Below, piece after piece: positions 1 through 64,000 of a DNA stretch of 64,000 nt (positions within the stretch are counted from its first letter, which is position 1; the number at the start of each line of letters is the position of its first letter). The position numbers and the translations under genes were made by a program. The notes beneath the pieces are model-generated. The model was not told the origin of the DNA, made no database searches, and saw only the letters and a program-made list of their open reading frames with translations. The stretch spans positions 1-64,000 of the forward strand of contig NZ_JAFUAG010000031.1 of assembly GCF_017464355.1 (NCBI RefSeq). Reading direction: 5' to 3'. This DNA comes from Ruminococcus sp. GTDB lineage: Bacteria > Bacillota > Clostridia > Oscillospirales > Ruminococcaceae.

Positions 1-54
1 AAGTTCAGATCCCCAAACGAGGTGCTTGAAGATCACCTGTCTGTAATGTGGTGA
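1..54 (+). CDS. C-terminal end of an unidentified protein (partial)
   Basis: The first 54 bases read as 18 codons ending in TGA, with a tail of the type ...VLEDHLSVMW. A strong inverted repeat follows at once, as expected after a gene. The gene starts outside the window and too little is visible to name it. The frame could also be chance. Confidence 0.3.
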   Translation, partial: KFRSPNEVLEDHLSVMW

Positions 55-57
55 GCC

Positions 58-108
58 GCAAATTTCCCTCTCTCCGTCGCCTACGGCTCCTCCAAGAGGG
101 AAATTTGC
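58..108. repeat. 14-bp inverted repeat, probable terminator or small palindromic element
   Basis: GCAAATTTCCCTCT (58-71) pairs perfectly with 95-108, and a smaller CCGT/ACGG hairpin sits in the loop. It lies directly after the stop codon at 52-54. No strong T run follows, so it may be a palindromic repeat unit instead of a simple intrinsic terminator. Confidence 0.5.
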
Positions 109-201
109 AATTATTTGCTTAACATCTTATTTTTTTGAGGGTTAGTGTCCAAGATCATTGACAAGTGTACAACAGACCCGGGAGAAAAATTCAAAAACCA
201 C

Positions 202-230
202 TTGACAAATGGTTGCTGATGTGCTATAAT
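202..230 (+). promoter_or_regulatory. Consensus sigma-A promoter of the interrupted tRNA-Leu
   Basis: TTGACA (202-207), 17-bp spacer, TATAAT (225-230), with an extended -10 (TGC before TATAAT). It lies about 30 bp ahead of the tRNA 5' half at 261. It is a stable-RNA promoter of the host gene and now reads into the island's left end. Confidence 0.85.
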
Positions 231-260
231 ATATTACGTTGCAAAACGAAAAACAAAAAT

Positions 261-295
261 GCAGGTATGGCGGAATTGGCAGACGCGCTAGCTTC
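261..295 (+). pseudogene. 5' half of host tRNA-Leu(CAG), split by island integration
   Basis: These 35 bases match the 5' half of the intact tRNA-Leu at 63623-63709 exactly: acceptor strand, D-arm with AATTGGC, and 5' side of the anticodon stem. The match stops at the TC of the anticodon loop, where unrelated sequence begins. The missing 3' half is at 17088-17139. Confidence 0.9.
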
Positions 296-314
296 GGCTG
301 ACGTAACGACAGTG
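276..314 (+). other. attL: left junction of the serine-recombinase island
   Basis: Host tRNA sequence up to TC (294-295) is joined to the island arm GGCTGACGTAACGACAGTG (296-314). The reverse complement of this arm matches 14 of 19 positions of the arm at the right junction (17067-17085). Confidence 0.82.
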
Positions 315-376
315 TATTTATTATACTGAGCCAAGCCACTGCGGAAAATGTGGATCAGTACGGTAACAGTACCCAC

Positions 377-400
377 CTCGGCTTTCGGATTTGAGCCGAG
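377..400 (+). other. Hairpin between tRNA 5' half and island tRNA-Leu
   Basis: CTCGGCT (377-383) pairs with AGCCGAG (394-400). The following bases are TAAAAGTTTC, so there is no good T run for termination. It may act as a processing or spacer structure in the read-through transcript from the host promoter at 202-230. Confidence 0.4.
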
Positions 401-422
401 TAAAAGTTTCAAATTCTTATAT

Positions 423-509
423 GCAGGTATGGCGGAATAGGCAGACGCGCTAGCTTCAGGTGCTAGTGGGGGCAACCCCGTGGAGGTTCAAGTCCTCTTA
501 CCTGCACCA
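423..509 (+). tRNA. tRNA-Leu(CAG), complete copy carried by the island
   Basis: 87 nt including encoded CCA. The acceptor stem is GCAGGTA/TACCTGC, the anticodon loop is TTCAGGT (anticodon CAG), and there is a long class II variable arm GTGGGGGCAACCCCGT. It differs from the host-type gene in the D-loop (AATAGGC instead of AATTGGC), the variable arm and the T-arm stem. It has no good promoter of its own between 315 and 422 and probably depends on the host promoter at 202-230. Confidence 0.95.
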
Positions 510-512
510 CTA

Positions 513-537
513 AAAGCTCGTATTTACGGGCTTTTTT
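513..537 (+). terminator. Intrinsic terminator of the island tRNA-Leu
   Basis: AAAGCTCG (513-520) pairs with CGGGCTTT (527-534) and is followed by a T run. Confidence 0.75.
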
Positions 538-589
538 GTTTGTATAGAGTTTTTTATATTCTGGGATTTTAAATGGGAGGAATGAATAT

Positions 590-1531
590 ATGGGTAATAA
601 AAGGCTTTTCTTAAGTCATTCAACTCAAGATAAAAATGTTGTAACCGCTTTTGTGAACTTTATGTTTACCATTGGGCTTAAAAGTGAGGATATTATCTGT
701 ACATCTGTTCCATCAACAAAAATACCTAACAGCGAAGATATATATGATTATTTGAATAAAGCACTTAACGATGAGATTTATGTTATTTTCTTTCTTTCAG
801 ATAATTATTATTCAAGCACAGTTTGTTTAAATGAGATGGGTGCTGCATGGTTAAAAAAGGCAGACAGTTTAAATTTACTTTTAGCAGGTTTCGATTTTGC
901 TGATATCAGAGGCGTAGTAAATAAAAATAAAGTTGGAATAAAATTAGGTACTTGTGATGAGATGTCAAAGGCTTCACTTAATGAATTCAAAGATACGTTA
1001 TATGATTTATTTGGAATAACTGTCAATCAAAATGTATGGGAGACAGCACGAGATACTTTTTTAAATGCTACCATTGATAATTCCAGATACTTTAATATGT
1101 TATTTTCCCGTAGTTATTGCATCGGTGATCTTGAGCATGATGGATGCAAAATTATAAAAAAAGAATCATCCTCTAATATGGTCAATGTAGCCATTGACTT
1201 TTCAAAAACTGACAGTAAGTTGTCAAGTATAGTTTTCTTCAATGGAAGAAGAAATTTCACCAGTCATTTTATTAACAAAAGAAATTTGTGCTTTGAAGCA
1301 TATGCCGAGACTGGAATAAGTTGTGTAGATGTTGAATTAAAACTTGGTGATGTTGACATAAGGTATGAAATTTATTTAAATGATGATGAAAAGAACTTTA
1401 AAATACCTTTAGTACAATTTTGCGAATATTTATCATTTTGGGAAGATGTGCCTGAAATAAAATTTGTTATTCATCGCAAAAGTGTTACTGCTCCGGGAAA
1501 ACTTACGATTAAGAATTTACGAATCGAATAA
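590..1531 (+). CDS. TIR-domain protein with a C-terminal beta-sandwich-like domain
   Basis: 313 residues. Residues 1-145 are a TIR domain: the opening strand LFLSHSTQD, a central VIFFLSDNYYSS strand, and CLNEMGAAW, where Glu82 sits at the position of the catalytic glutamate of NADase TIR domains. Residues about 185-313 look like an all-beta domain of the galactose-binding/CIA30 type (alternating strands ending in GKLTIKNLRIE). No membrane segment or signal peptide is present, so it is cytosolic. The ATG at 590 has GGGAGG nine bases upstream. The gene stands alone between the island tRNA and the recombinase, a common place for defence cargo. NADase or signalling activity in phage defence is inferred from the family; the C-terminal domain's ligand is unknown. 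Confidence 0.75.
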   Translation: MGNKRLFLSHSTQDKNVVTAFVNFMFTIGLKSEDIICTSVPSTKIPNSEDIYDYLNKALNDEIYVIFFLSDNYYSSTVCLNEMGAAWLKKADSLNLLLAGFDFADIRGVVNKNKVGIKLGTCDEMSKASLNEFKDTLYDLFGITVNQNVWETARDTFLNATIDNSRYFNMLFSRSYCIGDLEHDGCKIIKKESSSNMVNVAIDFSKTDSKLSSIVFFNGRRNFTSHFINKRNLCFEAYAETGISCVDVELKLGDVDIRYEIYLNDDEKNFKIPLVQFCEYLSFWEDVPEIKFVIHRKSVTAPGKLTIKNLRIE

Positions 1532-1537
1532 AATATC

Positions 1538-1568
1538 AAAGCCGCAGAGTTTTCTCCTGCGGCTTTTC
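1538..1568. terminator. Bidirectional terminator between TIR gene and recombinase
   Basis: AAAGCCGCAG (1538-1547) pairs with CTGCGGCTTT (1557-1566). It sits between two convergent stop codons at 1531 and 1572 and can serve both genes. Confidence 0.8.
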
Positions 1569-1571
1569 CGT

Positions 1572-3155
1572 TTAATCATCATCGGGACTCACATAAACCG
1601 CTACCGACCCATTCCAATTCCCGTTCATTTCAAACTCAATGTCAAGGCTCTTGTCCTCGTTCTGATGGATAGTCACTTGCCGTACCAGCATTCGCAGGTG
1701 CGTGTCGCTGATGTGTCCTTCCTCCATAATCTCTGCTATGACCTCGGAGGTCTTTTGCAGACTTTTGCGCCGTTCTTTGCTCACTCGGTCGAACTCTCTG
1801 CATTCGTCAATCTTTTGGCGTAGCTCGGCTATCTGCTTTTCTCTGTCCGCTATCATCTTGTTGTACAACTCGCTGTGTTCACGATCGTTCATTCTGTCGA
1901 TGACCAGCCCCTCTATCTCGCGGCTAAGACCTATGATCGTGGTTTCGTACTGCGATATCTGTCTCTCGTAAATGGGTTTCTTCCTGTTCCACTCTCGCAC
2001 AATATTATCGTATTTGTCAGCTTCGGCAAGTATACATTCCTGTAGGCTGCGTACCTCGTCAGTAATCAACTCGTCAAGCTGACTTTCCCTTACAAGATGC
2101 GCGGTGCAGTATTGCTTACCGTATCGGTGGTTGCTGTTGCAGGTGTACTCAACGTATTCGGTGTCTTTCCATTTGCGAGTTCGTGCGATAAGGCTCGCAC
2201 CGCACTCGGCACATTTTATTATACCCGAGTAGCGGTGTATCTTTCTGCCGCCCGACGCCCTCGGTCTTATCTCGGCTCTCTGTGCAAGCAGGAACTGCGC
2301 TTGATTCCACACGCTTTCCGCAATTATTGCTTCGCAAAAATTTGGATGTCTGAACTGTTCCTCAGTGGGAACGGTAGTCTTTGATTTGCGTATCTTGCTA
2401 GACACAGTCTTGTGATTGACCATTATGCCGATATAAAGCTCATTGGTGAGAATGCGCTTGATTGCAGTCTGCACCCACAGATACTTTTTGCTTATGCTCG
2501 GCTTCCAGTCGGCTATCCTGCGGCGCATATAAAATTCGGGAGATTTTATCCCCCGCTCATTCAGCTTCTTTGCAATTGTAGTTGTGCCGTACCCCTCGAT
2601 GTAGAGGTCGAATATCTCTCTGATTATCTCGGCGGCTTCCTCGTCAATGCAGACCTTGTTCGTATTCTTATCCTTGTAATATCCCATCGGCAGCGTTTCG
2701 ATCAAGCCTTTGTCCTTTTGCTTCTGACGAACTCCGGCGCTGACCTTACGAGAGATGTCTTTGCAGTACAGGTCGTTTATGATCTGCTTGAAGCCGATTA
2801 TCAGATCGTCATTTTCATTGAAGCTGTCGATACCCTCAGTGACCGATACCACGTTTACGTTATTCTCGGTGAGGTAGTCAAGGAACAGCGCAGTCTGAGT
2901 CCTATGTCTGCCTAGGCGGCTCAGATCCTTTACAAGCACAGTATCTATGATCCCTTTGTCAACCGCATCTTCTATTTTTATGATTCCGTCACGTTCAAAG
3001 GTCAAGCCGGTCACGTTATCATCGAAGCTCTCTCCGACTATTTCGTATTCGTTCTGATTGGCATAGTCTGTGATGATACGCCGCTGGTTCTGCAGGCTGT
3101 TCAATTCCTGATCCTCGTCTTTTGAAAGTCTGAAATAAATCCATGCTCTTTTCAT
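1572..3155 (-). CDS. Large serine recombinase (site-specific integrase of the island)
   Basis: 527 residues from the ATG at 3155, which has GAGGAGTG just upstream; a longer reading frame to 3224 lacks a ribosome site. The N-terminal resolvase domain opens with YFRLSKDED (nucleophile Ser11) and contains DLSRLGRH. A recombinase domain follows (about 160-290), then a zinc ribbon with CAECG and a second cysteine pair (about 320-360), and a coiled coil (about 390-480), the usual order in large serine integrases. It most likely cuts at the TC core in the tRNA-Leu anticodon loop, since the rebuilt attP (arms 17067-17085 and 296-314) is symmetric about that dinucleotide. It is the only recombinase on the island. 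Confidence 0.93.
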   Translation of the reverse strand: MKRAWIYFRLSKDEDQELNSLQNQRRIITDYANQNEYEIVGESFDDNVTGLTFERDGIIKIEDAVDKGIIDTVLVKDLSRLGRHRTQTALFLDYLTENNVNVVSVTEGIDSFNENDDLIIGFKQIINDLYCKDISRKVSAGVRQKQKDKGLIETLPMGYYKDKNTNKVCIDEEAAEIIREIFDLYIEGYGTTTIAKKLNERGIKSPEFYMRRRIADWKPSISKKYLWVQTAIKRILTNELYIGIMVNHKTVSSKIRKSKTTVPTEEQFRHPNFCEAIIAESVWNQAQFLLAQRAEIRPRASGGRKIHRYSGIIKCAECGASLIARTRKWKDTEYVEYTCNSNHRYGKQYCTAHLVRESQLDELITDEVRSLQECILAEADKYDNIVREWNRKKPIYERQISQYETTIIGLSREIEGLVIDRMNDREHSELYNKMIADREKQIAELRQKIDECREFDRVSKERRKSLQKTSEVIAEIMEEGHISDTHLRMLVRQVTIHQNEDKSLDIEFEMNGNWNGSVAVYVSPDDD

Positions 3156-3252
3156 TTGATCACTCCTCGTATAAAAATTGGTATGGTTGTCAGCAGCACC
3201 CTGCTCTCTGTCACGACAAACCATACCACAAAAGAATTCACATATCCAGCTT

Positions 3253-3435
3253 TCACGCCGTTTTTTCAGAAATTTCTACCTTACCAACAGAATCACTCTG
3301 CGCTAATTTGGGCACTCTGTTCGAATCAAGGTAGCTGCGTATCAGCCCCTCCATAAAAAAATCGAACGTCTTTTTGTCACCGTTAAATCTGAACGTTACC
3401 GAATTGATCTTAGGCATTTCGCTTTTTCTTGCCAT
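3253..3435 (-). CDS. Small protein upstream of the recombinase, function unknown
   Basis: 60 residues, starting MARKSEMPKINSVTF. A good ribosome site (CAGGAGTG) precedes the ATG at 3435. It has a short beta-like start (NSVTFRFNG) then a helix (FDFFMEGLIRSYL), no membrane segment. It lies 97 bp upstream of the recombinase on the same strand and is probably co-transcribed. Small genes beside serine integrases sometimes encode directionality factors, but nothing in this sequence proves that role. Confidence 0.55.
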   Translation of the reverse strand: MARKSEMPKINSVTFRFNGDKKTFDFFMEGLIRSYLDSNRVPKLAQSDSVGKVEISEKTA

Positions 3436-3525
3436 AAATTTGTCACACTCCTGTTCGTCATTATTGATTTTTTATTGCTTGTGGATTTTGAATTGTTCAT
3501 TTTTAAATCGTCCTTTCATTTTTTT

Positions 3526-3676
3526 AAGGGGTCGGTGAAACACCGTACCCTTAGGTGCTGCCGTTTTAGAAACACCTATGACATGGTGTTTTACCGCCCC
3601 ATGATGACGGGATATCCTATCCCGTCATACCGAATTCCAAATTCGGGAACTCGGTATCAACTTAACCTTGAGTTAA
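3526..3676. other. Cluster of consecutive hairpins (possible origin, oriT or structured RNA)
   Basis: Five to six inverted repeats follow each other with almost no gaps: AAGGG..CGGTG/CACCG..CCCTT (3526-3552), TAGGTG/CACCTA (3552-3578), CATGG/CCATG (3582-3603), a perfect 11-bp stem ATGACGGGATA with a TCC loop (3604-3628), CCGAATT/AATTCGG (3630-3646) and TTAAC/GTTAA (3662-3676). None has a terminator T run except in part. The region lies between the small gene 3253-3435 and the RHH genes and holds no credible ORF. Confidence 0.6.
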
Positions 3677-3729
3677 AACCTACCATCGTGTTTACCGACG
3701 TTAGAAAAACTTTGTGTGACTCCCTATTC

Positions 3730-4146
3730 TTAGGACTCATCATCATATATACCCTCTTGGTAGTTCCGAGTTATTAAATCGTCAAGATTTATCTTACCTC
3801 TCGTCCTGCGAACATTGTTCACCGCTTCACGCCTGATGTCTTTCAGTTCATTCATGCTGACCTCAAATGTGTCAGCAAGGATAGCGATCAGCATTTCAAC
3901 CTCGACAGCATATCTAAACAAGCCTTTTGATATTTTGGTTATGCCGTTGTCTGATGCCTGCGCTATGCACTCTGCAAGTTCCGGCACAAGTACATCTGAC
4001 TTATCTTTGATAGTCCTTGTTGCAAGGAATAGTTTAAGCGACTGCTCTATCAACTCCGAGCGGCTGATGTTGTGCTGCGTGCAGTAGTCGTCACACTCAG
4101 CAAGCACACCGCTCAACACATATATTCCCGTTCTGATCTTCTCCAA
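3730..4146 (-). CDS. Ribbon-helix-helix-type protein A
   Basis: 138 residues. The N-terminus (RTGIYVLSGVLAECDDYC..ISRSELIEQSLKLFLA) fits a ribbon-helix-helix DNA-binding fold. The C-terminal half is helical with KGLFRYAVEVEMLIAILAD and a conserved DIRREAVNNVRRTRGKI stretch that also appears, diverged, in the gene just upstream. Only two bases separate it from that gene, so the pair is translationally coupled. Family and position next to a hairpin cluster and a RepA-like ATPase suggest a role in replication, partition or transcription control of the island. This is inference. Confidence 0.6.
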   Translation of the reverse strand: MEKIRTGIYVLSGVLAECDDYCTQHNISRSELIEQSLKLFLATRTIKDKSDVLVPELAECIAQASDNGITKISKGLFRYAVEVEMLIAILADTFEVSMNELKDIRREAVNNVRRTRGKINLDDLITRNYQEGIYDDES

Positions 4147-4148
4147 GA

Positions 4149-4556
4149 TTACTCCTCCTTCTGATATTTGTAGGCTCGGCGGAAATCAATGATGCCATTT
4201 ATCTTACGGACATCGTCCACGCACATTCCGTACAGCTTGCCCACATCGCTCTCGTCAACATCTGATACTGCCGCAAGTATGTGAGACTGTATTGCAGACT
4301 CAACTGCTAACTTGAACAGTGCTCTGCTGATACGTTGTTCCGAGCCTTTGACGATACCATCCATTACGGATGATACCACCGAGTTGAGATACTCTGTAAC
4401 ATTATCCGAACTGCAATCGAGATATCCCGCATAAAACTTGATTGCCTTTTCAATAAATTCGCTCTGAGATTTAGCATTCGCCTCCGACAAATGACTGACC
4501 ATTAGCTCTTTGGTTTCGGGGTAGAGCCACACCGCCTGCTTTTCCTTGTTTGCCAT
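4149..4556 (-). CDS. Ribbon-helix-helix-type protein B, paralogue of protein A
   Basis: 135 residues. It begins KQAVWLYPETKELMVSHL..SQSEFIEKAIKFYAGYL, a typical ribbon-helix-helix N-terminus. The C-terminal part shares a pattern with protein A: ISRALFKLAVE, ILAAV, VDDVRKINGIIDF. The two were probably made by tandem duplication and may form a heterodimer. The gene has AAAGGAGGCG before its ATG at 4556. Confidence 0.6.
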   Translation of the reverse strand: MANKEKQAVWLYPETKELMVSHLSEANAKSQSEFIEKAIKFYAGYLDCSSDNVTEYLNSVVSSVMDGIVKGSEQRISRALFKLAVESAIQSHILAAVSDVDESDVGKLYGMCVDDVRKINGIIDFRRAYKYQKEE

Positions 4557-4980
4557 AAAACGCCTCCTTTAATACTGTTCGATTTCTCTTTTATGCTGAT
4601 ATTTCGGTCATGATTTCGGCAAGTTACCCTGTCACAGTAACACATTCCAAAACCGCAACCCCTAAAAATATTACACAATACCTTGCCGAAAAGCCCCAAT
4701 TTGCGGTCGGCTTTGCCGGTCGCTGTGAACGTTCAGGCGGCTTCGACGCCTGAACTTTAACCTGCGATCCTTTTCTCCCTACGCCATAGGTACTCTCGCA
4801 TAGGGCGGTCTGTGCAATATGCCGACTGCCGTTTTTTTACTCCATTTTTATCATCTTCCTTCTGTTAAAAATTCTTTTGCCGTATCTCGCCCACAAACGC
4901 CGACAAATGCCCTGTGTGGCGTTTTCAGGACGGCGGTGGTTAAACTACCCGACCTCGGCTGTGGGAGGGCACACATCGCC
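4557..4980. other. Gene-free stretch with inverted repeats
   Basis: No credible ORF. GTTCAGGCG (4731-4739) pairs perfectly with CGCCTGAAC (4747-4755), and a second imperfect repeat CCCTA/TAGGG surrounds 4777-4805. The region separates the RepA-like gene from the RHH pair on the same strand and could hold their promoter or another origin or transfer site. Confidence 0.4.
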
Positions 4981-6282
4981 TCACGTTTTGTTTCTGAACT
5001 CCGGCACAAGGATACCACGCTCCTGATAAATCTGCGCTCTGATTTTGGCGGCGCTGCGGTTGATTAGGTCATCAATAGAGAACCTCACGATAGGTACTTG
5101 CTTGCCGTCGATGAGAACATACTCAGGGTCGGCAGCACCGTCAGCAGGGACAGCAACTGTGGGCGCAGGGTCAGTAAAAATGTCTGCGCTTGTACTGACA
5201 TCATCAACCGCAGATGCCGCATTTTCAACGGTTTCTGAACAGTTCGTGCTGTCTGGAGTGACGGCAGGGTCAGCAGTTTGAGGCTGCTTGGGCATCAGTA
5301 TTTTACCGTCACTACTGTCACTATTTTTATCATAGCGCAGCAGCAGAAGTCTCTGCCCGTTACTGCGCTTCGGCTCAAAGGTCACGCCCAAGTCACGCAG
5401 CTCATAAGCCTTGCGGAACAGATCTCGTGTTAGTCGGTTGGCAAAATATTCACCTCCAAACTTTGCTTTCAGCAGACCGCACAGCTCCGTTGCCGAGCCT
5501 TTGAACGCACACAACTCTGTCATCAAGTCATGCACAGCGAAAGGAAAAGTATCCGGTGGCTTGTCCGTATGCTCGTCGGCAAGCACCCACTTTGCACTCT
5601 GCTTAGTCAGCGACAGCTCCTGATCTTCTATGTCACGCCCGGTGACATAGAGCACAGCTTGCATACCACCTCTCTTATCTTTTTTCAGCACCAGCTGACC
5701 GTCAGTCGCACCGCTTAGACCTGTGCTGCCGGAGATCATATTGAACGGGTCGCTGTCCGCAGCCTTGCGCAGGTGGTGAACAAGAACTACCGTTATCCCA
5801 AGCTGCTCCGCCAGATTTTTCAGCGGAACGATCTCAGCGTAGTCGCTGCCGTAGCTCGACTCTGTTTCGTTACGCACCATCTGTAAGGTGTCGATGACAA
5901 CGAGTCGCAGGTCATCATGCTCGGACTTGAACTTGATGATCTGTTCCTCCAGACCATTGCCGATGGTGTCAGCTTTAAGAGCAAAGAACAACTTGTCCGA
6001 CGGCTCATCAGTCAGTTCGTAGAGCCGGCTTTGGATTCGCTGGTAGCTGTCCTCCAGGCAGAAGTATAATGCCGAGCCTTGTTGAGTCTGGCGGTCAAGC
6101 AGCTTTTCTCCTTTCGCTATAGACAGACACAGCTCCAACGAAAACCACGACTTGCCTACCTTTGGCGAGCCTGCAAGTATGAATAGACCTTGTGCTATCA
6201 AGCCTTCGACAGCGAACTGTGTTGGCTTGTAGATTGTTGTCATGATCTCCTCGCAGGACTTTGTGATGAGTTTCTTCATCAT
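4981..6282 (-). CDS. RepA-like AAA ATPase (DnaB/RecA-fold, replication-type)
   Basis: 433 residues. Walker A is GSPKVGKSW (about residues 38-46), followed by the strand ALYFCLEDS typical of RepA/AAA_25 helicases, Walker B LVVIDTL and a sensor-like VVLVHHLRK. The central domain ends near residue 240; a winged-helix-like part follows, then a low-complexity Ala/Asp/Pro/Ser segment (about 330-385) and a short C-terminal tail. Such ATPases act in plasmid or island replication or as hexameric helicases. Two starts are possible: ATG 6282 (GGAG upstream) and ATG 6243 (GAGGAGATC upstream). Confidence 0.72.
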   Translation of the reverse strand: MMKKLITKSCEEIMTTIYKPTQFAVEGLIAQGLFILAGSPKVGKSWFSLELCLSIAKGEKLLDRQTQQGSALYFCLEDSYQRIQSRLYELTDEPSDKLFFALKADTIGNGLEEQIIKFKSEHDDLRLVVIDTLQMVRNETESSYGSDYAEIVPLKNLAEQLGITVVLVHHLRKAADSDPFNMISGSTGLSGATDGQLVLKKDKRGGMQAVLYVTGRDIEDQELSLTKQSAKWVLADEHTDKPPDTFPFAVHDLMTELCAFKGSATELCGLLKAKFGGEYFANRLTRDLFRKAYELRDLGVTFEPKRSNGQRLLLLRYDKNSDSSDGKILMPKQPQTADPAVTPDSTNCSETVENAASAVDDVSTSADIFTDPAPTVAVPADGAADPEYVLIDGKQVPIVRFSIDDLINRSAAKIRAQIYQERGILVPEFRNKT

Positions 6283-6307
6283 ATCAACTCCTTATACAAT
6301 ATTAATA

Positions 6308-6330
6308 GCCCCGAACGCTACGCTCGGGGC
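6308..6330. other. GC-rich hairpin upstream of the RepA-like gene
   Basis: GCCCCGA (6308-6314) pairs with TCGGGGC (6324-6330), followed by AATTTT. It lies in the 207-bp divergent region between 6282 and 6490. It could be an attenuator or an operator. Confidence 0.4.
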
Positions 6331-6430
6331 AATTTTGCCTTCCACTATATATATGTTCCGATTTTGAAAAAAGGTATAAAATCACCGGACATTTAATTTT
6401 TGACTTGTGGGACATTTTACATTTAGTCTA

Positions 6431-6460
6431 TTGATTTAGTACGGCGGAGTATGATATAAT
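6431..6460 (+). promoter_or_regulatory. Sigma-A promoter of the DUF6076/sigma gene pair
   Basis: TTGATT (6431-6436), 18-bp spacer, TATAAT (6455-6460), 29 bp before the ATG at 6490. Confidence 0.65.
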
Positions 6461-6489
6461 GGTTAGAAATAGGTTTCGGGAGGTGCTTT

Positions 6490-7686
6490 ATGTTTTCAGA
6501 TTGTGTATTTTGGGTAAAAGGAGATATGATCGAGGTCAACGGTCAGGAATTTATGCTGGGCGAGCTTTCTGCGAGCTGTCTGAACATAACCCCAAAGGAG
6601 TACGAGGAGATCTACGGGCTGTATCAGTCTGCCGAGCTGATACTTGATAAAGAGTTTGGTGAAAAGTCTGCTCAGTGGGCTATGGATATGATAGGTAATT
6701 GGGACAAAGCTGAATTTGATGCTGACAAACTGCCTAACGAACCTGGGCTTGAATATACTCCGCCCGGCAAAGAGGAGTGGCAAAGGCTGAATGATACTCT
6801 GCTGAAGCTGTGCGGTATGATTTTACGGCATAAAATATTTCAAGTCCTTGCAGACCCTAAATATGTTGAAATGCTTGAACAGTTCAACATCATTTCAGAC
6901 GATATGCTCACTTCCGAAACGTGGAAAGGATATGTTGAAACAGCCCATATTCTTGATCCCATAATTAATGACATTTACGATTTCAACAAGACCATTTATT
7001 ATTTTGTTACAGACAATATTATGCACCTCAAAAAGTGTGACCCCGAAAATTATGCGGCGGCATACTATGATTTTATCACTGCACCGAATGCGTACAAGAA
7101 GATCGCAAATCCTATCAATGATCCATATATGAGCTATAGCTTTACAGACAATCTTGATATGAACCTTATCCCAATGGAGACAGCAGAGGGCAGCGGAGAA
7201 TATATAATTGCCGAGTATTACCACGCCGAACGGCTGCAATCGCTGCTGAAGGTCGATTTTTTCAAGGGGTTGATGGTGGGGCATCAGATACGCAGGTGCC
7301 TGAATTGCAACAGTTTTTTCATTGTGAACGGCGGCTACAAGACCAAATACTGCGATATGCCCTCACCCGAGAATCCGAATAGGACGTGTAATCAAATGGC
7401 ATTTGCCAAGAAAAAGCCGAAGGAGAAAAATGCCGATAACCCAAAGTATCAGAGCTATCAGCGGTGCATTGCAAGGCTTACAAAGAGCTGTCAGCGAGGG
7501 GCTGTTACAGAAGCTGAGAAACGAACACTTTTAGCTAAAGCAGAGGCGCTTTACCACACAGCTATGACATCGCCCGAATTTACGAACGAGGAATTTGAAC
7601 AGCAGTTAAACTCTGCAAGTCTGTACAAGCTGTGCGGGATAGCGCCGCCGAAGAAAGGACGACCCGGTAAAAAGAATGACAAATGA
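6490..7686 (+). CDS. DUF6076-like zinc-ribbon protein
   Basis: 398 residues, start supported by GGGAGGTG. Most of the protein is an uncharacterised helical region. Near residue 275 lies RRCLNCNSFFIVNGG, then KYCDMP and NRTCNQMA, a four-cysteine zinc ribbon typical of DUF6076 proteins. A basic helical tail ends in PPKKGRPGKKNDK. Its last 11 bases overlap the next gene, a sigma-like factor, so the two are co-translated and probably act together. I recognise the family only by its overall pattern; its biochemical role is unknown. Confidence 0.6.
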   Translation: MFSDCVFWVKGDMIEVNGQEFMLGELSASCLNITPKEYEEIYGLYQSAELILDKEFGEKSAQWAMDMIGNWDKAEFDADKLPNEPGLEYTPPGKEEWQRLNDTLLKLCGMILRHKIFQVLADPKYVEMLEQFNIISDDMLTSETWKGYVETAHILDPIINDIYDFNKTIYYFVTDNIMHLKKCDPENYAAAYYDFITAPNAYKKIANPINDPYMSYSFTDNLDMNLIPMETAEGSGEYIIAEYYHAERLQSLLKVDFFKGLMVGHQIRRCLNCNSFFIVNGGYKTKYCDMPSPENPNRTCNQMAFAKKKPKEKNADNPKYQSYQRCIARLTKSCQRGAVTEAEKRTLLAKAEALYHTAMTSPEFTNEEFEQQLNSASLYKLCGIAPPKKGRPGKKNDK

Positions 7687-8473
7687 AGAATTGGTTTTGC
7701 GCTTTGAAAACGGAGACAAGGCTGCGCTGGGCGAGATTTATTTACAGCTTGATAAATTCATCAAGTCGATTGTCAATGACGTTATGAAAAAGTTCGGGCT
7801 AAGCAATGAGGACCTGGAGGACGAGCTGTTTCAGGTTGGCTCTGTAGAGCTTATAGAGACTGTTTACAAGCACAGTTATGACCCGAACAAGGGCAGCTTT
7901 ACATCGCACATTTATCCCTATCTGCGGCTTGCGATGGTACGGCACGTTGAACAATTCATAACGCCTGTTGCCATAGCGCATAAGGATTTATTGGCTATCA
8001 GCAAGTGTAGGAAAATGCACAGGGACGGAATGACTGATGAGAGCATTGCAAACGAGCTTGGTATCAGTAAACAGCTTGTGGCAAGGTATCTGCGGTTTTC
8101 GTTCAAGACTGAGAGTATTATGCTTACGCTCAACGATGAGTACGGCGAGGAATATCTTGAAAATCCGAAACTTATTTCAAAAGAACCCCAGCCAGACCAC
8201 GCTGCTTATGTGAAGGGATGTGCCGAGAGGCTGAAGCTGTTGTTTGATAAGCTATCACCTAAACAACAGCAGATAATCGGAAGCTTCTTCGGGGCTTACG
8301 GCTATGAGGAGATGACCATCGAGAATATTGCCAATTTTGAGCTTATGACTCAGGATGCTGTCAAGAAACAAAAGCATGAGGCTATGGAGCTGCTTTATTA
8401 TTGGTACTGGCATTTCAGCGAGCTGAGGAAGTTCAGAGAGGCTTGGTGGGCAGTCCAGGATATGACGAATTGA
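7676..8473 (+). CDS. Sigma-70-family factor, island-encoded
   Basis: 265 residues. Region 2 lies in residues about 5-90 (ENGDKAALGEIYLQLDKFI.., LRLAMVRHVEQFI), a region-3-like helix-turn-helix follows (MTDESIANELGISKQLVARYL), and region 4 near residues 185-240 (LSPKQQQIIGSFFG.., MTIENIANFELMTQDAVKKQ). It overlaps the DUF6076 gene by 11 bp. Small sigma-like factors of this sort often run mobile-element genes in Clostridia; its target promoters are not visible here. Confidence 0.7.
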   Translation: MTNEELVLRFENGDKAALGEIYLQLDKFIKSIVNDVMKKFGLSNEDLEDELFQVGSVELIETVYKHSYDPNKGSFTSHIYPYLRLAMVRHVEQFITPVAIAHKDLLAISKCRKMHRDGMTDESIANELGISKQLVARYLRFSFKTESIMLTLNDEYGEEYLENPKLISKEPQPDHAAYVKGCAERLKLLFDKLSPKQQQIIGSFFGAYGYEEMTIENIANFELMTQDAVKKQKHEAMELLYYWYWHFSELRKFREAWWAVQDMTN

Positions 8474-8522
8474 GCTGATTTTACCATTTGGGGCTAAAAA
8501 ACGACCGTTTGTGCCAAAATGC

Positions 8523-8551
8523 TTGTATTTTTCTGTAAAAAATGGTATAAT
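8523..8551 (+). promoter_or_regulatory. Sigma-A promoter of the ECF sigma/anti-sigma pair
   Basis: TTGTAT (8523-8528), 17-bp spacer, TATAAT (8546-8551), 33 bp before the ATG at 8585. Confidence 0.7.
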
Positions 8552-8584
8552 CACATAATAACAACTATCGGGGAAGTGACACCT

Positions 8585-9115
8585 ATGATACCGATGATAT
8601 ATATGGAACTCATCGATGATGAGGAGGATAAAAAGGCTTTTGAAAAGCTGTATAACAAATACAAGAACAAGGCATATCTCGTTGCAATGGACTGCTTGAA
8701 TAACAATTCACTTGCAGAGGAATGCGTATCGGAAACCTTTTTATCCATTGCAAAAAATTTTCAGACTGTTAACAAATTAGAATCTAACAAACAGCTCAAA
8801 TATATCGTCATAAGTATTAGAAACACAGCAAAGGATGCTTTGAAGAAAGAAAAAATCAATCTGAACACCGAAGAATATAATGATGAGAATTATTATTTGG
8901 AAGACAGTTATTCGGAATTTGATATTATTGCGTGGAGATCTTGCATTAGTCAGCTTAGTCAAACCAATAAGGATATACTGTATTTAAGGTGCATATTAAA
9001 TCTTAATTATAAAGAGATTTCCCAAATACTTGGTATAAGTCAGGGCGCAGCGAGAGCAAGAGCCTTTGCCGCTAAAGAAAATCTAAAAAAACTGTTAGAA
9101 AAGGAGGACTCATAA
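8585..9115 (+). CDS. ECF-type RNA polymerase sigma factor
   Basis: 176 residues from ATG 8585 (GGGGAAGTG upstream). Region 2 spans about 12-80 (KAFEKLYNKYKNKAYLVAMDCL.., AEECVSETFLSIAKNF), region 4 about 115-170 (QLSQTNKDILYLRCILNLNYKEISQILGIS in two parts, GAARARAFAAKENLK). Its stop codon overlaps the ATG of the next gene, which encodes a membrane anti-sigma-like protein, so the pair is a standard ECF switch. The AT-rich base use continues through the following secreted-protein and lipoprotein genes, which may be its targets. Confidence 0.85.
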   Translation: MIPMIYMELIDDEEDKKAFEKLYNKYKNKAYLVAMDCLNNNSLAEECVSETFLSIAKNFQTVNKLESNKQLKYIVISIRNTAKDALKKEKINLNTEEYNDENYYLEDSYSEFDIIAWRSCISQLSQTNKDILYLRCILNLNYKEISQILGISQGAARARAFAAKENLKKLLEKEDS

Positions 9116-9801
9116 TGGAATGCAATGATCTATTTCTACGGGCACTTGAAGAAACATATGACGATGAATTTGAAGACTATATGAGTTCCCTTGAAGAAAG
9201 ATACGGATGTGAACACATTTTTGGTACTAAGCATAACAAGGAAATGGCAAAGCTTATTAAACGTCAGCGAAGGCCGTATTTCAAGCTGATAAGTTCAACA
9301 GGACGCAGGGCAGCCTGCATAATTATTGCGTTTATTGTTATGTCTGCTTCGGCATTAAGTGTAAAAGCAATTCGTGAAGCAATCTTCGATTTTATTACGA
9401 ACATTTTCTCAGATCATAATGTTGTGACCACAGAGAGTGAAACAGACATAGGTTATCCCACAACTATTGAAGAAGAATACTTTATATCCGAGCTGCCCGA
9501 CGGCTTTGAAGAAATGGACAAAGAGAAAACAGATAACTCTATTGATATTTCATATTTCAGAAATGATGAATATGTTTTCTTTACTCAATATACAAAGGCG
9601 GCATATGAACAAACCTACGATAATGAACGCAGTGAATTTAATGAATATACAGACAGCGATGGCGAACAATATATGGTCATCACAAACAAAAGTGGAATAA
9701 CGTATATATGGGATAATGGAAGATACATATTTGAAATCACAAGCAACTTGGACAAAGAATATACTCTGAAATTGTGCAAGTCTACAAAAGTTAAATCTTG
9801 A
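9115..9801 (+). CDS. Membrane anti-sigma factor-like protein with DUF4367-type domain
   Basis: 228 residues. The cytoplasmic N-terminus (1-60) would bind the sigma factor. One membrane segment lies at about 66-85 (ACIIIAFIVMSASALSV), and the extracellular part (about 110-225) has the DUF4367 pattern: ISELPDGFEEM, FFTQYTKAAYEQTYDNE, YIWDNGRYIFEI. It starts on the last base of the sigma gene (TAATG), so expression is coupled. No zinc-binding HxxxCxxC is visible. Confidence 0.7.
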   Translation: MECNDLFLRALEETYDDEFEDYMSSLEERYGCEHIFGTKHNKEMAKLIKRQRRPYFKLISSTGRRAACIIIAFIVMSASALSVKAIREAIFDFITNIFSDHNVVTTESETDIGYPTTIEEEYFISELPDGFEEMDKEKTDNSIDISYFRNDEYVFFTQYTKAAYEQTYDNERSEFNEYTDSDGEQYMVITNKSGITYIWDNGRYIFEITSNLDKEYTLKLCKSTKVKS

Positions 9802-9828
9802 CCTAACAAATTGACAAGAAGTGTCGTC

Positions 9829-9877
9829 ATAGAGTGTAGAGAGGGATAACTATTCCCACTCTGCACTCTATTTTTTT
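9829..9877 (+). terminator. Strong intrinsic terminator after the anti-sigma gene
   Basis: An 18-bp near-perfect stem (ATAGAGTG.. at 9829 pairing with ..CACTCTAT up to 9871) is followed by seven Ts. Confidence 0.9.
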
Positions 9878-9891
9878 ATAAAAGGGGGGAA

Positions 9892-10320
9892 ATGATGAAA
9901 CGCATATTGGCTATTTTGCTGTCGTTTGTTATGTCATTAGGAATGGGTATCTCTGCATATGCTTTACCCGAAGAAGAAACACCCATTGATATTGAATTTG
10001 TTGATGAATATAGCTATACTGATAAAATATCATCTGACATGTCAATTTCAAACAATACAGCCACCTGTAAAAGCGTAGTACGGGGAGATACAAGCTTGGC
10101 AACGAAGATTGTTATTACGCAGACGTTGCAAAAGAAAAATGGCAATTCATGGACTAATGTGACAAGCTGGAGCAAAACATTTAATACATGGTATGCAATG
10201 TATAGCAATTCAAAATCGTCATTAAATAGTGGCACATATCGTCTTAAAACCGTTGCAAAGGTCTACAGCGGCAACAATTATGAGACGATAACAGTTTACA
10301 GCAGAACAGCTTCTTGCTGA
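9892..10320 (+). CDS. Small secreted protein, unknown function
   Basis: 142 residues, with AAAGGGGGGAA before the start. The signal peptide covers about 1-24 (KRILAILLSFVMSLGMG..AYA). The mature part is rich in Ser, Thr, Asn and Tyr and looks all-beta (NTATCKSVVRGD, TLQKKNGNSWT, SGTYRLKTVAKVY). Two cysteines, near residue 59 and at the C-terminus, could form a disulphide. It follows a strong terminator and precedes another secreted protein of similar character. Confidence 0.6.
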   Translation: MMKRILAILLSFVMSLGMGISAYALPEEETPIDIEFVDEYSYTDKISSDMSISNNTATCKSVVRGDTSLATKIVITQTLQKKNGNSWTNVTSWSKTFNTWYAMYSNSKSSLNSGTYRLKTVAKVYSGNNYETITVYSRTASC

Positions 10321-10369
10321 ATTGAAAACGCTTTATGCAGGAAGGAATGTGATGATACATATGATTTGA

Positions 10370-10391
10370 AAGTATACAGTACTGTATACTT
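10370..10391. promoter_or_regulatory. Perfect 22-bp palindrome, probable operator
   Basis: The half-site AAGTATACAGT (10370-10380) is followed directly by its exact reverse complement (10381-10391). It lies in the 201-bp gap before the secreted protein at 10522. A second short palindrome, CAGACT-TT-AGTCTG, is at 10450-10463. Confidence 0.6.
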
Positions 10392-10521
10392 GGCGCGGTC
10401 AAGTATCGGGACTGGCTCAGTTGTTGCTTTTAAGCGGATTTTAAGAATACAGACTTTAGTCTGGGAATGTTGCGTTACATCTTATGATGAACGTATTATA
10501 ATTATGAAGGAGGGTTTCATT

Positions 10522-10917
10522 ATGAAACTTAATAAGAGAATTGCAGCTATGGGTGCTGCTGTTATGATGATGGTGTCAATGTCAGCTTTAAATGCAAGTG
10601 CTGCTACCATCAACATTACTAAAACCATTTCTGGGTATAGCACTACTTGCAGTGCTGAAAGATCAGGAAACAGCATATACGTTTCTACTTCTATTTCAAG
10701 CAATTCAGTAGCAACAACTGTTTCTGTTTCTGCTACATATAAGCATAACGGAGTTTATGTTCCAGTTGGAAATGGCAATGGTGGACCTGGGGGGTGTACA
10801 ACTCCAGTTAGTAAGCCCTCTGGAAGTACATGGGATTCTATATCCACCACTCATGGAGTTTCTTCTTCCTCTAAAACTATTACCGATGCTGAATGGAAGA
10901 ATAAAGGATTAATCTAA
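10522..10917 (+). CDS. Small secreted protein, unknown function
   Basis: 131 residues from ATG 10522, which has AAGGAGG at ideal distance; an upstream frame to 10366 is not supported by a ribosome site. The signal peptide ends near residue 29 (MMMVSMSALNASA). The mature protein is Ser/Thr-rich and probably all-beta, with a glycine-rich loop GNGNGGPGG and two cysteines. It shows no enzyme motif. Secreted beta-proteins encoded beside an ABC exporter can be bacteriocins or surface proteins; I cannot tell which. Confidence 0.6.
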   Translation: MKLNKRIAAMGAAVMMMVSMSALNASAATINITKTISGYSTTCSAERSGNSIYVSTSISSNSVATTVSVSATYKHNGVYVPVGNGNGGPGGCTTPVSKPSGSTWDSISTTHGVSSSSKTITDAEWKNKGLI

Positions 10918-10931
10918 TTGTATAATCTTCT

Positions 10932-11019
10932 GGCAGCCTCTAAAAGCCATAATTATTCAAATATTGCTGGTTTAAACCCCTATAAAGTCACTGTGTAAAT
11001 GAGACTTTTAGAGGCTGCC
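10932..11019. repeat. 15-bp perfect inverted repeat with a 58-nt loop
   Basis: GGCAGCCTCTAAAAG (10932-10946) is repeated exactly in reverse complement at 11005-11019. It begins 15 bp after the stop of the secreted protein. It could be a terminator with a long loop or the ends of a tiny non-coding insertion. Confidence 0.55.
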
Positions 11020-11046
11020 TTATATTGATAAATAAGCATTGTCTTG

Positions 11047-11090
11047 AAACACAACGAGAGAATGCCACACATTCTTTTGTTGTGTTTTTA
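11047..11090 (+). terminator. Terminator-like hairpin just before the lipoprotein gene
   Basis: AAACACAAC (11047-11055) pairs with GTTGTGTTT (11079-11087) followed by TTTA. It ends 20 bp before the start codon at 11110, so it may limit read-through into the lipoprotein genes. Confidence 0.55.
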
Positions 11091-11109
11091 TTATTTGGAG
11101 GGCGTTATT

Positions 11110-12660
11110 ATGAAGAAACTTACAATATTAATCCTATCTATATTTCTTTTGACTGGCTGTTCTCAAAGCCAAACAGAAGAACCATCAAGTAATGATAAAA
11201 CAGAAAATTCTAAAAACTCAGAAAAACCTGTAACAATTATAGTAGACGATACTGAAGATGAACAAGTGGATTATTATTTACGTTCATATGATGAAAAATA
11301 TGACTATTGCAAAGAGAACTATCCTAATAAAGCCGTATTGACATGGTTAACCGATTCATATGAGAGGTATGAGTTAGAATTAAATGATTATCTGTATAAT
11401 AACAATTATGATTATGTAATTTGTTTTAAGGAAATAGATGCTTTTTCGGCAAATACTCCTGATAGTACATACCTAGATGTCATTGAAAATATGGTTAATA
11501 GCGGTGAAAATTTCGATATACTCTGCAATTTTGGAGTGTGTTTAGGAGCAGATGCCGTTTCTAACAGCTATTATTATTTGTCTGAAAAAGGTATATATGA
11601 GCCTTTGGACGATTATATTACTGACGAAAAGTATTCCGATTATTACAAACTACTTCCGCAAAAATATTGGGATTCATATAAATATCAGGGAAAAATATAT
11701 GGTGTTGACAACAGCTACTCTACACTCTATTCTGATTATGGAATAGCAATATACAATGATCTTTTAACTGAAAGCGGGATCGATCCGAAAACGTTTGGCC
11801 AATCATTATCTGAATCTTCACAAGCATATAAAACATTATACGATAAAACCGGAAAAAGCGTTAATTTTTATCGTTCCTTTTTTACTGAGGATATTTTAAC
11901 GGCAAATTATATAGTTAGCGGAATAGCAATTTCTGACGGGAATGTAATTAATGTGTTTGAACAGCCTGAAACAAAGGCTTACTACGATATTTTGAAGGCT
12001 CTTGCAGATGATAACTATATTACGATTAATTCCGATTCGGATTTTATGGCGTCTGGATATGACGTGCAAGATAAAGGAACAAATGGAGAAATAATACGGA
12101 ATGACAATACAGGAATAACAAAGATTTATAACCAAATAAATAATTACATATGTACCCCGACAAATGCAATCGGTGTTTACTCGAAATCCGCAAACAAAGA
12201 TTTAGCGGTTGATGCTTTACTCAATGTTGTTTTCAATAAGGAAATAAATAATATAATCACTTTTGGTATTGAAGGTGAGCAGTATGTACTCAAAGACGGA
12301 ATAGTTGAAATGAATGATGTTGATGAGAACAATATCAGCAGTTCTGTAGACATTACCTTTAATAACCCTTTAATCTCATATCAATGTTACCAACAGAATG
12401 ATGAGATCATTTCGTTTGACTATTATGACTTGTATGAAGAAGCAGAATATTTAGAAGATGTTGGTTTTCTCTTTGATGGCTCAAATATTGCCGATACATA
12501 CAATAATGTTGTTAGCAAAATAATGGAATTTAATCCAGCAAGCGATGATATGGATTCATATCTAACAGATTTTAATAAGCAGCTTGATGAAGCAGGTTTG
12601 CAGATGGTTTTAGACGAAATCAATAAACAACTGGGGGAATATGATGAAGAGAGCTATTAG
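11110..12660 (+). CDS. Solute-binding-protein-like lipoprotein
   Basis: 516 residues from ATG 11110 (GGAGGGCG upstream). The lipoprotein signal MKKLTILILSIFLLTGC ends at Cys17. A low-complexity acidic linker follows, then a region with the fold pattern of family 1 extracellular solute-binding proteins (YEPLDDYI, YKYQGKIYGVDNSY, IAIYNDLLTESGIDP). It is longer and much more acidic than the sugar-binding protein at 21106. No matching importer permeases lie nearby; the downstream ABC genes are of exporter type. It may therefore sense or bind a ligand instead of feeding an importer. Its last 20 bp overlap the next gene. Confidence 0.65.
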   Translation: MKKLTILILSIFLLTGCSQSQTEEPSSNDKTENSKNSEKPVTIIVDDTEDEQVDYYLRSYDEKYDYCKENYPNKAVLTWLTDSYERYELELNDYLYNNNYDYVICFKEIDAFSANTPDSTYLDVIENMVNSGENFDILCNFGVCLGADAVSNSYYYLSEKGIYEPLDDYITDEKYSDYYKLLPQKYWDSYKYQGKIYGVDNSYSTLYSDYGIAIYNDLLTESGIDPKTFGQSLSESSQAYKTLYDKTGKSVNFYRSFFTEDILTANYIVSGIAISDGNVINVFEQPETKAYYDILKALADDNYITINSDSDFMASGYDVQDKGTNGEIIRNDNTGITKIYNQINNYICTPTNAIGVYSKSANKDLAVDALLNVVFNKEINNIITFGIEGEQYVLKDGIVEMNDVDENNISSSVDITFNNPLISYQCYQQNDEIISFDYYDLYEEAEYLEDVGFLFDGSNIADTYNNVVSKIMEFNPASDDMDSYLTDFNKQLDEAGLQMVLDEINKQLGEYDEESY

Positions 12661-13777
12661 TATAATAACAGCAGCAGTCATTATACTTAGTTTATCCGCA
12701 TGCAAAAACAATGAAGCATCTAAATCTGATTGGAGAATTGTGTCGTCAAACAATCTTGTCGAACCAGAAAAAAATGGAATGTTTATAACAAATACATATA
12801 GCTCGCTGAGTTTTTTGGACTTCTCTACAATGGAGCAAGCGCCTGTATGCGATGACCCTACCTGTATGCATCAAGTTGATAGCGGCTGTACTTCCTATGG
12901 TAAGGAGAATCACCCTTTTTTATATGGTGATAAGCTGTACTATTTAAAGCGTTCTGACATTTACCAAGATAAAGATATTTATATTAATGACACTCAACTA
13001 TGGCAGAGCGATATAAATGGTGCGAATGAAAAATTGGTTACAGAATTTAAAAAGCTTGATTATAGTTCTTATAACAATATGGTTCTTTATGGGGATACAA
13101 TATATATGTGTATGGAATATAAGCCTTTTGACAAGGATTATAATGAACTTGAACATGCCGAGAAGTTTGTGACCTATAATTTGAAAAGCGGTAAAACAAA
13201 GAATTACGGAGATATCGTAAAAGGTTATGTCTGCAGTTCAGATATAATAGGTGTGTGGGATAATAAAGTTATTTTCAGAATCTCAAATTCAAAAGAGAAT
13301 CTTCCTTACATGGAATTGGTTGAGAAATATGCTAAAGATAATGGAGTCCCACAAAGTGAGGCAATGACAGCGGTAGTTAATGAATATGATACTATTTATT
13401 GGCAGTTTGACATTTCAGAAAAAAGTATTTCTGAATCAATGCTTTCATCACCAATGGCAATTTCAAAGAACTGCTATTACTATTCTGAAGAAGACAAGAT
13501 CACATATCTCGATAAAGACGGCAATGAAAATATAATAAATGGGATCATCGATATTAATGATGCTCAAATTCATGACGGATATGTATATTTTTGTAATCAT
13601 GATGAAGATAACCCATCAGCTTATTTGTTTAATGAACAATCAAAAGAAGTTACAACACTCGATAATAACTATGTCATTTCAGCTATCAGTAATGATACCG
13701 TGATTCTGCAAATAATTGATGATAAGAATGGCACATTATCTTATGAAAAAAAAGCCATTTCTGAAATTGAAAAATAA
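12641..13777 (+). CDS. Lipoprotein with CxDPxCxH motif, beta-propeller-like
   Basis: About 378 residues; the second ATG (12644) has the better distance from GGGGG. The lipobox is ILSLSAC. The motif CDDPTCMH followed by CTSYG is common in Clostridia lipoproteins that pair with ABC systems. The rest has repeated strand units (DKLYYLKRSD, DTIYMCMEY, DGYVYFCNHD) suggesting a beta-propeller. It overlaps the preceding lipoprotein gene by 20 bp, so both are made together. Function unknown. Confidence 0.6.
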   Translation: MMKRAISIITAAVIILSLSACKNNEASKSDWRIVSSNNLVEPEKNGMFITNTYSSLSFLDFSTMEQAPVCDDPTCMHQVDSGCTSYGKENHPFLYGDKLYYLKRSDIYQDKDIYINDTQLWQSDINGANEKLVTEFKKLDYSSYNNMVLYGDTIYMCMEYKPFDKDYNELEHAEKFVTYNLKSGKTKNYGDIVKGYVCSSDIIGVWDNKVIFRISNSKENLPYMELVEKYAKDNGVPQSEAMTAVVNEYDTIYWQFDISEKSISESMLSSPMAISKNCYYYSEEDKITYLDKDGNENIINGIIDINDAQIHDGYVYFCNHDEDNPSAYLFNEQSKEVTTLDNNYVISAISNDTVILQIIDDKNGTLSYEKKAISEIEK

Positions 13778-13874
13778 TTAAAATGAACAATATGAAGTTT
13801 TTTAGGTGATCGCAAAGTTGCCTTTAAACTGAGCTTAAAAAATCATTATAAAAGATATTTGATGGAGAATAGTT

Positions 13875-14753
13875 ATGAATGATAACGGAAATACATACTT
13901 ATCTCTTTATAAAATAACCAAGCAATACGGCGCCTTCACCGCTCTCAATGATTTTACCTACGATTTCACTCCCGGAGTATACGGTCTGCTCGGCCCCAAC
14001 GGCGCAGGCAAATCAACGCTCATGAATATCATCACCGACAACCTCAAACCCACCTCCGGTACGGTGAAATTCGACGGCATGAACACCTCCGATATGGACG
14101 AGGATTTCCGCAAAATACTTGGCTTCATGCCCCAGCAGCAGGGACTATATCCTAACTTCACTCTGGAACGTTTTCTCTACTACATGGCGGCTCTAAAGGG
14201 CATGAAAAAGCGTGAAGCAAAGGAAGATATTGAGCGGTTGATCGGGCTTGTAAATTTAGATAGCGCACGTTCAAAAAGGCTGGGCGGCTTCTCAGGAGGA
14301 ATGAAGCAGCGTGCGCTTATCGCACAGGCTATGCTTGCCGACCCTAAGATAATAATCCTTGACGAGCCGACAGCGGGCCTTGACCCGAAGGAGCGCATCC
14401 GCATACGAAATCTCATCGCAGAGATAGCATTCGAGAAAATAGTTATCATTGCAACTCACGTTGTTTCAGATATCGAATTTATCGCAAAGGAGGTCCTGCT
14501 GCTAAAACAGGGCGAGATAATCGGCGCGGGAAAGCCACATGAACTTTGCGATAAGATAAGCGGAAATGTGTTCAACATTACTGCAAGCGAAACGCAGCTG
14601 TCCGAAATTTCGGACAAATACAAAGTCGGCAACATCTCAAAGGACGAACAGCATATCTTTGTCAGAGTCATCTCAGATAACGCTCCCAAAGGTTATGAGT
14701 ACGAGGTCTGCAAGCCAGATCTGGAGGATTTGTACCTCTACTATTTCGATTGA
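13875..14753 (+). CDS. ABC transporter ATP-binding protein
   Basis: 292 residues. Walker A GPNGAGKST (about 44-52), Q-loop MPQQQGLYP, signature FSGGMKQR, Walker B IIILDEPTAGLDP and the H-loop ATHVV are all intact. The C-terminal 70 residues form the extension typical of ABC-2 exporter ATPases. The permease gene starts nine bases after its stop codon. Base use is richer in GC than in the lipoprotein genes upstream. Confidence 0.9.
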   Translation: MNDNGNTYLSLYKITKQYGAFTALNDFTYDFTPGVYGLLGPNGAGKSTLMNIITDNLKPTSGTVKFDGMNTSDMDEDFRKILGFMPQQQGLYPNFTLERFLYYMAALKGMKKREAKEDIERLIGLVNLDSARSKRLGGFSGGMKQRALIAQAMLADPKIIILDEPTAGLDPKERIRIRNLIAEIAFEKIVIIATHVVSDIEFIAKEVLLLKQGEIIGAGKPHELCDKISGNVFNITASETQLSEISDKYKVGNISKDEQHIFVRVISDNAPKGYEYEVCKPDLEDLYLYYFD

Positions 14754-14762
14754 GGTGATACT

Positions 14763-16988
14763 GTGCGAATATATGTGAACGAGCTGATAAAAGCTTTCTG
14801 CAAGAAAACCACTATCGGGATATTTGTCGCTCTGACCGTTCTGAACGGTGTGCTGCTGTGGGTCAATGACAATCAGAAAAGCGAGTTTTACACCGCCACT
14901 CAGTACAAAGCAATGTATGCCGATTTTGAGGGAATGACTGCTGATGAGGCTTATGAAAAGATATCCGAAAAGGCTGTCAAGCTAAGACTGTTTGAGGATA
15001 TGTCTTTTGGTATGGACATCACCGATGAGCTGAAAGAATATCCAAATATAGATGCTGAACAGCTTATGCAGGAGTACAAGAGGAGCTATTTGCAGTACAC
15101 AAACAACGAGTTTGCAGAGCAGGAGCTTACAAACGATATTTTAAAAGAGGTCGAAGCCTGCGCCAAATATGACGAGTATCTGCAAAATATTGACGATACC
15201 GCTAAGAAGATGACAAGCATTTCTCTGTTTGCCGAGCCGGACACCTTCAGCTACAAAAATATAGAAAAAACTCCCGGTGATTTTGCACACCTCAAAGGCT
15301 CGAAGCTGACCCCTGCGCCCTCTAAAGGCATTCAGCAGGCAACGGGTTTTCTTGCCACCGATCTGATCGGGCTGCTGATGATAATGACGGTGGTCGTAAC
15401 CATAGTCACAAGAGAAAAGGAACTTGACCAGATCCTTCTGTCACGCACGACATTCAAGGGCAGAACTCATTTGGGGATCGCAAAGCTGTTCACCTGCTTT
15501 ACGGCGGCATTTGTTGCGGAAGTAATGCTCTATGCGGTGAATTTTACTGTTTCATATTTTCGCTATGGCTTCGGCGATCTGTCGAGGCAGCTACAGTCGG
15601 TGTATGACTTTAACGGCAGCAACTTGAAGATAACCGTTCTGGAATATATCGGACTGTTCTTGCTTGCGAAGCTGATCGTTTACTGTGTTATTTCAGGACT
15701 TATTTATCTTGTTACGGTCATTTCTAATACAGCGATAAAGGTCTATGGGATACTTGGAGTGACCCTTGCACTTGAAGCTGTACTTTACTACACAATACAA
15801 AGCGCAAGCTATCTTTCGCCTATCAAGTATGTCAATATCATTGCATACGCCAATACCGAAGATCTGTTTGCGGAATATCTTAATCTGAATATGTTTGGTA
15901 CACCCGTAAATTACAAGTTCGTTTTTGTGATCTCGGCGGCTGTTTTGCTAACAGCATTTTCAATAATATCTGTACTCATATACGGCAAGCAGAAAGTGAT
16001 AAAAAGCCGCACAAAAAGAATATCCCTTGAAAAGCTAAACATTTTCAAGGGACGAAGCACAAGCCTGTTTTTGCAGGAGTGCTACAAGATATTTATTGGC
16101 GGCAAGGCGCTGTTTATCCTGATTGCCTTTGCGGTTTTCACCTATGCCAGCTACGAGCCTATGAGCGAGAGTTTCGCCAATGCCGACGAGGTATACTACA
16201 AACAATATATGCTTCGCTGGGAGGGCGAGCTTACCGACAAAAAGATATCCGAAATAAAAGCTGAGAGCAAGAAATTTGGCAAGGCGCAGAACGATATGCA
16301 GGAGGAGCTTGCAAGTACCGAGGGCGACGGATTATTCGTTATGATGAAATATCAGGAAATCCTTGCGCCTCAGATGGCATTTGAACAAGTTAAAGAACAC
16401 GCCAAGTACCTGAGCCACACTGAGAACGGAGAGTTTGTCTACGACTCGGGCTATCAGCTGCTTACCGGCGGCGAAAGCGCAGAAAACAAGGATAAGACCC
16501 TTGCGATAACGGCTATGGCGATGCTGATATGCTGCCTGACATACGTTTATTCCATCGAATATCAGACGGGCGCAAGCGTGCTGCTGAACACCTCGAAGCG
16601 TGGGCGGTATGATATTTTTCTGTACAAGTTCGGGATAGGCGCTATCATCGTTACGGCTGTTTTTCTTTTGACCTATGCGCCGTATTTTTACAACGTTCTC
16701 AGCGCCTACGGAACGAGAGGTATCAATGCGCCCGCTTACTCAATGGAGCATTTGAAGCAGTTCGGCATGAGCATAAAAGGATACTTGATCATCATTTCTG
16801 CTTCAAGGTTTATCGCCTTGCTAAACGCAATGCTGATAATTTACTTTCTGTCCAAAAAACTGAAAAGTCTGGTCGCAACGCTTCTTGCGAGCACGACGGT
16901 GCTGGTGCTGCCGCTGCTGCTCAGTTTGCTGGGGATAGAGGTGTTTGATTGGGTGCTGCTGGATCCGATCATTTTGGGGAATGTGTGA
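14763..16988 (+). CDS. ABC-2-type transporter permease, large form
   Basis: 741 residues starting with GTG at 14763 (GAGGTGAT upstream). The layout is duplicated: an N-terminal membrane segment (about 15-35), a long extracytoplasmic helical region (about 40-185), five or six membrane segments (about 190-410), a second extracytoplasmic region (about 460-570) and a final membrane bundle (about 570-740). Together with the ATPase it should form an exporter or a peptide-resistance pump. The substrate is unknown; the two small secreted proteins upstream are candidates but both already carry Sec signals. Confidence 0.75.
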   Translation: MRIYVNELIKAFCKKTTIGIFVALTVLNGVLLWVNDNQKSEFYTATQYKAMYADFEGMTADEAYEKISEKAVKLRLFEDMSFGMDITDELKEYPNIDAEQLMQEYKRSYLQYTNNEFAEQELTNDILKEVEACAKYDEYLQNIDDTAKKMTSISLFAEPDTFSYKNIEKTPGDFAHLKGSKLTPAPSKGIQQATGFLATDLIGLLMIMTVVVTIVTREKELDQILLSRTTFKGRTHLGIAKLFTCFTAAFVAEVMLYAVNFTVSYFRYGFGDLSRQLQSVYDFNGSNLKITVLEYIGLFLLAKLIVYCVISGLIYLVTVISNTAIKVYGILGVTLALEAVLYYTIQSASYLSPIKYVNIIAYANTEDLFAEYLNLNMFGTPVNYKFVFVISAAVLLTAFSIISVLIYGKQKVIKSRTKRISLEKLNIFKGRSTSLFLQECYKIFIGGKALFILIAFAVFTYASYEPMSESFANADEVYYKQYMLRWEGELTDKKISEIKAESKKFGKAQNDMQEELASTEGDGLFVMMKYQEILAPQMAFEQVKEHAKYLSHTENGEFVYDSGYQLLTGGESAENKDKTLAITAMAMLICCLTYVYSIEYQTGASVLLNTSKRGRYDIFLYKFGIGAIIVTAVFLLTYAPYFYNVLSAYGTRGINAPAYSMEHLKQFGMSIKGYLIIISASRFIALLNAMLIIYFLSKKLKSLVATLLASTTVLVLPLLLSLLGIEVFDWVLLDPIILGNV

Positions 16989-16999
16989 TCATATTGTAG

Positions 17000-17028
17000 T
17001 TGAAAAATCTCCTAAGCTATGCTAAAAT
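17000..17028 (+). promoter_or_regulatory. Outward-facing promoter at the island's right end
   Basis: TTGAAA (17000-17005), 17-bp spacer, TAAAAT (17023-17028). It points over attR into the tRNA 3' half and towards the ECF sigma gene at 17201. In the circular form it would read across attP towards the island tRNA. Confidence 0.55.
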
Positions 17029-17066
17029 AGAGTAAAATAACGGCGCATTTATCTGGCGTTATCCAA

Positions 17067-17106
17067 CACTATCGTTACACTACCCTCAGGTGCTAGTGAT
17101 CGCAAG
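17067..17106 (+). other. attR: right junction of the island
   Basis: The island arm CACTATCGTTACACTACCC (17067-17085), then core TC (17086-17087), then host tRNA sequence AGGTGCTAGTGATC. The arm mirrors the one at 296-314, sharing CACTNTCGTTAC. Confidence 0.82.
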
Positions 17107-17139
17107 GTCGTGGAAGTTCAAGTCTTCTTACCTGCACCA
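17088..17139 (+). pseudogene. 3' half of host tRNA-Leu(CAG)
   Basis: The 3' part of the anticodon loop and stem, variable arm with GATCGCAAGGTC, T-arm, acceptor strand TACCTGC and encoded ACCA. It is identical to the 3' half of the intact tRNA at 63623-63709. It completes the 5' half at 261-295. Confidence 0.9.
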
Positions 17140-17142
17140 CTA

Positions 17143-17175
17143 ATGCCCCTTGGCTTTGGCTGAGGGGTATTTTTT
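17143..17175 (+). terminator. Terminator of the original host tRNA-Leu
   Basis: ATGCCCCT (17143-17150) pairs with AGGGGTAT (17163-17170) and runs into a T tract. Confidence 0.75.
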
Positions 17176-17200
17176 GTAGAAGACCAACGGAGGTGAAGCT

Positions 17201-17683
17201 GTGCAGAACGAAGAGCCTGATATTCGGGAGCTTGAAGAAACTATCAACAGATACAAGCGCACCGTTTACGGCATAGCTGTCACCCAGTTGAATAGCAGGA
17301 GCGAGGCTGACGATGTGTTTCAGGAGGTCTTTTTGCTGTACTACCAGAAAAAGCCCGAGTTCGATATAGAGGAGCAGAAGCGTGCCTGGCTGATACGCAC
17401 GGCGGTGAACATATGCAGGCGGTACAATTTCGGGAAATGGAGCAGATATGTGGACAAGACCACCGAGCTGGAGGAGCTGCAGATAGTCTGTGACCCCGGG
17501 GACAGGGAAGTCTATGCGGCAGTGAGGGAGCTTCCGCCCAAACTGAGGGAAGCGGTGTATCTCCACCATTTTCTTGGTATGGACCTGAGGGAGACCGCCG
17601 ATATACTTGGCATTGGTGTCAGCGCCGTCAGCATGAGGCTCAGCAAGGCCAGGGGGCTTTTGCAGAATAAGACAGAGGGGTAA
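17201..17683 (+). CDS. ECF-type RNA polymerase sigma factor
   Basis: 160 residues starting with GTG at 17201, with GGAGGTGA directly upstream. Region 2 lies at about 15-80 (YKRTVYGIAVTQL, EADDVFQEVFLLYYQK) and region 4 at about 105-155 (LPPKLREAVYLHHFLGMDL, TADILGIGVSAVSMRLSKAR). The anti-sigma partner that normally follows is reduced to 43 codons (17691-17822). It is the first host gene after the island and may now be read from the island's outward promoter. Confidence 0.88.
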   Translation: MQNEEPDIRELEETINRYKRTVYGIAVTQLNSRSEADDVFQEVFLLYYQKKPEFDIEEQKRAWLIRTAVNICRRYNFGKWSRYVDKTTELEELQIVCDPGDREVYAAVRELPPKLREAVYLHHFLGMDLRETADILGIGVSAVSMRLSKARGLLQNKTEG

Positions 17684-17690
17684 TTTTAAG

Positions 17691-17822
17691 ATGAGCGAGA
17701 TATTTGCGAGGATAGAAAGTCAGCTGGAGCCTGACGATGAACTGACAGCCAGGGTACTGGCTGAGGCACAGAAGCTTTCCGATGAGGGACGCTGTGCAGG
17801 CACAGGGGCAAAGCTGTCCTGA
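17691..17822 (+). pseudogene. Truncated anti-sigma factor remnant, 43 codons
   Basis: ATG at 17691, seven bases after the sigma stop codon. The product begins MSEIFARIESQLEPDDELTA, the usual N-terminus of Clostridia ECF anti-sigma factors, but stops after 43 residues with no membrane segment or sensor domain. A terminator follows at 17846, so the rest was deleted. A functional mini-protein cannot be excluded. Confidence 0.6.
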
Positions 17823-17845
17823 CAGGATAATGTAATATGAACATT

Positions 17846-17887
17846 GCCGTTCTCCGCTGATGACAGGCGGTGGACGGCTTTTTTTTG
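17846..17887 (+). terminator. Intrinsic terminator after the ECF sigma unit
   Basis: GCCGT (17846-17850) and CCGC pair with GCGG and ACGGC (17074-17078 offset, i.e. up to 17878), followed by eight Ts. Confidence 0.85.
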
Positions 17888-18023
17888 CCTGACGACAGGA
17901 TATGAACAGGAAAGGGACTCTGGGAAATTTTATCTATATATTATTTACATTAGCTAATATAATTGTATGATATGTAGAAAGCGCCAGGGGAAAATCTGGT
18001 GAAGCATACAAAAATTACTTGCC

Positions 18024-18036
18024 GTATACGTTTACA
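18024..18036. promoter_or_regulatory. LacI/CcpA-type operator upstream of the mannanase
   Basis: On the minus strand the site reads TGTAAACGTATAC, 12 of 13 bases identical to the site at 20904-20916 before the transporter operon. It has the central CG of LacI-family operators and lies 13 bp upstream of the -35 box. Confidence 0.55.
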
Positions 18037-18049
18037 TTTTAATTTCGTA

Positions 18050-18078
18050 TTGACTAAATTTAATTATTGTGGTAGAGT
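18050..18078 (+). promoter_or_regulatory. Promoter of the mannanase gene
   Basis: TTGACT (18050-18055), 17-bp spacer, TAGAGT (18073-18078). The weak -10 would fit a regulated promoter. Confidence 0.5.
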
Positions 18079-18143
18079 AAATTCAATGAAATATTTCAGA
18101 TGCGCTTGGGGAATATTAACCTGTTTGAAAGGACGTATTGAAA

Positions 18144-19619
18144 ATGGATCATAAGAAGTCATTCGCTAAAGTATTGAAACGTTCCGCGGCAGCTATGCTG
18201 GGCGTGCTGATGCTTTCTGTCACTGTCCCCGAGATCCCCGCAGATGCGGCTTCAAAGGGCTTTTACGTCAGCGGCACCGACATTAAGGATGCCAATGGAA
18301 ACACCTTTGTTATGCGCGGGGTGAACATACCCCATGCCTGGTACAGCTCCTACACCTCCACTTCGTTAAAGGGTGCGGCTGATAATGGTGCTAACACCGT
18401 AAGGGTGGTAGTGGCTGACGGTCAGCAGTGGTCGAAGACCTCAAAGAGCGACCTGCAGAGCATAGTAAATGAGTGCAAGAAGAACGACCTGGTGTGCATA
18501 CTGGAAGTCCACGATGCTACGGGCAGGGACAGCACCTCCGACCTGAATGCGGCAGTAAACTACTGGATAGAGAACAAGAGCGTTCTGCAGGGCAACGAGC
18601 AGTATGTCATACTCAACATCGCCAACGAGTGGTACGGCAGCTGGAACGGCTATTCCTGGGCTGAGGGCAACAAGTCCGCAGTGAAGAACATAAGGAACGC
18701 AGGCATAGAAAACATGATAATGGTTGACTGTGCAGGCTGGGGACAGTACCCCGATTCCATCAAGGATTACGGCAAGTCGGTATTCAATGCCGACAGTAAG
18801 AAGAATACTGTGTTCTCCATACATATGTATGAGTACGCAGGCGGCAACGCAAGCACGGTTAAGAAAAATATCGACAATGCCCTGGGCATAGGCGTGCCTG
18901 TGGTCATAGGCGAATTCGGCGGACAGCACACGGGCGGCGATGTGGACGAAGCCACTATCATGAGCTACTGCACCCAGAAAAATGTGGGCTACCTGGGCTG
19001 GTCCTGGAAAGGCAACGGCTCTGACCTGGGATATCTCGATATAGCCAACGACTGGGCAGGCACCTCACTGACCTCCTGGGGCAACACCCTTATAAACGGC
19101 ACCAACGGCATTAAGAAGACCTCCAAGAAATGCTCGGTATTCACGGGAGGTTCGTCTTCAACCAGCTCGTCATCTTCGAGCAGCTCGTCATCTTCAAGCA
19201 GCAGTTCATCGTCTGGCAGCTCCTCATCAAGCGGAGACCCCTATGTTTCCCTCTTCTGGGGTGAGAACACCGCAAGCCCCTGGGGCCAGCCCGTTTCTGT
19301 CATGACCACTAAGAACGGCGGAAGCTTCGATGCGGCAAACATTAAGTACGGCGGATATTTCTACCTTGAATACCAAAACAACAACCAGAAGCAGATAGAG
19401 CTTATCCTGCAAAGCTGGAGCGGCGGTGCAGGCTGGGCAAAGGTCAGCCCCTTTGAGTACGGCAGTGCCAACGGCCATTACTACGCAAAATTCTCCTACA
19501 ACGACTGCGTGAGCGCCTTCGGCACAAGCAATTTCAGCGGATACCTCGATCAGGTACACGCAGGCTGCCAGAAGAACACCACCACGGTGTACTCCCTCTG
19601 CTACTGCTATCCCAAATGA
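18144..19619 (+). CDS. Secreted endo-1,4-beta-mannanase, GH5 subfamily 8 type, with C-terminal binding module
   Basis: 491 residues from ATG 18144; a TTG at 18138 in frame is closer to the AAAGGA site. A signal peptide ends near residue 36 (ADAA). The GH5 domain (about 40-330) carries the features of Bacillus-type GH5_8 mannanases: GVNIPHAWY, EVHDATGRDS, the acid/base Glu162 in NIANEWYG, FSIHMYEYAGG, and the nucleophile Glu257 in VIGEFGG. A poly-Ser linker (about 340-367) joins a C-terminal domain of about 120 residues rich in Trp, Tyr and Gly, probably a carbohydrate-binding module of the R. albus type. There is no dockerin. It cleaves beta-mannan outside the cell; the LacI and sugar ABC genes downstream would take up the products. 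Confidence 0.92.
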   Translation: MDHKKSFAKVLKRSAAAMLGVLMLSVTVPEIPADAASKGFYVSGTDIKDANGNTFVMRGVNIPHAWYSSYTSTSLKGAADNGANTVRVVVADGQQWSKTSKSDLQSIVNECKKNDLVCILEVHDATGRDSTSDLNAAVNYWIENKSVLQGNEQYVILNIANEWYGSWNGYSWAEGNKSAVKNIRNAGIENMIMVDCAGWGQYPDSIKDYGKSVFNADSKKNTVFSIHMYEYAGGNASTVKKNIDNALGIGVPVVIGEFGGQHTGGDVDEATIMSYCTQKNVGYLGWSWKGNGSDLGYLDIANDWAGTSLTSWGNTLINGTNGIKKTSKKCSVFTGGSSSTSSSSSSSSSSSSSSSSSGSSSSSGDPYVSLFWGENTASPWGQPVSVMTTKNGGSFDAANIKYGGYFYLEYQNNNQKQIELILQSWSGGAGWAKVSPFEYGSANGHYYAKFSYNDCVSAFGTSNFSGYLDQVHAGCQKNTTTVYSLCYCYPK

Positions 19620-19628
19620 TATTTTCAT

Positions 19629-19660
19629 GCGGTACGGAATCAACTTCCGTACCGCTTTTT
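19629..19660 (+). terminator. Terminator of the mannanase gene
   Basis: GCGGTACGGAA (19629-19639) pairs perfectly with TTCCGTACCGC (19645-19655), then TTTTT. Confidence 0.95.
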
Positions 19661-19701
19661 GCGCTGTTTTCAGGAAAAAGACCAAATTTTGCGGCGGTGA
19701 C

Positions 19702-19730
19702 TTTACAATTTCGCAAGAATGTGTTATACT
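19702..19730 (+). promoter_or_regulatory. Promoter of the LacI-family regulator gene
   Basis: TTTACA (19702-19707), 17-bp spacer, TATACT (19725-19730) with extended TG. Confidence 0.75.
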
Positions 19731-19762
19731 TGAACGGGAAGGAAGAATTTATTCAGCAAGAG

Positions 19763-20767
19763 GTGATAACAACGGCTAAAGGAGTAACACTGGGGGATAT
19801 CGCAAAGGCCTGCGATACCAGTATAGTCACAGTATCAAAGGCGCTGACGGACAAAAAAGGCGTCAGCGATGAACTGCGAAAAAAGATAAAGTCGCTGGCT
19901 GAGGAAATGGGCTACGTTTCTTCAAGGGCTGCGAATATCAGGAACAACCACATCGTAGGGGTGGTCATACCCGAAAGGTTCATGAACCCCAATGGTTCCT
20001 TTTACTGGGCGCTGTATAACGACCTGGTGAAGAAATTCAGCGAAAAGGGCTATTATTGCCTTATAGAGCAGATATCCGAGGAGGAAGAGGACAAGCTGGT
20101 AATGCCAAAGCTGGTCATGGACGGCACTGCGTCTTCGGTGGTATCACTGGGACAGCTGAGCCGTGAGTATGCGGCGGAGCTGGTGCGCAATATGCCAAAT
20201 CTGCTGCTGCTTGACTACTATATACATGGGCTGGAGCTGGATTCTGTCACCACTGACGGCTACGGCGGCGGATATGAGCTGACCTCGTATCTCTGCGACC
20301 TGGGACATACTGAGATAGGCTATATAGGCACCATGAAGGCTACCAGCAGTATCTTCGACAGGTACATGGGCTACATGAAAGCCATGATAGACAACGGCCT
20401 TGAGGTGCGCAAGGAATGGACCCTGGACGACCGTGACAGGCGGGGGTTCATACGCATAGCTTTCCCTGAGAAGCTGCCTACGGCTTTTGTGTGCAACTGC
20501 GATGAAGCAGCTTTCCACACCATTCGTCAGCTGGAGGAAATGGGGCTTAAGGTCCCTGAGGATATCTCGGTGGTGGGGTATGATAACTACCTTATCTCGG
20601 AGGTGTCAAAGCCTTCCATAACTACTATAAATGTCAATTCGGATAAAATGGCTGCTGAGGCAGTGCGGGTGCTGCTGCGGAGGCTGGAGTCTCCTGACAG
20701 CGATAAAGTTGTGGTAAAGATAAGCGGCGAGCTTATAATTAAGGAAAGCGCAAAGAAAAATAAATAA
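19763..20767 (+). CDS. LacI-family transcriptional regulator
   Basis: 334 residues if it starts at GTG 19763. The helix-turn-helix is at the extreme N-terminus (VTLGDIAKACDTSIVTVSKALTD in two parts), then the hinge, then a periplasmic-binding-like effector domain (from IVGVVIPERF to SISTTINVNS-like PSITTINVNSDKMA). The start is not settled: the best ribosome site, GGGAAGGAAG, is only 5-8 bases ahead of an in-frame ATT at 19751. It sits between the mannanase and a sugar importer and probably controls both through the shared TGTAAACG sites in response to manno-oligosaccharides; the ligand is inferred. Confidence 0.88.
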   Translation: MITTAKGVTLGDIAKACDTSIVTVSKALTDKKGVSDELRKKIKSLAEEMGYVSSRAANIRNNHIVGVVIPERFMNPNGSFYWALYNDLVKKFSEKGYYCLIEQISEEEEDKLVMPKLVMDGTASSVVSLGQLSREYAAELVRNMPNLLLLDYYIHGLELDSVTTDGYGGGYELTSYLCDLGHTEIGYIGTMKATSSIFDRYMGYMKAMIDNGLEVRKEWTLDDRDRRGFIRIAFPEKLPTAFVCNCDEAAFHTIRQLEEMGLKVPEDISVVGYDNYLISEVSKPSITTINVNSDKMAAEAVRVLLRRLESPDSDKVVVKISGELIIKESAKKNK

Positions 20768-20841
20768 GCTTACTCCCGATTTTGAAGTGTATTACTGATG
20801 ATACAGGAGAAACAATACACAACCAAATTGGGATCAAGCTT
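20768..20841. repeat. Dispersed palindromic repeat, copy 1 (internally shortened)
   Basis: The ends read CTCCCGATTTTGAAGTGTAT and AAACAATACACAACCAAATT-GGGAT, matching the two ends of copies at 37717-37814 (inverted) and 56277-56376. The central hairpin present in those copies is missing. It begins directly at the LacI stop codon. AAGCTT flanks both ends. Confidence 0.75.
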
Positions 20842-20849
20842 ATTATGAG

Positions 20850-20880
20850 GGCATTGTCTGAGGGCAATGCCATTTTTTTT
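20850..20880 (+). terminator. Terminator after the LacI gene
   Basis: GGCATTG (20850-20856) pairs with CAATGCC (20865-20871), followed by eight Ts. Confidence 0.9.
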
Positions 20881-20903
20881 GCCTTAATTTGGGCAAAAAT
20901 AAC

Positions 20904-20917
20904 TGTAAACGAATACA
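20904..20917. promoter_or_regulatory. LacI/CcpA-type operator upstream of the sugar transporter operon
   Basis: TGTAAACGAATACA matches the catabolite-responsive consensus at all but one position and shares 12 of 13 bases with the mannanase site at 18024-18036. It lies about 90 bp upstream of the -35 box. Confidence 0.55.
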
Positions 20918-21007
20918 TTCTTTGTGCAAAAAGTACAATATAGCTTGTGATAAATTAGCCTATGCAACAAAATTTAACCTCTTAGGCGGCGAATTTTAAA
21001 TAAACTA

Positions 21008-21036
21008 TTGACTTAATTTTACGAGGGTGATATACT
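21008..21036 (+). promoter_or_regulatory. Promoter of the sugar ABC transporter operon
   Basis: TTGACT (21008-21013), 17-bp spacer, TATACT (21031-21036), 70 bp before the start codon. Confidence 0.8.
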
Positions 21037-21105
21037 CTAAATCAAGATAAATAAATCTTAAGCTAGATTAAATTTTAATCAAGAGAATGAATGGAGGATA
21101 TCACT

Positions 21106-22452
21106 ATGAACAAGAAGAGAATAATGTCGGCACTGCTGGCAGGCGTGGTTTCCATGGGCGTTATGGCAGCTTTTGCAGGCTGCGGCAGTGAGGGCGGCAG
21201 TACAAGCTCAGGGGAAAAGACCGAGAAGAAGTCCGCTGACGGCAAGCCCGTGCTTGAGGTAGTTACCCACCGTACCGACCGTGTGGACGACGGCAGCCTC
21301 GATGAGATGACAAAGTCCTTTGAGGAGGCCAACGACTGCGACGTGCAGTATGTGGCTTATCAGGACTACACAGGCACTATCGCCACAAGAATGGGCACTG
21401 ATGACTACGGCGATGTACTGATGATACCCGATGATGTTGAACTGAAGGACCTGGGCAACTTCTTTGAGCCCCTGGGCACCTATGATGAGCTGAGCGAGAC
21501 CTACCGCTGGGCTGACAGAAAAATGGACGCTGACAAAAACGTATACGGCATAGCCTACGGCGGAAATGCAGTCGGAGTGCTGTACAACAAGAAGGTCTGG
21601 AGCGATGCAGGCATAACCTCTACTCCCAAGACCCCCGATGAGTTCCTGGCTGACCTGCAGCTGATAGCTGACAAGACCGACGCTATACCTTACTACACCC
21701 AGTATGCCGATGCCAGCTGGACCATCACCCAGTGGCAGAGCCTGGTGCTTTCCGCTACAGGCGACCCTGAGTATGAGAACAAGCTGCTGACAGACAAGCT
21801 TGACCTCTTTGCTGAGGACGGCGGCTACTATCCCGTTTACAAGCTGCTGTTCGACCTGTTCAGCACACCCTCCGTTATCGAAGAAGACCACATGACCACC
21901 GAGTGGGAGTCCTCCAAGGTATGGATGGGCGAGGGCAAGATAGGCACCATGGTAATGGGTTCATGGGCTATCGCACAGTTCCAGGAGCAGGCTGAAAACC
22001 CCGAAGATATCGGCTATATGCCCGTACCCTTTACTGCCCCCGACGGCAAGCAGTATGCTGAAACAGCTTCCGATTACTGCGTAGGTGTCAGCAAGCACAG
22101 CGACAACACCGACCTGGCCAAGAAGTACGTTATGTGGTTCGTAGGCGAGTCCGGCTTTGCCGAGAAGGAAGGCATGATCCCCGCAAGAAAGGATTCTGCA
22201 CTGCCTGAGAACCTCTCCGAGTTCACAAACGCTGAGTTCTTTGAGAAGGCCTCCACTCCCGATGAGCTGGTGGGCAAGTTCGATGAGATAGACACTAAGT
22301 CAGGCGTAGGCGTTTCCAGCGGCGATACCGACAACTTCAAGATCAAGCTGGCCGAGGCTGCTTTCGCAGGCAAGGGCGAGGAAGAGTTCGAGTCCATCAT
22401 CAAGGCCGAGAACGAGAAGTGGGCTGCTGCCAGGGACGAGATACTGGGATAA
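21106..22452 (+). CDS. Sugar-binding lipoprotein of an ABC importer
   Basis: 448 residues from ATG 21106 (GGAGG upstream). The lipoprotein signal ends AAFAGC. The mature protein is a family 1 extracellular solute-binding protein: VVTHRTDRVDDG near the start, NAVGVLYNKKVWSDAGI, WMGEGKIGTMVMGSWAI and YCVGVSKHS are typical. It is the first gene of a three-gene importer without its own ATPase, as usual for CUT1 sugar systems that share MsmK. The setting after a mannanase and LacI suggests manno-oligosaccharide as ligand. Confidence 0.9.
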   Translation: MNKKRIMSALLAGVVSMGVMAAFAGCGSEGGSTSSGEKTEKKSADGKPVLEVVTHRTDRVDDGSLDEMTKSFEEANDCDVQYVAYQDYTGTIATRMGTDDYGDVLMIPDDVELKDLGNFFEPLGTYDELSETYRWADRKMDADKNVYGIAYGGNAVGVLYNKKVWSDAGITSTPKTPDEFLADLQLIADKTDAIPYYTQYADASWTITQWQSLVLSATGDPEYENKLLTDKLDLFAEDGGYYPVYKLLFDLFSTPSVIEEDHMTTEWESSKVWMGEGKIGTMVMGSWAIAQFQEQAENPEDIGYMPVPFTAPDGKQYAETASDYCVGVSKHSDNTDLAKKYVMWFVGESGFAEKEGMIPARKDSALPENLSEFTNAEFFEKASTPDELVGKFDEIDTKSGVGVSSGDTDNFKIKLAEAAFAGKGEEEFESIIKAENEKWAAARDEILG

Positions 22453-22492
22453 TGTAACGAGGTATTCCACCTTATTTTCCAATTTTACCACG

Positions 22493-22521
22493 CAGCGGAC
22501 GGTCACACCGACCGCCCGCTG
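22493..22521 (+). terminator. Attenuating hairpin between binding protein and permease genes
   Basis: CAGCGG-A-CGGTC pairs with GACCG-C-CCGCTG, followed by TCATTCTTT. Such a stem would protect or partly terminate the abundant binding-protein mRNA and keep permease levels lower. Confidence 0.6.
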
Positions 22522-22544
22522 TCATTCTTTAGAAGGAGTAGACC

Positions 22545-23510
22545 ATGAAGACCAAAGACGGAAAACCTATAAGCTTCAGCCAGTGGCTGAAGACCTATGA
22601 GGGTCAGAAGCTTTATGTTTCCATACTGTTTCTTATAATACCTCTGGCGCTGCTGCTGCTTTTCACCTTTGTTCCCGCTGTGAACATGGTGGGTTACAGC
22701 TTTCAGGAACGCGACCAGTTTGGTGTTGACCCTAAGTTCGTGGGTATCGATAATTACAAGACTATCTTTACGAACCCCGATTATTTCATAACCTTCAAAA
22801 ACAGCCTGTACTATCTGGCAGGTTCATTCCTCCAGCAGATAATAGCTTTGCTGGTGGCTTCCATACTTTGCTCGAAGATAAGGGCAAAGGGCTTTTTCAA
22901 GGGTGTGCTGTTCTTCCCCTACCTGATGAACGGTGTGGCGGTCAGCATAATCTTCCTGAGATTTTTTACCAAGGGCAACCCGCCTCTTACCCAGGAGGGC
23001 ACCCTCAACAGCGTGCTCATGCTTTTCGGCGCTGAACCTGTGCGCTGGTTCGACCCTGCCAATACTTTCCTTGTGAACTGCTGTCTGGTGTTCGTGTCGA
23101 TCTGGAGATACATCGGCTTCGATATCATCATGTACATAGGCGCCATTCAATCCATAAGCCCCGACCTCTACGAGGCCTCCGACCTGGACGGTGCCAACCC
23201 CTGGCAGCAGTTTAGGTATATAGTCTTCCCCAGCATAAAGCCCATAGTTTCGCTGCAGCTTATACTGGCGGTAAAGGGCGCTATATCCGTATTTGAGATA
23301 CCCTACATCATCACAGGGGGCAACTACGGCAGCTCGACCTTCGTTATAAAGACCATTGAAACTGCTTTCAAGAAAAAGCAGGTAGGTCTGGCCTGCGCCA
23401 TGGCGGTGGTGCTGCTGGTGATAATAATCATCGTTACGCTGGTGCAGAAATATTTCTTCCGCGAGAGCGATGAAAGACCTGAAAAGTCATCTAAAAAGGA
23501 GGCGGCGTGA
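22545..23510 (+). CDS. Sugar ABC transporter permease (MalF/UgpA type)
   Basis: 321 residues. Six membrane segments: the first at about 27-50 (FLIIPLALLLLFTFVPAV), the others between 85 and 305. The EAA loop reads YEASDLDGANPWQQFRYIVFPSIKP in two parts, the contact site for the ATPase. Its stop codon overlaps the next gene's ATG (TGATG). It is the first of two permeases. Confidence 0.92.
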   Translation: MKTKDGKPISFSQWLKTYEGQKLYVSILFLIIPLALLLLFTFVPAVNMVGYSFQERDQFGVDPKFVGIDNYKTIFTNPDYFITFKNSLYYLAGSFLQQIIALLVASILCSKIRAKGFFKGVLFFPYLMNGVAVSIIFLRFFTKGNPPLTQEGTLNSVLMLFGAEPVRWFDPANTFLVNCCLVFVSIWRYIGFDIIMYIGAIQSISPDLYEASDLDGANPWQQFRYIVFPSIKPIVSLQLILAVKGAISVFEIPYIITGGNYGSSTFVIKTIETAFKKKQVGLACAMAVVLLVIIIIVTLVQKYFFRESDERPEKSSKKEAA

Positions 23511-24367
23511 TGAACGGCGAAAAACAGAAGAAGCCCCTCTACATCTCACGGATAGTGCTTAAGGTGCTGGCCTACGCGGTGCTTATCGCAGGCTGCCTTG
23601 TGGTGCTGATACCCATTATCGTCATACTGCTGGGCGCTTTCAAGGACGGCAAGGAGTTTGCCAACACAGGTGTGTTTGAACTGCCGAAGTCCTTTGCCCT
23701 TGACAATTTCAAGACCGCATTTTTTGAAGGCAAGGTAATGCTGGGTCTTATGAACACTGCGATAATTATCATAGTTTCCTGCATAGGCACCATACTTACA
23801 GGTACTATGACAGCTTTCATAATACAGCGCTTTAACAGCAAGATGACCCGCCTGATAAAGGGTGCCTTCCTGCTGGCCACACTGCTGCCCAACATCTCCA
23901 TGCAGGTAACGGTCTTCCAGATAATCAGCAAAATGGGCCTTTACAACACCATGGCCGCACCCATAATACTCTATGTGGGCACGGATATAATATCCATATA
24001 CATATTCATGCAGTTCCTCAGCCAGATACCTGTTTCGCTGGACGAAAGCGGTATCATGGACGGGGCAAGCTACCCGAGGATATATTTCTCCATAATACTG
24101 CCAAACCTCAAGCCTGCCATAGCCACCGTGCTGATAATCAAATTTGTAAGTATCTACAACGATTTCTACACCCCCCAGCTGTATATGCAGGACGAGCGCC
24201 TGCTGGTGGTATCCACCGTGCTGTACAAGTACATAAGCTCCACCAAGATACAGTGGGAGGTAGTGTTTGCAGGCATAATCCTCTGTATAATACCTACGCT
24301 GCTCATCTTTCTGTTTTTGCAGAAGTACATCTACAGCGGTCTGGTATCAGGAGCTGTCAAAGAATAA
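23510..24367 (+). CDS. Sugar ABC transporter permease (MalG/UgpE type)
   Basis: 285 residues from ATG 23510 (AAGGAGG seven bases upstream; a GTG at 23507 is too close). Six membrane segments, from LKVLAYAVLIAGCLVVLIPI to the C-terminal LLIFLFLQKYIYSGL. The EAA loop is DESGIMDGASYPRIYFSIILP in two parts. It ends in the typical GLVSGAVKE. It pairs with the preceding permease. Confidence 0.92.
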   Translation: MNGEKQKKPLYISRIVLKVLAYAVLIAGCLVVLIPIIVILLGAFKDGKEFANTGVFELPKSFALDNFKTAFFEGKVMLGLMNTAIIIIVSCIGTILTGTMTAFIIQRFNSKMTRLIKGAFLLATLLPNISMQVTVFQIISKMGLYNTMAAPIILYVGTDIISIYIFMQFLSQIPVSLDESGIMDGASYPRIYFSIILPNLKPAIATVLIIKFVSIYNDFYTPQLYMQDERLLVVSTVLYKYISSTKIQWEVVFAGIILCIIPTLLIFLFLQKYIYSGLVSGAVKE

Positions 24368-24398
24368 GCATTCATCGGAAACACTTTCATATTATCCG

Positions 24399-24438
24399 AA
24401 AGGTGCCCCGTCGGCCGATATCCTCCCGGGGTGCTTTT
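24399..24438 (+). terminator. Operon terminator
   Basis: AAAGGTGCCCCG (24399-24410) pairs with CGGGGTGCTTTT (24427-24438) including wobble pairs. Confidence 0.8.
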
Positions 24439-24467
24439 CAAAGCGGCAGATGCTGCTGCTTTCCCCT

Positions 24468-24500
24468 TAGCCGTCCTTCACCCGTGGGGCGGCTATTTTT
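24468..24500 (+). terminator. Second terminator
   Basis: TAGCCGTCC (24468-24476) pairs with GGGCGGCTA (24487-24495), followed by TTTTT. Confidence 0.8.
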
Positions 24501-24522
24501 CTGCCTGAATTAATGAATGAAA

Positions 24523-24556
24523 ATGCCCCCGCGTGCTGTGCTGCACACGGGGGCAA
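24523..24556 (-). terminator. Terminator of the convergent MacB/FtsX operon
   Basis: TGCCCCCG (24524-24531) pairs with CGGGGGCA (24548-24555), continued by CGTG/CACA. On the minus strand it is followed by a T-rich stretch. Confidence 0.75.
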
Positions 24557-24617
24557 AGTTTTTGTATGGACATTTCCCACGAAAGGGAAGTGTGCCTGTT
24601 GCCATATGTTTATCAGG

Positions 24618-26912
24618 TCATTCAAGACCCTTGAGTACTTCTACCATGTCAATGCGCTTTATGCGCCTTGCAAACATGAAGCCCACCAGTACGGATACCA
24701 GCATTACGAAAATGCCTGCCTCAACGTAGGTGAGGGGTGCTATGTAGCAGGGCCAGTCTACGGAATCGCCGTTGGAGTCCATCATGGCCTGCAGGGGTAT
24801 CTGACCCAGAGGCAGACCAAGCAGCACGCCTATGATCGAGAGCCACAGGTTCTGGGTGGAGATGAGCCGCCTGATAGCTGAGCTTTTGAAGCCCATGACC
24901 TTAAGGGTGGCGAACTCTTTTTCTCTCTCGTTGAAGGAGAGATTTCCCGAATTGTACAGCACTATGATTATAAGCATTGCCGAGAAGAACACCATGAACC
25001 ACACCAGTATGTCCATGACCTCCATGTTCTTGTCGAAGGCTTTTTCCAGGTCGTCTATATCGTGTACCGCCGAGATGTATTCTCTGCTGTCAAGGCCGTC
25101 GCAGCCGCTTTTGGCCACCAGCATATTCGCCCTGAAATCAAGCCCCATGTCCTCGTAGTCCTCCCGCAGCATGGTTATGCCTGTTATGGAGGGGTGGCGG
25201 GATACCATGCCTATCTCGCTGCAGTGCCACTCGTTCTCGCTCTGGGTCTTCCAGTAGACATCGTCCCCCGCCGTAAGTCCCAGCCTGTCAGCCTGCTTCA
25301 TGGTCAGGGCGACGGTGCCTGCTTTAATGGGCGCAAGTTCAAGTTCGCGGTCGCTGACGCAATAAAGTCCCTTGCCCTCGGTGACAGCCAGCTTTGCACT
25401 GATTATGTCATCTGATACAGGATGGTCTTTTGCCGCAATGGAGATAAGATCCATGCCCACCAGCTCGCCCCCTGTTTCCTCGGCCACTTCCTCGGCCTGC
25501 TCAGGGGTGCAGCTGTCGGTGAACAGCACCTGATACTGATAGTTCTGCAGGTCCTTGAAATACCAGTTCTTTACATAGTCCAGCGTATCATAAGCACCAA
25601 GACCAAGGTTCATCAGCATCATGCCCACGCAGGTGCCGAAAATGCCCATGAAAGCCCTCATCTTTGATCGGGCTATGTCACGCAGGTTGTACCTGGCATT
25701 GAAGCTCAGCTTGTTCCAGAAAGGCAGCTTCTCAAATATAGTGGGCTTTGAGCTTTTGGCTGTTGCAGGCCGCAGAGCCTCCGAGGGGTGTATCTTAAGT
25801 ATACGGCGGCAGCTGAAATATGCAGCCAGCGCACATATGAGGACTATGGCAGCCGCCAGCACAAAGCTCTTGTAATTGTAGTCGGGTTCCCAGCCGGGCA
25901 CGGGGTAGAATTTGCCGAACATATCCACCATTATCCTGCCGAAAGTTACCACGCCCAGCGCCAGGCCTGCGATACTGCCCAGTGCTGATACCACCATGCT
26001 GAAACTCATGTAGTGGAGCATTATCTTGCGGTTCTTCATGCCCAGGGCATTTAGGGTGCCTATCTGGGTGCGCTGCTGAGCCACCATACGCTTCATGGTG
26101 GTCACTATGACCAGCAGTGCAATGGCCACGAACACGAAGGAGAATATGTAGGAGAAGCCGTCGTGCTGGGAAAGCTCATCGGTGAGGCGGTTGTAGCCGT
26201 CCAGCGATTTTCTGTCACCGATGAAAGCATAGCCCCCGTCCAGGGCATCATCAATGGCATCGTCCAGCTTAAGGGGGTCGCCCTCGCAGGTGAATATCAT
26301 CTCGTTATAGACCCTCATTTCCTCGGGCAAAACCTTTGAGGAAAGATACACATAGCCTATGTTGTGGAAGTCTGTGTCCGTATCGGTGGAGGCGCACATG
26401 AACTCTCTTTCGGGGATATTCACAAAGCCCTTTATCTCTTTTTCGATATCGAGCCCCATAACGTGTACGGTGAATTTGTCGCCCACCTTAAGCTTCCAGG
26501 TATCCGCAAATCTGTTAAGCAGCCAGATGCCGTCCTCGTCATCGGGGTCAAAGTCTGCACCGCCCACATTGTAAGGCCTGGTGACTTTCAGCTCGTCCTG
26601 AAAATAGCACCATATCTCGGCGGTGTTGTACTTTTCGTCCGCCTTGCCGAGGACCTCCGTCCTCAGCTGCACTTCTTTGACCTTGTCTATCTCCTCGACC
26701 TTTTTCACGCTGTCCTCATCGAACTGCGCACCGTATATCCAGCCGTCAGCGAAGTTTGTATTCTCTTCAAACTCGGCTCTGGCTTTCTTTCCGCCTATGA
26801 CATTGGCCTGAAAGCCCGTGTAGCACCACATGGCCACAGCGGACAGGAGGAATATGGAGAAGAACTGTGCAAAGTTCTCCTTGATATCCCGAAGCATTTT
26901 TTTCAAAAGCAT
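24618..26912 (-). CDS. FtsX/MacB-type ABC transporter permease
   Basis: 764 residues. A membrane segment lies at about 13-32, a large extracellular region follows, and two FtsX membrane blocks are at about 250-375 and 630-755, each with the pattern of three or four helices (LLVIVTTMKRMVAQQRTQIGTLNALG; FNEREKEFATLKVMGF). A linker IHPSEALRPATAKSSKP joins the blocks. The ATPase gene ends 14 bp upstream. These two-gene systems export peptides or lipids or confer resistance to antimicrobial peptides; no substrate can be read here. Confidence 0.88.
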   Translation of the reverse strand: MLLKKMLRDIKENFAQFFSIFLLSAVAMWCYTGFQANVIGGKKARAEFEENTNFADGWIYGAQFDEDSVKKVEEIDKVKEVQLRTEVLGKADEKYNTAEIWCYFQDELKVTRPYNVGGADFDPDDEDGIWLLNRFADTWKLKVGDKFTVHVMGLDIEKEIKGFVNIPEREFMCASTDTDTDFHNIGYVYLSSKVLPEEMRVYNEMIFTCEGDPLKLDDAIDDALDGGYAFIGDRKSLDGYNRLTDELSQHDGFSYIFSFVFVAIALLVIVTTMKRMVAQQRTQIGTLNALGMKNRKIMLHYMSFSMVVSALGSIAGLALGVVTFGRIMVDMFGKFYPVPGWEPDYNYKSFVLAAAIVLICALAAYFSCRRILKIHPSEALRPATAKSSKPTIFEKLPFWNKLSFNARYNLRDIARSKMRAFMGIFGTCVGMMLMNLGLGAYDTLDYVKNWYFKDLQNYQYQVLFTDSCTPEQAEEVAEETGGELVGMDLISIAAKDHPVSDDIISAKLAVTEGKGLYCVSDRELELAPIKAGTVALTMKQADRLGLTAGDDVYWKTQSENEWHCSEIGMVSRHPSITGITMLREDYEDMGLDFRANMLVAKSGCDGLDSREYISAVHDIDDLEKAFDKNMEVMDILVWFMVFFSAMLIIIVLYNSGNLSFNEREKEFATLKVMGFKSSAIRRLISTQNLWLSIIGVLLGLPLGQIPLQAMMDSNGDSVDWPCYIAPLTYVEAGIFVMLVSVLVGFMFARRIKRIDMVEVLKGLE

Positions 26913-26926
26913 TTATCCCGCCCCCC

Positions 26927-27634
26927 TTACCACTCGATATCGTTGACAGAAAGGGGCTTATCGTTGGTCTTGATAGATTTTATCTTTCCGTTTCTCATGT
27001 GTATGACCTTGTTGGCGCACTTGGCGATATCTGCGTTATGTGTAACGAGAATGACCGTGTGTCCGCCCTCGGTGGAAAGCTTCTGCAGAAGGTCGATGAC
27101 TATCTTGCCTGTTTCTGAATCCAGCGCACCTGTAGGTTCATCGCCCAGGATTATCTTCGGGTCCTTGGCCAGCGCCCTTGCTATGGAAACACGCTGCTGC
27201 TGTCCGCCCGACATCTGTGTGGGGAACTTGCGCTTCTGGTCGGAAAGCCCCACTCTGTCCAGCATTTCATCGGGGTCAAGGGCATTCTTCTTGATATCCT
27301 TTACCAGTGCCACGTTCTCGTAGGCGGTGAGCCCGGGGATAAGGTTGTAGAACTGGAAAATGAACCCGATAGTTTCCGCACGGTAGCGGGAAAGCTGCTT
27401 GTCCCCGAAGGAGGATATCTCCTGTCCGTCCACGATGACCTGCCCCGAGGTAGGCACGTCCATTCCCCCGAGCATATTCAGCACCGTGGATTTGCCTGCG
27501 CCCGACTGTCCCAGTATCACTACGAACTCACCCTCATCGATAGTGAAGCTCACATGGTCTACAGCGGTCTGCAAACCGTCCCCCTTGCCGTAGGTCTTCA
27601 GCACATCTTTGAATTCAACTGCCGTTTTACTCAT
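26927..27634 (-). CDS. MacB/LolD-type ABC transporter ATP-binding protein
   Basis: 235 residues. Walker A GQSGAGKST (about 40-48), signature MSGGQQQRVSIARAL, Walker B KIILGDEPTGALD and the H-loop VTHNADIAK are intact. It is the first gene of a two-gene unit with the FtsX permease. A promoter and overlapping operator lie 75-125 bp upstream, so expression is probably induced. Confidence 0.93.
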   Translation of the reverse strand: MSKTAVEFKDVLKTYGKGDGLQTAVDHVSFTIDEGEFVVILGQSGAGKSTVLNMLGGMDVPTSGQVIVDGQEISSFGDKQLSRYRAETIGFIFQFYNLIPGLTAYENVALVKDIKKNALDPDEMLDRVGLSDQKRKFPTQMSGGQQQRVSIARALAKDPKIILGDEPTGALDSETGKIVIDLLQKLSTEGGHTVILVTHNADIAKCANKVIHMRNGKIKSIKTNDKPLSVNDIEW

Positions 27635-27707
27635 GTCTGTATCTCCTTTACATCTTTTGGTTTATATACCCCGTTTTGTTTGTGCGGGATATGGTCTGTA
27701 AATATCG

Positions 27708-27760
27708 GTTAGTATTAACTAACTATATGATATTATAGCATGATGACCAAAAAAAATCAA
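27708..27760 (-). promoter_or_regulatory. Promoter with operator over the start site, MacB/FtsX operon
   Basis: On the minus strand TTGATT (27760-27755), 17-bp spacer, TATAAT (27737-27732). An inverted repeat GTTAGT-ATTA-ACTAAC (27708-27723) covers the expected start of transcription, the usual place for a TetR- or MarR-type repressor. Confidence 0.7.
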
Positions 27761-27862
27761 CGGCAAATCAAATAAAGATATCCATGCGCCGCCCTGAAAT
27801 TTTATATCTGTTTGCTAAAACTAACTTACAGCTGTAAAATGATGTAAACGTTCCTGCTCCCG

Positions 27863-27902
27863 CAAAAAAACGGGCAGCAGATGAAAAATATCTGCTGTCC
27901 GT
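27863..27902 (-). terminator. Terminator of the acyl-CoA synthetase operon
   Basis: ACGGGCAGCAGAT (27870-27882) pairs with ATCTGCTGTCCGT (27890-27902). On the minus strand seven Ts follow the stem. Confidence 0.92.
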
Positions 27903-27912
27903 AAAAATGTAC

Positions 27913-29598
27913 TTATTTGTTAGCGTTCTTGGCTTCCTCGTACTTTTTGTGGTCGCTGTCCCTGATAGCCACCCTGCGTATCTTGCCGCTGTCGGTCTTG
28001 GGCAGTTCCTCCACAAATTCGATTATACGGGGATATTTGTAAGGCGCCGTGGACTTCTTCACATAGTTCTGCAGCTCTTTCACCAGCTCGGGAGAACCCG
28101 TGTAGCCCCTGGCCAGCACGATAGTCGCCTTAACCACCTTGCCGCGTATCTCGTCATCGGCGGCGGTGACAGCCACCTCCATAACAGCGGGGTGCTCCAT
28201 GAGTATGCTCTCTATCTCAAAGGGTCCTATGCGGTAGCCCGAGGCCTTGATAAGGTCATCGGTCCTTCCCACATACCAGAAATATCCGTCCTCGTCACGG
28301 TAAGCGGTATCGCCTGTGTGGTATACACCGCCCCGCCATGCGTTGTCGGTAAGCTCCTTGTTGCCGTAGTATTCACGGAACAGTGCGGGGTGCCTGCCTC
28401 TTTCTGCCCTGACGATTATCTCGCCTGTTTCACCTGTGTCACAGCTGGTGCCGTCCTTGCGGATTATATCCACATCATACAGGGGCGAGGGCTTGCCCAT
28501 GGAACCGGGCTTGGGCTTCATTCCGTAGAAATTTGCCACCATGACCACGCCCTCGGTCTGGCCGAAGCCTTCCATGAGGTCAAGGCCTGTGTATTCCTTC
28601 CAGCGGTTGAAGACCTCTGCATTCAGTGCCTCGCCTGCGATACAGCTGTACTTTATCCCCGAAAGGTCGTAGCTGCCCAGCCCCTCCTTTATAAAGAAGC
28701 GGTACATGGTCGGGGGTGCGCAGAAGGAGGTTATATTGTAGTCCTGTAAAACTTTCAGCATCTTGTCGGGGTGAAATCTGTCCATATCATAGATGAATTC
28801 CTCAGCCCCGCAGGTAAGCTGGCCGAACATTTTGCCCCAGGCGCACTTTGCCCAGCCCGACTCGGAAACTGTCAGGTGAATGCTGTTCTCATCAACGTGG
28901 TGCCAGTGCTTTGCAGTGGTGATAGAACCTGCCGCATAGGAGTTTGCGTGTATGGCCATTTTTGGCTGGCCTGTGGTGCCCGAGCTGAAATATGCCAGCA
29001 TATAGTCGTCCTTGGTCAGGGGCTGTCTTTCTAAAGTGTCGGGATATTTGGACAGCTCTTCCATGAAGTCCGTCCAGCCTTCTTTCTTGCCTCGGCAGAT
29101 GAACTTCTCTGCAATGCCGTCATACTTTTTGCAGGCCTCGTCGATACGGTCAGCCACTTCATCAAAGACGGTGGCGCATACATATTTCACCTTAGCCGCA
29201 TTGAAACGATAGATGTAGTCCTTGGGCATCAGCTGGCTGGTGGCGGGTATCAGCACACAGCCTATCTTGATGAGACCGTAGGCCAGTATCCAGAACTCAT
29301 AGTGCCTTTTCAGCACTGCCAGCAGCATATCGCCTTTCTTTACACCGTGGGCGAGCATCATGTTGGCGCACTGGTTTGTCAGCCTGCTCATCTCCTCATA
29401 GGTGAAGACCCTTTCGCCGCCGTGGTCGTTTACCCAGTGCAGCATTTTCTTCTGAGGATACATCTTCGCTATCTCATCAAGCACGTCATAGCCGAAGTTG
29501 AAATCGTCTTTAAGCACCAGCTCAAAGCTTTTCAGGGTGCCTTTCTCGTCCACCTCTTCACGGCAGAACTGTTTATAGAAATCGTTCATTGATACCAT
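27913..29598 (-). CDS. AMP-forming acyl-CoA synthetase
   Basis: 561 residues, with GGAGG before ATG 29598. It has the adenylate-forming motifs: YFSSGTTGQPKM (phosphate loop, about 217-228), GEALNAEV, EGFGQTEG, the hinge TGDTAYRDEDGYFWYVGRTDD in two parts and the C-terminal catalytic lysine in KTDSGKIRR. The SESGWAKCAWGK segment is typical of the medium-chain/AcsM-like branch. It activates a carboxylic acid to its CoA ester; in rumen species branched or aromatic acids are likely substrates, but this is inference. It forms an operon with the HAD phosphatase 16 bp upstream. Confidence 0.9.
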   Translation of the reverse strand: MVSMNDFYKQFCREEVDEKGTLKSFELVLKDDFNFGYDVLDEIAKMYPQKKMLHWVNDHGGERVFTYEEMSRLTNQCANMMLAHGVKKGDMLLAVLKRHYEFWILAYGLIKIGCVLIPATSQLMPKDYIYRFNAAKVKYVCATVFDEVADRIDEACKKYDGIAEKFICRGKKEGWTDFMEELSKYPDTLERQPLTKDDYMLAYFSSGTTGQPKMAIHANSYAAGSITTAKHWHHVDENSIHLTVSESGWAKCAWGKMFGQLTCGAEEFIYDMDRFHPDKMLKVLQDYNITSFCAPPTMYRFFIKEGLGSYDLSGIKYSCIAGEALNAEVFNRWKEYTGLDLMEGFGQTEGVVMVANFYGMKPKPGSMGKPSPLYDVDIIRKDGTSCDTGETGEIIVRAERGRHPALFREYYGNKELTDNAWRGGVYHTGDTAYRDEDGYFWYVGRTDDLIKASGYRIGPFEIESILMEHPAVMEVAVTAADDEIRGKVVKATIVLARGYTGSPELVKELQNYVKKSTAPYKYPRIIEFVEELPKTDSGKIRRVAIRDSDHKKYEEAKNANK

Positions 29599-29614
29599 TT
29601 TGCTTTCCTCCGTA

Positions 29615-30271
29615 TCACAGCTTTTCTGTGAGAATAAGTATATCTTCGGGACGGTGTGCTGTCATATCCGCCCCCGCTTCGGCAAGCTCCTCCTCGGTGC
29701 GGAAGCCCCAGGTACAGCCTATGCAGGCAATGCCCGCATTATGGGCTGTGGCCACATCTACATTCGAGTCTCCCGAATGTATGCTGTCCTCCGCCTTAAC
29801 ACCTGCCGCCTTGAGTATATCCTCCATTATCTGCGGAGCAGGCTTGGTGGGCACGCCCTCGCGCTTGCCCAGCACCACATCAAAGGTGCCCTTGCCGAAA
29901 GTCTGTTCAACTATTATCTTTGTGAATTTATCAGGCTTGTTTGAAGCCACTGCCAGCTTGGCGCGCCTGCTTTTCAGGGCTGAGATAAGCTCCTTTATGC
30001 CCGCGTAGGCCTTTGTTTTGTCCGCAAGGTGAGCCTCATACTGCACCGTAAACTCAGCGTGCAGTGAATTTATCATCTCGGGGCTGCGGCTGTCCTCGGG
30101 CAGCGCCCTTTCTATGAGCTTAAGGGTGCCGTTTCCCACGAAGTATTTGTATTTTTCATATTCATGTCCGTCAAAGCCATGGGCTTTCAGCACGGTGTTA
30201 ACTGCGTCCGCCAGGTCATACAGCGAATCGACCAGCGTGCCGTCCAGATCGAATATATAAAGCTTTTTCAT
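29615..30271 (-). CDS. HAD-family phosphatase, phosphoglycolate phosphatase-like
   Basis: 218 residues. HAD motif I is FDLDGTLVDS (residues 7-16), motif II VASNKPD, motif III lysine in KPAPQIM and motif IV GDSNVDVATAHNAG. The helical cap (about 20-80) is of the C1 type seen in Gph and beta-phosphoglucomutase relatives. It is co-transcribed with the acyl-CoA synthetase, perhaps for removal of a phosphorylated by-product. The substrate cannot be assigned. Confidence 0.85.
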   Translation of the reverse strand: MKKLYIFDLDGTLVDSLYDLADAVNTVLKAHGFDGHEYEKYKYFVGNGTLKLIERALPEDSRSPEMINSLHAEFTVQYEAHLADKTKAYAGIKELISALKSRRAKLAVASNKPDKFTKIIVEQTFGKGTFDVVLGKREGVPTKPAPQIMEDILKAAGVKAEDSIHSGDSNVDVATAHNAGIACIGCTWGFRTEEELAEAGADMTAHRPEDILILTEKL

Positions 30272-30579
30272 TTTACCGACCTTTCAACACCTGCAAGCAG
30301 TGCAGGAATTTTTACACTAATCAAATTTTTGTACATTGATACGAATTTTTTACAATAATCAAGTTTTTATACACTTGTCTAAATTACTTGATTAATTATA
30401 CTATCGCTCGGTGAAAATTTTGTGTTTAAAATATTACAGCCGTATTAACTTATCTGGCGGATAAGAAAATGAAAAACACTTAATGTCGTTAATATGTTTT
30501 GTGATATAACAATATCTTCCATAAAAAAGGCATAAAATAACCCGCAGACCACTGAAAGCCTGCGGGCGGGGCAGGTAAG
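30272..30579. other. Gene-free region with four degenerate tandem repeats
   Basis: Four AT-rich units of 17-20 bp follow each other at 30307-30380, each like AATTTTTACACTAATCA. They lie in the leader of the HAD/acyl-CoA synthetase operon. A minus-strand TATAAT is at 30400-30395 but no good -35 box is seen. The rest of the stretch up to the terminator at 30541 shows nothing. Confidence 0.45.
30541..30566 (-). terminator. Terminator of the hemolysin-III-type gene
   Basis: CCCGCAG pairs with CTGCGGG around an 11-12 nt loop; on the minus strand it is followed by TTATTTT. Confidence 0.7.
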
Positions 30580-31245
30580 TCACCTGCCGTTTCTTATCAT
30601 TATAAAAAGTATGGCGAACCAGTGGAAGACGCTGCCCCCTATGGTGAATAGGTGCCATATGGAGTGGAAGTACTTCTTTTTCTTCATGACGTAGAAGATG
30701 ACCCCGAAGGTGTAGAAAAGCCCGCCGATGAGCAGGAACAGCAGAGAGAGCCTGTTCACTGTGCGCAGCATGGGCTTCACCGCGAAGACCACTGCCCAGC
30801 CCATAAGTATGTAGCAGACCACCGATGGCTTGCGGAATTTTTCCAGGTCGATGGAATTCAGCACTATGCCCAGCACCGCTGCCGCCCAGATGACCCCGAA
30901 CAGCACCCAGCCGAAAGCCCCCCTCAGTGGCACCAGGGTGATAGGGGTGTAGGTGCCCGCTATCAGGAAGAATATGGTGTTGTGATCCATTATCCTGAAA
31001 AAGCCCTTTGCCCTGCGGTTGGTGATAGCGTGGTACAGGGTGGACATGGTGTAGAGTATGATGAGGGAAGCTCCGTATATCGCGCTGCTGACCACGCCCC
31101 AGGCATTGGAGCAGACAGCTGCAAACACTACCAGCACCACTGTTCCCGCAATGGAGAGCCCGCCGCCTATGCCGTGGCTGACGGAATTGAATATCTCCTC
31201 CCCGAGGGTGTAGCGTTTTTGTTCCTTAGCAATTTCAGTGGCCAT
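30580..31245 (-). CDS. Hemolysin III / PAQR-family membrane protein
   Basis: 221 residues from ATG 31245 (AAAGGAGC upstream). Seven membrane segments and the family signature are present: NSVSHGIGGGL near the start, STLYHAI, MDHNTIFFLIAGTYTPI and IWHLFTIGGSVFHW. The histidines in these motifs bind zinc in PAQR proteins. Despite the name, bacterial members are seldom hemolysins and are linked to membrane-lipid homeostasis. It is a single-gene unit. Confidence 0.92.
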   Translation of the reverse strand: MATEIAKEQKRYTLGEEIFNSVSHGIGGGLSIAGTVVLVVFAAVCSNAWGVVSSAIYGASLIILYTMSTLYHAITNRRAKGFFRIMDHNTIFFLIAGTYTPITLVPLRGAFGWVLFGVIWAAAVLGIVLNSIDLEKFRKPSVVCYILMGWAVVFAVKPMLRTVNRLSLLFLLIGGLFYTFGVIFYVMKKKKYFHSIWHLFTIGGSVFHWFAILFIMIRNGR

Positions 31246-31267
31246 GCTATCAGCTCCTTTCATGGAA

Positions 31268-31296
31268 ATTATACCACTTTGTTCCAAAAAAGTCAA
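31268..31296 (-). promoter_or_regulatory. Promoter of the hemolysin-III-type gene
   Basis: On the minus strand TTGACT (31296-31291), 17-bp spacer, TATAAT (31273-31268). Confidence 0.85.
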
Positions 31297-31394
31297 GCAT
31301 TTTTTATACAGCTGTCGGAAATTTTATTCAGTGTCGCAAAAACCGTGAGGTATGCCCATGCTCCCGAAAGACTTGTGAATTTATAAATTAGCTA

Positions 31395-31423
31395 TTGAAA
31401 ATCATCGCCGAGTGTGCTATAAT
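31395..31423 (+). promoter_or_regulatory. Promoter of the glutamyl-tRNA synthetase gene
   Basis: TTGAAA (31395-31400), 17-bp spacer, TATAAT (31418-31423) with extended TGC. Confidence 0.85.
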
Positions 31424-31481
31424 AATAAGGTATTTTATCTGCCCGAGGGCAGAGCGACTTTATAGAAAAGGATATGATAAC

Positions 31482-33152
31482 ATGGATCACAACGCACTTG
31501 CACAGCTGCTTTTCCCTGATGTGACACTGCAGCCTGAGGATATGGAGAAGAAATATCCTCCCCGCCAGCTGCCCGAGGGGGCTTTCGTGACCAGGATAGG
31601 CCCTTCACCTACGGGCTTTGTTCACCTGGGAAATCTTTACAATGCCATAATCGCCGAGAGGATAGCCCACCAGTCAGGGGGCGTGTTCTATCTCAGGATA
31701 GAGGATACCGACCAGAAGCGCGAGGTCGAGGGTGCGGTGGATACCCTTATAAATGCCATGGAATATTTTGGCGTGCATTTTGATGAGGGTGCCACAGCTG
31801 AGGGCGACAACGGCGCTTACGGCCCTTACAGACAGCGTCAGCGTGCAGGCATATATCATGTGTTTGCCAAGAAGCTGGTAGAGCGCGGGCTGGCATACCC
31901 CTGCTTCCTGACCGAGGAGGAGATACAGGCTATCCGTGACGAGCAGATGGCAAATAAGGAAGACCCCGGTATCTACGGCAGGTATGCCGAGAAGAGCAGG
32001 AGCCTTTCCCTTGAAGAGATAAAGGCCGACATTGAAGCAGGCAAGCCCTGGGTGCTGAGATACAAGGGCGAGATGAACGAGGACAAGATACTGGTAAAAG
32101 ACGCTGTACGCGGTGCCATTGAGATGCCCCGCAACTTCATCGACTTCGTGCTGCTGAAGAGCGACGGCATACCCACCTATCACTTTGCCCATGTGGTGGA
32201 CGACCACCTTATGCGCTCCACCCACGTTATACGCGGTGAGGAATGGATAAGCTCGCTGCCCATGCACGTTGAGCTGTTTTCAGTGCTGGGCTGGGAGCAG
32301 CCTGTCTACTGCCACACTGCCACCCTCATGAAGATAGAGGCTGACGAGGAAGACCCTACCAAGCAGAAGAAGCGCAAGCTTTCCAAGAGAAAGGACCCCG
32401 AGCTGGCGCTGGCATATTACCAGCAGGAGGGCATAAGCCGTGACGTGGTATGGGAGTTCCTGCTGACGCTGCTCAACTCCAACTACGAGGAATGGCGTGC
32501 GGCAAACCCCGAGGCTTCGTATCTGGACTTCCCCTACAGCATAGAGAAGATGTCTATATCGGGCGCACTGGTGGATATGGACAAGCTGAGGGATATCGCC
32601 AAGGATACTATCTCCCGCATGGACGCACAGACAGTTTACGACAACTGGCTGGCATGGTGCGAGGAATACAACAAGGACTTCGCAGAGCTTCTGACAAAGT
32701 ACAAGGACAGGACACTGGCCGCCCTTAACGTAGGCAAGAACGGCAAGAAGCCCCGCAAGGACATAGAGAACTGGAAGCAGGCCTGCGATTTCATGAGCTT
32801 CTACTATGATGAAACTTTCAAGGCCGAGGACGACATGAACGAACAGGCTGACGAAGCTGTGCAGCAGGAGTTCTTTGCAAAGTACCTTGAAAGCTACGAC
32901 CACGCTGACGACAGTTCGGCATGGTTCGATAAAGTAAAGGCTATCACCGAGGAGCTGGGCTTTGCGGTGAAGCCCAAGGACTTCAAGAAAGAGCCCGAGA
33001 AGTTCAAGGGCAGTATCGTGCATATCACCAATATGCTGCGTATCGCCCTGACAGGCAGAGCAAATGCTCCCGATATCCACGAGGTCAGCCATGTGCTGGG
33101 CGAGGATATCGTAAGGGCAAGGCTTTCTAAATTCATAATTCATGATCCATGA
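31482..33152 (+). CDS. gltX: Glutamate--tRNA ligase
   Basis: 556 residues from ATG 31482 (AAAAGGA upstream). The class I HIGH-like motif is in RIGPSPTGFVHLGNLYNA (about 42-59) and the KMSKS-like motif is KRKLSKRKDP. IEDTDQKREVEGAVD and RGEEWISSLPMH are typical of GluRS/GlnRS catalytic cores. The C-terminal anticodon domain is of the longer form found in many Clostridia. It may charge tRNA-Glu only or also tRNA-Gln for amidation; this cannot be told apart here. Confidence 0.93.
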   Translation: MDHNALAQLLFPDVTLQPEDMEKKYPPRQLPEGAFVTRIGPSPTGFVHLGNLYNAIIAERIAHQSGGVFYLRIEDTDQKREVEGAVDTLINAMEYFGVHFDEGATAEGDNGAYGPYRQRQRAGIYHVFAKKLVERGLAYPCFLTEEEIQAIRDEQMANKEDPGIYGRYAEKSRSLSLEEIKADIEAGKPWVLRYKGEMNEDKILVKDAVRGAIEMPRNFIDFVLLKSDGIPTYHFAHVVDDHLMRSTHVIRGEEWISSLPMHVELFSVLGWEQPVYCHTATLMKIEADEEDPTKQKKRKLSKRKDPELALAYYQQEGISRDVVWEFLLTLLNSNYEEWRAANPEASYLDFPYSIEKMSISGALVDMDKLRDIAKDTISRMDAQTVYDNWLAWCEEYNKDFAELLTKYKDRTLAALNVGKNGKKPRKDIENWKQACDFMSFYYDETFKAEDDMNEQADEAVQQEFFAKYLESYDHADDSSAWFDKVKAITEELGFAVKPKDFKKEPEKFKGSIVHITNMLRIALTGRANAPDIHEVSHVLGEDIVRARLSKFIIHDP

Positions 33153-33240
33153 TTGTTGGCAGGGGCGGAAGCTTCGCTGCTTTGGCGGAAAGCAAGGGTC
33201 AAAGGGCTCTTGTCAAGGTAAGAACATCAAGGAGGTTTTT

Positions 33241-33594
33241 ATGGCATACGAATTGCATATCACACGGGAAGAATTCTGGGTCGATGATGTTGACCCTGTC
33301 ACCTTTGAGGAGATATCGGCTCTTGACCTGCCTGCGGGCTTTGCGGTGGAGGAAGACTACACTGCCGTGGCGAAGACCCCTTTCGGCGAGATGAGGAGCA
33401 GCCTGGGAGAATGTGTCATATACACCAAGGCAGACGGCGGCAAGGTCATAATGCATTTTATGGGTGAAACACCCTCTTTCCGTGCGGTGAGCAAAGATGA
33501 TATCATACCCTTTGTGGGACTTGCAAAGCTTCTTGGTGCAAAGGTCCAGGGTGACGACGGCGAAGAATATGCCGAAGACGGCTCCTGCCGCTGA
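33241..33594 (+). CDS. Small conserved-looking protein, unknown function
   Basis: 117 residues from ATG 33241, preceded by AAGGAGG. It starts MAYELHITREEFWVDDVDPV and mixes short strands and helices (VEEDYTAVAKTPFGEM, CVIYTKADGGKVIMHFMGE). No signal peptide or membrane segment. It lies 88 bp after gltX. It resembles small proteins of unknown function found in Ruminococcus; no motif allows a role. Confidence 0.6.
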   Translation: MAYELHITREEFWVDDVDPVTFEEISALDLPAGFAVEEDYTAVAKTPFGEMRSSLGECVIYTKADGGKVIMHFMGETPSFRAVSKDDIIPFVGLAKLLGAKVQGDDGEEYAEDGSCR

Positions 33595-33705
33595 TTGAAA
33601 TGCTTTGGTGTGGATGAAATTCAAGATCAAAAAATGAGGTCGAACATATGACAAGAACGGTGATCATGCCGGTAGAAGCAGCCTTCTGTATTTCAAACAT
33701 TTACA

Positions 33706-34227
33706 ATGTATTTTCTTCCATATCTAAAGATCATCAGGAACAAGAGCCTTGCAAGAAAGTTCAAGGAAAGCAATGCCGATATAGTCAGGTGCAAAGTTTC
33801 TTATGTCAGCAAGGGAAAAGGGGCTTTGATGATATTCCTGATGTCGGGACTTATTATTCTTACAGCTGATTGGTTTATACATCTTTTATCGGCAGAACTT
33901 AATAAAGGCATATCTTTATTTACTGTCACATTAGGCAGTTTTCTGCTTGCTTTTTTAGTTTATTTTATCCTGATGATACTTTTTGTCATAAGAAAAACAG
34001 AAAGTTATCTGACCTCATGGGGTCTGCTTACGGCTACCGACAGATATGAACATGAGAGTTATCGTTTCAGCTGGCAGGGGGACGGTAACGGAAGCTATCC
34101 TTCAGATCTTCTTATCATAACCGGGGTATCCGACAAGAAGAAAGACCCTGTTACTGTGATATTCGATGAAGAGATCGAAAAAGCACACAATATGATAAAT
34201 GATACGAATACGACAGACCGAAGCTGA
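33706..34227 (+). CDS. Membrane protein, unknown function; start uncertain
   Basis: 173 residues with two membrane segments (about 40-62 and 68-92), a basic N-terminus (KIIRNKSLARKFKES) and a soluble C-terminal domain with a strand-rich stretch (SDLLIITGVSDKKKDPVTVIFDEE). ATG 33706 has no ribosome site. A good site (GAGGTCG) precedes an ATG at 33648 in a different frame, so either a frameshift separates start and body or another start codon is used. Confidence 0.45.
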   Translation: MYFLPYLKIIRNKSLARKFKESNADIVRCKVSYVSKGKGALMIFLMSGLIILTADWFIHLLSAELNKGISLFTVTLGSFLLAFLVYFILMILFVIRKTESYLTSWGLLTATDRYEHESYRFSWQGDGNGSYPSDLLIITGVSDKKKDPVTVIFDEEIEKAHNMINDTNTTDRS

Positions 34228-34268
34228 AAGACGGTCAATAAAAATACATACGAAAGAGATGAATTAAA

Positions 34269-36278
34269 ATGGCAAAAAACAAAGAGGGCGGCAAGCCCTT
34301 TGAGATACCTCGCCCCGAATTTCCAAAGAGGGCGGTAATTACGGGCGGTATGCCTTACGGCAACAAGGAACTGCATTTCGGTCACGTTGGCGGAATGTTC
34401 GTGTTTGCTGATACCTTCGCAAGATTTCTGCGTGACAGGATAGGCAAGGAGAACGTTGTGTTCGTGGGCGGTACCGACTGCTACGGCTCGCCTATAGCTG
34501 AGGGCTGGCGCAAGAAAGTCGAAGCGGGCGAGTTTGAGGGTTCGCTGGAAGATTTCGTTCAGCGCAACCACGACAAACAGCAGAAGACCCTCGATGACTA
34601 CGGCATCTCACCCGACATATTTGCGGCTTCGGGTCTGGGCAGAAGCAAGGAGATACACGCTGATGTCACCGACTGGTTCATTCGTTCACTGCACGAAAAG
34701 GGTCAGCTGGAACAGATAAGCACCATGCAGTTCTATGACGAGAAAGCGGGCTGTTTCCTTAACGGCAGACAGGTCATCGGCAAGTGTCCCGTTGAGGGCT
34801 GTACTTCCGAAAAGGGCTATGCAGACGAGTGCGATCTGGGACATCAGTATATGCCTGAGAACCTCATAGACCCTGTAAGCACTCTGACAGGTGAAAAGCC
34901 CACCATGCGACCTGTCACCAACTGGTATTTCAAGCTGAGGGACTACGAAGAACTGCTGAAAAACTGGATAGAGATGCTGAAAAAGCGCAAGGACGTCCGC
35001 CCTGTGGTCTGGAAGACTATAGAGGAGTTCTTGAAGCCTCCTGTTATCTACATCAAGCGTGAGTTCGAGGAGAAGTATCTCTCGCTGAAAGACACCATGC
35101 CCGCACACGAGTATCTGGAAGAGAAGAAAAAGCCCTCTTTCACCATTGAGTTCAAGACCCTGAGCGACTGCGATGAAGCCTGCAAGGTGCTGGCAAATAA
35201 CGGCATACGCTACCGTACAGGCAAGACACTCGTGCCTTTCAGACTGACAGGCAACATCGAGTGGGGCGTGCCTGCACCTGTGATGGACGGCGTTGACGGT
35301 CTGACCGTGTGGGTATGGCCTGAGTCGCTGTGGGCACCTGTATCGTTCACACAGACCTACCTTGAACAGCAGGGCAGGAGCCGTGACGAGTGGAAGAACT
35401 ACTGGTGCAGTAAGGAAAGCGGCGTTTACCAGTTCATCGGACAGGACAACATCTATTTCTACGGCATTGCCGAGCCTGCCATGTGGATAGCACAGCAGGC
35501 GGCGGCTGAAAAGACTGCCGACCCCGCTGAGGGAGAGATGCAGCTGCCTGTCATCATAGCTAACCACCACATACTGTTCCTTGATAAGAAGGCTTCAAGT
35601 TCGGGTGCGGTAAAGCCGCCGATGGCTGATGACCTGCTGAACTACTACACCCCCGAACAGCTGAGGATGCACTGGCTGGGTCTGGGGCTGGGTCAGAGAT
35701 CTGTCAGCTTTATGCCGAAGCCCTACAACCCCGACGCTAAGCCCGATGATGCAGACCCCGTTGTAAAGGACGGTCTTCTGCTTTCAAACGTGTATAACCG
35801 CATGGTGAGAACTGCTTTCTACACTACACAGAAGCACTTTGACGGCGTTATGCCCTCAAATACACCAAGCGAGCAGGTGCTTGCTGACGGCAAAAAGGCG
35901 GTGCTTGATTATGAGCGCCATATGTCGAAATTCGCTTTCCACCAGTGTACCTATGTGCTGGACAGCTACATCAGAAACGGCAGTAAGCTCATGGCTAAGA
36001 CTATCAAGGAGGACACCCCCGCTGAGGAACTTTCTCAGGCGCTGGCAGACCTGTTCTACATGATAAAGACAGCCGCTGTACTGCTTCACCCCATGGCACC
36101 TTTCGGCACTGAAAAGGTGAGAGAGTATTTGCAGGTGGGTGAAGAAATGTGGAGCTGGGAGCATATCTTTGAGCCGCTGACTTACTTTGTGGGCGAAAAC
36201 CACAAGCTTAAGTTCCTGCCCCCGAGAACAGACTTCTTCACAAGGCATGAGAGCCAGTTTGAAACAAAAGAAGATTAA
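34269..36278 (+). CDS. Class I tRNA ligase, methionyl-tRNA synthetase type (atypical)
   Basis: 669 residues. The core resembles bacterial/archaeal MetRS: GGMPYGNKELHFGHVGG contains the HIGH-type motif HFGH (36-39), followed by FVGGTDCYGSPIAEGW. A knuckle with CPVEGC and CDLGHQYMPENL holds only part of the usual zinc cysteines. The WGVPAPVMDGVDGLTVWVW region matches the active site of MetRS (WGIP..D..VWFDA). The KMSKS loop reads KKASSSG near residue 440, a clear departure from consensus. An extra insert of about 35 residues lies before residue 335. It may be a second MetRS or a relative with a changed role. Confidence 0.75.
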   Translation: MAKNKEGGKPFEIPRPEFPKRAVITGGMPYGNKELHFGHVGGMFVFADTFARFLRDRIGKENVVFVGGTDCYGSPIAEGWRKKVEAGEFEGSLEDFVQRNHDKQQKTLDDYGISPDIFAASGLGRSKEIHADVTDWFIRSLHEKGQLEQISTMQFYDEKAGCFLNGRQVIGKCPVEGCTSEKGYADECDLGHQYMPENLIDPVSTLTGEKPTMRPVTNWYFKLRDYEELLKNWIEMLKKRKDVRPVVWKTIEEFLKPPVIYIKREFEEKYLSLKDTMPAHEYLEEKKKPSFTIEFKTLSDCDEACKVLANNGIRYRTGKTLVPFRLTGNIEWGVPAPVMDGVDGLTVWVWPESLWAPVSFTQTYLEQQGRSRDEWKNYWCSKESGVYQFIGQDNIYFYGIAEPAMWIAQQAAAEKTADPAEGEMQLPVIIANHHILFLDKKASSSGAVKPPMADDLLNYYTPEQLRMHWLGLGLGQRSVSFMPKPYNPDAKPDDADPVVKDGLLLSNVYNRMVRTAFYTTQKHFDGVMPSNTPSEQVLADGKKAVLDYERHMSKFAFHQCTYVLDSYIRNGSKLMAKTIKEDTPAEELSQALADLFYMIKTAAVLLHPMAPFGTEKVREYLQVGEEMWSWEHIFEPLTYFVGENHKLKFLPPRTDFFTRHESQFETKED

Positions 36279-36280
36279 CG

Positions 36281-36310
36281 GATATCCCCCCTCTGCGGGG
36301 GATATTTTTT
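36281..36310 (+). terminator. Terminator after the MetRS-like gene
   Basis: ATATCCCCC pairs with GGGGGATAT, followed by TTTTTT. Confidence 0.9.
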
Positions 36311-36372
36311 GTTCTGCCGTATCACGGACAGGTAAAATGCAGGCCTTTTTTGTGTGAAATGACGAAAAGTTC

Positions 36373-36401
36373 TTGCAATTTGTAGGAAAATGTGTTATCA
36401 T
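36373..36401 (+). promoter_or_regulatory. Promoter of the ExbB/ExbD-like gene set
   Basis: TTGCAA (36373-36378), 17-bp spacer, TATCAT (36396-36401) with extended TGT. Confidence 0.75.
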
Positions 36402-36449
36402 ATAAATTGCGGCAGTGTGCCGCTAGAATGTTATCTGGAGTGCGGTGGA

Positions 36450-37136
36450 ATGAAGCTCATATCTGTGATATTTATGAACCTGTGGGGCTACGACATACTT
36501 ATTTTCCTGGCGGCGGCTTTTACCGCTGTGGTGTATAAGATGCTCAGGCGCTCGGCAGATAAACTGTACAAAAAATTACACCTTACCGTCTTTGTGCCCG
36601 ACGGCGGCATATCAAGGCGGCAGGCTGACAAAGATATAAACGGGCTGCGTGAGCAGGACGTGGTGGCCATGCGCAACCACACGGGCAGGCTGTATTCGCT
36701 GTTTGTGAACCTGACAGGCATATTCCCCCTGCTGGGCATACTTGGCACTGTCATATCACTGCTGGGTCTGGTGTCGGATAACACCAACGTTACGGGAAAT
36801 TTCTACGGGGCGCTGACCTCTACTTTCTGGGGGCTGGTGTTTGCCATAATCTTCAAGTTCCTGGACGGTGTGGTGTCTTCAAAGATAGAGGACAACGAGA
36901 AGAGCGTTGAGCTGTACCTGACAAGAAATTTTCGCATGAAGCCCGAAGATGAGCCTTTGGAGGAAGAATCTGACGAAAGCGAGTACATACTTCCCGAAAA
37001 GCAGGAAAGCAAGCCTAAGCCCGATATCAGGGTGAAAGTGAACAGTGAGCATAAGCCCACGGTGCCAAGCGGCAAAAAGGGGCTGGAGCTTTTCAAGGAA
37101 CTATTTCTGGGTGACGACACAGATGAGGAAGAATAA
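36450..37136 (+). CDS. MotA/TolQ/ExbB-family proton channel subunit
   Basis: 228 residues from ATG 36450. Three membrane segments at about 9-30, 92-115 and 125-146. The second carries GIFPLLGILGTVISLLGL, the conserved pore-lining pattern of ExbB/TolQ (PLLGLLGTV), and the third reads FYGALTSTFWGLVFAIIF, matching the A..TT..GL.VAI pattern. The C-terminus is a long charged cytoplasmic tail ending in DDTDEEE. It overlaps the ExbD-like gene by 14 bp. Such channels normally energise outer-membrane systems, absent from this Gram-positive, so the driven process here is unknown. Confidence 0.8.
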   Translation: MKLISVIFMNLWGYDILIFLAAAFTAVVYKMLRRSADKLYKKLHLTVFVPDGGISRRQADKDINGLREQDVVAMRNHTGRLYSLFVNLTGIFPLLGILGTVISLLGLVSDNTNVTGNFYGALTSTFWGLVFAIIFKFLDGVVSSKIEDNEKSVELYLTRNFRMKPEDEPLEEESDESEYILPEKQESKPKPDIRVKVNSEHKPTVPSGKKGLELFKELFLGDDTDEEE

Positions 37137-37692
37137 GGGTATCGTCATTGAACTGACCGCCTTGCTGGACGTTATATTCATCATGCTTTTCTGGGTGATG
37201 ATAAATGTGCAGGAGTCCAATACCAGGGTGAGGGAAGAGGCGGACAGCAGGGTATCTCAGGTGCAGGAGGAAGCTGCGGCGCAGCTGGAAAGTCTGCGGG
37301 AACAGACGGACAGCGAACTTAAGGCGGCGCAGGAAAAGCTTGACCGCATAGACAAGAATGCCCTGGCGAACCAGCAGGCGCTTGATGATTTCGGCGAGGG
37401 GCTGACCCTTACGCTGAACCTGCGTTACGAAGCGGGCAAAGAACTGACTATCACCAACGGCAGCAAGGTGCTGGGTACGGCAGATGTATCCTCGGAGAAT
37501 GAGGTATATACAGCTTTGGTGGCAGCCCTGGGCAAGGCAGGCATCGAAAGGGAAGATGTGGTGCTGTGCGCCTTTGTCTACGACGGCGGCAGTGCTTTGT
37601 ACAGAGATGTTTCCACGGTCACGGAGGCTGTGGGCAGGGTCGGCAAAAGCTACGGCAATTTTTACTGCACCTATATAAATACGGCAAGATGA
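37123..37692 (+). CDS. ExbD/TolR-like proton channel partner with coiled coil
   Basis: 189 residues from ATG 37123, inside the end of the ExbB-like gene. The single membrane segment IELTALLDVIFIMLFWVMI contains Asp16 at the place of the proton-carrying Asp of ExbD/TolR/MotB. A coiled coil follows (about 32-80, EEADSRVSQVQEEAAAQ..), then an extracellular mixed alpha/beta domain (about 90-189). The domain layout suits a stator peptide-binding subunit. It would form a channel with the preceding protein. Confidence 0.78.
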   Translation: MRKNKGIVIELTALLDVIFIMLFWVMINVQESNTRVREEADSRVSQVQEEAAAQLESLREQTDSELKAAQEKLDRIDKNALANQQALDDFGEGLTLTLNLRYEAGKELTITNGSKVLGTADVSSENEVYTALVAALGKAGIEREDVVLCAFVYDGGSALYRDVSTVTEAVGRVGKSYGNFYCTYINTAR

Positions 37693-37716
37693 CCTGCGAA
37701 AGGTCTTAATACAAGA

Positions 37717-37814
37717 TCCCAATTTGGTCGTGTATTGTTCCCTCCGCCTAATGCGGGGAAACAATACGAAAAAAAGCCATTCTGTATCATCAGCAATACA
37801 CTTCAAAATTGGGA
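37717..37814. repeat. Dispersed palindromic repeat, copy 2 (inverted orientation)
   Basis: About 98 bp with ends TCCCAATTTGGT and TTCAAAATTGGGAG and an internal stem GTATTGTT../..AAACAATAC. It is the reverse of copies at 20768-20841 and 56277-56376. It fills the gap between the ExbD-like gene and the next gene of the set. Confidence 0.85.
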
Positions 37815-37840
37815 GAATACAAAAACGGGAGGACGATTTG

Positions 37841-38380
37841 ATGAGCATTGAAAAAGAGGTCGAGAAGATGTACCGTGAGGACGCTGAAAAGCAGAAGAAA
37901 AACCAGAAGAAGAAAAAGAACGGCAGAATGGCAACTATCATAGTGCTGATACTTATACTGATACTGGCACTGCTGCTGGCTAAGGTGCTGGGTCTTTTCG
38001 GCGGCAGCGGCTTTGGCTTCGGCGGAGGCGGCAAGGACGAGGGCAGCGGTGACGGCAGTCCCGAAAGGTCCGTAACAGTTTCCGCAGAGGAGGAAAGCAC
38101 AGCCTCCGAGGCAGAGAAGGTATTCGATAACGTGAAGGTATCGGGCTCCACATACCTCTACAAGGGCAGTGAGATAAGCCTTGAAGACCTAGTAGATACT
38201 TTCTCCATGGAGAAGATGAACAAGGACGTTGTAGCCCTCATCGAGGACGACAACGCTACTCAGGATACCATGGAAGAGCTTACCAAGGCTCTTGATGAAA
38301 TGGGCAGAGAATATGTCATAGAGGACGCAGCTTCTGCTGAGAATGCAGAGGAGTCCGCAGCAGAGCCCGCAGTGGGATAA
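37841..38380 (+). CDS. Membrane protein with ExbD/TolR-type extracellular domain
   Basis: 179 residues from ATG 37841 (GGGAGG upstream). A very basic N-terminus (KQKKNQKKKKNGR) precedes one membrane segment (about 31-50) and a glycine-rich linker. The C-terminal domain (about 95-165) follows the ExbD/TolR periplasmic pattern: VKVSGSTYLYKGSEISLEDL, then DVVALIEDDNATQDTMEEL and a helix ending in GREYVIED. Unlike the gene before, its membrane segment has no acidic residue, so it cannot carry protons itself. It is probably a second, non-conducting partner. Confidence 0.65.
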   Translation: MSIEKEVEKMYREDAEKQKKNQKKKKNGRMATIIVLILILILALLLAKVLGLFGGSGFGFGGGGKDEGSGDGSPERSVTVSAEEESTASEAEKVFDNVKVSGSTYLYKGSEISLEDLVDTFSMEKMNKDVVALIEDDNATQDTMEELTKALDEMGREYVIEDAASAENAEESAAEPAVG

Positions 38381-38389
38381 GGTGATATC

Positions 38390-39238
38390 ATGCTGGGACT
38401 TACCTTAGAGGGCGGCGCCAGCAGGACGGTCTACTCCTGCGGTATACTTGATGCGCTGCTGGAAAATGATATCATGGCGGACAAGATATTCGGTGTGTCC
38501 GCAGGGGCGGCTTTCGGTGTAAGCTACGCTTCAAAGCAGCACGGCAGGAATTTCCGCCTGGCTACCGAGTTCATGCCCACCCCCGAATACATGGGCATAA
38601 AGCACCTGCTTGACCCGAAGAACAGGTGCTACTACAACCTTGACTACGACTACGACACCATACCCAACAAGCTGCTGCCCTTTGATTATGACACCTTAGG
38701 TGAGTACAAGGGCGAATTCTATGCGGTGTGTACCAACGTGGAAACGGGCAGGGCTGAGTATCTTCCCGTGGACGAAAAGGACAGAAAGTGGATGAAGCTG
38801 CGGGCAAGCTGTGCCCTGCCCATGCTTTTCCCCGAGATAGAGGTGGAGGGCAAAAAGTACCTTGACGGGGGCATTGCCGATTCCATACCCTATAAAAAGG
38901 CCATTGAGATGGGCTGCGACAAGAACATCGTCATACTGACAAGACCCAGGGACTACCGCAAGCAGACAGACTCCATGACAAAGCTGTGTATGAAGCGCTA
39001 TGCTTCTCACCCTGAGTTTGCCCGCGCCATGGCCACCCGTGCTGAAAGATACAACCGCTGTGTTGAAGAGATAATGGAGCTTTCAAGGCAGGGAAAGGTC
39101 TTTGTGTTCACACCGAAAACTACTTTCGGGGTAAACAGGATAGAGGGCGATGAGCGCAAGCTCAGGCTGCTTTACGAGCATGGCTATAAGCACGCAAACT
39201 GGGCTATGGATAAGCTGAAAGCTTACCTGGCAAGATGA
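38390..39238 (+). CDS. Patatin-like phospholipase
   Basis: 282 residues. The oxyanion loop is LEGGASR (6-12), the nucleophile elbow GVSAG with Ser37 (35-39), and the catalytic Asp is in DGGIAD near residue 160. RASCALPMLFPEIEVEG and YLDGGI are typical of bacterial RssA/YjjU-like patatins. No signal peptide; it acts on membrane lipids from the cytoplasm. It starts nine bases after the ExbD-domain protein, so it belongs to the same transcript. Confidence 0.9.
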   Translation: MLGLTLEGGASRTVYSCGILDALLENDIMADKIFGVSAGAAFGVSYASKQHGRNFRLATEFMPTPEYMGIKHLLDPKNRCYYNLDYDYDTIPNKLLPFDYDTLGEYKGEFYAVCTNVETGRAEYLPVDEKDRKWMKLRASCALPMLFPEIEVEGKKYLDGGIADSIPYKKAIEMGCDKNIVILTRPRDYRKQTDSMTKLCMKRYASHPEFARAMATRAERYNRCVEEIMELSRQGKVFVFTPKTTFGVNRIEGDERKLRLLYEHGYKHANWAMDKLKAYLAR

Positions 39239-39263
39239 GAATAAATATAGACAGGGGTATATC

Positions 39264-40154
39264 ATGAAATGGATAACTGCTATGCTGGCGGCTGCCGCAG
39301 GCCTTGGGGGACTCAATGCCCTGCTGGGCAACAGACAGCTGCTGGTGGAAGAGGGAACTATGTACAGCAGAAAGCTTCCCGAGGCCTTTGAGGGCAAGAA
39401 GATACTTCTGCTGGCTGACCTGCACCGCAAGAAGTTCGGCAAGGAATATTGTTTTCTGCTGGACTCGGTAAAGGCAGCCTCGCCTGACTTCATCATACTG
39501 GCGGGGGATCTTTACAGCCGCGACGAGAAAGAGCTGGGTGGCAAGGTAAGGCTGATGAAAGCCCTTAACGACATCGCGCCCACCTACTATGCCGCAGGAA
39601 ATCACGAGCTTGACGACCCCGAATTGCAGCAGGCACTTTTCCACAAGCTGAAAAGCCTTGGGGTGCATACACTGAAAAATGAGATGGCAGTGGTCTGCAG
39701 CGGGGGCGAAAGGATAAACATCTATGGGCTGCAGCTGCCTTTGAAATACTTCATCAATAAGGACGGCAGCTACTGTCACCTGCCTGTGCCCGACGGGGAC
39801 ATAATCTCCCGCTACCTGGGCAGACCCGATGACAGCTTCTGCAACCTGCTCATCGCTCACAACCCGCTGTTTTTTGAAGCCTATGAGCAGTGGGGAGCAG
39901 ACTTTGTGTTCTCAGGCCATGTACACGGCGGCGTGGTAAGGCTGCCGCTTATCGGGGGACTTTTCTCGCCTGAACGCAGGCTCTTCCCGAAATACACCAA
40001 GGGGCTGTACAAGCTGGGCAATGCCGTCATGGCGGTCACATCAGGCCTGGGCAAGGTGAGGGTGAACAACCCCTCCCAGATAATGGTGCTGACACTGACA
40101 GGCAAAAAGCAGCCTGCCAAGCACCCCAAGGGCAAGGCCTGGGAAATAAAGTAA
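39264..40154 (+). CDS. Membrane-anchored metallophosphoesterase (YaeI/YkuE-like)
   Basis: 296 residues. An N-terminal membrane anchor (about 4-22) precedes the calcineurin-like fold: LADLH (metal ligands, about 50), AGDLYSRD, AAGNHELDD, IAHNP and SGHVHGG near residue 218. These are the five metal-binding motifs. Relatives hydrolyse phosphodiesters such as UDP-sugars or lipid phosphates on membranes. It follows the patatin gene by 25 bp, suggesting a shared lipid-related context. Confidence 0.85.
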   Translation: MKWITAMLAAAAGLGGLNALLGNRQLLVEEGTMYSRKLPEAFEGKKILLLADLHRKKFGKEYCFLLDSVKAASPDFIILAGDLYSRDEKELGGKVRLMKALNDIAPTYYAAGNHELDDPELQQALFHKLKSLGVHTLKNEMAVVCSGGERINIYGLQLPLKYFINKDGSYCHLPVPDGDIISRYLGRPDDSFCNLLIAHNPLFFEAYEQWGADFVFSGHVHGGVVRLPLIGGLFSPERRLFPKYTKGLYKLGNAVMAVTSGLGKVRVNNPSQIMVLTLTGKKQPAKHPKGKAWEIK

Positions 40155-40242
40155 ACATCATACAGAACATAAGGCGGGGGCAGCTCCGCTTTGAAATTTC
40201 GGGAGAGGAGATCTCCCCGAAGATAGAAAGGCAAGATCTGAT

Positions 40243-41544
40243 ATGGATAAACAGCAGCTTTCCGCAAGATTTGCGGAGTATTTTGAAGCTCACATGGACG
40301 AGATACTGGCCGACCTGGCAGAGATTATCGCCATTGAGAGCATAGGCGATGAAAATGCAGAGGTAAAGCCCTTTGGCGAGGGCTCGGCAAAGGCGCTGGC
40401 CTGGGGCGAGGGCAAGCTCAGGGAACTGGGCATGGCCACCAGGAATTTTGACAACTATGCGGTAAGAGGCGACTTCTCCGCAGAGGGTGAGCCTGTGCTG
40501 GGCATACTTGCCCACCTGGATACCGTGCCTGTCAGCAGCGGCTGGAGCTATGACCCCTTTAAACTCACCGAGAAGGACGGTGTCCTCTACGGACGGGGCA
40601 CTATCGACGACAAAGGCCCTGCCACCGCAGTTATCTGGGCGGTAAAGGCCATACGGGAAATGGGTCTGCCCATGAGGAACTTCCGTGTCATCTTCGGGGG
40701 CAACGAGGAGAACGGCTGCAACGATATGGCATACTACGAAAAGTGCGAGAAGTTCCCGCCCATGGTGTTTACCCCGGACGGCTCCTTCCCTGTGCTTAAC
40801 TGCGAGAAAGGCATGATACACCTGACATTCTCCGCACCCTATGAGGACAGCGAGATATCTTCCATAAATGCAGGCATGGCTCTCAATGCCATACCCGACA
40901 GGTGCAGCGTGACCTGCGCTGACGGCAGGAAAGTGCTGATAACAGGTCAGTCGGCTCACGGCTCCCGTCCCGAGAACGGAGAGAACTCCATAACAAAGTT
41001 CCTGGCAGGATACGAGGGCAGCAGCACGCTCCTCGGGGGACTTAAAAAGCTGTTCCCCCACGGTGAGTTCGACGGCAGCAGCTGCGGCCTGGGCTTTGAG
41101 GACAAGATATCGGGAAAAATGACCTGCGCCCTGACAGTGCTTAAGACCGAGGGCGGAAAGCTCTGCGGCGGCATAGATATACGATTCCCCATAGACCGCA
41201 CCCTGGCGGAGATAAAGGGCATAATTGAGGGTGCCGTGGAGAAAGCAGGCTTCACCATTGATACCTTTGAGGGCATGGAGCCCCATTACGTTGACGAGAA
41301 CAGCGAGTTCGTGCAGGCACTGCTGAGGGTCTACGAAAGGGTCAAGGGCGAAAAGGGCTACTGCATTGCCGAGGGCGGTGTCACCTACGTCCATAACACC
41401 GAGGGCGCCGTGGCTTTCGGCGCTGAGTTCCCCTGGGAGAACAACAATATGCACGGCGACGACGAGCATATCTCCATGGAAACTTTCAGGCTCAACCTGA
41501 ATATGTACGCCAACGCTATCGCAGAGATCTGCATGAAAGAATAA
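40243..41544 (+). CDS. M20-family Sapep/PepV-type dipeptidase
   Basis: 433 residues. Metal and catalytic motifs: AHLDTVP (about 92), GRGTIDDKGP (about 118-127, bridging Asp), GGNEENGCNDM (catalytic and metal Glu, about 150) and the C-terminal histidine region MHGDDEHI. The length and motif spacing fit Mn-dependent Sapep/PepV dipeptidases, cytosolic enzymes that split dipeptides. It stands as the last gene before a bidirectional terminator. Confidence 0.9.
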   Translation: MDKQQLSARFAEYFEAHMDEILADLAEIIAIESIGDENAEVKPFGEGSAKALAWGEGKLRELGMATRNFDNYAVRGDFSAEGEPVLGILAHLDTVPVSSGWSYDPFKLTEKDGVLYGRGTIDDKGPATAVIWAVKAIREMGLPMRNFRVIFGGNEENGCNDMAYYEKCEKFPPMVFTPDGSFPVLNCEKGMIHLTFSAPYEDSEISSINAGMALNAIPDRCSVTCADGRKVLITGQSAHGSRPENGENSITKFLAGYEGSSTLLGGLKKLFPHGEFDGSSCGLGFEDKISGKMTCALTVLKTEGGKLCGGIDIRFPIDRTLAEIKGIIEGAVEKAGFTIDTFEGMEPHYVDENSEFVQALLRVYERVKGEKGYCIAEGGVTYVHNTEGAVAFGAEFPWENNNMHGDDEHISMETFRLNLNMYANAIAEICMKE

Positions 41545-41551
41545 TAATTCA

Positions 41552-41586
41552 GCCCCTGAATGCTGTGCAGCGTTCAGGGGCGTTCT
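41552..41586. terminator. Terminator between convergent dipeptidase and AraC genes
   Basis: GCCCCTGAA (41552-41560) pairs with TTCAGGGGC (41573-41581), then TTCTT. Confidence 0.85.
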
Positions 41587-41594
41587 TGTGCTGT

Positions 41595-42383
41595 CTATTT
41601 TGTTTCATCGAATGAATTGCGGTAGCGCAGGGGGGTGGTGCCGTAGCGTTTTCTGAAACTCCTGATGAAGTTCTCGCAGCTGCTGTAGCCGCATTTTTTT
41701 GAGATCTCTTCCACGCTCATCCTGCTGCCCCGCAGCAGCGCCGAGGCCTGCACCATGGTCAGTTCATGGAGGTCGTCCCCGGGGGAGATACCGAAGAGCT
41801 TTTTGTAAAGCACGCTGAAATGGCTGCGGGTCATGTAGAAAGCTTCCGCCATGCGCTCAACTGTCCATTCTCCCGGGGCGGTGCTTATCTCTGCCCGTAT
41901 CTGCCGCAGCCGCTGGGCGGTCAGGTTGTCCCGCCTGGCCTTGGGGCTGATGTCTGCCCTGTTCAGGGCAAGTTCGTCTATGGCAGATCTGAGCGCCTCG
42001 GCCATTTCCTCGGTGTGGTCGTTCATGACGTCCGTCAGCCACCAGGTTATCCGCGATATCCTTTCTATGAACAGCCAGCTGGGCGTAACATAGAAAAGCT
42101 CGTTCAGGGGAAGCCCGCTGTTCTCCAGCAGCTGTTCGCCCTCGTAGGTGAATTTTACATAATCGTTGGTGAACCCGCCCCGCAGCGCCTTGTAATCCAC
42201 AGGTGCATCAGGCGGGAAGATTATGCAGGCATCAGCCTCGGTGACTATCCTTTCGCCTTTCAGGTTTATCTCCACGGGGTTGCGGAAATGTACCAGCATA
42301 TAACAGGGCTCGCCCTTTATATCTATATGGAAGCTCTCATGCTCGGTGCGGTTGTCGAAAGCCCCCCATATCTTAATGCTCAT
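41595..42383 (-). CDS. AraC-family transcriptional regulator
   Basis: 262 residues. The N-terminal cupin-like sensing domain spans about 1-130. Two helix-turn-helix motifs fill the C-terminus: WTVERMAEAFYMTRSHFSVLYKK in two parts and MSVEEISKKCGYSSCENFIRSFRKRYG, ending TPLRYRNS. It is divergent from a solute-binding lipoprotein gene and probably activates it through direct repeats in the shared 400-bp gap. Confidence 0.9.
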   Translation of the reverse strand: MSIKIWGAFDNRTEHESFHIDIKGEPCYMLVHFRNPVEINLKGERIVTEADACIIFPPDAPVDYKALRGGFTNDYVKFTYEGEQLLENSGLPLNELFYVTPSWLFIERISRITWWLTDVMNDHTEEMAEALRSAIDELALNRADISPKARRDNLTAQRLRQIRAEISTAPGEWTVERMAEAFYMTRSHFSVLYKKLFGISPGDDLHELTMVQASALLRGSRMSVEEISKKCGYSSCENFIRSFRKRYGTTPLRYRNSFDETK

Positions 42384-42491
42384 CTGCTTCTCCTTTAGCT
42401 GTATTTCGGGGGAAACTGCCCCCCTGCGAATGCTCTCTGCCCCGCAGAAAATTCAGCTGCTGAGAACAGATAGTTTCACTGTCATAATGTT

Positions 42492-42520
42492 AGTATAACA
42501 CACAAAATGATAAATTTCAA
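42492..42520 (-). promoter_or_regulatory. Promoter of the AraC-family gene
   Basis: On the minus strand TTGAAA (42520-42515), 17-bp spacer, TATACT (42497-42492). Confidence 0.8.
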
Positions 42521-42571
42521 GCCCTGTTTTTCCGAAAATTGACCATTATCTAAAATAAACTGCACAAAAGC

Positions 42572-42688
42572 GGGAACAAGATGAACATTTTGATAAGGGC
42601 ATTTTTTCGGATATAAACGTTTTCGATAACAGTATTTGTAAAATGGGAACAAAAAAACATTCCAAAGGTTGAAAAAATATGTTATCAT
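42572..42688 (+). promoter_or_regulatory. Direct repeats and activator-type promoter of the lipoprotein gene
   Basis: GGGAACAAGATGAACATT (42572-42589) and GGGAACAAAAAAACATT (42645-42661) are direct repeats about seven helical turns apart. The second ends where a -35 box would lie for TATCAT at 42683-42688, and no good -35 is present. This is the arrangement of an AraC-activated promoter. Confidence 0.5.
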
Positions 42689-42783
42689 GGTGGTGACAAA
42701 ACAAGGTGTGGATTTAAGAAAACAGGGTGTATCTGAGAATACGGAAATAAAGGTGAGATCATTAAGATCGGAGGTATGTTCAC

Positions 42784-44238
42784 ATGAATAAGATAAAGAA
42801 GATCCTGGCTTTCACTATCGCAGTGGCTTCCATGTGTGCAGCAGCAGGCTGCGGCAGCAGCACTGACGGTGACAGCAGCAAGGAGCTTACTGATGAAGAA
42901 GTTCTGGCCAATTACGAGCAGAAGGTCGAGGTAGAGGATACCGATGAGATAGAGGCTATCCCCGAGGGTGCCGACGGTGAGCTGAAATGGCTCTCCTACT
43001 TCGATATCAACCCTACCAGACGTGTACCCGAGAAGCGTACCGACCTGACTCTGTTCGAGTCCAAGGGCGGCAAGATAACCTATGAGAGCTGCTCATCTAT
43101 CGAGAAATATGAGAAGCTGGCCAGCGAGCTTATGGCTAACAATCCCCCTGATATGTTCTGGTATGAAAGCGGCATGACTTTCCCCTGCAACTGTGTCAAG
43201 GAAATGTTCCAGCCCATAGATGAACTGGTGGATTTCGACCAGCCTCTGTGGAGCGATGTCAAAGGCATGGCTGAGCAGTACACCATGAACGGCAAGCACT
43301 TTGTTGCGCCTATCAACTACCTGCCCAGCTCGGTGCTGGCTTATGATAAGGACGTTATCGAGGCGGCAGGCCTTGATGACCCCTATGAGATCTATCAGGA
43401 CGGCGGCTGGGACTGGAACGACTGGTATGACATGATGTTCGAGTATGTCAGCCAGGCTCCCGACGGTGAGGACAGATACGGTGTAAACGGCTGGTTCGCA
43501 CCTTTCATCTTCCACTCCACAGGCAAGACTATCATCTACTATGATGAAAGCACAGGCCAGTATGAGCAGCGTCTGGGCGACGCTGACCTGGCAAGGGCAG
43601 CACAGTTCCTGTATGATATCAAGAAGAACGACCTGTATCTGGACGGCTGGATAGGCCAGACCTCTGACTGCTTCAAGTCCAACTGCCTGTTCTATGCAAT
43701 GGGTCCCTGGGCTTCTATCGACAGCCATACTCCCAAGGAGGACGACCACTGGGGCATGGTGCCTATGCCTAAGGATCCCAACAGCGATACCCGCTACACC
43801 ACTATCGACATCAATGCCTATATGTGGGTAAACGGCTCCACCAAGAAGGAAGCTATGAAGACCTGGATGGAGTGCGCAAGGATAGTATACGTTGACCCTG
43901 AGTACACCGCCACCGAAAAGGCTAAGTTCGATGAGACCAACCCCTACTGGACAGACGAGATGTACGATGCCGCTTATGTGGACACCGTTTCCGATAAGTT
44001 CGTACAGCTTTATGACCCCGGCTATGGTATCTCCACCGTGCTTTCCGATAACGATGCGGCCAACAACGATACTCTTGAGGCTGTAAATGCCCTGATGTAT
44101 AGGTGGGTAATGGTCGAGAAGGACGACGGCTCCCAGTACACCTGGACCCAGCTCTGCGAGACCTACAAGCCTACTATCACTTCCGAGCTTGACACATTCA
44201 ACAAGGCTTACAAGGAGTACCTTGAAAAGACCAAATAA
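42784..44238 (+). CDS. Orphan solute-binding lipoprotein (family 1)
   Basis: 484 residues. The lipobox AAAGC follows a short signal (MNKIKKILAFTIAVASMC). The mature part has the family 1 solute-binding fold with LPSSVLAYDKDVIEAAGLDDP, WDWNDWYDMM and YAMGPWASID. It is larger than a typical sugar-binding protein. No permease gene is adjacent, so it must work with a transporter elsewhere or act as a sensor or glycan-binding lipoprotein. The AraC regulator is divergent. Confidence 0.85.
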   Translation: MNKIKKILAFTIAVASMCAAAGCGSSTDGDSSKELTDEEVLANYEQKVEVEDTDEIEAIPEGADGELKWLSYFDINPTRRVPEKRTDLTLFESKGGKITYESCSSIEKYEKLASELMANNPPDMFWYESGMTFPCNCVKEMFQPIDELVDFDQPLWSDVKGMAEQYTMNGKHFVAPINYLPSSVLAYDKDVIEAAGLDDPYEIYQDGGWDWNDWYDMMFEYVSQAPDGEDRYGVNGWFAPFIFHSTGKTIIYYDESTGQYEQRLGDADLARAAQFLYDIKKNDLYLDGWIGQTSDCFKSNCLFYAMGPWASIDSHTPKEDDHWGMVPMPKDPNSDTRYTTIDINAYMWVNGSTKKEAMKTWMECARIVYVDPEYTATEKAKFDETNPYWTDEMYDAAYVDTVSDKFVQLYDPGYGISTVLSDNDAANNDTLEAVNALMYRWVMVEKDDGSQYTWTQLCETYKPTITSELDTFNKAYKEYLEKTK

Positions 44239-44260
44239 AGCAGATCACTTTACACATGAT

Positions 44261-44298
44261 AAAGACCGCAGCTCCGTGGGGCTGCGGTCTTTGTTTTA
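44261..44298. terminator. Bidirectional terminator between lipoprotein and GH3 genes
   Basis: AAAGACCGCAGC (44261-44272) pairs exactly with GCTGCGGTCTTT (44281-44292). Confidence 0.93.
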
Positions 44299-44312
44299 TC
44301 TATCCGAATTCA

Positions 44313-46505
44313 TTATCTGCGCCTGCGAATGACAACTGCTGCTGCCGCTGCCAGGGCGGTCACAGCAAACATAGGTGCTGCGGCACCTGTGTTGGGGTTA
44401 GATGTAGTCTTTGGGGCGGTGCTTGAATTTGCCTTTGAAGCACTGTCAAGCTTTGAGGGCGAAGAGTTTTCAGCCTTTGATGAAGAACTATCAGGCTTTG
44501 AAGAACTTTCAGGTCTGGAGGAAGAACTCTCGGGCCTGGAGGAGCTTTCCTCGGGTACCGAGGACTCATCTTCCTTATCCTTGTAGTTAAGGCCGTAGCC
44601 GAGAGGGTATGCTATCTTGTCGGTGTACTTTGCGTTCTCGTCCAGCTCGTAAACATCAACGGGCAGCTTGCCTGTGGGGGAATTACCGCCTAAGGCAGTA
44701 ATGAATGCTGCGGGGTAGTTCACACCGTAAGCGGGGTTTTCCTTTCCGTCCACTGGAAGTTCCTCCATCCCGTTGGAGCAGTAAGCGGCAAGAATGGCAT
44801 CTGCCTTGGGGAACCTGGCAGTGTCATAGGGGATATTTGCGCTTACCAGCACGACCTTCTTGCCGTTCCTGTGGGCAAGTTCAATGAGGTCATCGGCAAA
44901 TTTTGCCTGCCAGCCTCTTGCCTCGTTGGTCTTGTCGAGGTTTGCGGCGCTGTACATCTCAAAGGCCAGTATGACTACGTCGCTCTGCTTGATGTTATCT
45001 TCAAACTCAGCCGCTTCGTGATCCCTGTGCCAGATGCAGTCAGCGGTGACACCATCAGCAACTATGCCTTCCTTTTTCAGCCTTTCAAGGGCGAAGGTCA
45101 TGGGCTTTTCCACGTTGCTGTAGGGGAAGAAATATGCTATCCTGCCCTTTTCGCCCAGGTCAAGGGGCAGCAGGTCGTCATCATTCTTCACCAGGGTGAC
45201 AGCCTTCTCGGCTATCTCCAGCGCCCTCTCCCTGTGTTCGGCAGAACCCACTGTCTTCAGGGCAGTGTCGGTGTCGGGCTTTTCGTAATCGAGTATGCCG
45301 CGCTCCTGCTTCATGGTAAGTATCCTTGTTACAGACTTGTCAATGGTGTCCTCGGGTATCTTGCCGTCTTCCACCTGGCGGGCAACATCGTCGATGTATT
45401 TTTCCATTTTCTCCATATCCTCGCTGTTCTCAATGAACATGGGCTCCAGCAGGAAGTCCACATCGGCATTCAAAGCAAGGGTGGCCGCATCTACAGGGTC
45501 AAAGTTTTCCTTGATAGCGTCCATCACCATGGAGTCGGTAGTGACCACACCGTCATAGCCCAGGTCTTTCCTGAGGATATCGGTGATGATAGTCTTTGAA
45601 AGGGTGGCGGGTATACCTATCTCCTCGCCGCTGGACTTGGAGGTGTACTTGCCTTTCTCTATCTGCGGGAACTGTATGTGGGCGGTCATTATCATGTCGG
45701 TGCCGTTCTCTATCATGGCGGGGTAGGGCACCAGTTCCAGCTTTTTCAGTTCATCGTAGCTTTTGTCTATCATGGGCAGACCTGTGTGGCTGTCCACATC
45801 GGTGTCACCGTGTCCGGGGAAGTGCTTTGAGGTGCTGATGACCCCAACATTCTGCAGACCCTTGATGAACTCAGTACCCATTTTGCTTACAAGCTCAGGG
45901 TCGGAGGAAAATGAGCGAACATTTATAATGGGGTTCGAGGGGTTGTTGTTTACATCTACCACAGGGGCAAAGTCGGTGTTTATACCTATAGACTTCATCT
46001 CGCTGCCCAGTATCTCGGCATTCTCTCTGACAAGATCGGGTTCGCCCGCAGCGCCCAGCGCCATGTTGCCGCAGGTGGGTGTGCCTGTGGTAAGGCGGTA
46101 TATCATGCCGCCTTCCTGGTCGGCGCATATCAGCAGGGGTATGCCGCACTCGCTGTCCAGGGCAGCCTGCTGCATCTGCGAGGTCAGCTCTATGCACTGG
46201 GCTGAGCTTTCGATGTTGGGGGCAAACATACATATGCCGCCGAAGTTGTGTTCTTTCAGGAATTCCTTCTGCTCTTCGTTCAGGCTCGTGACATTCGTCT
46301 TGCTTTCTTCACCCTCACTTGGCCAGCTGCGCAGGGTTATCAGCATCATCTGCTCCAGCTTCTGTTTGGTGGACATGGCCTCTACCATTTCAGCCACGGT
46401 CTGTTTGCCGCTGCCCTCAGCAAAAGCCGAAAGCCCTGCCGCCGACACCGCCATAGCTGCCGCACTGAGTACGGCCAGCGCTCTGCCTGTAAGATCAAAT
46501 CTCAT
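44313..46505 (-). CDS. Cell-wall-anchored GH3 glycosidase, NagZ-like
   Basis: 730 residues. A signal peptide ends near residue 29 (GLSAFAEG). The GH3 catalytic domain carries GGICMFAPN, LLICADQEGGMIYRL, KHFPGHGDTDVDSHTGLP (the His/Asp acid-base loop of beta-N-acetylhexosaminidases) and VVTTDSMVMDAI with the nucleophile Asp. A C-terminal GH3 domain follows to about residue 630. Then a Ser/Pro/Glu-rich spacer of about 65 residues leads to NPNTG, a hydrophobic stretch and RRRR, which is a sortase cell-wall sorting signal. It probably releases N-acetylhexosamine units from glycans or peptidoglycan at the surface. Confidence 0.88.
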   Translation of the reverse strand: MRFDLTGRALAVLSAAAMAVSAAGLSAFAEGSGKQTVAEMVEAMSTKQKLEQMMLITLRSWPSEGEESKTNVTSLNEEQKEFLKEHNFGGICMFAPNIESSAQCIELTSQMQQAALDSECGIPLLICADQEGGMIYRLTTGTPTCGNMALGAAGEPDLVRENAEILGSEMKSIGINTDFAPVVDVNNNPSNPIINVRSFSSDPELVSKMGTEFIKGLQNVGVISTSKHFPGHGDTDVDSHTGLPMIDKSYDELKKLELVPYPAMIENGTDMIMTAHIQFPQIEKGKYTSKSSGEEIGIPATLSKTIITDILRKDLGYDGVVTTDSMVMDAIKENFDPVDAATLALNADVDFLLEPMFIENSEDMEKMEKYIDDVARQVEDGKIPEDTIDKSVTRILTMKQERGILDYEKPDTDTALKTVGSAEHRERALEIAEKAVTLVKNDDDLLPLDLGEKGRIAYFFPYSNVEKPMTFALERLKKEGIVADGVTADCIWHRDHEAAEFEDNIKQSDVVILAFEMYSAANLDKTNEARGWQAKFADDLIELAHRNGKKVVLVSANIPYDTARFPKADAILAAYCSNGMEELPVDGKENPAYGVNYPAAFITALGGNSPTGKLPVDVYELDENAKYTDKIAYPLGYGLNYKDKEDESSVPEESSSRPESSSSRPESSSKPDSSSSKAENSSPSKLDSASKANSSTAPKTTSNPNTGAAAPMFAVTALAAAAAVVIRRRR

Positions 46506-46572
46506 TTCATCAACTTCCTTTCTTAAAATATTTTTACCGCTGTCAGAATAGTTTCAACTGTGCAATTTACAT

Positions 46573-46625
46573 AGTTAATATTCTACGTTAACTGTAATTA
46601 TAACACATCTATCACAAATTGTCAA
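46573..46625 (-). promoter_or_regulatory. Consensus promoter and inverted repeat of the GH3 gene
   Basis: On the minus strand TTGACA (46625-46620), 17-bp spacer, TATAAT (46602-46597). An inverted repeat AGTTAA-N9-TTAACT (46573-46593) covers the expected transcription start and could be a repressor site. Confidence 0.8.
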
Positions 46626-46705
46626 TCATAAGCGCCGAAATTGTGGCGGCGGCAGATATGTTTGCTGCTGCGGCACAAAAAATTGACCTGCGGAAGATTT
46701 TCTGC

Positions 46706-46734
46706 TTGCAAATTTTTTCGGAATGTGCTATAAT
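46706..46734 (+). promoter_or_regulatory. Promoter of tex
   Basis: TTGCAA (46706-46711), 17-bp spacer, TATAAT (46729-46734) with extended TGC. Confidence 0.8.
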
Positions 46735-46832
46735 TAAATTTCAAGATGTGTTCCGCTGAAAACGGCAATGGGCGCTTTCAGGGCTGAAAATGCCCCATGA
46801 CACAGGTAAAATTTGAGAGGAGTTTTATATAA

Positions 46833-49115
46833 ATGGATATCAATAAAATGCTGGCGCAGGAACTGAATATCAGACCTGAACAGGTAGACAACACCGTGGC
46901 GCTGCTGGACGAGGGCATGACCATACCCTTTATCTCCCGTTACCGTAAGGAGGTAACAGGTTCACTGGACGACCAGGTGATACGCGAGCTGTTCGACAGG
47001 CTGACCTATCTGCGCAATCTGGAAAAGCGTAAGGAAGAAGTGATCAATGCCATAACCGAGCAGGAGAAGATGACCGATGAGATAGCAGCAGCTATCGAAA
47101 AGGCTGTTACCCTTGTGGAGGTAGAGGATATCTACCGCCCCTACAAGCCCAAGAGGAAGACCCGTGCTTCCGTGGCAAGGGAGAAAGGCCTTGAACCTCT
47201 GGCTGAACTCATCATGGCGCAGGAAGCTTCCACCGACCCCGAGGCAGAGGCCGCTGCCTATGTTGACGAAGAAAAGGGTGTTGCCGACGCAGCTGCGGCT
47301 GTTCAGGGCGCTATGGATATAATCGCAGAGGACGTTTCCGACAACGCTGAACTGAGAAAGGCTCTACGTGAAGCCTACAATAAGTCGGGCAAGATATCCT
47401 CCGCTGCTTCCTCCGAGGAAGCTGACGTGGTTTACAAGAACTACTTTGAGTACAGCGAGAATGTTTCCAAGACCGCAGGCCACCGTGTACTCGCCCTTGA
47501 CAGAGGCGAGAAGGAGGGTGCGCTGAAAGTCAGCATAGATATCCCCGAGGGCACAGGCGAGGAGATATGCAGAAAGCAGTATGTGAAGAACGACACCCCC
47601 TGCGGCAAGCTGGTGGCTGCTGCCTGCGATGACAGTTTCAGCAGACTCATCGCACCCAGCGTTGAGCGTGAGATACGTGCCGAGCTTTCCCAGAATGCTC
47701 AGGAGGGCGCTATAAAGGTGTTCTCATCTAACCTCCGTCAGCTGCTCATGGCACCTCCAGTGAAGAATACAGTTACCCTGGGTCTTGACCCGGGATATGC
47801 CCACGGCTGCAAGTGCGCCGTGGTAGATGAAACAGGCAAGGTGCTTGACACCGCCATAGTCTACCTGACCCAGAGCGAGCGCCGCAAAGAAGAGGCCAAA
47901 AAGCTCCTCAGCGGCATGATAAAGAAGTACAAAGTCACCACCATCGCTATCGGCAACGGCACAGCCTCCCGTGAAACAGAGGAGTTCACTGCCGACATGA
48001 TACGCGGCATGGAGGGCAGTGTAAGCTACATGGTGGTATCCGAAGCAGGTGCTTCTGTTTACTCCGCTTCAAAGCTGGCAGCAGAGGAATTCCCTGATTA
48101 CGATGTTTCGCTCCGTTCTGCCGTTTCCATTGCAAGACGTCTGCAGGACCCCCTGGCTGAGCTTGTAAAGATAGACCCCAAGGCCATAGGTGTAGGCCAG
48201 TATCAGCATGATATGCCCAAGGCGCGCATGGACGATGCCCTGAAAGGTGTGGTGGAGGACTGCGTTAACTCCGTGGGCGTTGATGTGAACACTGCTTCCT
48301 ATTCACTGCTTTCATACATCGCAGGCATAAATTCTGCGGTGGCAAAGAACATAGTCCTCTACCGTGAGGAAAACGGCGCTTTCACCGACCGCAAGCAGCT
48401 GCTCAAGGTCAAGAAGCTGGGCGCCAAGGCTTACGAGCAGTGCGCAGGCTTCCTGCGTGTGCCCGAGGCTAAGAACCCTTTTGACAACACAGGCATACAC
48501 CCCGAAAGCTATGCCGCTGCCAAGGCACTGCTGGAAAAGTGCGGCATCGACGAGAGCGAAGTGGGCAACACCGAAAAGCTCACCGAGGCTATGAAGGGAC
48601 AGGACCTTGCTGCACTGGCTAAGGAGCTTGATACAGGTCTGCCTACCCTGACAGATATTGTAAAGGAACTGGAAAAGCCCGGCCGTGACCCCAGAGATGA
48701 GCTGCCTCCTCCCCTGATGAGAAGCGGCGATGTCATGGAGCTGAAGGACCTTACCCCGGGTATGGAGCTTATGGGCACTGTCCGCAATGTTATTGATTTC
48801 GGTGCATTTGTGGATATCGGCGTACACGAGGACGGCCTTGTGCATATCTCCCAGATCTGCGACAAGTTCATCAAGCACCCCCTGGAGGTCGTCAAGGTCG
48901 GCGATGTGGTAAAGGTGTGGGTACTCGATGTGGATATGCAGAGAGGCAGAGTTTCCCTGACCATGCTTGACCCCTCCAAGCCCGCAGCACCTAAGCCCGA
49001 CAGGAAAAAAGGCGGCAAAAACAAGAAACAGTCCAATAAAAGACCCGAAAGAAACCTCAGCGAGAGCATAGGCTCGAACCTGGGCGGCATTCAGGTCAGA
49101 AGAAGAAAGAGCTGA
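46833..49115 (+). CDS. tex: Tex-family transcription accessory / RNA-binding protein
   Basis: 760 residues. The N-terminal helical region includes MTIPFISRYRKEVTGSLDD and VEDIYRPYKPKRKTRASVARE in two parts. A YqgF/RNase H-like domain (about 320-450) has VTLGLDPGYAHGCKCAVVD. Helix-hairpin-helix motifs follow (YIAGINSAVAKNIVLYRE), and an S1 RNA-binding domain lies at about 650-720 (GMELMGTVRNVIDFGAFVDIG, VHISQI). A lysine-rich tail closes the protein. Tex binds RNA/DNA and affects transcription; it is one of the most conserved genes here. Confidence 0.95.
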   Translation: MDINKMLAQELNIRPEQVDNTVALLDEGMTIPFISRYRKEVTGSLDDQVIRELFDRLTYLRNLEKRKEEVINAITEQEKMTDEIAAAIEKAVTLVEVEDIYRPYKPKRKTRASVAREKGLEPLAELIMAQEASTDPEAEAAAYVDEEKGVADAAAAVQGAMDIIAEDVSDNAELRKALREAYNKSGKISSAASSEEADVVYKNYFEYSENVSKTAGHRVLALDRGEKEGALKVSIDIPEGTGEEICRKQYVKNDTPCGKLVAAACDDSFSRLIAPSVEREIRAELSQNAQEGAIKVFSSNLRQLLMAPPVKNTVTLGLDPGYAHGCKCAVVDETGKVLDTAIVYLTQSERRKEEAKKLLSGMIKKYKVTTIAIGNGTASRETEEFTADMIRGMEGSVSYMVVSEAGASVYSASKLAAEEFPDYDVSLRSAVSIARRLQDPLAELVKIDPKAIGVGQYQHDMPKARMDDALKGVVEDCVNSVGVDVNTASYSLLSYIAGINSAVAKNIVLYREENGAFTDRKQLLKVKKLGAKAYEQCAGFLRVPEAKNPFDNTGIHPESYAAAKALLEKCGIDESEVGNTEKLTEAMKGQDLAALAKELDTGLPTLTDIVKELEKPGRDPRDELPPPLMRSGDVMELKDLTPGMELMGTVRNVIDFGAFVDIGVHEDGLVHISQICDKFIKHPLEVVKVGDVVKVWVLDVDMQRGRVSLTMLDPSKPAAPKPDRKKGGKNKKQSNKRPERNLSESIGSNLGGIQVRRRKS

Positions 49116-49226
49116 TAAAAGCCAACGCAAACCTTGGGCTGTTTTGCGAAATCGCCACGAAAAAGTCGATTTTTTTGTACATTATGACGTTGATGTGAAA
49201 ATTGTGGATTTTTTTGCAAAAAGTGG

Positions 49227-49255
49227 TTGATTTTTGCGATTTTTTATGATATCAT
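49227..49255 (+). promoter_or_regulatory. Promoter of the zinc-ribbon membrane protein gene
   Basis: TTGATT (49227-49232), 17-bp spacer, TATCAT (49250-49255). Confidence 0.6.
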
Positions 49256-49328
49256 AATAGAGTGGAGGTTCTTTAGCCGAAGAACTCCCGCTTAGTGTGA
49301 ATAATTTTACTGAGGGGAATGGTTATAA

Positions 49329-50294
49329 ATGAAAAAGAAGATGTGCCCGTACTGCGGGAAAGAGCTTTCGGGGGAGGCTGTGCTTTGCAAGTACTGCCAC
49401 AACCTGCTCATAGATGAGGACGGTAGGATGACAGAAACTGAGGACAATGCCCTTGATGACGACAGGACAAAGGTCTTCTCAAAGCCCGAAGATGACAGGA
49501 CCAAACGTTTTGTTCTTCCCGAGAACGGCGAAGAAAAGGGCGTTATAGCCGATGCGGGAGCAGATGATGTTTTCTCGGGCAGCGGCTTTGATGATTATGA
49601 CGATTACGATGATGACGATGAGGCCTATGACGATTACGAGGAGAACGCTGCGAGAAAGCGCCTGTTCATAATCACCGCGGTAATAACCGTGGGCATACTC
49701 ATCGTGGTGATAGCAGCCATACTCATGGGCATGAAGCTTTTCGGCAAGAAGGGACAGAACGACGGCGCAAACAGCACTGTGGCTGCAAAGCCCGCCCAGA
49801 CAGCTCCCGCGGACACTGAAGAGAGCCAGCCTGAGGTCACCGATGACCAGCAGCAGGCCGCACCCGTTGAAAGCACTCCCGAGCAGTCCAGCATAGCACC
49901 GACGGAGGAAAGCTCAGTATCTTCTGCGGACAGCGAGTCAAGCTCCGAAAGCGGCACAGACATCACCGATAACGGTGAGAGCAGCTCTTCCCAGGCTGAT
50001 ACAGACAGCAGCACAGCAAACCTTGCTGACCAGAATCCCACTGCTTCGGATAGTTCTTCATCTTCTCAGGCAGACGATTCCAGCAGCCAGGCCGAGGTGG
50101 ATATCTCCGATCTGGAGAACACAGTAAGAAGCGCAGTTGCAGGTGATATCAACGGCGATATCACAGGCAGCCAGTTCAGAACAGAAGAGAACGGCTACGC
50201 TTACTACTACTTCTTCACCGAAGACGGCGCACACGGCTACAGTGTAGCTTATAACATCTCCACAGGCGCTTACGTCTGCGAGCAGAACTACTAA
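49329..50294 (+). CDS. Zinc-ribbon membrane protein with Ser-rich extracellular linker
   Basis: 321 residues. The N-terminus is a zinc ribbon (CPYCGKELSGEAVLCKYC). A disordered acidic stretch contains two near copies of a motif, DDRTKVF and DDRTKRF (about residues 44-62), and DDYDDYDDDDEAYDDYEE. A membrane segment spans about 111-134. Outside lies a long Ser/Thr/Gln/Glu-rich linker, then a small domain (about 250-321) with SAVAGDINGDITGSQF and YYYFFTEDGAHGYSVAYN. Function unknown; the duplicated Thr motif could be a phosphorylation or FHA-docking site. Confidence 0.65.
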   Translation: MKKKMCPYCGKELSGEAVLCKYCHNLLIDEDGRMTETEDNALDDDRTKVFSKPEDDRTKRFVLPENGEEKGVIADAGADDVFSGSGFDDYDDYDDDDEAYDDYEENAARKRLFIITAVITVGILIVVIAAILMGMKLFGKKGQNDGANSTVAAKPAQTAPADTEESQPEVTDDQQQAAPVESTPEQSSIAPTEESSVSSADSESSSESGTDITDNGESSSSQADTDSSTANLADQNPTASDSSSSSQADDSSSQAEVDISDLENTVRSAVAGDINGDITGSQFRTEENGYAYYYFFTEDGAHGYSVAYNISTGAYVCEQNY

Positions 50295-50304
50295 TATGAT
50301 ATCA

Positions 50305-50350
50305 GCACAGGCATCGGCGCCTCTATGGGACGCGGTGTCTGTGTTTTTTT
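50305..50350 (+). terminator. Terminator after the zinc-ribbon gene
   Basis: An imperfect GC-rich stem from CACAGGCATCGGCGC to GCGGTGTCTGTG runs into seven Ts. Confidence 0.75.
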
Positions 50351-50354
50351 GTAC

Positions 50355-50383
50355 TTGAATTGCAGAGAAAAGTGTGGTATAAT
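50355..50383 (+). promoter_or_regulatory. Promoter of the glutamine synthetase operon
   Basis: TTGAAT (50355-50360), 17-bp spacer, TATAAT (50378-50383). Confidence 0.8.
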
Positions 50384-50398
50384 GTTAGGGTGTAAGAC

Positions 50399-50450
50399 TT
50401 GCCCTGTGTACGGGGGCAAAAACGTACAGCCGCTGAAAGCCTTTCGGCGG
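50399..50450 (+). promoter_or_regulatory. Structured leader with mutually exclusive hairpins
   Basis: TTGCCC (50399-50404) can pair with GGGCAA (50414-50419), or TGTACG (50407-50412) with CGTACA (50423-50428); they cannot form together. A third stem CCGCTGAA/TTCGGCGG (50430-50450) follows, ending just before the start codon at 50464. There is no T run, so any control would be on antitermination or translation. Confidence 0.45.
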
Positions 50451-50463
50451 AGGGAAAGAGATA

Positions 50464-51090
50464 ATGGCCGATAACGAAAATATAATAGATAAGATAGCCC
50501 GTCACCCGAGGATATGGGCGGCCGCCGCACTGGTGGTGTCGCTGTGGTGCCTTATAAGCGGGGCGCTGGGGCTGCTGGTGCGGAATGAGTGTTCCTTTGA
50601 GGATATGGAGAATGCTCCCGCCTACAGCCGTGTCAGCGGGAATATTACAGAGGTCGATGAGGAAAGTTCTTTTGAGATGAGAAATACTTTCTGCCGTTTT
50701 CTGCCCACAGGGGTGGAATATTTCAGTATTGCCCATACCAAGGACGGACAGCTGATATTTCTGCGGACAGATAAGAACTGGTACCCCGACAAGGACGGTA
50801 AAACAAAGATAAAAGGCGCGGTGAAGCGCTTCGGCAAGGCGGATAAACGTGATATAACCAACGGTCTTGCCATTGAGGTCAGCGTGTATGCCGACCTTAT
50901 AGCAGACAGGCTCTATGTCCTGCGGATAGCAGGGGGTCTGCTCATAGCAGGCGAGGTCTTGCTGGGGGCATGGCTCGTAAAGAAAAGATCAGGGGAAACG
51001 GTCAGGGGATATAAGGCAGCGACGATAGTTTTTTGCGCCATACCTTTTGCGGCGGCAGCACTGGGTCTGCACCTGCTGGGGTATGCATAG
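50464..51090 (+). CDS. Membrane protein, first gene of the glutamine synthetase operon
   Basis: 208 residues with membrane segments at about 17-40, 155-172 and 185-206. The middle part is an extracytoplasmic domain of about 110 residues (SRVSGNITEVDEESSFEM, GVEYFSIAHTKDGQLIFLRTD in pieces). It starts 80 bp after the promoter and is followed by glnA after 12 bp. No family was recognised. The constant linkage to glnA would suggest a membrane role in the same stimulus, but this is unproven. Confidence 0.6.
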   Translation: MADNENIIDKIARHPRIWAAAALVVSLWCLISGALGLLVRNECSFEDMENAPAYSRVSGNITEVDEESSFEMRNTFCRFLPTGVEYFSIAHTKDGQLIFLRTDKNWYPDKDGKTKIKGAVKRFGKADKRDITNGLAIEVSVYADLIADRLYVLRIAGGLLIAGEVLLGAWLVKKRSGETVRGYKAATIVFCAIPFAAAALGLHLLGYA

Positions 51091-51102
51091 GAGGTCAGTA
51101 AT

Positions 51103-52410
51103 ATGAAGTACACAGAAAGAGAAGTTCTCCAGTTTGTGGAGGAAAATGATGTTAAATTTGTAAAGATGATGTTCTGCGACATCTTCGGGGCGCTCAAAAG
51201 CATATCCGTGCCTGCCTCGGAGCTGCCCAAGATATTCAGGAAAGGTCTGCTGTTCGACGCTTCAAAGCTAAGCGGCTTCATGAACTTTTCAAGCACCGAC
51301 CTGCTGCTTTTCCCCGACCCCGATACCCTTGCACTGCTCCCGTGGAGACCCCAGCAGGGCAGGGTGGTGAGATTTTTCTGTACAATAAAATACACAGATG
51401 GCACCGTCTTCGAGGGGGACGGAAGAACTTTCCTGAAAAATGCGGTAGAGTATGCAAGAGGTAAGGGCTATAACTTCCAGATAGGTACCTCCTGCGAGTT
51501 CTATGTCTTTGAGAAGAACGACAGCGGTCACATCACCAAGATACCCCACGACTACGCAGGCTACTGCGATATCGCTCCCGCAGACAAGGGCGAAAATCTC
51601 AGGCGTGATATCTGCCTGACCCTGGAGCAGATGGATATTTACCCCGAGGGTTCCCGCCATGAAAGCGGCCCCGGGCAGAACGAGATAGATTTCCAGTATT
51701 CAAATCCCCTTAATGCGGCAGATAATCTGGTTACTTTCAAGAACGTGGTAAAATCCGTGGCAGACAGGAACGGCCTTTATGCCACATTCATGCCCAAGCC
51801 CCTCTGTGACAGACCCGGCTCGGGGCTGCATATAATGCTGCTCTGCATGAAAGGCACCGAGAACATCTTCGTGCCCCGCAGAGATGATCTGGGCAGCGAG
51901 GCTAAGTCCATGATAGCGGGCATACTTGACCGCGTGCGTGAGATAACCCTCTTCCTGAATTCCACTGCAAGCTCCTACAGCAGGCTGGGAAATTCAAGGG
52001 CGCCCAAGTACATAACCTGGTCCCATGAGAACTTCGCCCAGCTTATCCGTGTGCCTATGATAGACTCTGAGGAGAACGCTATGATACTCCGTTCCCCCGA
52101 TAATACCTGTAACCCCTATTTTGCTCTGGGACTGGTCATCTATGCGGCGCTGGAGGGTGCGCTAAACGGTGCTGAGCTTTGCTCCGCCACTGACCTTTCT
52201 CCCGATAACATAGCCGAGCTTACCGAGAAGCTGCCCGCTGACCTCAACGAGGCCATCGAGGCCGCAAGGGCAAGCACTTTCCTGAGCGACAGGCTGCCCG
52301 AGAACCTCATAGCCCATGTCCTCAGCGAAAAATGGCAGGAGGCTAAGGAATATGCCGAATGCGAAGATAAAGAGATGTTTGAGACAGTAAGATATTTCTA
52401 TACGATGTAG
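51103..52410 (+). CDS. Glutamine synthetase, type I-like
   Basis: 435 residues. N-terminal beta-grasp domain (about 15-100: VKFVKMMFCDIFGALKSISV). Catalytic motifs: SCEFYVFEKND (metal Glu), RHESGPGQNEIDF, GSGLHIMLL and RSPDNTCNPYFAL. The usual ATP/glutamate-binding NR(S) before the IRxP strand reads ENFAQLIRVP, so one conserved arginine is missing. It makes glutamine from glutamate and ammonia if active; the substitution leaves open a gamma-glutamyl ligase acting on another amine. The operon also encodes an ANTAR regulator, as in clostridial glnA-nitR units. Confidence 0.88.
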   Translation: MKYTEREVLQFVEENDVKFVKMMFCDIFGALKSISVPASELPKIFRKGLLFDASKLSGFMNFSSTDLLLFPDPDTLALLPWRPQQGRVVRFFCTIKYTDGTVFEGDGRTFLKNAVEYARGKGYNFQIGTSCEFYVFEKNDSGHITKIPHDYAGYCDIAPADKGENLRRDICLTLEQMDIYPEGSRHESGPGQNEIDFQYSNPLNAADNLVTFKNVVKSVADRNGLYATFMPKPLCDRPGSGLHIMLLCMKGTENIFVPRRDDLGSEAKSMIAGILDRVREITLFLNSTASSYSRLGNSRAPKYITWSHENFAQLIRVPMIDSEENAMILRSPDNTCNPYFALGLVIYAALEGALNGAELCSATDLSPDNIAELTEKLPADLNEAIEAARASTFLSDRLPENLIAHVLSEKWQEAKEYAECEDKEMFETVRYFYTM

Positions 52411-52428
52411 TGATATAGGGAGAACAAT

Positions 52429-52977
52429 ATGTACGAAAATTTTCAAGCTCAGCAAGCCCCGACAGTATCAAAGGCAAGAGTGGGGATATTCATGGCAGCA
52501 GCAGGTTTCCTGCAATTTTTAAGCACAACTGCTGTGAGCGTTTTTATGGAATTTCAGTTAATGACAGTGGGCACGAAGGTTGAGCAAGATCCCGGATTTT
52601 CATTGGTTTTTATCAGGGACAGCAACCCGCTGCTGTGGTTGGTCTTAACTGTGATACTTGTATGTATTGTCGGAGTTATGCTGATAGCTTCCCTTGTGGT
52701 GGCGCTGCTGACGAGGATAAGTCTGCGTAAAGCGTGGTCTGTCAGCAAAAAAGAGTTCAATATATGCGCTGCCTTTCTGGGGGCGTGTGCGGTCATAGGT
52801 ATTGTCTCAAGCCTTATAATAACACACCTGGGCTGCTTTGTTTCGGTGCTGCTGTTACAGCTGATGCCCGTGCTATTCATGGCTGTGATGTATCTGCTGC
52901 CCCTTGACCGCAGGTGCAGTATGGGTGCGCAGGGACATTTCATGCCGAACACCCAGCAGGACCTCACAAGATTTTGA
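52429..52977 (+). CDS. Four-helix membrane protein, unknown function
   Basis: 182 residues with membrane segments at about 18-42, 68-92, 108-130 and 133-155. The cytoplasmic tail ends in NTQQDLTRF. It follows glnA by 18 bp and its stop codon overlaps the TTG start of a small gene, so it is in the same transcript. No family was recognised. Confidence 0.6.
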   Translation: MYENFQAQQAPTVSKARVGIFMAAAGFLQFLSTTAVSVFMEFQLMTVGTKVEQDPGFSLVFIRDSNPLLWLVLTVILVCIVGVMLIASLVVALLTRISLRKAWSVSKKEFNICAAFLGACAVIGIVSSLIITHLGCFVSVLLLQLMPVLFMAVMYLLPLDRRCSMGAQGHFMPNTQQDLTRF

Positions 52978-53171
52978 CGGCCAAAAAGGGCAGGCGGAAG
53001 TTCCTGCACGGGGACAGAATGTTCTATTGGTACATAAAAGTGGACAGCTGCCACCGTATCATCATATATTCCGAGGACAAGAAGACCCGTATCGAAGCTC
53101 CGTTCCCCGATACGGAGGTCCCCGTTACACCCAAAACTATCGGGGATATACTTGACAAATATCTGAAATAA
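52974..53171 (+). CDS. Small basic protein, 65 residues, coupled to the gene before
   Basis: TTG at 52974 overlaps the preceding stop (TTGA). The product MTAKKGRRKFLHGDRMFYWY... ends in VTPKTIGDILDKYLK and has a compact strand/helix pattern with no membrane segment. The frame is open further upstream inside the previous gene, so the start is inferred from the overlap. It lies 18 bp before the ANTAR regulator gene. Function unknown. Confidence 0.5.
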   Translation: MTAKKGRRKFLHGDRMFYWYIKVDSCHRIIIYSEDKKTRIEAPFPDTEVPVTPKTIGDILDKYLK

Positions 53172-53189
53172 ATAAAGGAGGGGAAAATT

Positions 53190-53762
53190 TTGGACAGAAT
53201 ACTGATAGCAGCTTCATCTGACAAGCACGTTTCGGCGCTGATCAATCAGCTGAAAGAGATTTTTCCCGGAGTGAAGTTCTCAACAGTATCCACAGGCCGC
53301 GAGGCAAGGCGGTCTGTTTCGGAGCAGGACTTTGATATGCTGGTGGTCAACTGCCCCCTCAGCGATGAACACGGGGCTGACCTGGCAGAGTTCGTGTACT
53401 CCTCCTCCGACTCCATGTGTGTGCTGCTGGTGAAGAACGATATATCCGATGATATCGCTGACAAGGTGGAGGACTACGGTGCTATGGTCATCTCAAAGCC
53501 CTTAAACCGCGACCTTTTCTACCGTGCTATGAGGTTTACCGCCGCCGCAAGAAAGCGTATGCTGGGCGTGCGGTCAGAGAACATAAAACTCCAGAAGAAG
53601 CTGGAGGAGATACGCACTGTAAACCGTGCAAAGCTGGCGCTGATGAAGTACCTGGGCTTCACCGAACAACAGGCGCACCGCTACATTGAAAAGCAGGCCA
53701 TGGATCTGCGCTGCACCAAGCTTGAGGTCGCACGCAAGGTCATAAAGATGTACGAGGTTTAA
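53190..53762 (+). CDS. ANTAR-domain response regulator (NitR-like)
   Basis: 190 residues starting with TTG at 53190, eight bases after AAAGGAGGGG. The receiver domain (1-120) is degenerate: the phospho-acceptor site reads MLVVNCPLSDE, with Asn54 where Asp is expected, while ISKP retains the conserved Lys. A coiled linker (about 130-150) leads to the ANTAR RNA-binding domain (ALMKYLGFTEQQAHRYIEKQAMD). ANTAR proteins bind paired hairpins in leader RNA and prevent termination. Placement after glnA suggests control of nitrogen genes, without classical phosphorylation. Confidence 0.85.
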   Translation: MDRILIAASSDKHVSALINQLKEIFPGVKFSTVSTGREARRSVSEQDFDMLVVNCPLSDEHGADLAEFVYSSSDSMCVLLVKNDISDDIADKVEDYGAMVISKPLNRDLFYRAMRFTAAARKRMLGVRSENIKLQKKLEEIRTVNRAKLALMKYLGFTEQQAHRYIEKQAMDLRCTKLEVARKVIKMYEV

Positions 53763-53763
53763 A

Positions 53764-54303
53764 ATGGGAAATATTATCAGACTTAATGACAAGCAGCCTG
53801 CGGAAGAATGGCTGAGTATGTCAAACGGAGGCACCGATGTGCTGCTGGATGTGCTGGTGCTGGCAGGCTCGGCGCTGGCGGAAAAGGACAGCGAAAAGGA
53901 ACAGGTGGTATGGCTGGCGCAGCATGACCAGAACGTTGTGGGGCTGGGCACAGTAGGCTTCGATATCACCGAAATGCCCTGGACAAAGGCCGACTTTGCT
54001 TCACAGCAGGTGTTCATGCTCAGGTGCATAGCCGCTGCAAGGGAAAAGCTGTGGTGGGAAAAGCTGGAGTATGAGCCTAATGAGGAACTGCTCATGCCGC
54101 AGCTCGATACCTTTGAAAGCTTCATCAGGGCGATGACCGAGGAGCTTGTGGACGAAAACGAAAGGCTGGAATGGCTGGCTGAGGCAGACGATGACGACCC
54201 TCAGCTGAACGGGTTCCCCGTGTGCAGAAAGCATCAGGTGCTGAGAAGCTGGTGCGGCTGTAGGTTCTGTACTGTCTATGGACATGGCGTTAGTTACTTC
54301 TAA
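53764..54303 (+). CDS. Hypothetical protein with a Cys-rich C-terminus
   Basis: 179 residues, starting two bases after the ANTAR stop codon. Mostly helical, acidic, no membrane segment. The C-terminal part has CRKHQVLRSWCGCRFC, four cysteines that could hold a metal. It closes the operon. I do not recognise a family. Confidence 0.6.
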   Translation: MGNIIRLNDKQPAEEWLSMSNGGTDVLLDVLVLAGSALAEKDSEKEQVVWLAQHDQNVVGLGTVGFDITEMPWTKADFASQQVFMLRCIAAAREKLWWEKLEYEPNEELLMPQLDTFESFIRAMTEELVDENERLEWLAEADDDDPQLNGFPVCRKHQVLRSWCGCRFCTVYGHGVSYF

Positions 54304-54350
54304 CTTCTATTAAGAAAATATAGACAGAATGTTAAATCGGGCAAATCCCC

Positions 54351-54379
54351 TTGAAATCTGTACTGATATGATGTATAAT
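54351..54379 (+). promoter_or_regulatory. Promoter of the fructose-bisphosphate aldolase gene
   Basis: TTGAAA (54351-54356), 17-bp spacer, TATAAT (54374-54379). Confidence 0.88.
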
Positions 54380-54486
54380 AGTTAAGGCAAAATATTTGCT
54401 TTGACGGAATATGGCGGCAGGGTCTATGTTAATACCGCGGTGTGAAGTCAGGGCTGTCAAATTCAAAATATCTGGAGGTATTCAAA

Positions 54487-55362
54487 ATGTTAGTTAATGC
54501 TAAGGAAATGCTGGATAAGGCTCGCGCAGGCAAGTACGCAGTAGGTCAGTTCAATATCAACAACCTGGAATGGACAAAGGCTGTTCTGCTGACTGCTCAG
54601 GAGCTGAATTCGCCCGTTATCCTCGGTGTATCTGAGGGCGCAGGCAAGTACATGACTGGCTTTGAGACCGTTGCTGCTATGGTAGCTGCTATGGACAAGA
54701 GCCTGGGTATCACTGTTCCTGTTGCACTGCACCTGGACCACGGTACATATGAGGGCTGCTACAAGTGCATCAAGGCAGGCTTCACTTCTATCATGTTCGA
54801 CGGTTCTCATTTCCCCATCGAGGAGAACGTTGCAAAGACCACTGAGCTGGTAAACGTAGCTCACGGCCTGGGTCTTTCCATCGAGGCTGAGGTTGGCGCT
54901 ATCGGCGGTGAAGAGGACGGCGTTATCGGTAAGGGCGAGTGCGCAGATCCTGTTGAGTGCGAGATGATCGCTAAGCTGGGCGTTGACTTCCTGGCTGCAG
55001 GTATCGGCAATATCCACGGCGTATATCCCGAGAACTGGGAAGGCCTGAGCTTTGAGACTCTGGACGCTATCAACAAGAAGCTGACAGGTTCTATCGGTGA
55101 AGTTCCTCTGGTACTGCACGGCGGTACAGGTATCCCCGATGACCAGATCAAGAAGGCTATCTCCCTGGGCGTAGCTAAGATCAACGTTAATACTGAGTGC
55201 CAGCTGGTATTCGCTGAGGCTACCAGAGGCTACGTTGAGGCAGGCAAGGACAAGCAGGGCAAGGGCTTCGACCCCAGAAAGCTGCTGGCTCCCGGCTTCG
55301 AGGCTATCAAGGCTAAGGTCAAGGAGAAGATGGAACTGTTCGGTTCTGTTGGCAAGGCCTAA
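54487..55362 (+). CDS. fba: Fructose-bisphosphate aldolase, class II
   Basis: 291 residues from ATG 54487 (GGAGG upstream). Zinc ligands are in LHLDHGTYEGC, EAEVGAIGGEEDG, GNIHGVYP and LHGGTGI, and the substrate loop VAKINVNTECQLVF is intact. GQFNINNLEW near the start is typical of the family. It splits fructose 1,6-bisphosphate in glycolysis. Codon use is strongly biased to the preferred codons (GCT, GTT, GGT), as expected of a highly expressed gene. Confidence 0.96.
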   Translation: MLVNAKEMLDKARAGKYAVGQFNINNLEWTKAVLLTAQELNSPVILGVSEGAGKYMTGFETVAAMVAAMDKSLGITVPVALHLDHGTYEGCYKCIKAGFTSIMFDGSHFPIEENVAKTTELVNVAHGLGLSIEAEVGAIGGEEDGVIGKGECADPVECEMIAKLGVDFLAAGIGNIHGVYPENWEGLSFETLDAINKKLTGSIGEVPLVLHGGTGIPDDQIKKAISLGVAKINVNTECQLVFAEATRGYVEAGKDKQGKGFDPRKLLAPGFEAIKAKVKEKMELFGSVGKA

Positions 55363-55372
55363 TTAGAAAGCT

Positions 55373-55699
55373 ATGGCAGTTGATAAAAGCTTTCGTGCTG
55401 ATCTTGCCTACAGCTATGAGCTGAACTATGTGTTCGGTGTGGTTTGTCAGGCGGGACAGCAGTGTGGTTTCTCCATTGACAGGGCGGACAACTTCTATTA
55501 TATCATCAACATGAGCAATAGTATGAATTTGTGGACCTGGGGAGAGAGCATCACCGTTACCATGGGCCTGTTGCCCGACGGACGGACAGGTGTCACCATA
55601 GTGAGCAATTCAAATATGGGCACTGAGTTCCGTGCAAGAAAGCAAAATCAAGAAAACGTGCAAAAGCTTGTAAATATGATAAACAACTATCTGAGATAG
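55373..55699 (+). CDS. Small hypothetical protein after fba
   Basis: 108 residues, 11 bp after the aldolase stop. It has strand-rich stretches (LNYVFGVVCQAGQQCGFSID in part, SITVTMGLLPDGRTGVTIVS) and a C-terminal helix (NVQKLVNMINNYLR). No membrane segment. No family recognised. Confidence 0.6.
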   Translation: MAVDKSFRADLAYSYELNYVFGVVCQAGQQCGFSIDRADNFYYIINMSNSMNLWTWGESITVTMGLLPDGRTGVTIVSNSNMGTEFRARKQNQENVQKLVNMINNYLR

Positions 55700-55734
55700 C
55701 CTGTCGTTCCCGAGCGGCAGGCTGCTCGGCTTTT
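55699..55734 (+). promoter_or_regulatory. Terminator with competing hairpin before queT
   Basis: CCGAGC (55709-55714) pairs with GCTCGG (55723-55728) ahead of a CTTTTT run, a short terminator. An overlapping stem CCTGTCG (55699-55705)/CGGCAGG (55714-55720) would prevent it. It ends 14 bp before the queT start codon, so it may control queT. Confidence 0.5.
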
Positions 55735-55747
55735 TGGGGGTTATTAT

Positions 55748-56269
55748 ATGGAAATGTTCAATTCACGCAGGATCACCAATATAGGTGTCATGACGGCCGT
55801 TTACGTTGCGGCTACGATTCTCTGTTCACCCCTGGCCTACGGAGATGTGCAGTTTCGTGTATCTGAAATGCTCATGCTGCTGTGCTATTTCAATAAGGAC
55901 TATATCATTTCTATGACGCTGGGCTGCTTCATCGTCAATCTCTGGAGCCCCCTGGGCTTTATCGACGTGGGCTGCGGCACTGTGGCAACGGTCATCGCCG
56001 CTGTGCTGATATATGCTCTGCGCAATAAGACGAACCTGTTCGTCGTTTCACTTTTCCCTGTCCTGACCAACGGCCTGATAGTCGCTGCGGAGCTTAAATA
56101 TGTCTACGGTCTGCCTTACTGGCTCAGCGCAGGCAGTGTGGCTCTTGGGGAATTCGTCTGCGTGAGCATACTTGGTGTCATCATCGTAAATGCCCTCAGA
56201 AAAAACAAAGGCTTCATGAAGCTGATAACCGCAGGCAACGAGAATGCCCGCAAAGAAGTCAGAAGCTGA
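55748..56269 (+). CDS. QueT-family transporter (ECF-type substrate-binding subunit)
   Basis: 173 residues with five or six membrane segments. It opens ITNIGVMTAVYVAATILC and has GDVQFRVSEMLMLLCYF and VNLWSPLGFIDVGCGTVAT, motifs typical of QueT, which takes up queuosine precursors as the S component of an energy-coupling-factor transporter. The ATPase and T subunits must be encoded elsewhere. Confidence 0.88.
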   Translation: MEMFNSRRITNIGVMTAVYVAATILCSPLAYGDVQFRVSEMLMLLCYFNKDYIISMTLGCFIVNLWSPLGFIDVGCGTVATVIAAVLIYALRNKTNLFVVSLFPVLTNGLIVAAELKYVYGLPYWLSAGSVALGEFVCVSILGVIIVNALRKNKGFMKLITAGNENARKEVRS

Positions 56270-56276
56270 AAATAAA

Positions 56277-56376
56277 CTCCCAATTTTGAAGTGTATTGCT
56301 GATGATACAGAATGGTTTTTTTTCGTATTGTTTCCCCCGTCTTCGGCGGGGGAAACAATACACAACCAAACTGGGA
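56277..56376. repeat. Dispersed palindromic repeat, copy 3 (most complete)
   Basis: About 100 bp. The ends CTCCCAATTTTGAAGTG and ACCAAACTGGGA are imperfect inverted repeats, and a central stem GTATTGTTTCCCCC pairs with GGGGGAAACAATAC. It lies eight bases after the queT stop. See 20768-20841 and 37717-37814. Confidence 0.88.
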
Positions 56377-56383
56377 TAAAATA

Positions 56384-56412
56384 AAAACACTCCCGCTGAG
56401 GGAGTGTTTTTT
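56384..56412. terminator. Terminator between queT and the CPBP gene
   Basis: AACACTCCC pairs with GGGAGTGTT, flanked by A and T runs, so it works in both directions. Confidence 0.93.
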
Positions 56413-56422
56413 TTGTATGAGC

Positions 56423-57196
56423 CTATGCTTTCAGCAGGGAAGACATGGGCTGGAAAGACACGCATTTGCCTCTGCTGTGCATTTTAACAAGGGCAAGGGG
56501 CAGGCATACGGCCACCAGGGCAATGCCCACATACATCAGGTATCCGTTGGCAAGTATAGTCTTTGCAAAGGGGGCGGCTGCCATGGTAACAAGGTTGGCA
56601 GAGATGTGGAAAGCCAGGCAGTAGACTACGTTCTTGGAAAGGATATAGATAAGGCTGATGATGATACCCACAAGGATAAGGTCAATGGCGCGGGCAGAAG
56701 TCCTGGGGAAGTGCAGGCCGATCCAGGGCAGGACGGTGATGATAAGGGCAGCAGCTTTTTTCTTATTGCTCTTGCCTGCGGCGATGAGCAGTACGGTCAT
56801 GGCGCCCAGGCGGAAGATGAGTTCCTCTGCCAGGGGGTTTATGCATACGGTAGTCACCATGATGTATATCTCCTTGAAGCTGCCGTCAAGGGTGCCTGTT
56901 TCAAAGGTGTGTCGGTTGGCAATGAAAACATCTGCCAGGGACCAGGCGAGCCCTGCAATGGTTATCAGGGCAAAGGTCAGGGGGACGGGCTTGCTGAAGG
57001 AGCTTGCGGTATCGACCTTCAGCAGCTTTTTGTTGGCAAGTATGCAGATAAGTCCGCCGATAAGGTAGCAGAAGGGAATGGCATAGGATTCAAGGGAAGG
57101 GTCTGCCATACTGACACATACAGCCCCTAACAGAGGCAGTATGCCCAACAACATCATCAAAATGGAATATCCAACAGCGCTTTTAAAATTTTTCAT
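56423..57196 (-). CDS. CPBP-family intramembrane metalloprotease
   Basis: 257 residues with about seven membrane segments. The CPBP (Abi) motifs are present: NPLAEELIFR (motif 1, EExxxR), a GLHF motif with His (WIGLHFPR) and CLAFHISANL (motif 3). Related proteases act in prenyl-protein processing or bacteriocin immunity. AAAGGAGAG precedes ATG 57196. It lies 15 bp downstream of a second, diverged CPBP gene. Confidence 0.85.
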   Translation of the reverse strand: MKNFKSAVGYSILMMLLGILPLLGAVCVSMADPSLESYAIPFCYLIGGLICILANKKLLKVDTASSFSKPVPLTFALITIAGLAWSLADVFIANRHTFETGTLDGSFKEIYIMVTTVCINPLAEELIFRLGAMTVLLIAAGKSNKKKAAALIITVLPWIGLHFPRTSARAIDLILVGIIISLIYILSKNVVYCLAFHISANLVTMAAAPFAKTILANGYLMYVGIALVAVCLPLALVKMHSRGKCVSFQPMSSLLKA

Positions 57197-57210
57197 GATG
57201 TAACTCTCCT

Positions 57211-57987
57211 TTACTGTGTAACGGGAACGACCCTGATCTGTACATTGCCGTTCTCTTTGTTATTTTTGAAAAGCTTGACTATCTCCCGTATCAGGCAGGC
57301 GAATACTATGACAGCTGCGGCTATGGCGGCAGCCAGCGGCAGGGGGCTGCTGAAAGGTCTTGCTGTCAGCAGTATCACGGTGGTCATGATGTTGCTTGCT
57401 GCATGATTTAAAATGCACAGCCTGAGGCAGCCTGTCTTCTGGTAGATAAGGCTGGCTATGAGGCCTGAGACAGTCAGACGGAGGATAGCACTTGCGGTGC
57501 TGTAGCTGTGGGGAATGATCCATGCAGCAGTGGTGATGACCGCTGTCAGCACACCCAGTATCTTTGACTCTGAACCACGCTTGATGATGTGGGTCATAAG
57601 GCAGCGGCAGATAAGTTCTTCGGCTATAGGCGCCAGCAGCATGGCATTCAGCTGCTTGGTGAGATCAAAGGGTATCTCCTCATCAGCGGCGCCGTAAAGC
57701 AGGAACATGGCATTTACCAGAGGCACCATGGCGCCTGCAAGTGTAAACCAGATATACAGCTTAGCGGGAGCCTTGCCCTCTTTGGGTATATCCACATCGC
57801 TTTTCTTTCTGAAAAGCACAAGGGCAAGCAGAGCGCCTGCAAGTGTCAGTGCCATGGTAAGGTACCTGAAGGTGAATTCAAAGCTCCCCGTAACTACCTT
57901 GCATACTGCCATGCCCACGGCAAGGGGCAGTATGGTAAACAGACCCAGAATAGCCAGGTCGCGTATCGTCAGCATAATTCTTTTCAT
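57211..57987 (-). CDS. CPBP-family intramembrane metalloprotease, second copy
   Basis: 258 residues from ATG 57987 (AGGAAAG six bases upstream); an in-frame ATG at 58005 is also possible. Motifs: LAPIAEELICR, AWIIPHSYS and LCILNHAASNIM. Membrane topology is like its neighbour's, and the two probably arose by tandem duplication and divergence. No substrate is visible. They point towards the AgrA/AgrC-like genes on the other strand. Confidence 0.83.
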   Translation of the reverse strand: MKRIMLTIRDLAILGLFTILPLAVGMAVCKVVTGSFEFTFRYLTMALTLAGALLALVLFRKKSDVDIPKEGKAPAKLYIWFTLAGAMVPLVNAMFLLYGAADEEIPFDLTKQLNAMLLAPIAEELICRCLMTHIIKRGSESKILGVLTAVITTAAWIIPHSYSTASAILRLTVSGLIASLIYQKTGCLRLCILNHAASNIMTTVILLTARPFSSPLPLAAAIAAAVIVFACLIREIVKLFKNNKENGNVQIRVVPVTQ

Positions 57988-58119
57988 GTTGATCTTTCCT
58001 TTCATGTTGTTTTCTGCTGTGATTACGTTATACCACGTTTTGCCGTAACTATCAACAAATTCACGGTGAACGGTAGATCAAATCGGCTGAACGGTATTTG
58101 TGTGTCTCAGCAGAGGTTA

Positions 58120-58148
58120 TTGATTTTTCGGGGGAGGTGTGTTATAAT
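58120..58148 (+). promoter_or_regulatory. Promoter of the gene at 58187
   Basis: TTGATT (58120-58125), 17-bp spacer, TATAAT (58143-58148). Confidence 0.8.
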
Positions 58149-58186
58149 TGCCAATAAAGATATATCAAAGATGTGAGGTGCAGACT

Positions 58187-58618
58187 ATGTCAAGAGAAGC
58201 ATATTTTACAATGGATCTCAGCCTGTATTCGGAAAATATCACGGATATCATTGCCGCCTTCAATAATGCAGGCTGGGGCTGGCGGGACGAGGTAAAGGAA
58301 TATCTGCCCCTGCACGATGATGATATGTTCGGCTATCAGGAGGAGAAGATACCTGTTGAACAGCTGTTTTCTGTCATAAAAAGTAAGCAGGAATGCGGCG
58401 AGCTTTGCGGTGTCAGGCTTTATCACCGTTACTCTGACAGGGGTATCGTCTTGCTGGTAAAAAATACCAAAGAGGTCATGGTGAGCATTGATATAAACAG
58501 AAAACTGCTCTGCGGTGACTTTACGGATATATCCTGGTATGTGGAAAATATCGCGGCTAAACTGGAAGAAGCAGGCTGTACTGTCTTCTCGCTGGAATAT
58601 CATGAATATATCGGATAG
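58187..58618 (+). CDS. Hypothetical protein, 143 residues
   Basis: ATG at 58187 with GAGGTG upstream. An alpha/beta protein without membrane segments; it has GWGWRDEVKEYLPLHDDDMFG and YVENIAAKLEEAGCTVFSL in part. It has its own promoter and no operon partner. Not recognised. Confidence 0.65.
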   Translation: MSREAYFTMDLSLYSENITDIIAAFNNAGWGWRDEVKEYLPLHDDDMFGYQEEKIPVEQLFSVIKSKQECGELCGVRLYHRYSDRGIVLLVKNTKEVMVSIDINRKLLCGDFTDISWYVENIAAKLEEAGCTVFSLEYHEYIG

Positions 58619-58709
58619 AATATGACCTGACTGATGGCTGTAAGGCGCACCTGCGCTTTGCAGCTTTTTTCTGTGCAGGGAAAATGTGAATGATCTATCT
58701 GAGCATATC

Positions 58710-58738
58710 TTTACAATTGTTAAAATATATGATATAAT
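58710..58738 (+). promoter_or_regulatory. Promoter of the two-component pair
   Basis: TTTACA (58710-58715), 17-bp spacer, TATAAT (58733-58738), 20 bp before the ribosome-bound start at 58758. Confidence 0.85.
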
Positions 58739-58757
58739 ATATACGGAGGAGATAAAC

Positions 58758-59459
58758 ATGAAGATAGCAATATGTGATGACGAAAAACCTATGCGCAGCC
58801 TTCTTCGGCAGAAGATAGCTGCCCGTTCGGGTAATATAAAGATCACAGAATTTTCCGACGGCAGCGAGCTTTTGAATTCAAAGGAGAGCTTCGATATAAT
58901 TTTTCTTGATATAGAGATGCCCCGACTTGACGGTATGGAAACAGCTGCAAAGCTGAGGTCTGCGGGGTTGGATTCGCTGATGATATTCCTGACCAGCCAT
59001 GAGGAATTCGTGCGGGACGCTTTCAAGGTGAAGGCTTTTCGTTTTCTGCCAAAGCCCGTGGACGAAAGGGAACTTAATGAAGCCATGAATGAAGCCGAAA
59101 AAGAGCTTTCCTCGCAGGACAAGCTTATAATCGAGCAGCGGGGGAGGATATACGAGGTGCTGACCTCAGATGTGCTTTACATCGAAGCTTACGGCGACGG
59201 CACATATATCTATGATAACGCAGGCAATGTCTACGACAGCAAAAAACAGCTCAACCAGTGGGAGGAAGAGCTGTCGGGACATGGATTTTTCAAGATACAT
59301 AGATCTTATATGGTATCTCTGGGGCAGGTGGCTAAGATAGAGGGTGCCACTGTTACGCTGGCAGGGCTGCAAAAGCCCCTTAGTGTCAGCCGCAGGAACC
59401 TTTCCGCATTTAAAGAAGCTTATCTTGACCATGTCAGAAAAAATGCCCGTGTGATATAG
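58758..59459 (+). CDS. LytTR-family response regulator (AgrA/LytR type)
   Basis: 233 residues from ATG 58758 (GGAGGAG upstream). Receiver domain: ICDDE acidic pair, FLDIEMPRLDG with the phospho-acceptor Asp near residue 52, FLTSHEEF, and the conserved Lys in FLPKPVD. LytTR DNA-binding domain (about 135-230): VLYIEAYGDGTYIY, FFKIHRSYMVSLGQVAKIEG in part and LSVSRRNL. The kinase gene follows after 12 bp. Such regulators usually bind pairs of direct repeats. Confidence 0.93.
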   Translation: MKIAICDDEKPMRSLLRQKIAARSGNIKITEFSDGSELLNSKESFDIIFLDIEMPRLDGMETAAKLRSAGLDSLMIFLTSHEEFVRDAFKVKAFRFLPKPVDERELNEAMNEAEKELSSQDKLIIEQRGRIYEVLTSDVLYIEAYGDGTYIYDNAGNVYDSKKQLNQWEEELSGHGFFKIHRSYMVSLGQVAKIEGATVTLAGLQKPLSVSRRNLSAFKEAYLDHVRKNARVI

Positions 59460-59471
59460 GAGAAGAGCGTA

Positions 59472-60791
59472 ATGGATATGATTCTTGACAATATAGTATT
59501 GAATAGGATACTTGCCTATACACTTGATTTTATAAAGCTGTTCGTCATCGAAGTGGGGATATTCGGCTACAAGCCCAAAAAGAACTGGAAAGCCCCTGCG
59601 GCAGCGCTGGCATTTACAGCAGCATTTATAGTCGCAGCCCAACTGACAAAGCATAACACGGGGTTATCGGCTCTTATTCAGCTGCTGTATCTTATGTCAA
59701 ATGCCATTACTATTTCACTGACATTGGAGGGCAGAAAAAAGCTGATAGTCAGCTTTGCGGTATACTGGTGTATAAATGTGTTTGATGATATCTTTACGTT
59801 TATAGCGGCGAATATACTGGGGATGTCATATCAGGAACTCTTAGGGGACTTATTCCTGAAACACACGGCTATGCTGCTCTCATTGGCACTTTATACGCTC
59901 ATAACCGTTATTATCGTATATTTCAGAAAAAGAAAAGGTGATGACAAGGTAGATATCAAAGAAAGCAGCAGCCTGTATTTTGTCGTTCTTCCGCTTGTTA
60001 TTATAGCAATGTATTTCCTGGGGGCCTCCGGAAAGTTAGGATCCAAAAGCTTCAGTGAAGGCATTCCCGGCTATATTCTGATGACAGTCGTATTGAGCGT
60101 ACTTTTTGCTATTATCATATATACCAATGCTTCAAAAAAATATTATGAGAACAGCAATCATGTAAATGAAAAGATAAAGGAATCTCAGAAAGCCTACTAT
60201 GAGGGTATGCTGGAGAGAGAGAAAGAGACCAGAAAATTCCGCCACGACATAAACAACCATGTGTTGTGTCTGAGGACCCTGCTGGACGACGGAAAATACG
60301 ATGAAGCAGAAGAGTATCTTTCAAGCATGGAAAACAGGACGGAAAACCTGCGCCCCACAGTATCAACGGGCAGCGAGCTTGTCAATGCCATAACGGGGGA
60401 TCTTATGTCCCGCCACGAAAACGTAAGCCTTGAATGGGAGGGTCATCTTCCCGAATATATGGATATCTCCGACATGGATATCTGCACTATATTCTCGAAT
60501 ATACTGGATAATGCCTTCACTGCCGCCGCCAAGTGCGAGGCGGGCAGGGTAAGGGTGCGCACCGCCGCCGCAGGGCCAAGCCTGATGATAACGGTGGTCA
60601 ATGATATCCCTGAGCCCATACAGCTCAGGGACAGCAAGCTTGTGACCTCAAAGCCCAACAAGCGCAACCACGGCTTCGGTGTTATGAATGTAAAAGAATG
60701 CGCCGAAAAAAACGGCGGCAAGGCAGAGTTTTCCTTTGACGAAAAGCAGTTCACCGCCGAGGTCATTCTGCCAGGGGCAATAAACATCTGA
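59472..60791 (+). CDS. GHKL-type sensor histidine kinase (AgrC-like)
   Basis: 439 residues. Six membrane segments in the first 220 residues form the sensor. A dimerisation region has the phospho-acceptor His in FRHDINNHVLCL, and the GHKL ATPase domain carries the N-box FSNILDNAFTAA and the G-box HGFGVMNVKECA. This layout is that of peptide-sensing AgrC kinases. No AgrB/AgrD peptide genes are nearby, so the signal is unknown. Confidence 0.9.
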   Translation: MDMILDNIVLNRILAYTLDFIKLFVIEVGIFGYKPKKNWKAPAAALAFTAAFIVAAQLTKHNTGLSALIQLLYLMSNAITISLTLEGRKKLIVSFAVYWCINVFDDIFTFIAANILGMSYQELLGDLFLKHTAMLLSLALYTLITVIIVYFRKRKGDDKVDIKESSSLYFVVLPLVIIAMYFLGASGKLGSKSFSEGIPGYILMTVVLSVLFAIIIYTNASKKYYENSNHVNEKIKESQKAYYEGMLEREKETRKFRHDINNHVLCLRTLLDDGKYDEAEEYLSSMENRTENLRPTVSTGSELVNAITGDLMSRHENVSLEWEGHLPEYMDISDMDICTIFSNILDNAFTAAAKCEAGRVRVRTAAAGPSLMITVVNDIPEPIQLRDSKLVTSKPNKRNHGFGVMNVKECAEKNGGKAEFSFDEKQFTAEVILPGAINI

Positions 60792-60801
60792 ATAAAACGA
60801 C

Positions 60802-60842
60802 AGCCCGCCTGACTGCCATGCGCAGCTTGACGGGCTTTTTTC
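60802..60842. terminator. Terminator between the kinase and the sigma-fusion gene
   Basis: AGCCCG (60802-60807) and inner bases pair with CGGGCT (60831-60836), followed by TTTTTT. Confidence 0.8.
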
Positions 60843-60870
60843 ATATATATTTCTCTCCGTGATATGCTTA

Positions 60871-62727
60871 TCAATAATTATTCGAGCGGCCGTATCTGAA
60901 GCCGTCAGAAAAACCTATTATGCAGGTGCATACAGGGTCGATGCCCAGATCCGACAGGTCAACATATGCAGGATCCATTATGTTGAAATCAGGCTTGGTA
61001 TCTGCCATATACGCATATATCCGATCTGTCTGTTCTTCTGTCAGGTCGTATGCCAGATAGTAGTTATGGCCGTCAAGCTCGACCTCCGAGCAAACCGAAA
61101 TAAAGGAGTTCTCATTTCTTACAGTAAGTGTACCGCCTTTGACAGCCTTTATCTGTTCATAGGTCATACCCGTGGAGATACCGCCTATCTCAGTGCCGTC
61201 GGCTATCTCTATCTGAGAAATGCTGCCTGCAAAGAATATGGTGCAGGTCTGACCGTTCAGTTCGGTGGTGTAGCCCCCATCGACAGCGCCGTCTTCAATG
61301 TAATTCGGTGCATAGAATACATATGAAGGGAATGCCTTGCATTTGATACCGTAGGACTGGCTCTGTGTACCGGTCAGCGGAACAAGTTCAAAGTCGTTGT
61401 TGGAAAGTTCTATCAGAGCGGAAGGGCTCATGGTCAGCATTTTATCTACACTCATTTCCACGGGAAGTGTTTCCTTCTTCTCCTCGGGCTTTGAGCTGTC
61501 ATCGGGTGCAGAGGTGGTGGTGTTCTCGGTGCGGTTCTCAGTGGTGACTATATTTGCACCTGAACTTTTGCTGCTGTCAGCCTTGCTCTTGGCAGCCTCT
61601 TTATCGGCGGCTTCCTTCTTGGCGGCCTCTTCATCGGCAGCTTCCTTCTTGGCTCTTGCCACAGCGTCAGCACGCAGGGCATCGAGGTCCATGTTCAGCG
61701 ACTTGCCGTTGCCGGAGGTGCTTGCTTTTGAAGATGATGAGTCAGCCTTGCTGTCTGCTGATGCCTTGCTGTCAGAGGACTTTGAGGAGTCCTCATCTTT
61801 TTTAGCCGCACTGACAGTTTCATCGGGTCTGCTCTCGATAGTTTCCAGTACCTCGCCATCAGAGTCGGTGATGTCAGCTGTCAGGCTGGAGTCATTAGTG
61901 TGGCTCACAGTAAGATTTGCGCTGCTGTCAAGTATCCTGGTGTCGCCTGTGCTGCCGTTTTTGTTGCTGTCCATAAAGTGCAGCCCCACGGGAATGCCAA
62001 TTATCAGCAGAACAGCTGCGGCAGCTGCTGCCGCCTTGCCTGCCACAAGTCCGCCGCTTACTGCTGCGGAGGAGCTTACCTTAGCTGCTGCTGCATACTT
62101 GGGAGATACGCACTTGTGCAGCATTCTTCCCATAGGTACAGCGCACATTGCCACGCCCTGCTGCTGAAGCTTTTCTATCTCGGCTCTCAGCTTTTTGCGG
62201 GCCTGGAAAAGCTTCTGCTTTACAGCGTTCTGGTTGAGCCCCAGTGCCTTGCCGACCTCAGCGGCACTCATGTCATCGTAGTAATACATTATCACCGCAG
62301 ACTTCATATCAGGCTTAAGGCCGTCTATTATAGACATCAGCTGTCTTGCGGTATCTCTGTTGGTGGCATGATCTTCGGGCACCATAACAGGCTCGTTGAG
62401 GGCCAGGTTGTCCATGACAGCCTCCTGCTCCTCCTCGCTGTCGAAGTAAGTGCTGCGGCTCTCGCTGCGGAACATATCAGCACACTTGTTGTAAGCTATG
62501 CTGTGTATCCAGGTCAGGTAATTCTCGGGCTTCTCCAGGGTGTGTATCTTCTCCATGGATTTAAGGAAGGTATCGTGGGTGATATCCTCAGCCACATCTT
62601 CACGCCCTACATTTTTCAGTACAAAGAAATATACTCTGTCGGAATACTCGTTGTAAAGTGTTTCAAAGGCCTTCTTGCTGCCGTTCTTAGCTTCCTCTAC
62701 TATGTAGATAAGTTCACTCTTCTTCAT
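60871..62727 (-). CDS. Membrane-tethered ECF-type sigma factor with extracellular domain
   Basis: 618 residues. Sigma region 2 at about 12-90 (NGSKKAFETLYNEYSDRVYFF in part, AEDITHDTFLKSMEKI, YLTWIHSIAYNKCADMFR), region 4 at about 130-185 (LKPDMKSAVIMYYYDDMSAAEVGKAL in part, NQNAVKQKLFQARKKL). A single membrane segment at about 231-250 (AAAAAAAVLLIIGIPVGLHF) follows. Outside lie a Ser/Asp/Lys-rich linker with an EAAKKEAADKEAAKS coil (about 260-435) and a folded C-terminal domain (about 440-618). The normal anti-sigma's membrane and sensor parts are thus fused to the sigma itself, so release probably needs proteolysis. A 48-residue ORF overlaps its start, and two ECF-type promoter motifs lie upstream. 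Confidence 0.88.
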   Translation of the reverse strand: MKKSELIYIVEEAKNGSKKAFETLYNEYSDRVYFFVLKNVGREDVAEDITHDTFLKSMEKIHTLEKPENYLTWIHSIAYNKCADMFRSESRSTYFDSEEEQEAVMDNLALNEPVMVPEDHATNRDTARQLMSIIDGLKPDMKSAVIMYYYDDMSAAEVGKALGLNQNAVKQKLFQARKKLRAEIEKLQQQGVAMCAVPMGRMLHKCVSPKYAAAAKVSSSAAVSGGLVAGKAAAAAAAVLLIIGIPVGLHFMDSNKNGSTGDTRILDSSANLTVSHTNDSSLTADITDSDGEVLETIESRPDETVSAAKKDEDSSKSSDSKASADSKADSSSSKASTSGNGKSLNMDLDALRADAVARAKKEAADEEAAKKEAADKEAAKSKADSSKSSGANIVTTENRTENTTTSAPDDSSKPEEKKETLPVEMSVDKMLTMSPSALIELSNNDFELVPLTGTQSQSYGIKCKAFPSYVFYAPNYIEDGAVDGGYTTELNGQTCTIFFAGSISQIEIADGTEIGGISTGMTYEQIKAVKGGTLTVRNENSFISVCSEVELDGHNYYLAYDLTEEQTDRIYAYMADTKPDFNIMDPAYVDLSDLGIDPVCTCIIGFSDGFRYGRSNNY

Positions 62728-62860
62728 TTATAATGCCCTCCGTGATCATTTTTTCAGTCAGTGTTTCAAGCTGGGTCTTCTTTTCCTCGGCAGTCATGGC
62801 ACTCTCTTGCTGCATCTGCGTCAGCAGACGTTTCATCAGCTCGTCGAAATCAATATCCAT
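62714..62860 (-). CDS. Small acidic protein (48 residues) coupled to the sigma fusion
   Basis: ATG at 62860 has GGAG seven bases upstream. The product starts MDIDFDELMKRLLTQMQQES, is helical and acidic and ends GIINEEE. Its last 14 bases overlap the start of the sigma-fusion gene, so the two are translationally coupled. It may regulate the sigma factor or serve only as a leader for coupled translation. Confidence 0.6.
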   Translation of the reverse strand: MDIDFDELMKRLLTQMQQESAMTAEEKKTQLETLTEKMITEGIINEEE

Positions 62861-62932
62861 TTTCTGTCTCCAATTCTCGTATCAATGATGCATCTTGATA
62901 AGCGTCAGGTGGAATTCTCACCGCTTACATTG

Positions 62933-63063
62933 ATTAGACGTTTGGTTTTCCAAAAGGTTATAAGTTTTTCGGAAAAATATTTTTCGTCCCGCAGGCTTTG
63001 TTTTCCGCCTGCAAAAATTAGACGCTCGGTTTTCCAAAAGGTTATAGGATTTTGGAAAAATTT
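62933..63063 (-). promoter_or_regulatory. Two tandem ECF-type promoter motifs
   Basis: On the minus strand both copies read TAACC-TTTTGGAAAACC-.. with AAC, exactly 16 bp, then CGTCTAAT: copy A AAC 62959-62957 and CGTCTAAT 62940-62933; copy B AAC 63043-63041 and CGTCTAAT 63024-63017. AAC-N16-CGTC is the classic ECF promoter pattern. About 45 bp around each copy are nearly identical. Each copy also contains an inverted repeat TTTTCC../..GGAAAA. Confidence 0.7.
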
Positions 63064-63133
63064 TATGAAGACAAAAGATATCCCGTATATAAGATGTTCC
63101 TGCCCTTAAAAAAGTTTTAACAGCCCGCAGTTC

Positions 63134-63574
63134 TCACAGATATTTTTTCATGTACCCGGGCGCATACAGCACATACCCGTGCTTCGGGTAGAAGCTGTAG
63201 GACTCATGCCAGACCTTTTCGTCCCCGCCTAAGTGTACCTTTGATATGAGTATGCCGTTACCGCGCATATGCTCCTCAGCATATTTCAGCAGGGTAGTGC
63301 CTATGCCCCTGCGCTTGCGCTCTGCCTTAACATAAAACCTGTGGAGAAAAGCTTCCGTCGGCACCTCTGTCCGTGAATAACCGAGGCAGCCAAGCAGCCC
63401 GCCTTTTTCATCAACTCCCAAAAAGAACATATCGCCCTTGTCGAGATAGTTCGCTTTGATATCGTACATATCCTCCCTGACAGCCCCGTCAAGCCCCATG
63501 GCTATCCGTGATGCTGAGACCATTTCGATGAGCGCCGCTTTATAGCTGTCGTCGTATACTATTATAGTCACCAT
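63134..63574 (-). CDS. GNAT-family N-acetyltransferase
   Basis: 146 residues, with AAGGAG before ATG 63574. The acetyl-CoA-binding motif A reads FYVKAERKRRGIGTTLLKYAEEH (about 80-102), with RRGIG as the pyrophosphate loop. A C-terminal SFYPKHGYVLYAPGYM matches motif B. Substrate unknown. Confidence 0.88.
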   Translation of the reverse strand: MVTIIVYDDSYKAALIEMVSASRIAMGLDGAVREDMYDIKANYLDKGDMFFLGVDEKGGLLGCLGYSRTEVPTEAFLHRFYVKAERKRRGIGTTLLKYAEEHMRGNGILISKVHLGGDEKVWHESYSFYPKHGYVLYAPGYMKKYL

Positions 63575-63595
63575 GTTCTCCTTATAACAGAAAAA

Positions 63596-63622
63596 AGCCC
63601 GCTTAAGAAAACGGGCTTTTTA
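63596..63622. terminator. Terminator between tRNA-Leu and the GNAT gene
   Basis: AGCCCG (63596-63601) pairs with CGGGCT (63612-63617), with A and T runs outside the stem. Confidence 0.85.
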
Positions 63623-63709
63623 TGGTGCAGGTAAGAAGACTTGAACTTCCACGACCTTGCGATCACTAGCACCTGAAGCTAGCGCGTCTGCCAATTCCGC
63701 CATACCTGC
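63623..63709 (-). tRNA. tRNA-Leu(CAG), intact host copy
   Basis: 87 nt with encoded CCA, acceptor stem GCAGGTA/TACCTGC, anticodon CAG and variable arm with GATCGCAAGGTC. Both halves are identical to the gene split by the island (261-295 and 17088-17139), so it also holds an intact copy of the island's integration site. Confidence 0.96.
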
Positions 63710-63742
63710 ATTTCTATGATGTTGTGTCTCACAACGTTATCC

Positions 63743-63771
63743 ATTATATCATGTCATGCCATAAAAGTCAA
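63743..63771 (-). promoter_or_regulatory. Promoter of the intact tRNA-Leu
   Basis: On the minus strand TTGACT (63771-63766), 17-bp spacer, TATAAT (63748-63743). Confidence 0.85.
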
Positions 63772-64000
63772 GGGGTCGGGTGGAAAATATTATGTGAATT
63801 TGTATGAGAATGTAACAAACTCTGCATATCATGAATGCCGCTTTCCATTATATATCAAAAACACCAAAATGTGAACGGCAGGACTTTCACAAAGGCAATT
63901 TACCAAACGTTAAAAATGGCAGAAATTCCCGAAATGCAGGCATTTGAACGTGCAAAAGCTCTTTTTGTTAAAACGATTACATTTCATGTTAGATTTTGAA
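63772..64000. other. Gene-free end of the window
   Basis: AT-rich sequence without a credible ORF, hairpin or repeat. It may be the upstream region of a gene beyond the window. Confidence 0.4.

Follow-up and report, generated by a model that had tools for sequence, protein, structure and literature searches.

A membrane-tethered ECF sigma factor of Ruminococcus with probable tandem self-type promoters and an overlapping micro-protein gene

ECF sigma factors that are tethered to the membrane within a single polypeptide chain are already known, namely IutY and the families ECF48, ECF52 and ECF53. IutY of Pseudomonas putida, a sigma/anti-sigma fusion of ECF243 used in iron cell-surface signalling, is released by regulated intramembrane proteolysis, and proteolytic release is expected also for ECF48, ECF52 and ECF53 (PMC8999054). 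The latter three families of Actinobacteria, with SCO4117 as an example that regulates its own gene, are built of a sigma part, a membrane helix, a low-complexity linker and an outer domain, and ECF52 is stated to be exclusive to Actinobacteria (PMC5826349). Another family, ECF262, with SFB89493.1 of Ruminococcus albus as its reference, is listed with a regulatory extension and with the mechanism “others” (PMC8999054), and no other relevant paper naming ECF262 was found in the open-licence literature. A further comparable system is SigI/RsgI of Clostridium thermocellum, in which the outside is sensed via a membrane protein that is cleaved by RseP in its membrane helix (PMC12203970). Unlike the protein described here, SigI and RsgI are separate proteins. 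To our knowledge, SigI is not an ECF sigma factor of the same build.

We analysed a stretch of 64,000 nucleotides from Ruminococcus sp. (assembly GCF_017464355.1, contig NZ_JAFUAG010000031.1, positions 1 to 64,000), hereafter called the window, and coordinates of the features at the locus are listed in Table 1. The initial annotation had described sigma regions 2 and 4, a membrane segment, a long linker and an outer domain as joined in one protein, and this architecture was borne out by Pfam, a hydropathy scan and structure models. The protein matches TIGR02937 with 88 bits against a cut-off of 42.9, and its best fold-search matches are ECF structures. Its sigma2 and sigma4 are the only promoter-binding domains, as in ECF (group IV) sigma factors, and an AAC/CGT promoter, recognized from its sequence, is located 5' of its own gene. 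There is no separate co-transcribed anti-sigma gene, the next gene downstream being convergent; such a gene is now not considered a defining ECF feature (PMC8103513). A 19-residue hydropathy scan found a single hydrophobic segment in the whole protein, and the linker contains one predicted helix (residues 348-383). The full-length model has a mean pLDDT of 62, and its sigma part and outer domain are usable, whereas its tether and linker are not.

By Pfam, the neighbours of the sigma gene are a GNAT gene at 63134-63574 and, oriented convergently, a sensor-kinase gene at 59472-60791. Evidence for the terminator-like hairpin is weak because six such hairpins were found in the region by the pattern scan when 2.9 were expected. 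The same genome, whose assembly of 3.48 Mb is 91% complete, has three further long ECF genes, and their products of 548, 616 and 657 aa each have a membrane segment. A plasmid search gave 673 matching records, none with more than 60% identity or more than 80% coverage, and the ten matches listed cover the sigma part only.

Like IutY, the window protein would combine a sigma factor with its membrane anti-sigma factor in a single chain, but IutY belongs to Gram-negative cell-surface signalling, and neither a micro-protein nor a promoter array is described in the part of that report considered (PMC8999054). Among five matches of the window protein up to E 1, there was no FecR-like anti-sigma family of the IutY type and no zinc-finger (ZAS) family. 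A membrane helix and an outer extension of the ECF52/ECF53 type are present; in contrast, ECF52, ECF53 and ECF48 have a zinc-finger domain and ECF52 also a carbohydrate-binding domain (PMC5826349), and the window protein matches neither family. The sigma family of the window is quite possibly ECF262, with which, compared by description only, it shares the genus and a regulatory extension (PMC8999054). The initial annotation had considered that sigma and its membrane inhibitor are normally separate proteins, which is right in general, but fused cases were already known (PMC8999054). Concerning the micro-protein, the promoter arrays and the sigma-FtsX fusions presented below, nothing in print was found in the open-licence literature.

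Table 1. Features at the sigma factor locus of the window
Feature	Position	Strand	Basis or remark
Membrane-tethered ECF sigma factor gene	60871..62727	-	618 aa
Sigma region 2 (residues 24-91)	62455..62658	-	Pfam PF04542, above cut-off
Sigma region 4 (residues 128-180)	62188..62346	-	Pfam PF08281, above cut-off
Conserved juxtamembrane segment CAVPM..L..SPKY.AA (residues 189-226)	62050..62163	-	Alignment
Transmembrane segment (residues 227-245)	61993..62049	-	Hydropathy scan and alignment
Low-complexity Ser/Lys/Glu/Ala linker (residues 263-424)	61456..61941	-	Structure model, mostly pLDDT <50
Outer (extracytoplasmic) alpha/beta domain (residues 425-612)	60892..61455	-	Model and homologues
Terminator-like hairpin 3' of sigma gene	60797..60819	-	Pattern scan; weak
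48-aa micro-protein gene	62714..62860	-	ORF; stop 14 bases inside sigma gene
Proximal ECF-type promoter, AACC-N15-CGTCTAAT	62933..62959	-	Exact match
A/T-rich stretch directly 5' of proximal promoter	62960..62979	-	Twin at 63044-63063
Distal ECF-type promoter, AACC-N15-CGTCTAAT	63017..63043	-	Exact match

The overlapping micro-protein gene

A 48-residue ORF overlapping the sigma start had been noticed in the initial annotation and interpreted as a coupled micro-protein. The overlap, of 14 bases, is as described, and comparison of sequences indicates that the micro-ORF is a conserved coding gene. We compared 13 close sigma genes (alignment A2), from which G025:C155 was excluded because a contig end cuts its upstream region. 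The start (-133) and stop (+14) of the micro-ORF are identical in 10 of the 13; it is shifted by a few bases in G009:C53 and G014:C4, and absent from G023:C46, where the sigma gene and the promoter are present.

The main rival to a partner role is that the micro-ORF is a translational coupling device or leader only, with a functionless product, and we regard this as possible, if on the doubtful side. It is favoured by the identical stop/start overlap, by a GGAGG ribosome site for sigma located within the micro-ORF, and by G023:C46, which manages without the micro-ORF. Against it stands the pattern of substitutions in 11 of the 12 micro-ORFs (G014, of different length, omitted; pS up to 0.95), since in-frame pN/pS is 0.22-0.81 in 53 of 55 pairs, those with pS of at least 0.15. 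For the window micro-ORF and ten relatives, the in-frame values are 0.40-0.60 versus 0.70-1.57 and 1.32-2.52 in the shifted frames, one shifted frame being also below 1 in many micro-ORF pairs. A common DEL..LL.QM motif, and a profile that finds the micro-protein at the same place in further genes, also argue against a mere leader. Among the 29 genomes of the genus, 17 contain matches to this profile, 29 in total, of which 14 are the sequences from which it was built. All but three matches lie next to a long sigma gene or overlap it; those away from such a gene are in G026:C54, G003:C26 and G023:C43.

In a sample of the family comprising 247 genomes, the profile matched three, two of which belong to the genus, the window's own included. 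More diverged versions of the micro-protein are found before many other members of the sigma family, including those of two further genera. Judged by position alone, 43 of the 56 long sigma genes (at least 380 aa; four “unk” fragments excluded) have an ORF of 33-65 aa at their start, versus 1 of 20 ordinary ECF genes; the 43 include chance-like cases (L004, L048, L058 and L149), a real micro-ORF (L087) was assigned the wrong frame, and one of the 56 (L009) is without a membrane segment.

Acidic proteins account for 12 of the 14 micro-proteins examined, with a net charge of -8 for that of the window. A Pfam scan of 14 micro-proteins gave no known family, with at most three members per family and nothing coherent. 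A class-I anti-sigma domain was tried as a candidate and rejected: hhalign comparison of 15 micro-proteins with the N-termini of ten proteins whose genes adjoin canonical ECF genes (hand-picked, some trimmed to a later Met; L006, L010, L012, L049 and the second L055 excluded) aligned one column with a probability of 0.05%, which is less than the best of 60 column shuffles reached. Because of this result, we claim no homology between the micro-protein and anti-sigma factors. Our best guess is a partner that binds the sigma factor or its tether.

The tether and the outer domain

All but one (L019) of 25 long sigma-like proteins have at least one hydrophobic segment after sigma4; the scan covered the first 450 residues of each protein and the whole of the window's, which is among the 24 with such a segment. 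The juxtamembrane motif (CAVP or similar) is common to most long sigmas, far relatives included, while the outer parts vary. The outer domain of the window protein is compact in a model of residues 421-618 (mean pLDDT 88). At locus L157 (G011), three genes directly follow one another, for a 201-aa ECF sigma, a 358-aa protein and a YkuD L,D-transpeptidase; the 358-aa protein has a hydrophobic stretch as well as an outer domain related to that of the window protein (33% identity, E 2.2e-13). Because a relative thus has the related domain on a separate protein beside an ECF sigma, the C-terminal tail of the window protein very probably represents a fused anti-sigma/sensor, and the earlier proposal of a sensor fused to sigma gains support from this two-protein locus.

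In L154-L156 (G003, G005 and G025), related domains are carried by lipoprotein-like proteins whose genes lie close to an ECF gene and its neighbour, and a VanW-like gene follows directly in L154 and L155 (by Pfam for L154). These neighbour genes give a hint of a connection to the cell wall. In a Pfam scan of ten relatives, no family beyond the sigma part was detected in nine, and the tenth has FtsX. A profile search of PDB gave no clue to the ligand of the outer domain, returning two short or weak matches. Fold matches of this domain were also weak, namely the N-terminal part of 4ifa/4h0a, which we take to resemble a CAP-associated N-terminal domain, DUF4309 (4ygt) and YfeY (2qzb), and the lack of a match does not mean a new fold.

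Proteolytic release of the sigma part is suggested by analogy with IutY and ECF48/52/53 and by a Peptidase_M50 gene in the window's genome, whose presence is not specific to sigma release. The alternative is that the tether sequesters sigma without any cleavage, so that the signal shifts its conformation and sigma becomes active while tethered. This is compatible with the conserved juxtamembrane segment, and we consider it unlikely. In most close relatives, the alignment reveals a GIP/GVP turn within or ending the membrane segment, which would suit a site-2 protease and speaks against an uncleaved tether. The same is true of IutY, the single-chain case with data, in which release is brought about by Prc and RseP (PMC8999054).

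Promoter copies and the sigma factor probably reading them

The two copies of AAC-N16-CGTCTAAT reported in the initial annotation are exact matches 84 bp apart, compared with a mean of 0.61 sites with at most one mismatch in the shuffled whole window. The proximal promoter begins at -232 from the sigma start, and the nearest site in 12 relatives at -162 to -275. Identity between the copies is 25/27 in the core, 14/20 in the A/T-rich stretch 5' of it and 9/18 directly 3', and falls beyond them to 6/25 downstream and 7/40 upstream; as a single ungapped repeat, the pair extends over 56 nt with 80% identity. The window has three places with same-direction 27-base near-repeats (at least 25/27, at a distance of 30-200 bp), the promoter pair included. 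The A/T-rich stretches may have an UP-element-like role, and a consensus scan of the minus strand of 62861-63133 found no housekeeping-type promoter.

A genome-wide motif search, which the initial annotation had suggested, located AACC-N15-CGTCTAA in the whole 91%-complete assembly only at the two sites of the window. No other convincing target and no wider regulon was found in this genome when the nearest downstream ORFs of five further loose matches were considered. All five end in CTTA instead of CTAA; the loose motif had seven matches versus nine for a control pattern, which is thus commoner. VanW is a candidate target in one of the relatives but was rejected for the window's genome, as there is no match in its 91%-complete assembly.

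For the 13 close genes, the motif was widened after viewing the relatives (spacer 14-17, T/A at three places), and AACC-N14-17-CG(T/A)C(T/A)(T/A)A was found within 520 bases 5' of the start in all 13, with 24 sites against 0.06 expected (300 shuffles each). More than one same-direction copy, from two to five, is present in six of them: besides the window's pair, there are five copies spaced 65-67 bp in G003:C10, three spaced 67-69 bp in G013:C30, two spaced 131 bp in G005:C37 and 130 bp in G003:C25, and, in G005:C70, three by the widened pattern or four counting an AACT copy, one being followed by AAAT. In a tree of the sigma part, the G005:C37/G003:C25 pair falls with high support inside a set of single-copy relatives, G003:C10, G005:C70 and G013:C30 form a separate, well-supported group, and the window's branch is long and its placement not settled. 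Since the arrays fall in two separate well-supported clades and on the window's own branch, tandem self-type promoters appear to have at least two independent origins, and probably three. Across 29 genus genomes, strict AACC-N15-CGTCTAA has 25 matches versus 33 for the reversed control; 15 of the 25, the window's two included, are directly 5' of such a sigma gene. It is only the position of the motif that is striking, not its total frequency, which is lower than that of the control. No convincing motif was found before distant family genes at G009:C33 (two genes), G020:C8 (second gene) and G021:C6.

The -10 box is variable at one base (T or A), and a comparison of 14 genes, i.e., the close set and a homologue from G239, gave CGTC in 11 and CGAC in three (L109, L111 and L133, the last from another genus). 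The residue seven positions after the conserved sigma2 Trp is His in all three CGAC genes and never in the CGTC genes, which have Asn in nine cases and Arg in two (Fisher p 0.003, not corrected for kinship). In the window sigma, this residue is Asn80, seven after Trp73, and is the predicted reader of the variable base. By spacing from Trp, the two correspond to W81 and N88 of sigmaH, in whose open complex N88 hydrogen-bonds exactly this -10 base; its authors mention His or Arg at this position in other sigmas and suggest that the position helps to set specificity (PMC6411747). Exceptions exist outside the close set, where the His sigmas L113, L117 and L138 have AACC...CGTC with different following bases, and the covariation weakens to p 0.02 when these are added together with L089 and L174 (sites lacking AACC excluded from the tally, except two array copies of L098 and L103-type loci). 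Because of the covariation and the positional data, self-recognition of the motif by its sigma is the best reading, strongly supported at the sequence level, and the autoregulation from self-type promoters proposed earlier is well supported by these comparisons.

Alternatively, the promoters might be read mainly by a paralogous ECF sigma, and the gene would then be a cascade target and not self-amplifying. The genome does offer several further ECF sigmas for this, three of which are likewise of the long type, but we judge it improbable since all 13 close genes of this sigma group have the motif, no strict copy was found upstream of the genome's three long paralogues, one of which has a looser CGAC-like site there, and the variable -10 base tracks the group's own sigma2 residue. 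It is very improbable that the repeats are RNA hairpins or operators for another regulator instead of promoters: an inverted repeat, TTTTCCAAAA/TTTTGGAAAA, perfect at the distal copy, where it overlaps the -35 region, has an imperfect counterpart at the proximal copy, but the RNA fold of 62861-63010 is no better than shuffles (z -0.98), 62600-63200 has no Rfam match, and by eye the inverted repeat is not conserved in relatives keeping AACC...CGTCTAAT.

A candidate one-protein switch

We think it probable that the locus encodes a one-protein transmembrane switch that combines a tethered sigma, signal-driven release, feedback through its own promoters and a micro-protein partner. The C-terminal extension, in which the juxtamembrane segment and membrane helix are followed by a flexible linker spanning the wall and by the outer sensor domain, would keep the ECF sigma domain inactive at the membrane and replace a membrane anti-sigma factor. 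A signal, probably from the cell envelope, would lead to cleavage and free the sigma part. The freed sigma would read AACC-N15/16-CG(T/A)CTAAT, starting with those upstream of its own gene, one to five in number, and give positive feedback, the strength of which may depend on promoter copy number. The acidic micro-protein would be made together with sigma and, as we guess, most likely bind sigma or the tether, keeping new sigma quiet or aiding assembly.

A bolder version, which we put forward tentatively and hold to be somewhat doubtful, is a split anti-sigma, in which the sensor and tether are fused to sigma and the masking part is the co-translated micro-protein, with the positive-feedback gain tuned in evolution as whole copies of the self-promoter are gained or lost. 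In one subfamily, the sensor would be an FtsX-type ABC permease, i.e., a transporter carrying its own sigma.

The locus offers a compact, testable model of a sigma factor whose inhibitor would be built into the same chain, and a model for a tiny overlapping gene that travels with sigma through a genus. The natural pairing of Asn or Arg with T and of His with A provides a ready residue-swap test of -10 recognition by ECF sigma factors, and promoter copy number may set the feedback gain. These findings point to an unexplored set of envelope sensors in Ruminococcus.

Neighbouring genes and other features of the window

Further features located in the window are listed in the table, and the genes adjoining the sigma gene have an agr-like make-up. 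The two tRNA-Leu genes have an identical anticodon, and their orientations are opposite. The G+C content falls to 33-38% across three consecutive 2-kb blocks (8001-14000), and is 44-56% in nearly all 2-kb blocks outside them.

Features located in the window
Feature	Position	Remark
tRNA-Leu, anticodon CAG	423-509	near one window end
Two CAAX-type (Rce1-like) membrane proteases, LytTR response regulator and GHKL sensor kinase	56423-60791	side by side, adjoining the sigma gene
tRNA-Leu, anticodon CAG	63623-63709	near the other window end

Outer domains and promoter motifs in relatives

Within a single protein of one relative (L030:1501-3615, genome G014), the outer domain is apparently present twice, as judged by eye. 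At another locus (L157:1775-4529), an ECF sigma factor, an outer-domain protein and a YkuD L,D-transpeptidase are encoded separately in a row, and the outer domain of the second protein is related to that of the window's sigma protein. A lipoprotein-like gene of 410 aa (L159:5599-7077), the outer domain of which also looks related by eye, adjoins a CGTC-type sigma gene and is preceded by three putative promoters of the CGAC type. A sigma factor of the His type (His seven residues after the conserved sigma2 Trp), encoded in the same genome at G023:C12, would be the expected reader of the three promoters.

The motif AACC-N15-CGTCTAA was also found in genome G023 (L158:2626-2674), 22 bases upstream of the likely start of a VanW gene, which is a candidate target of a tethered sigma factor. 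At L152:1946-2376, the promoter motif accompanies a 116-aa ORF, whose micro-protein-like N-terminus continues into other sequence; no long sigma gene was found within the stretch fetched.

Sigma factors joined to a permease

A subfamily of ECF sigma proteins of 1117-1201 aa was found at L134, L135, L136, L137 and L138 (genomes G015, G027, G020, G022 and G021, respectively). The part joined to the sigma factor is an FtsX-like ABC permease in L134 and L138, the two members scanned, and an ATPase-like gene lies directly 3' of the sigma gene in L135, L137 and L138 (by Pfam for L138). Each of the five members also has a micro-ORF that runs into the start of its sigma gene. On this sequence evidence, the subfamily appears to be a transporter with its own sigma factor built in.
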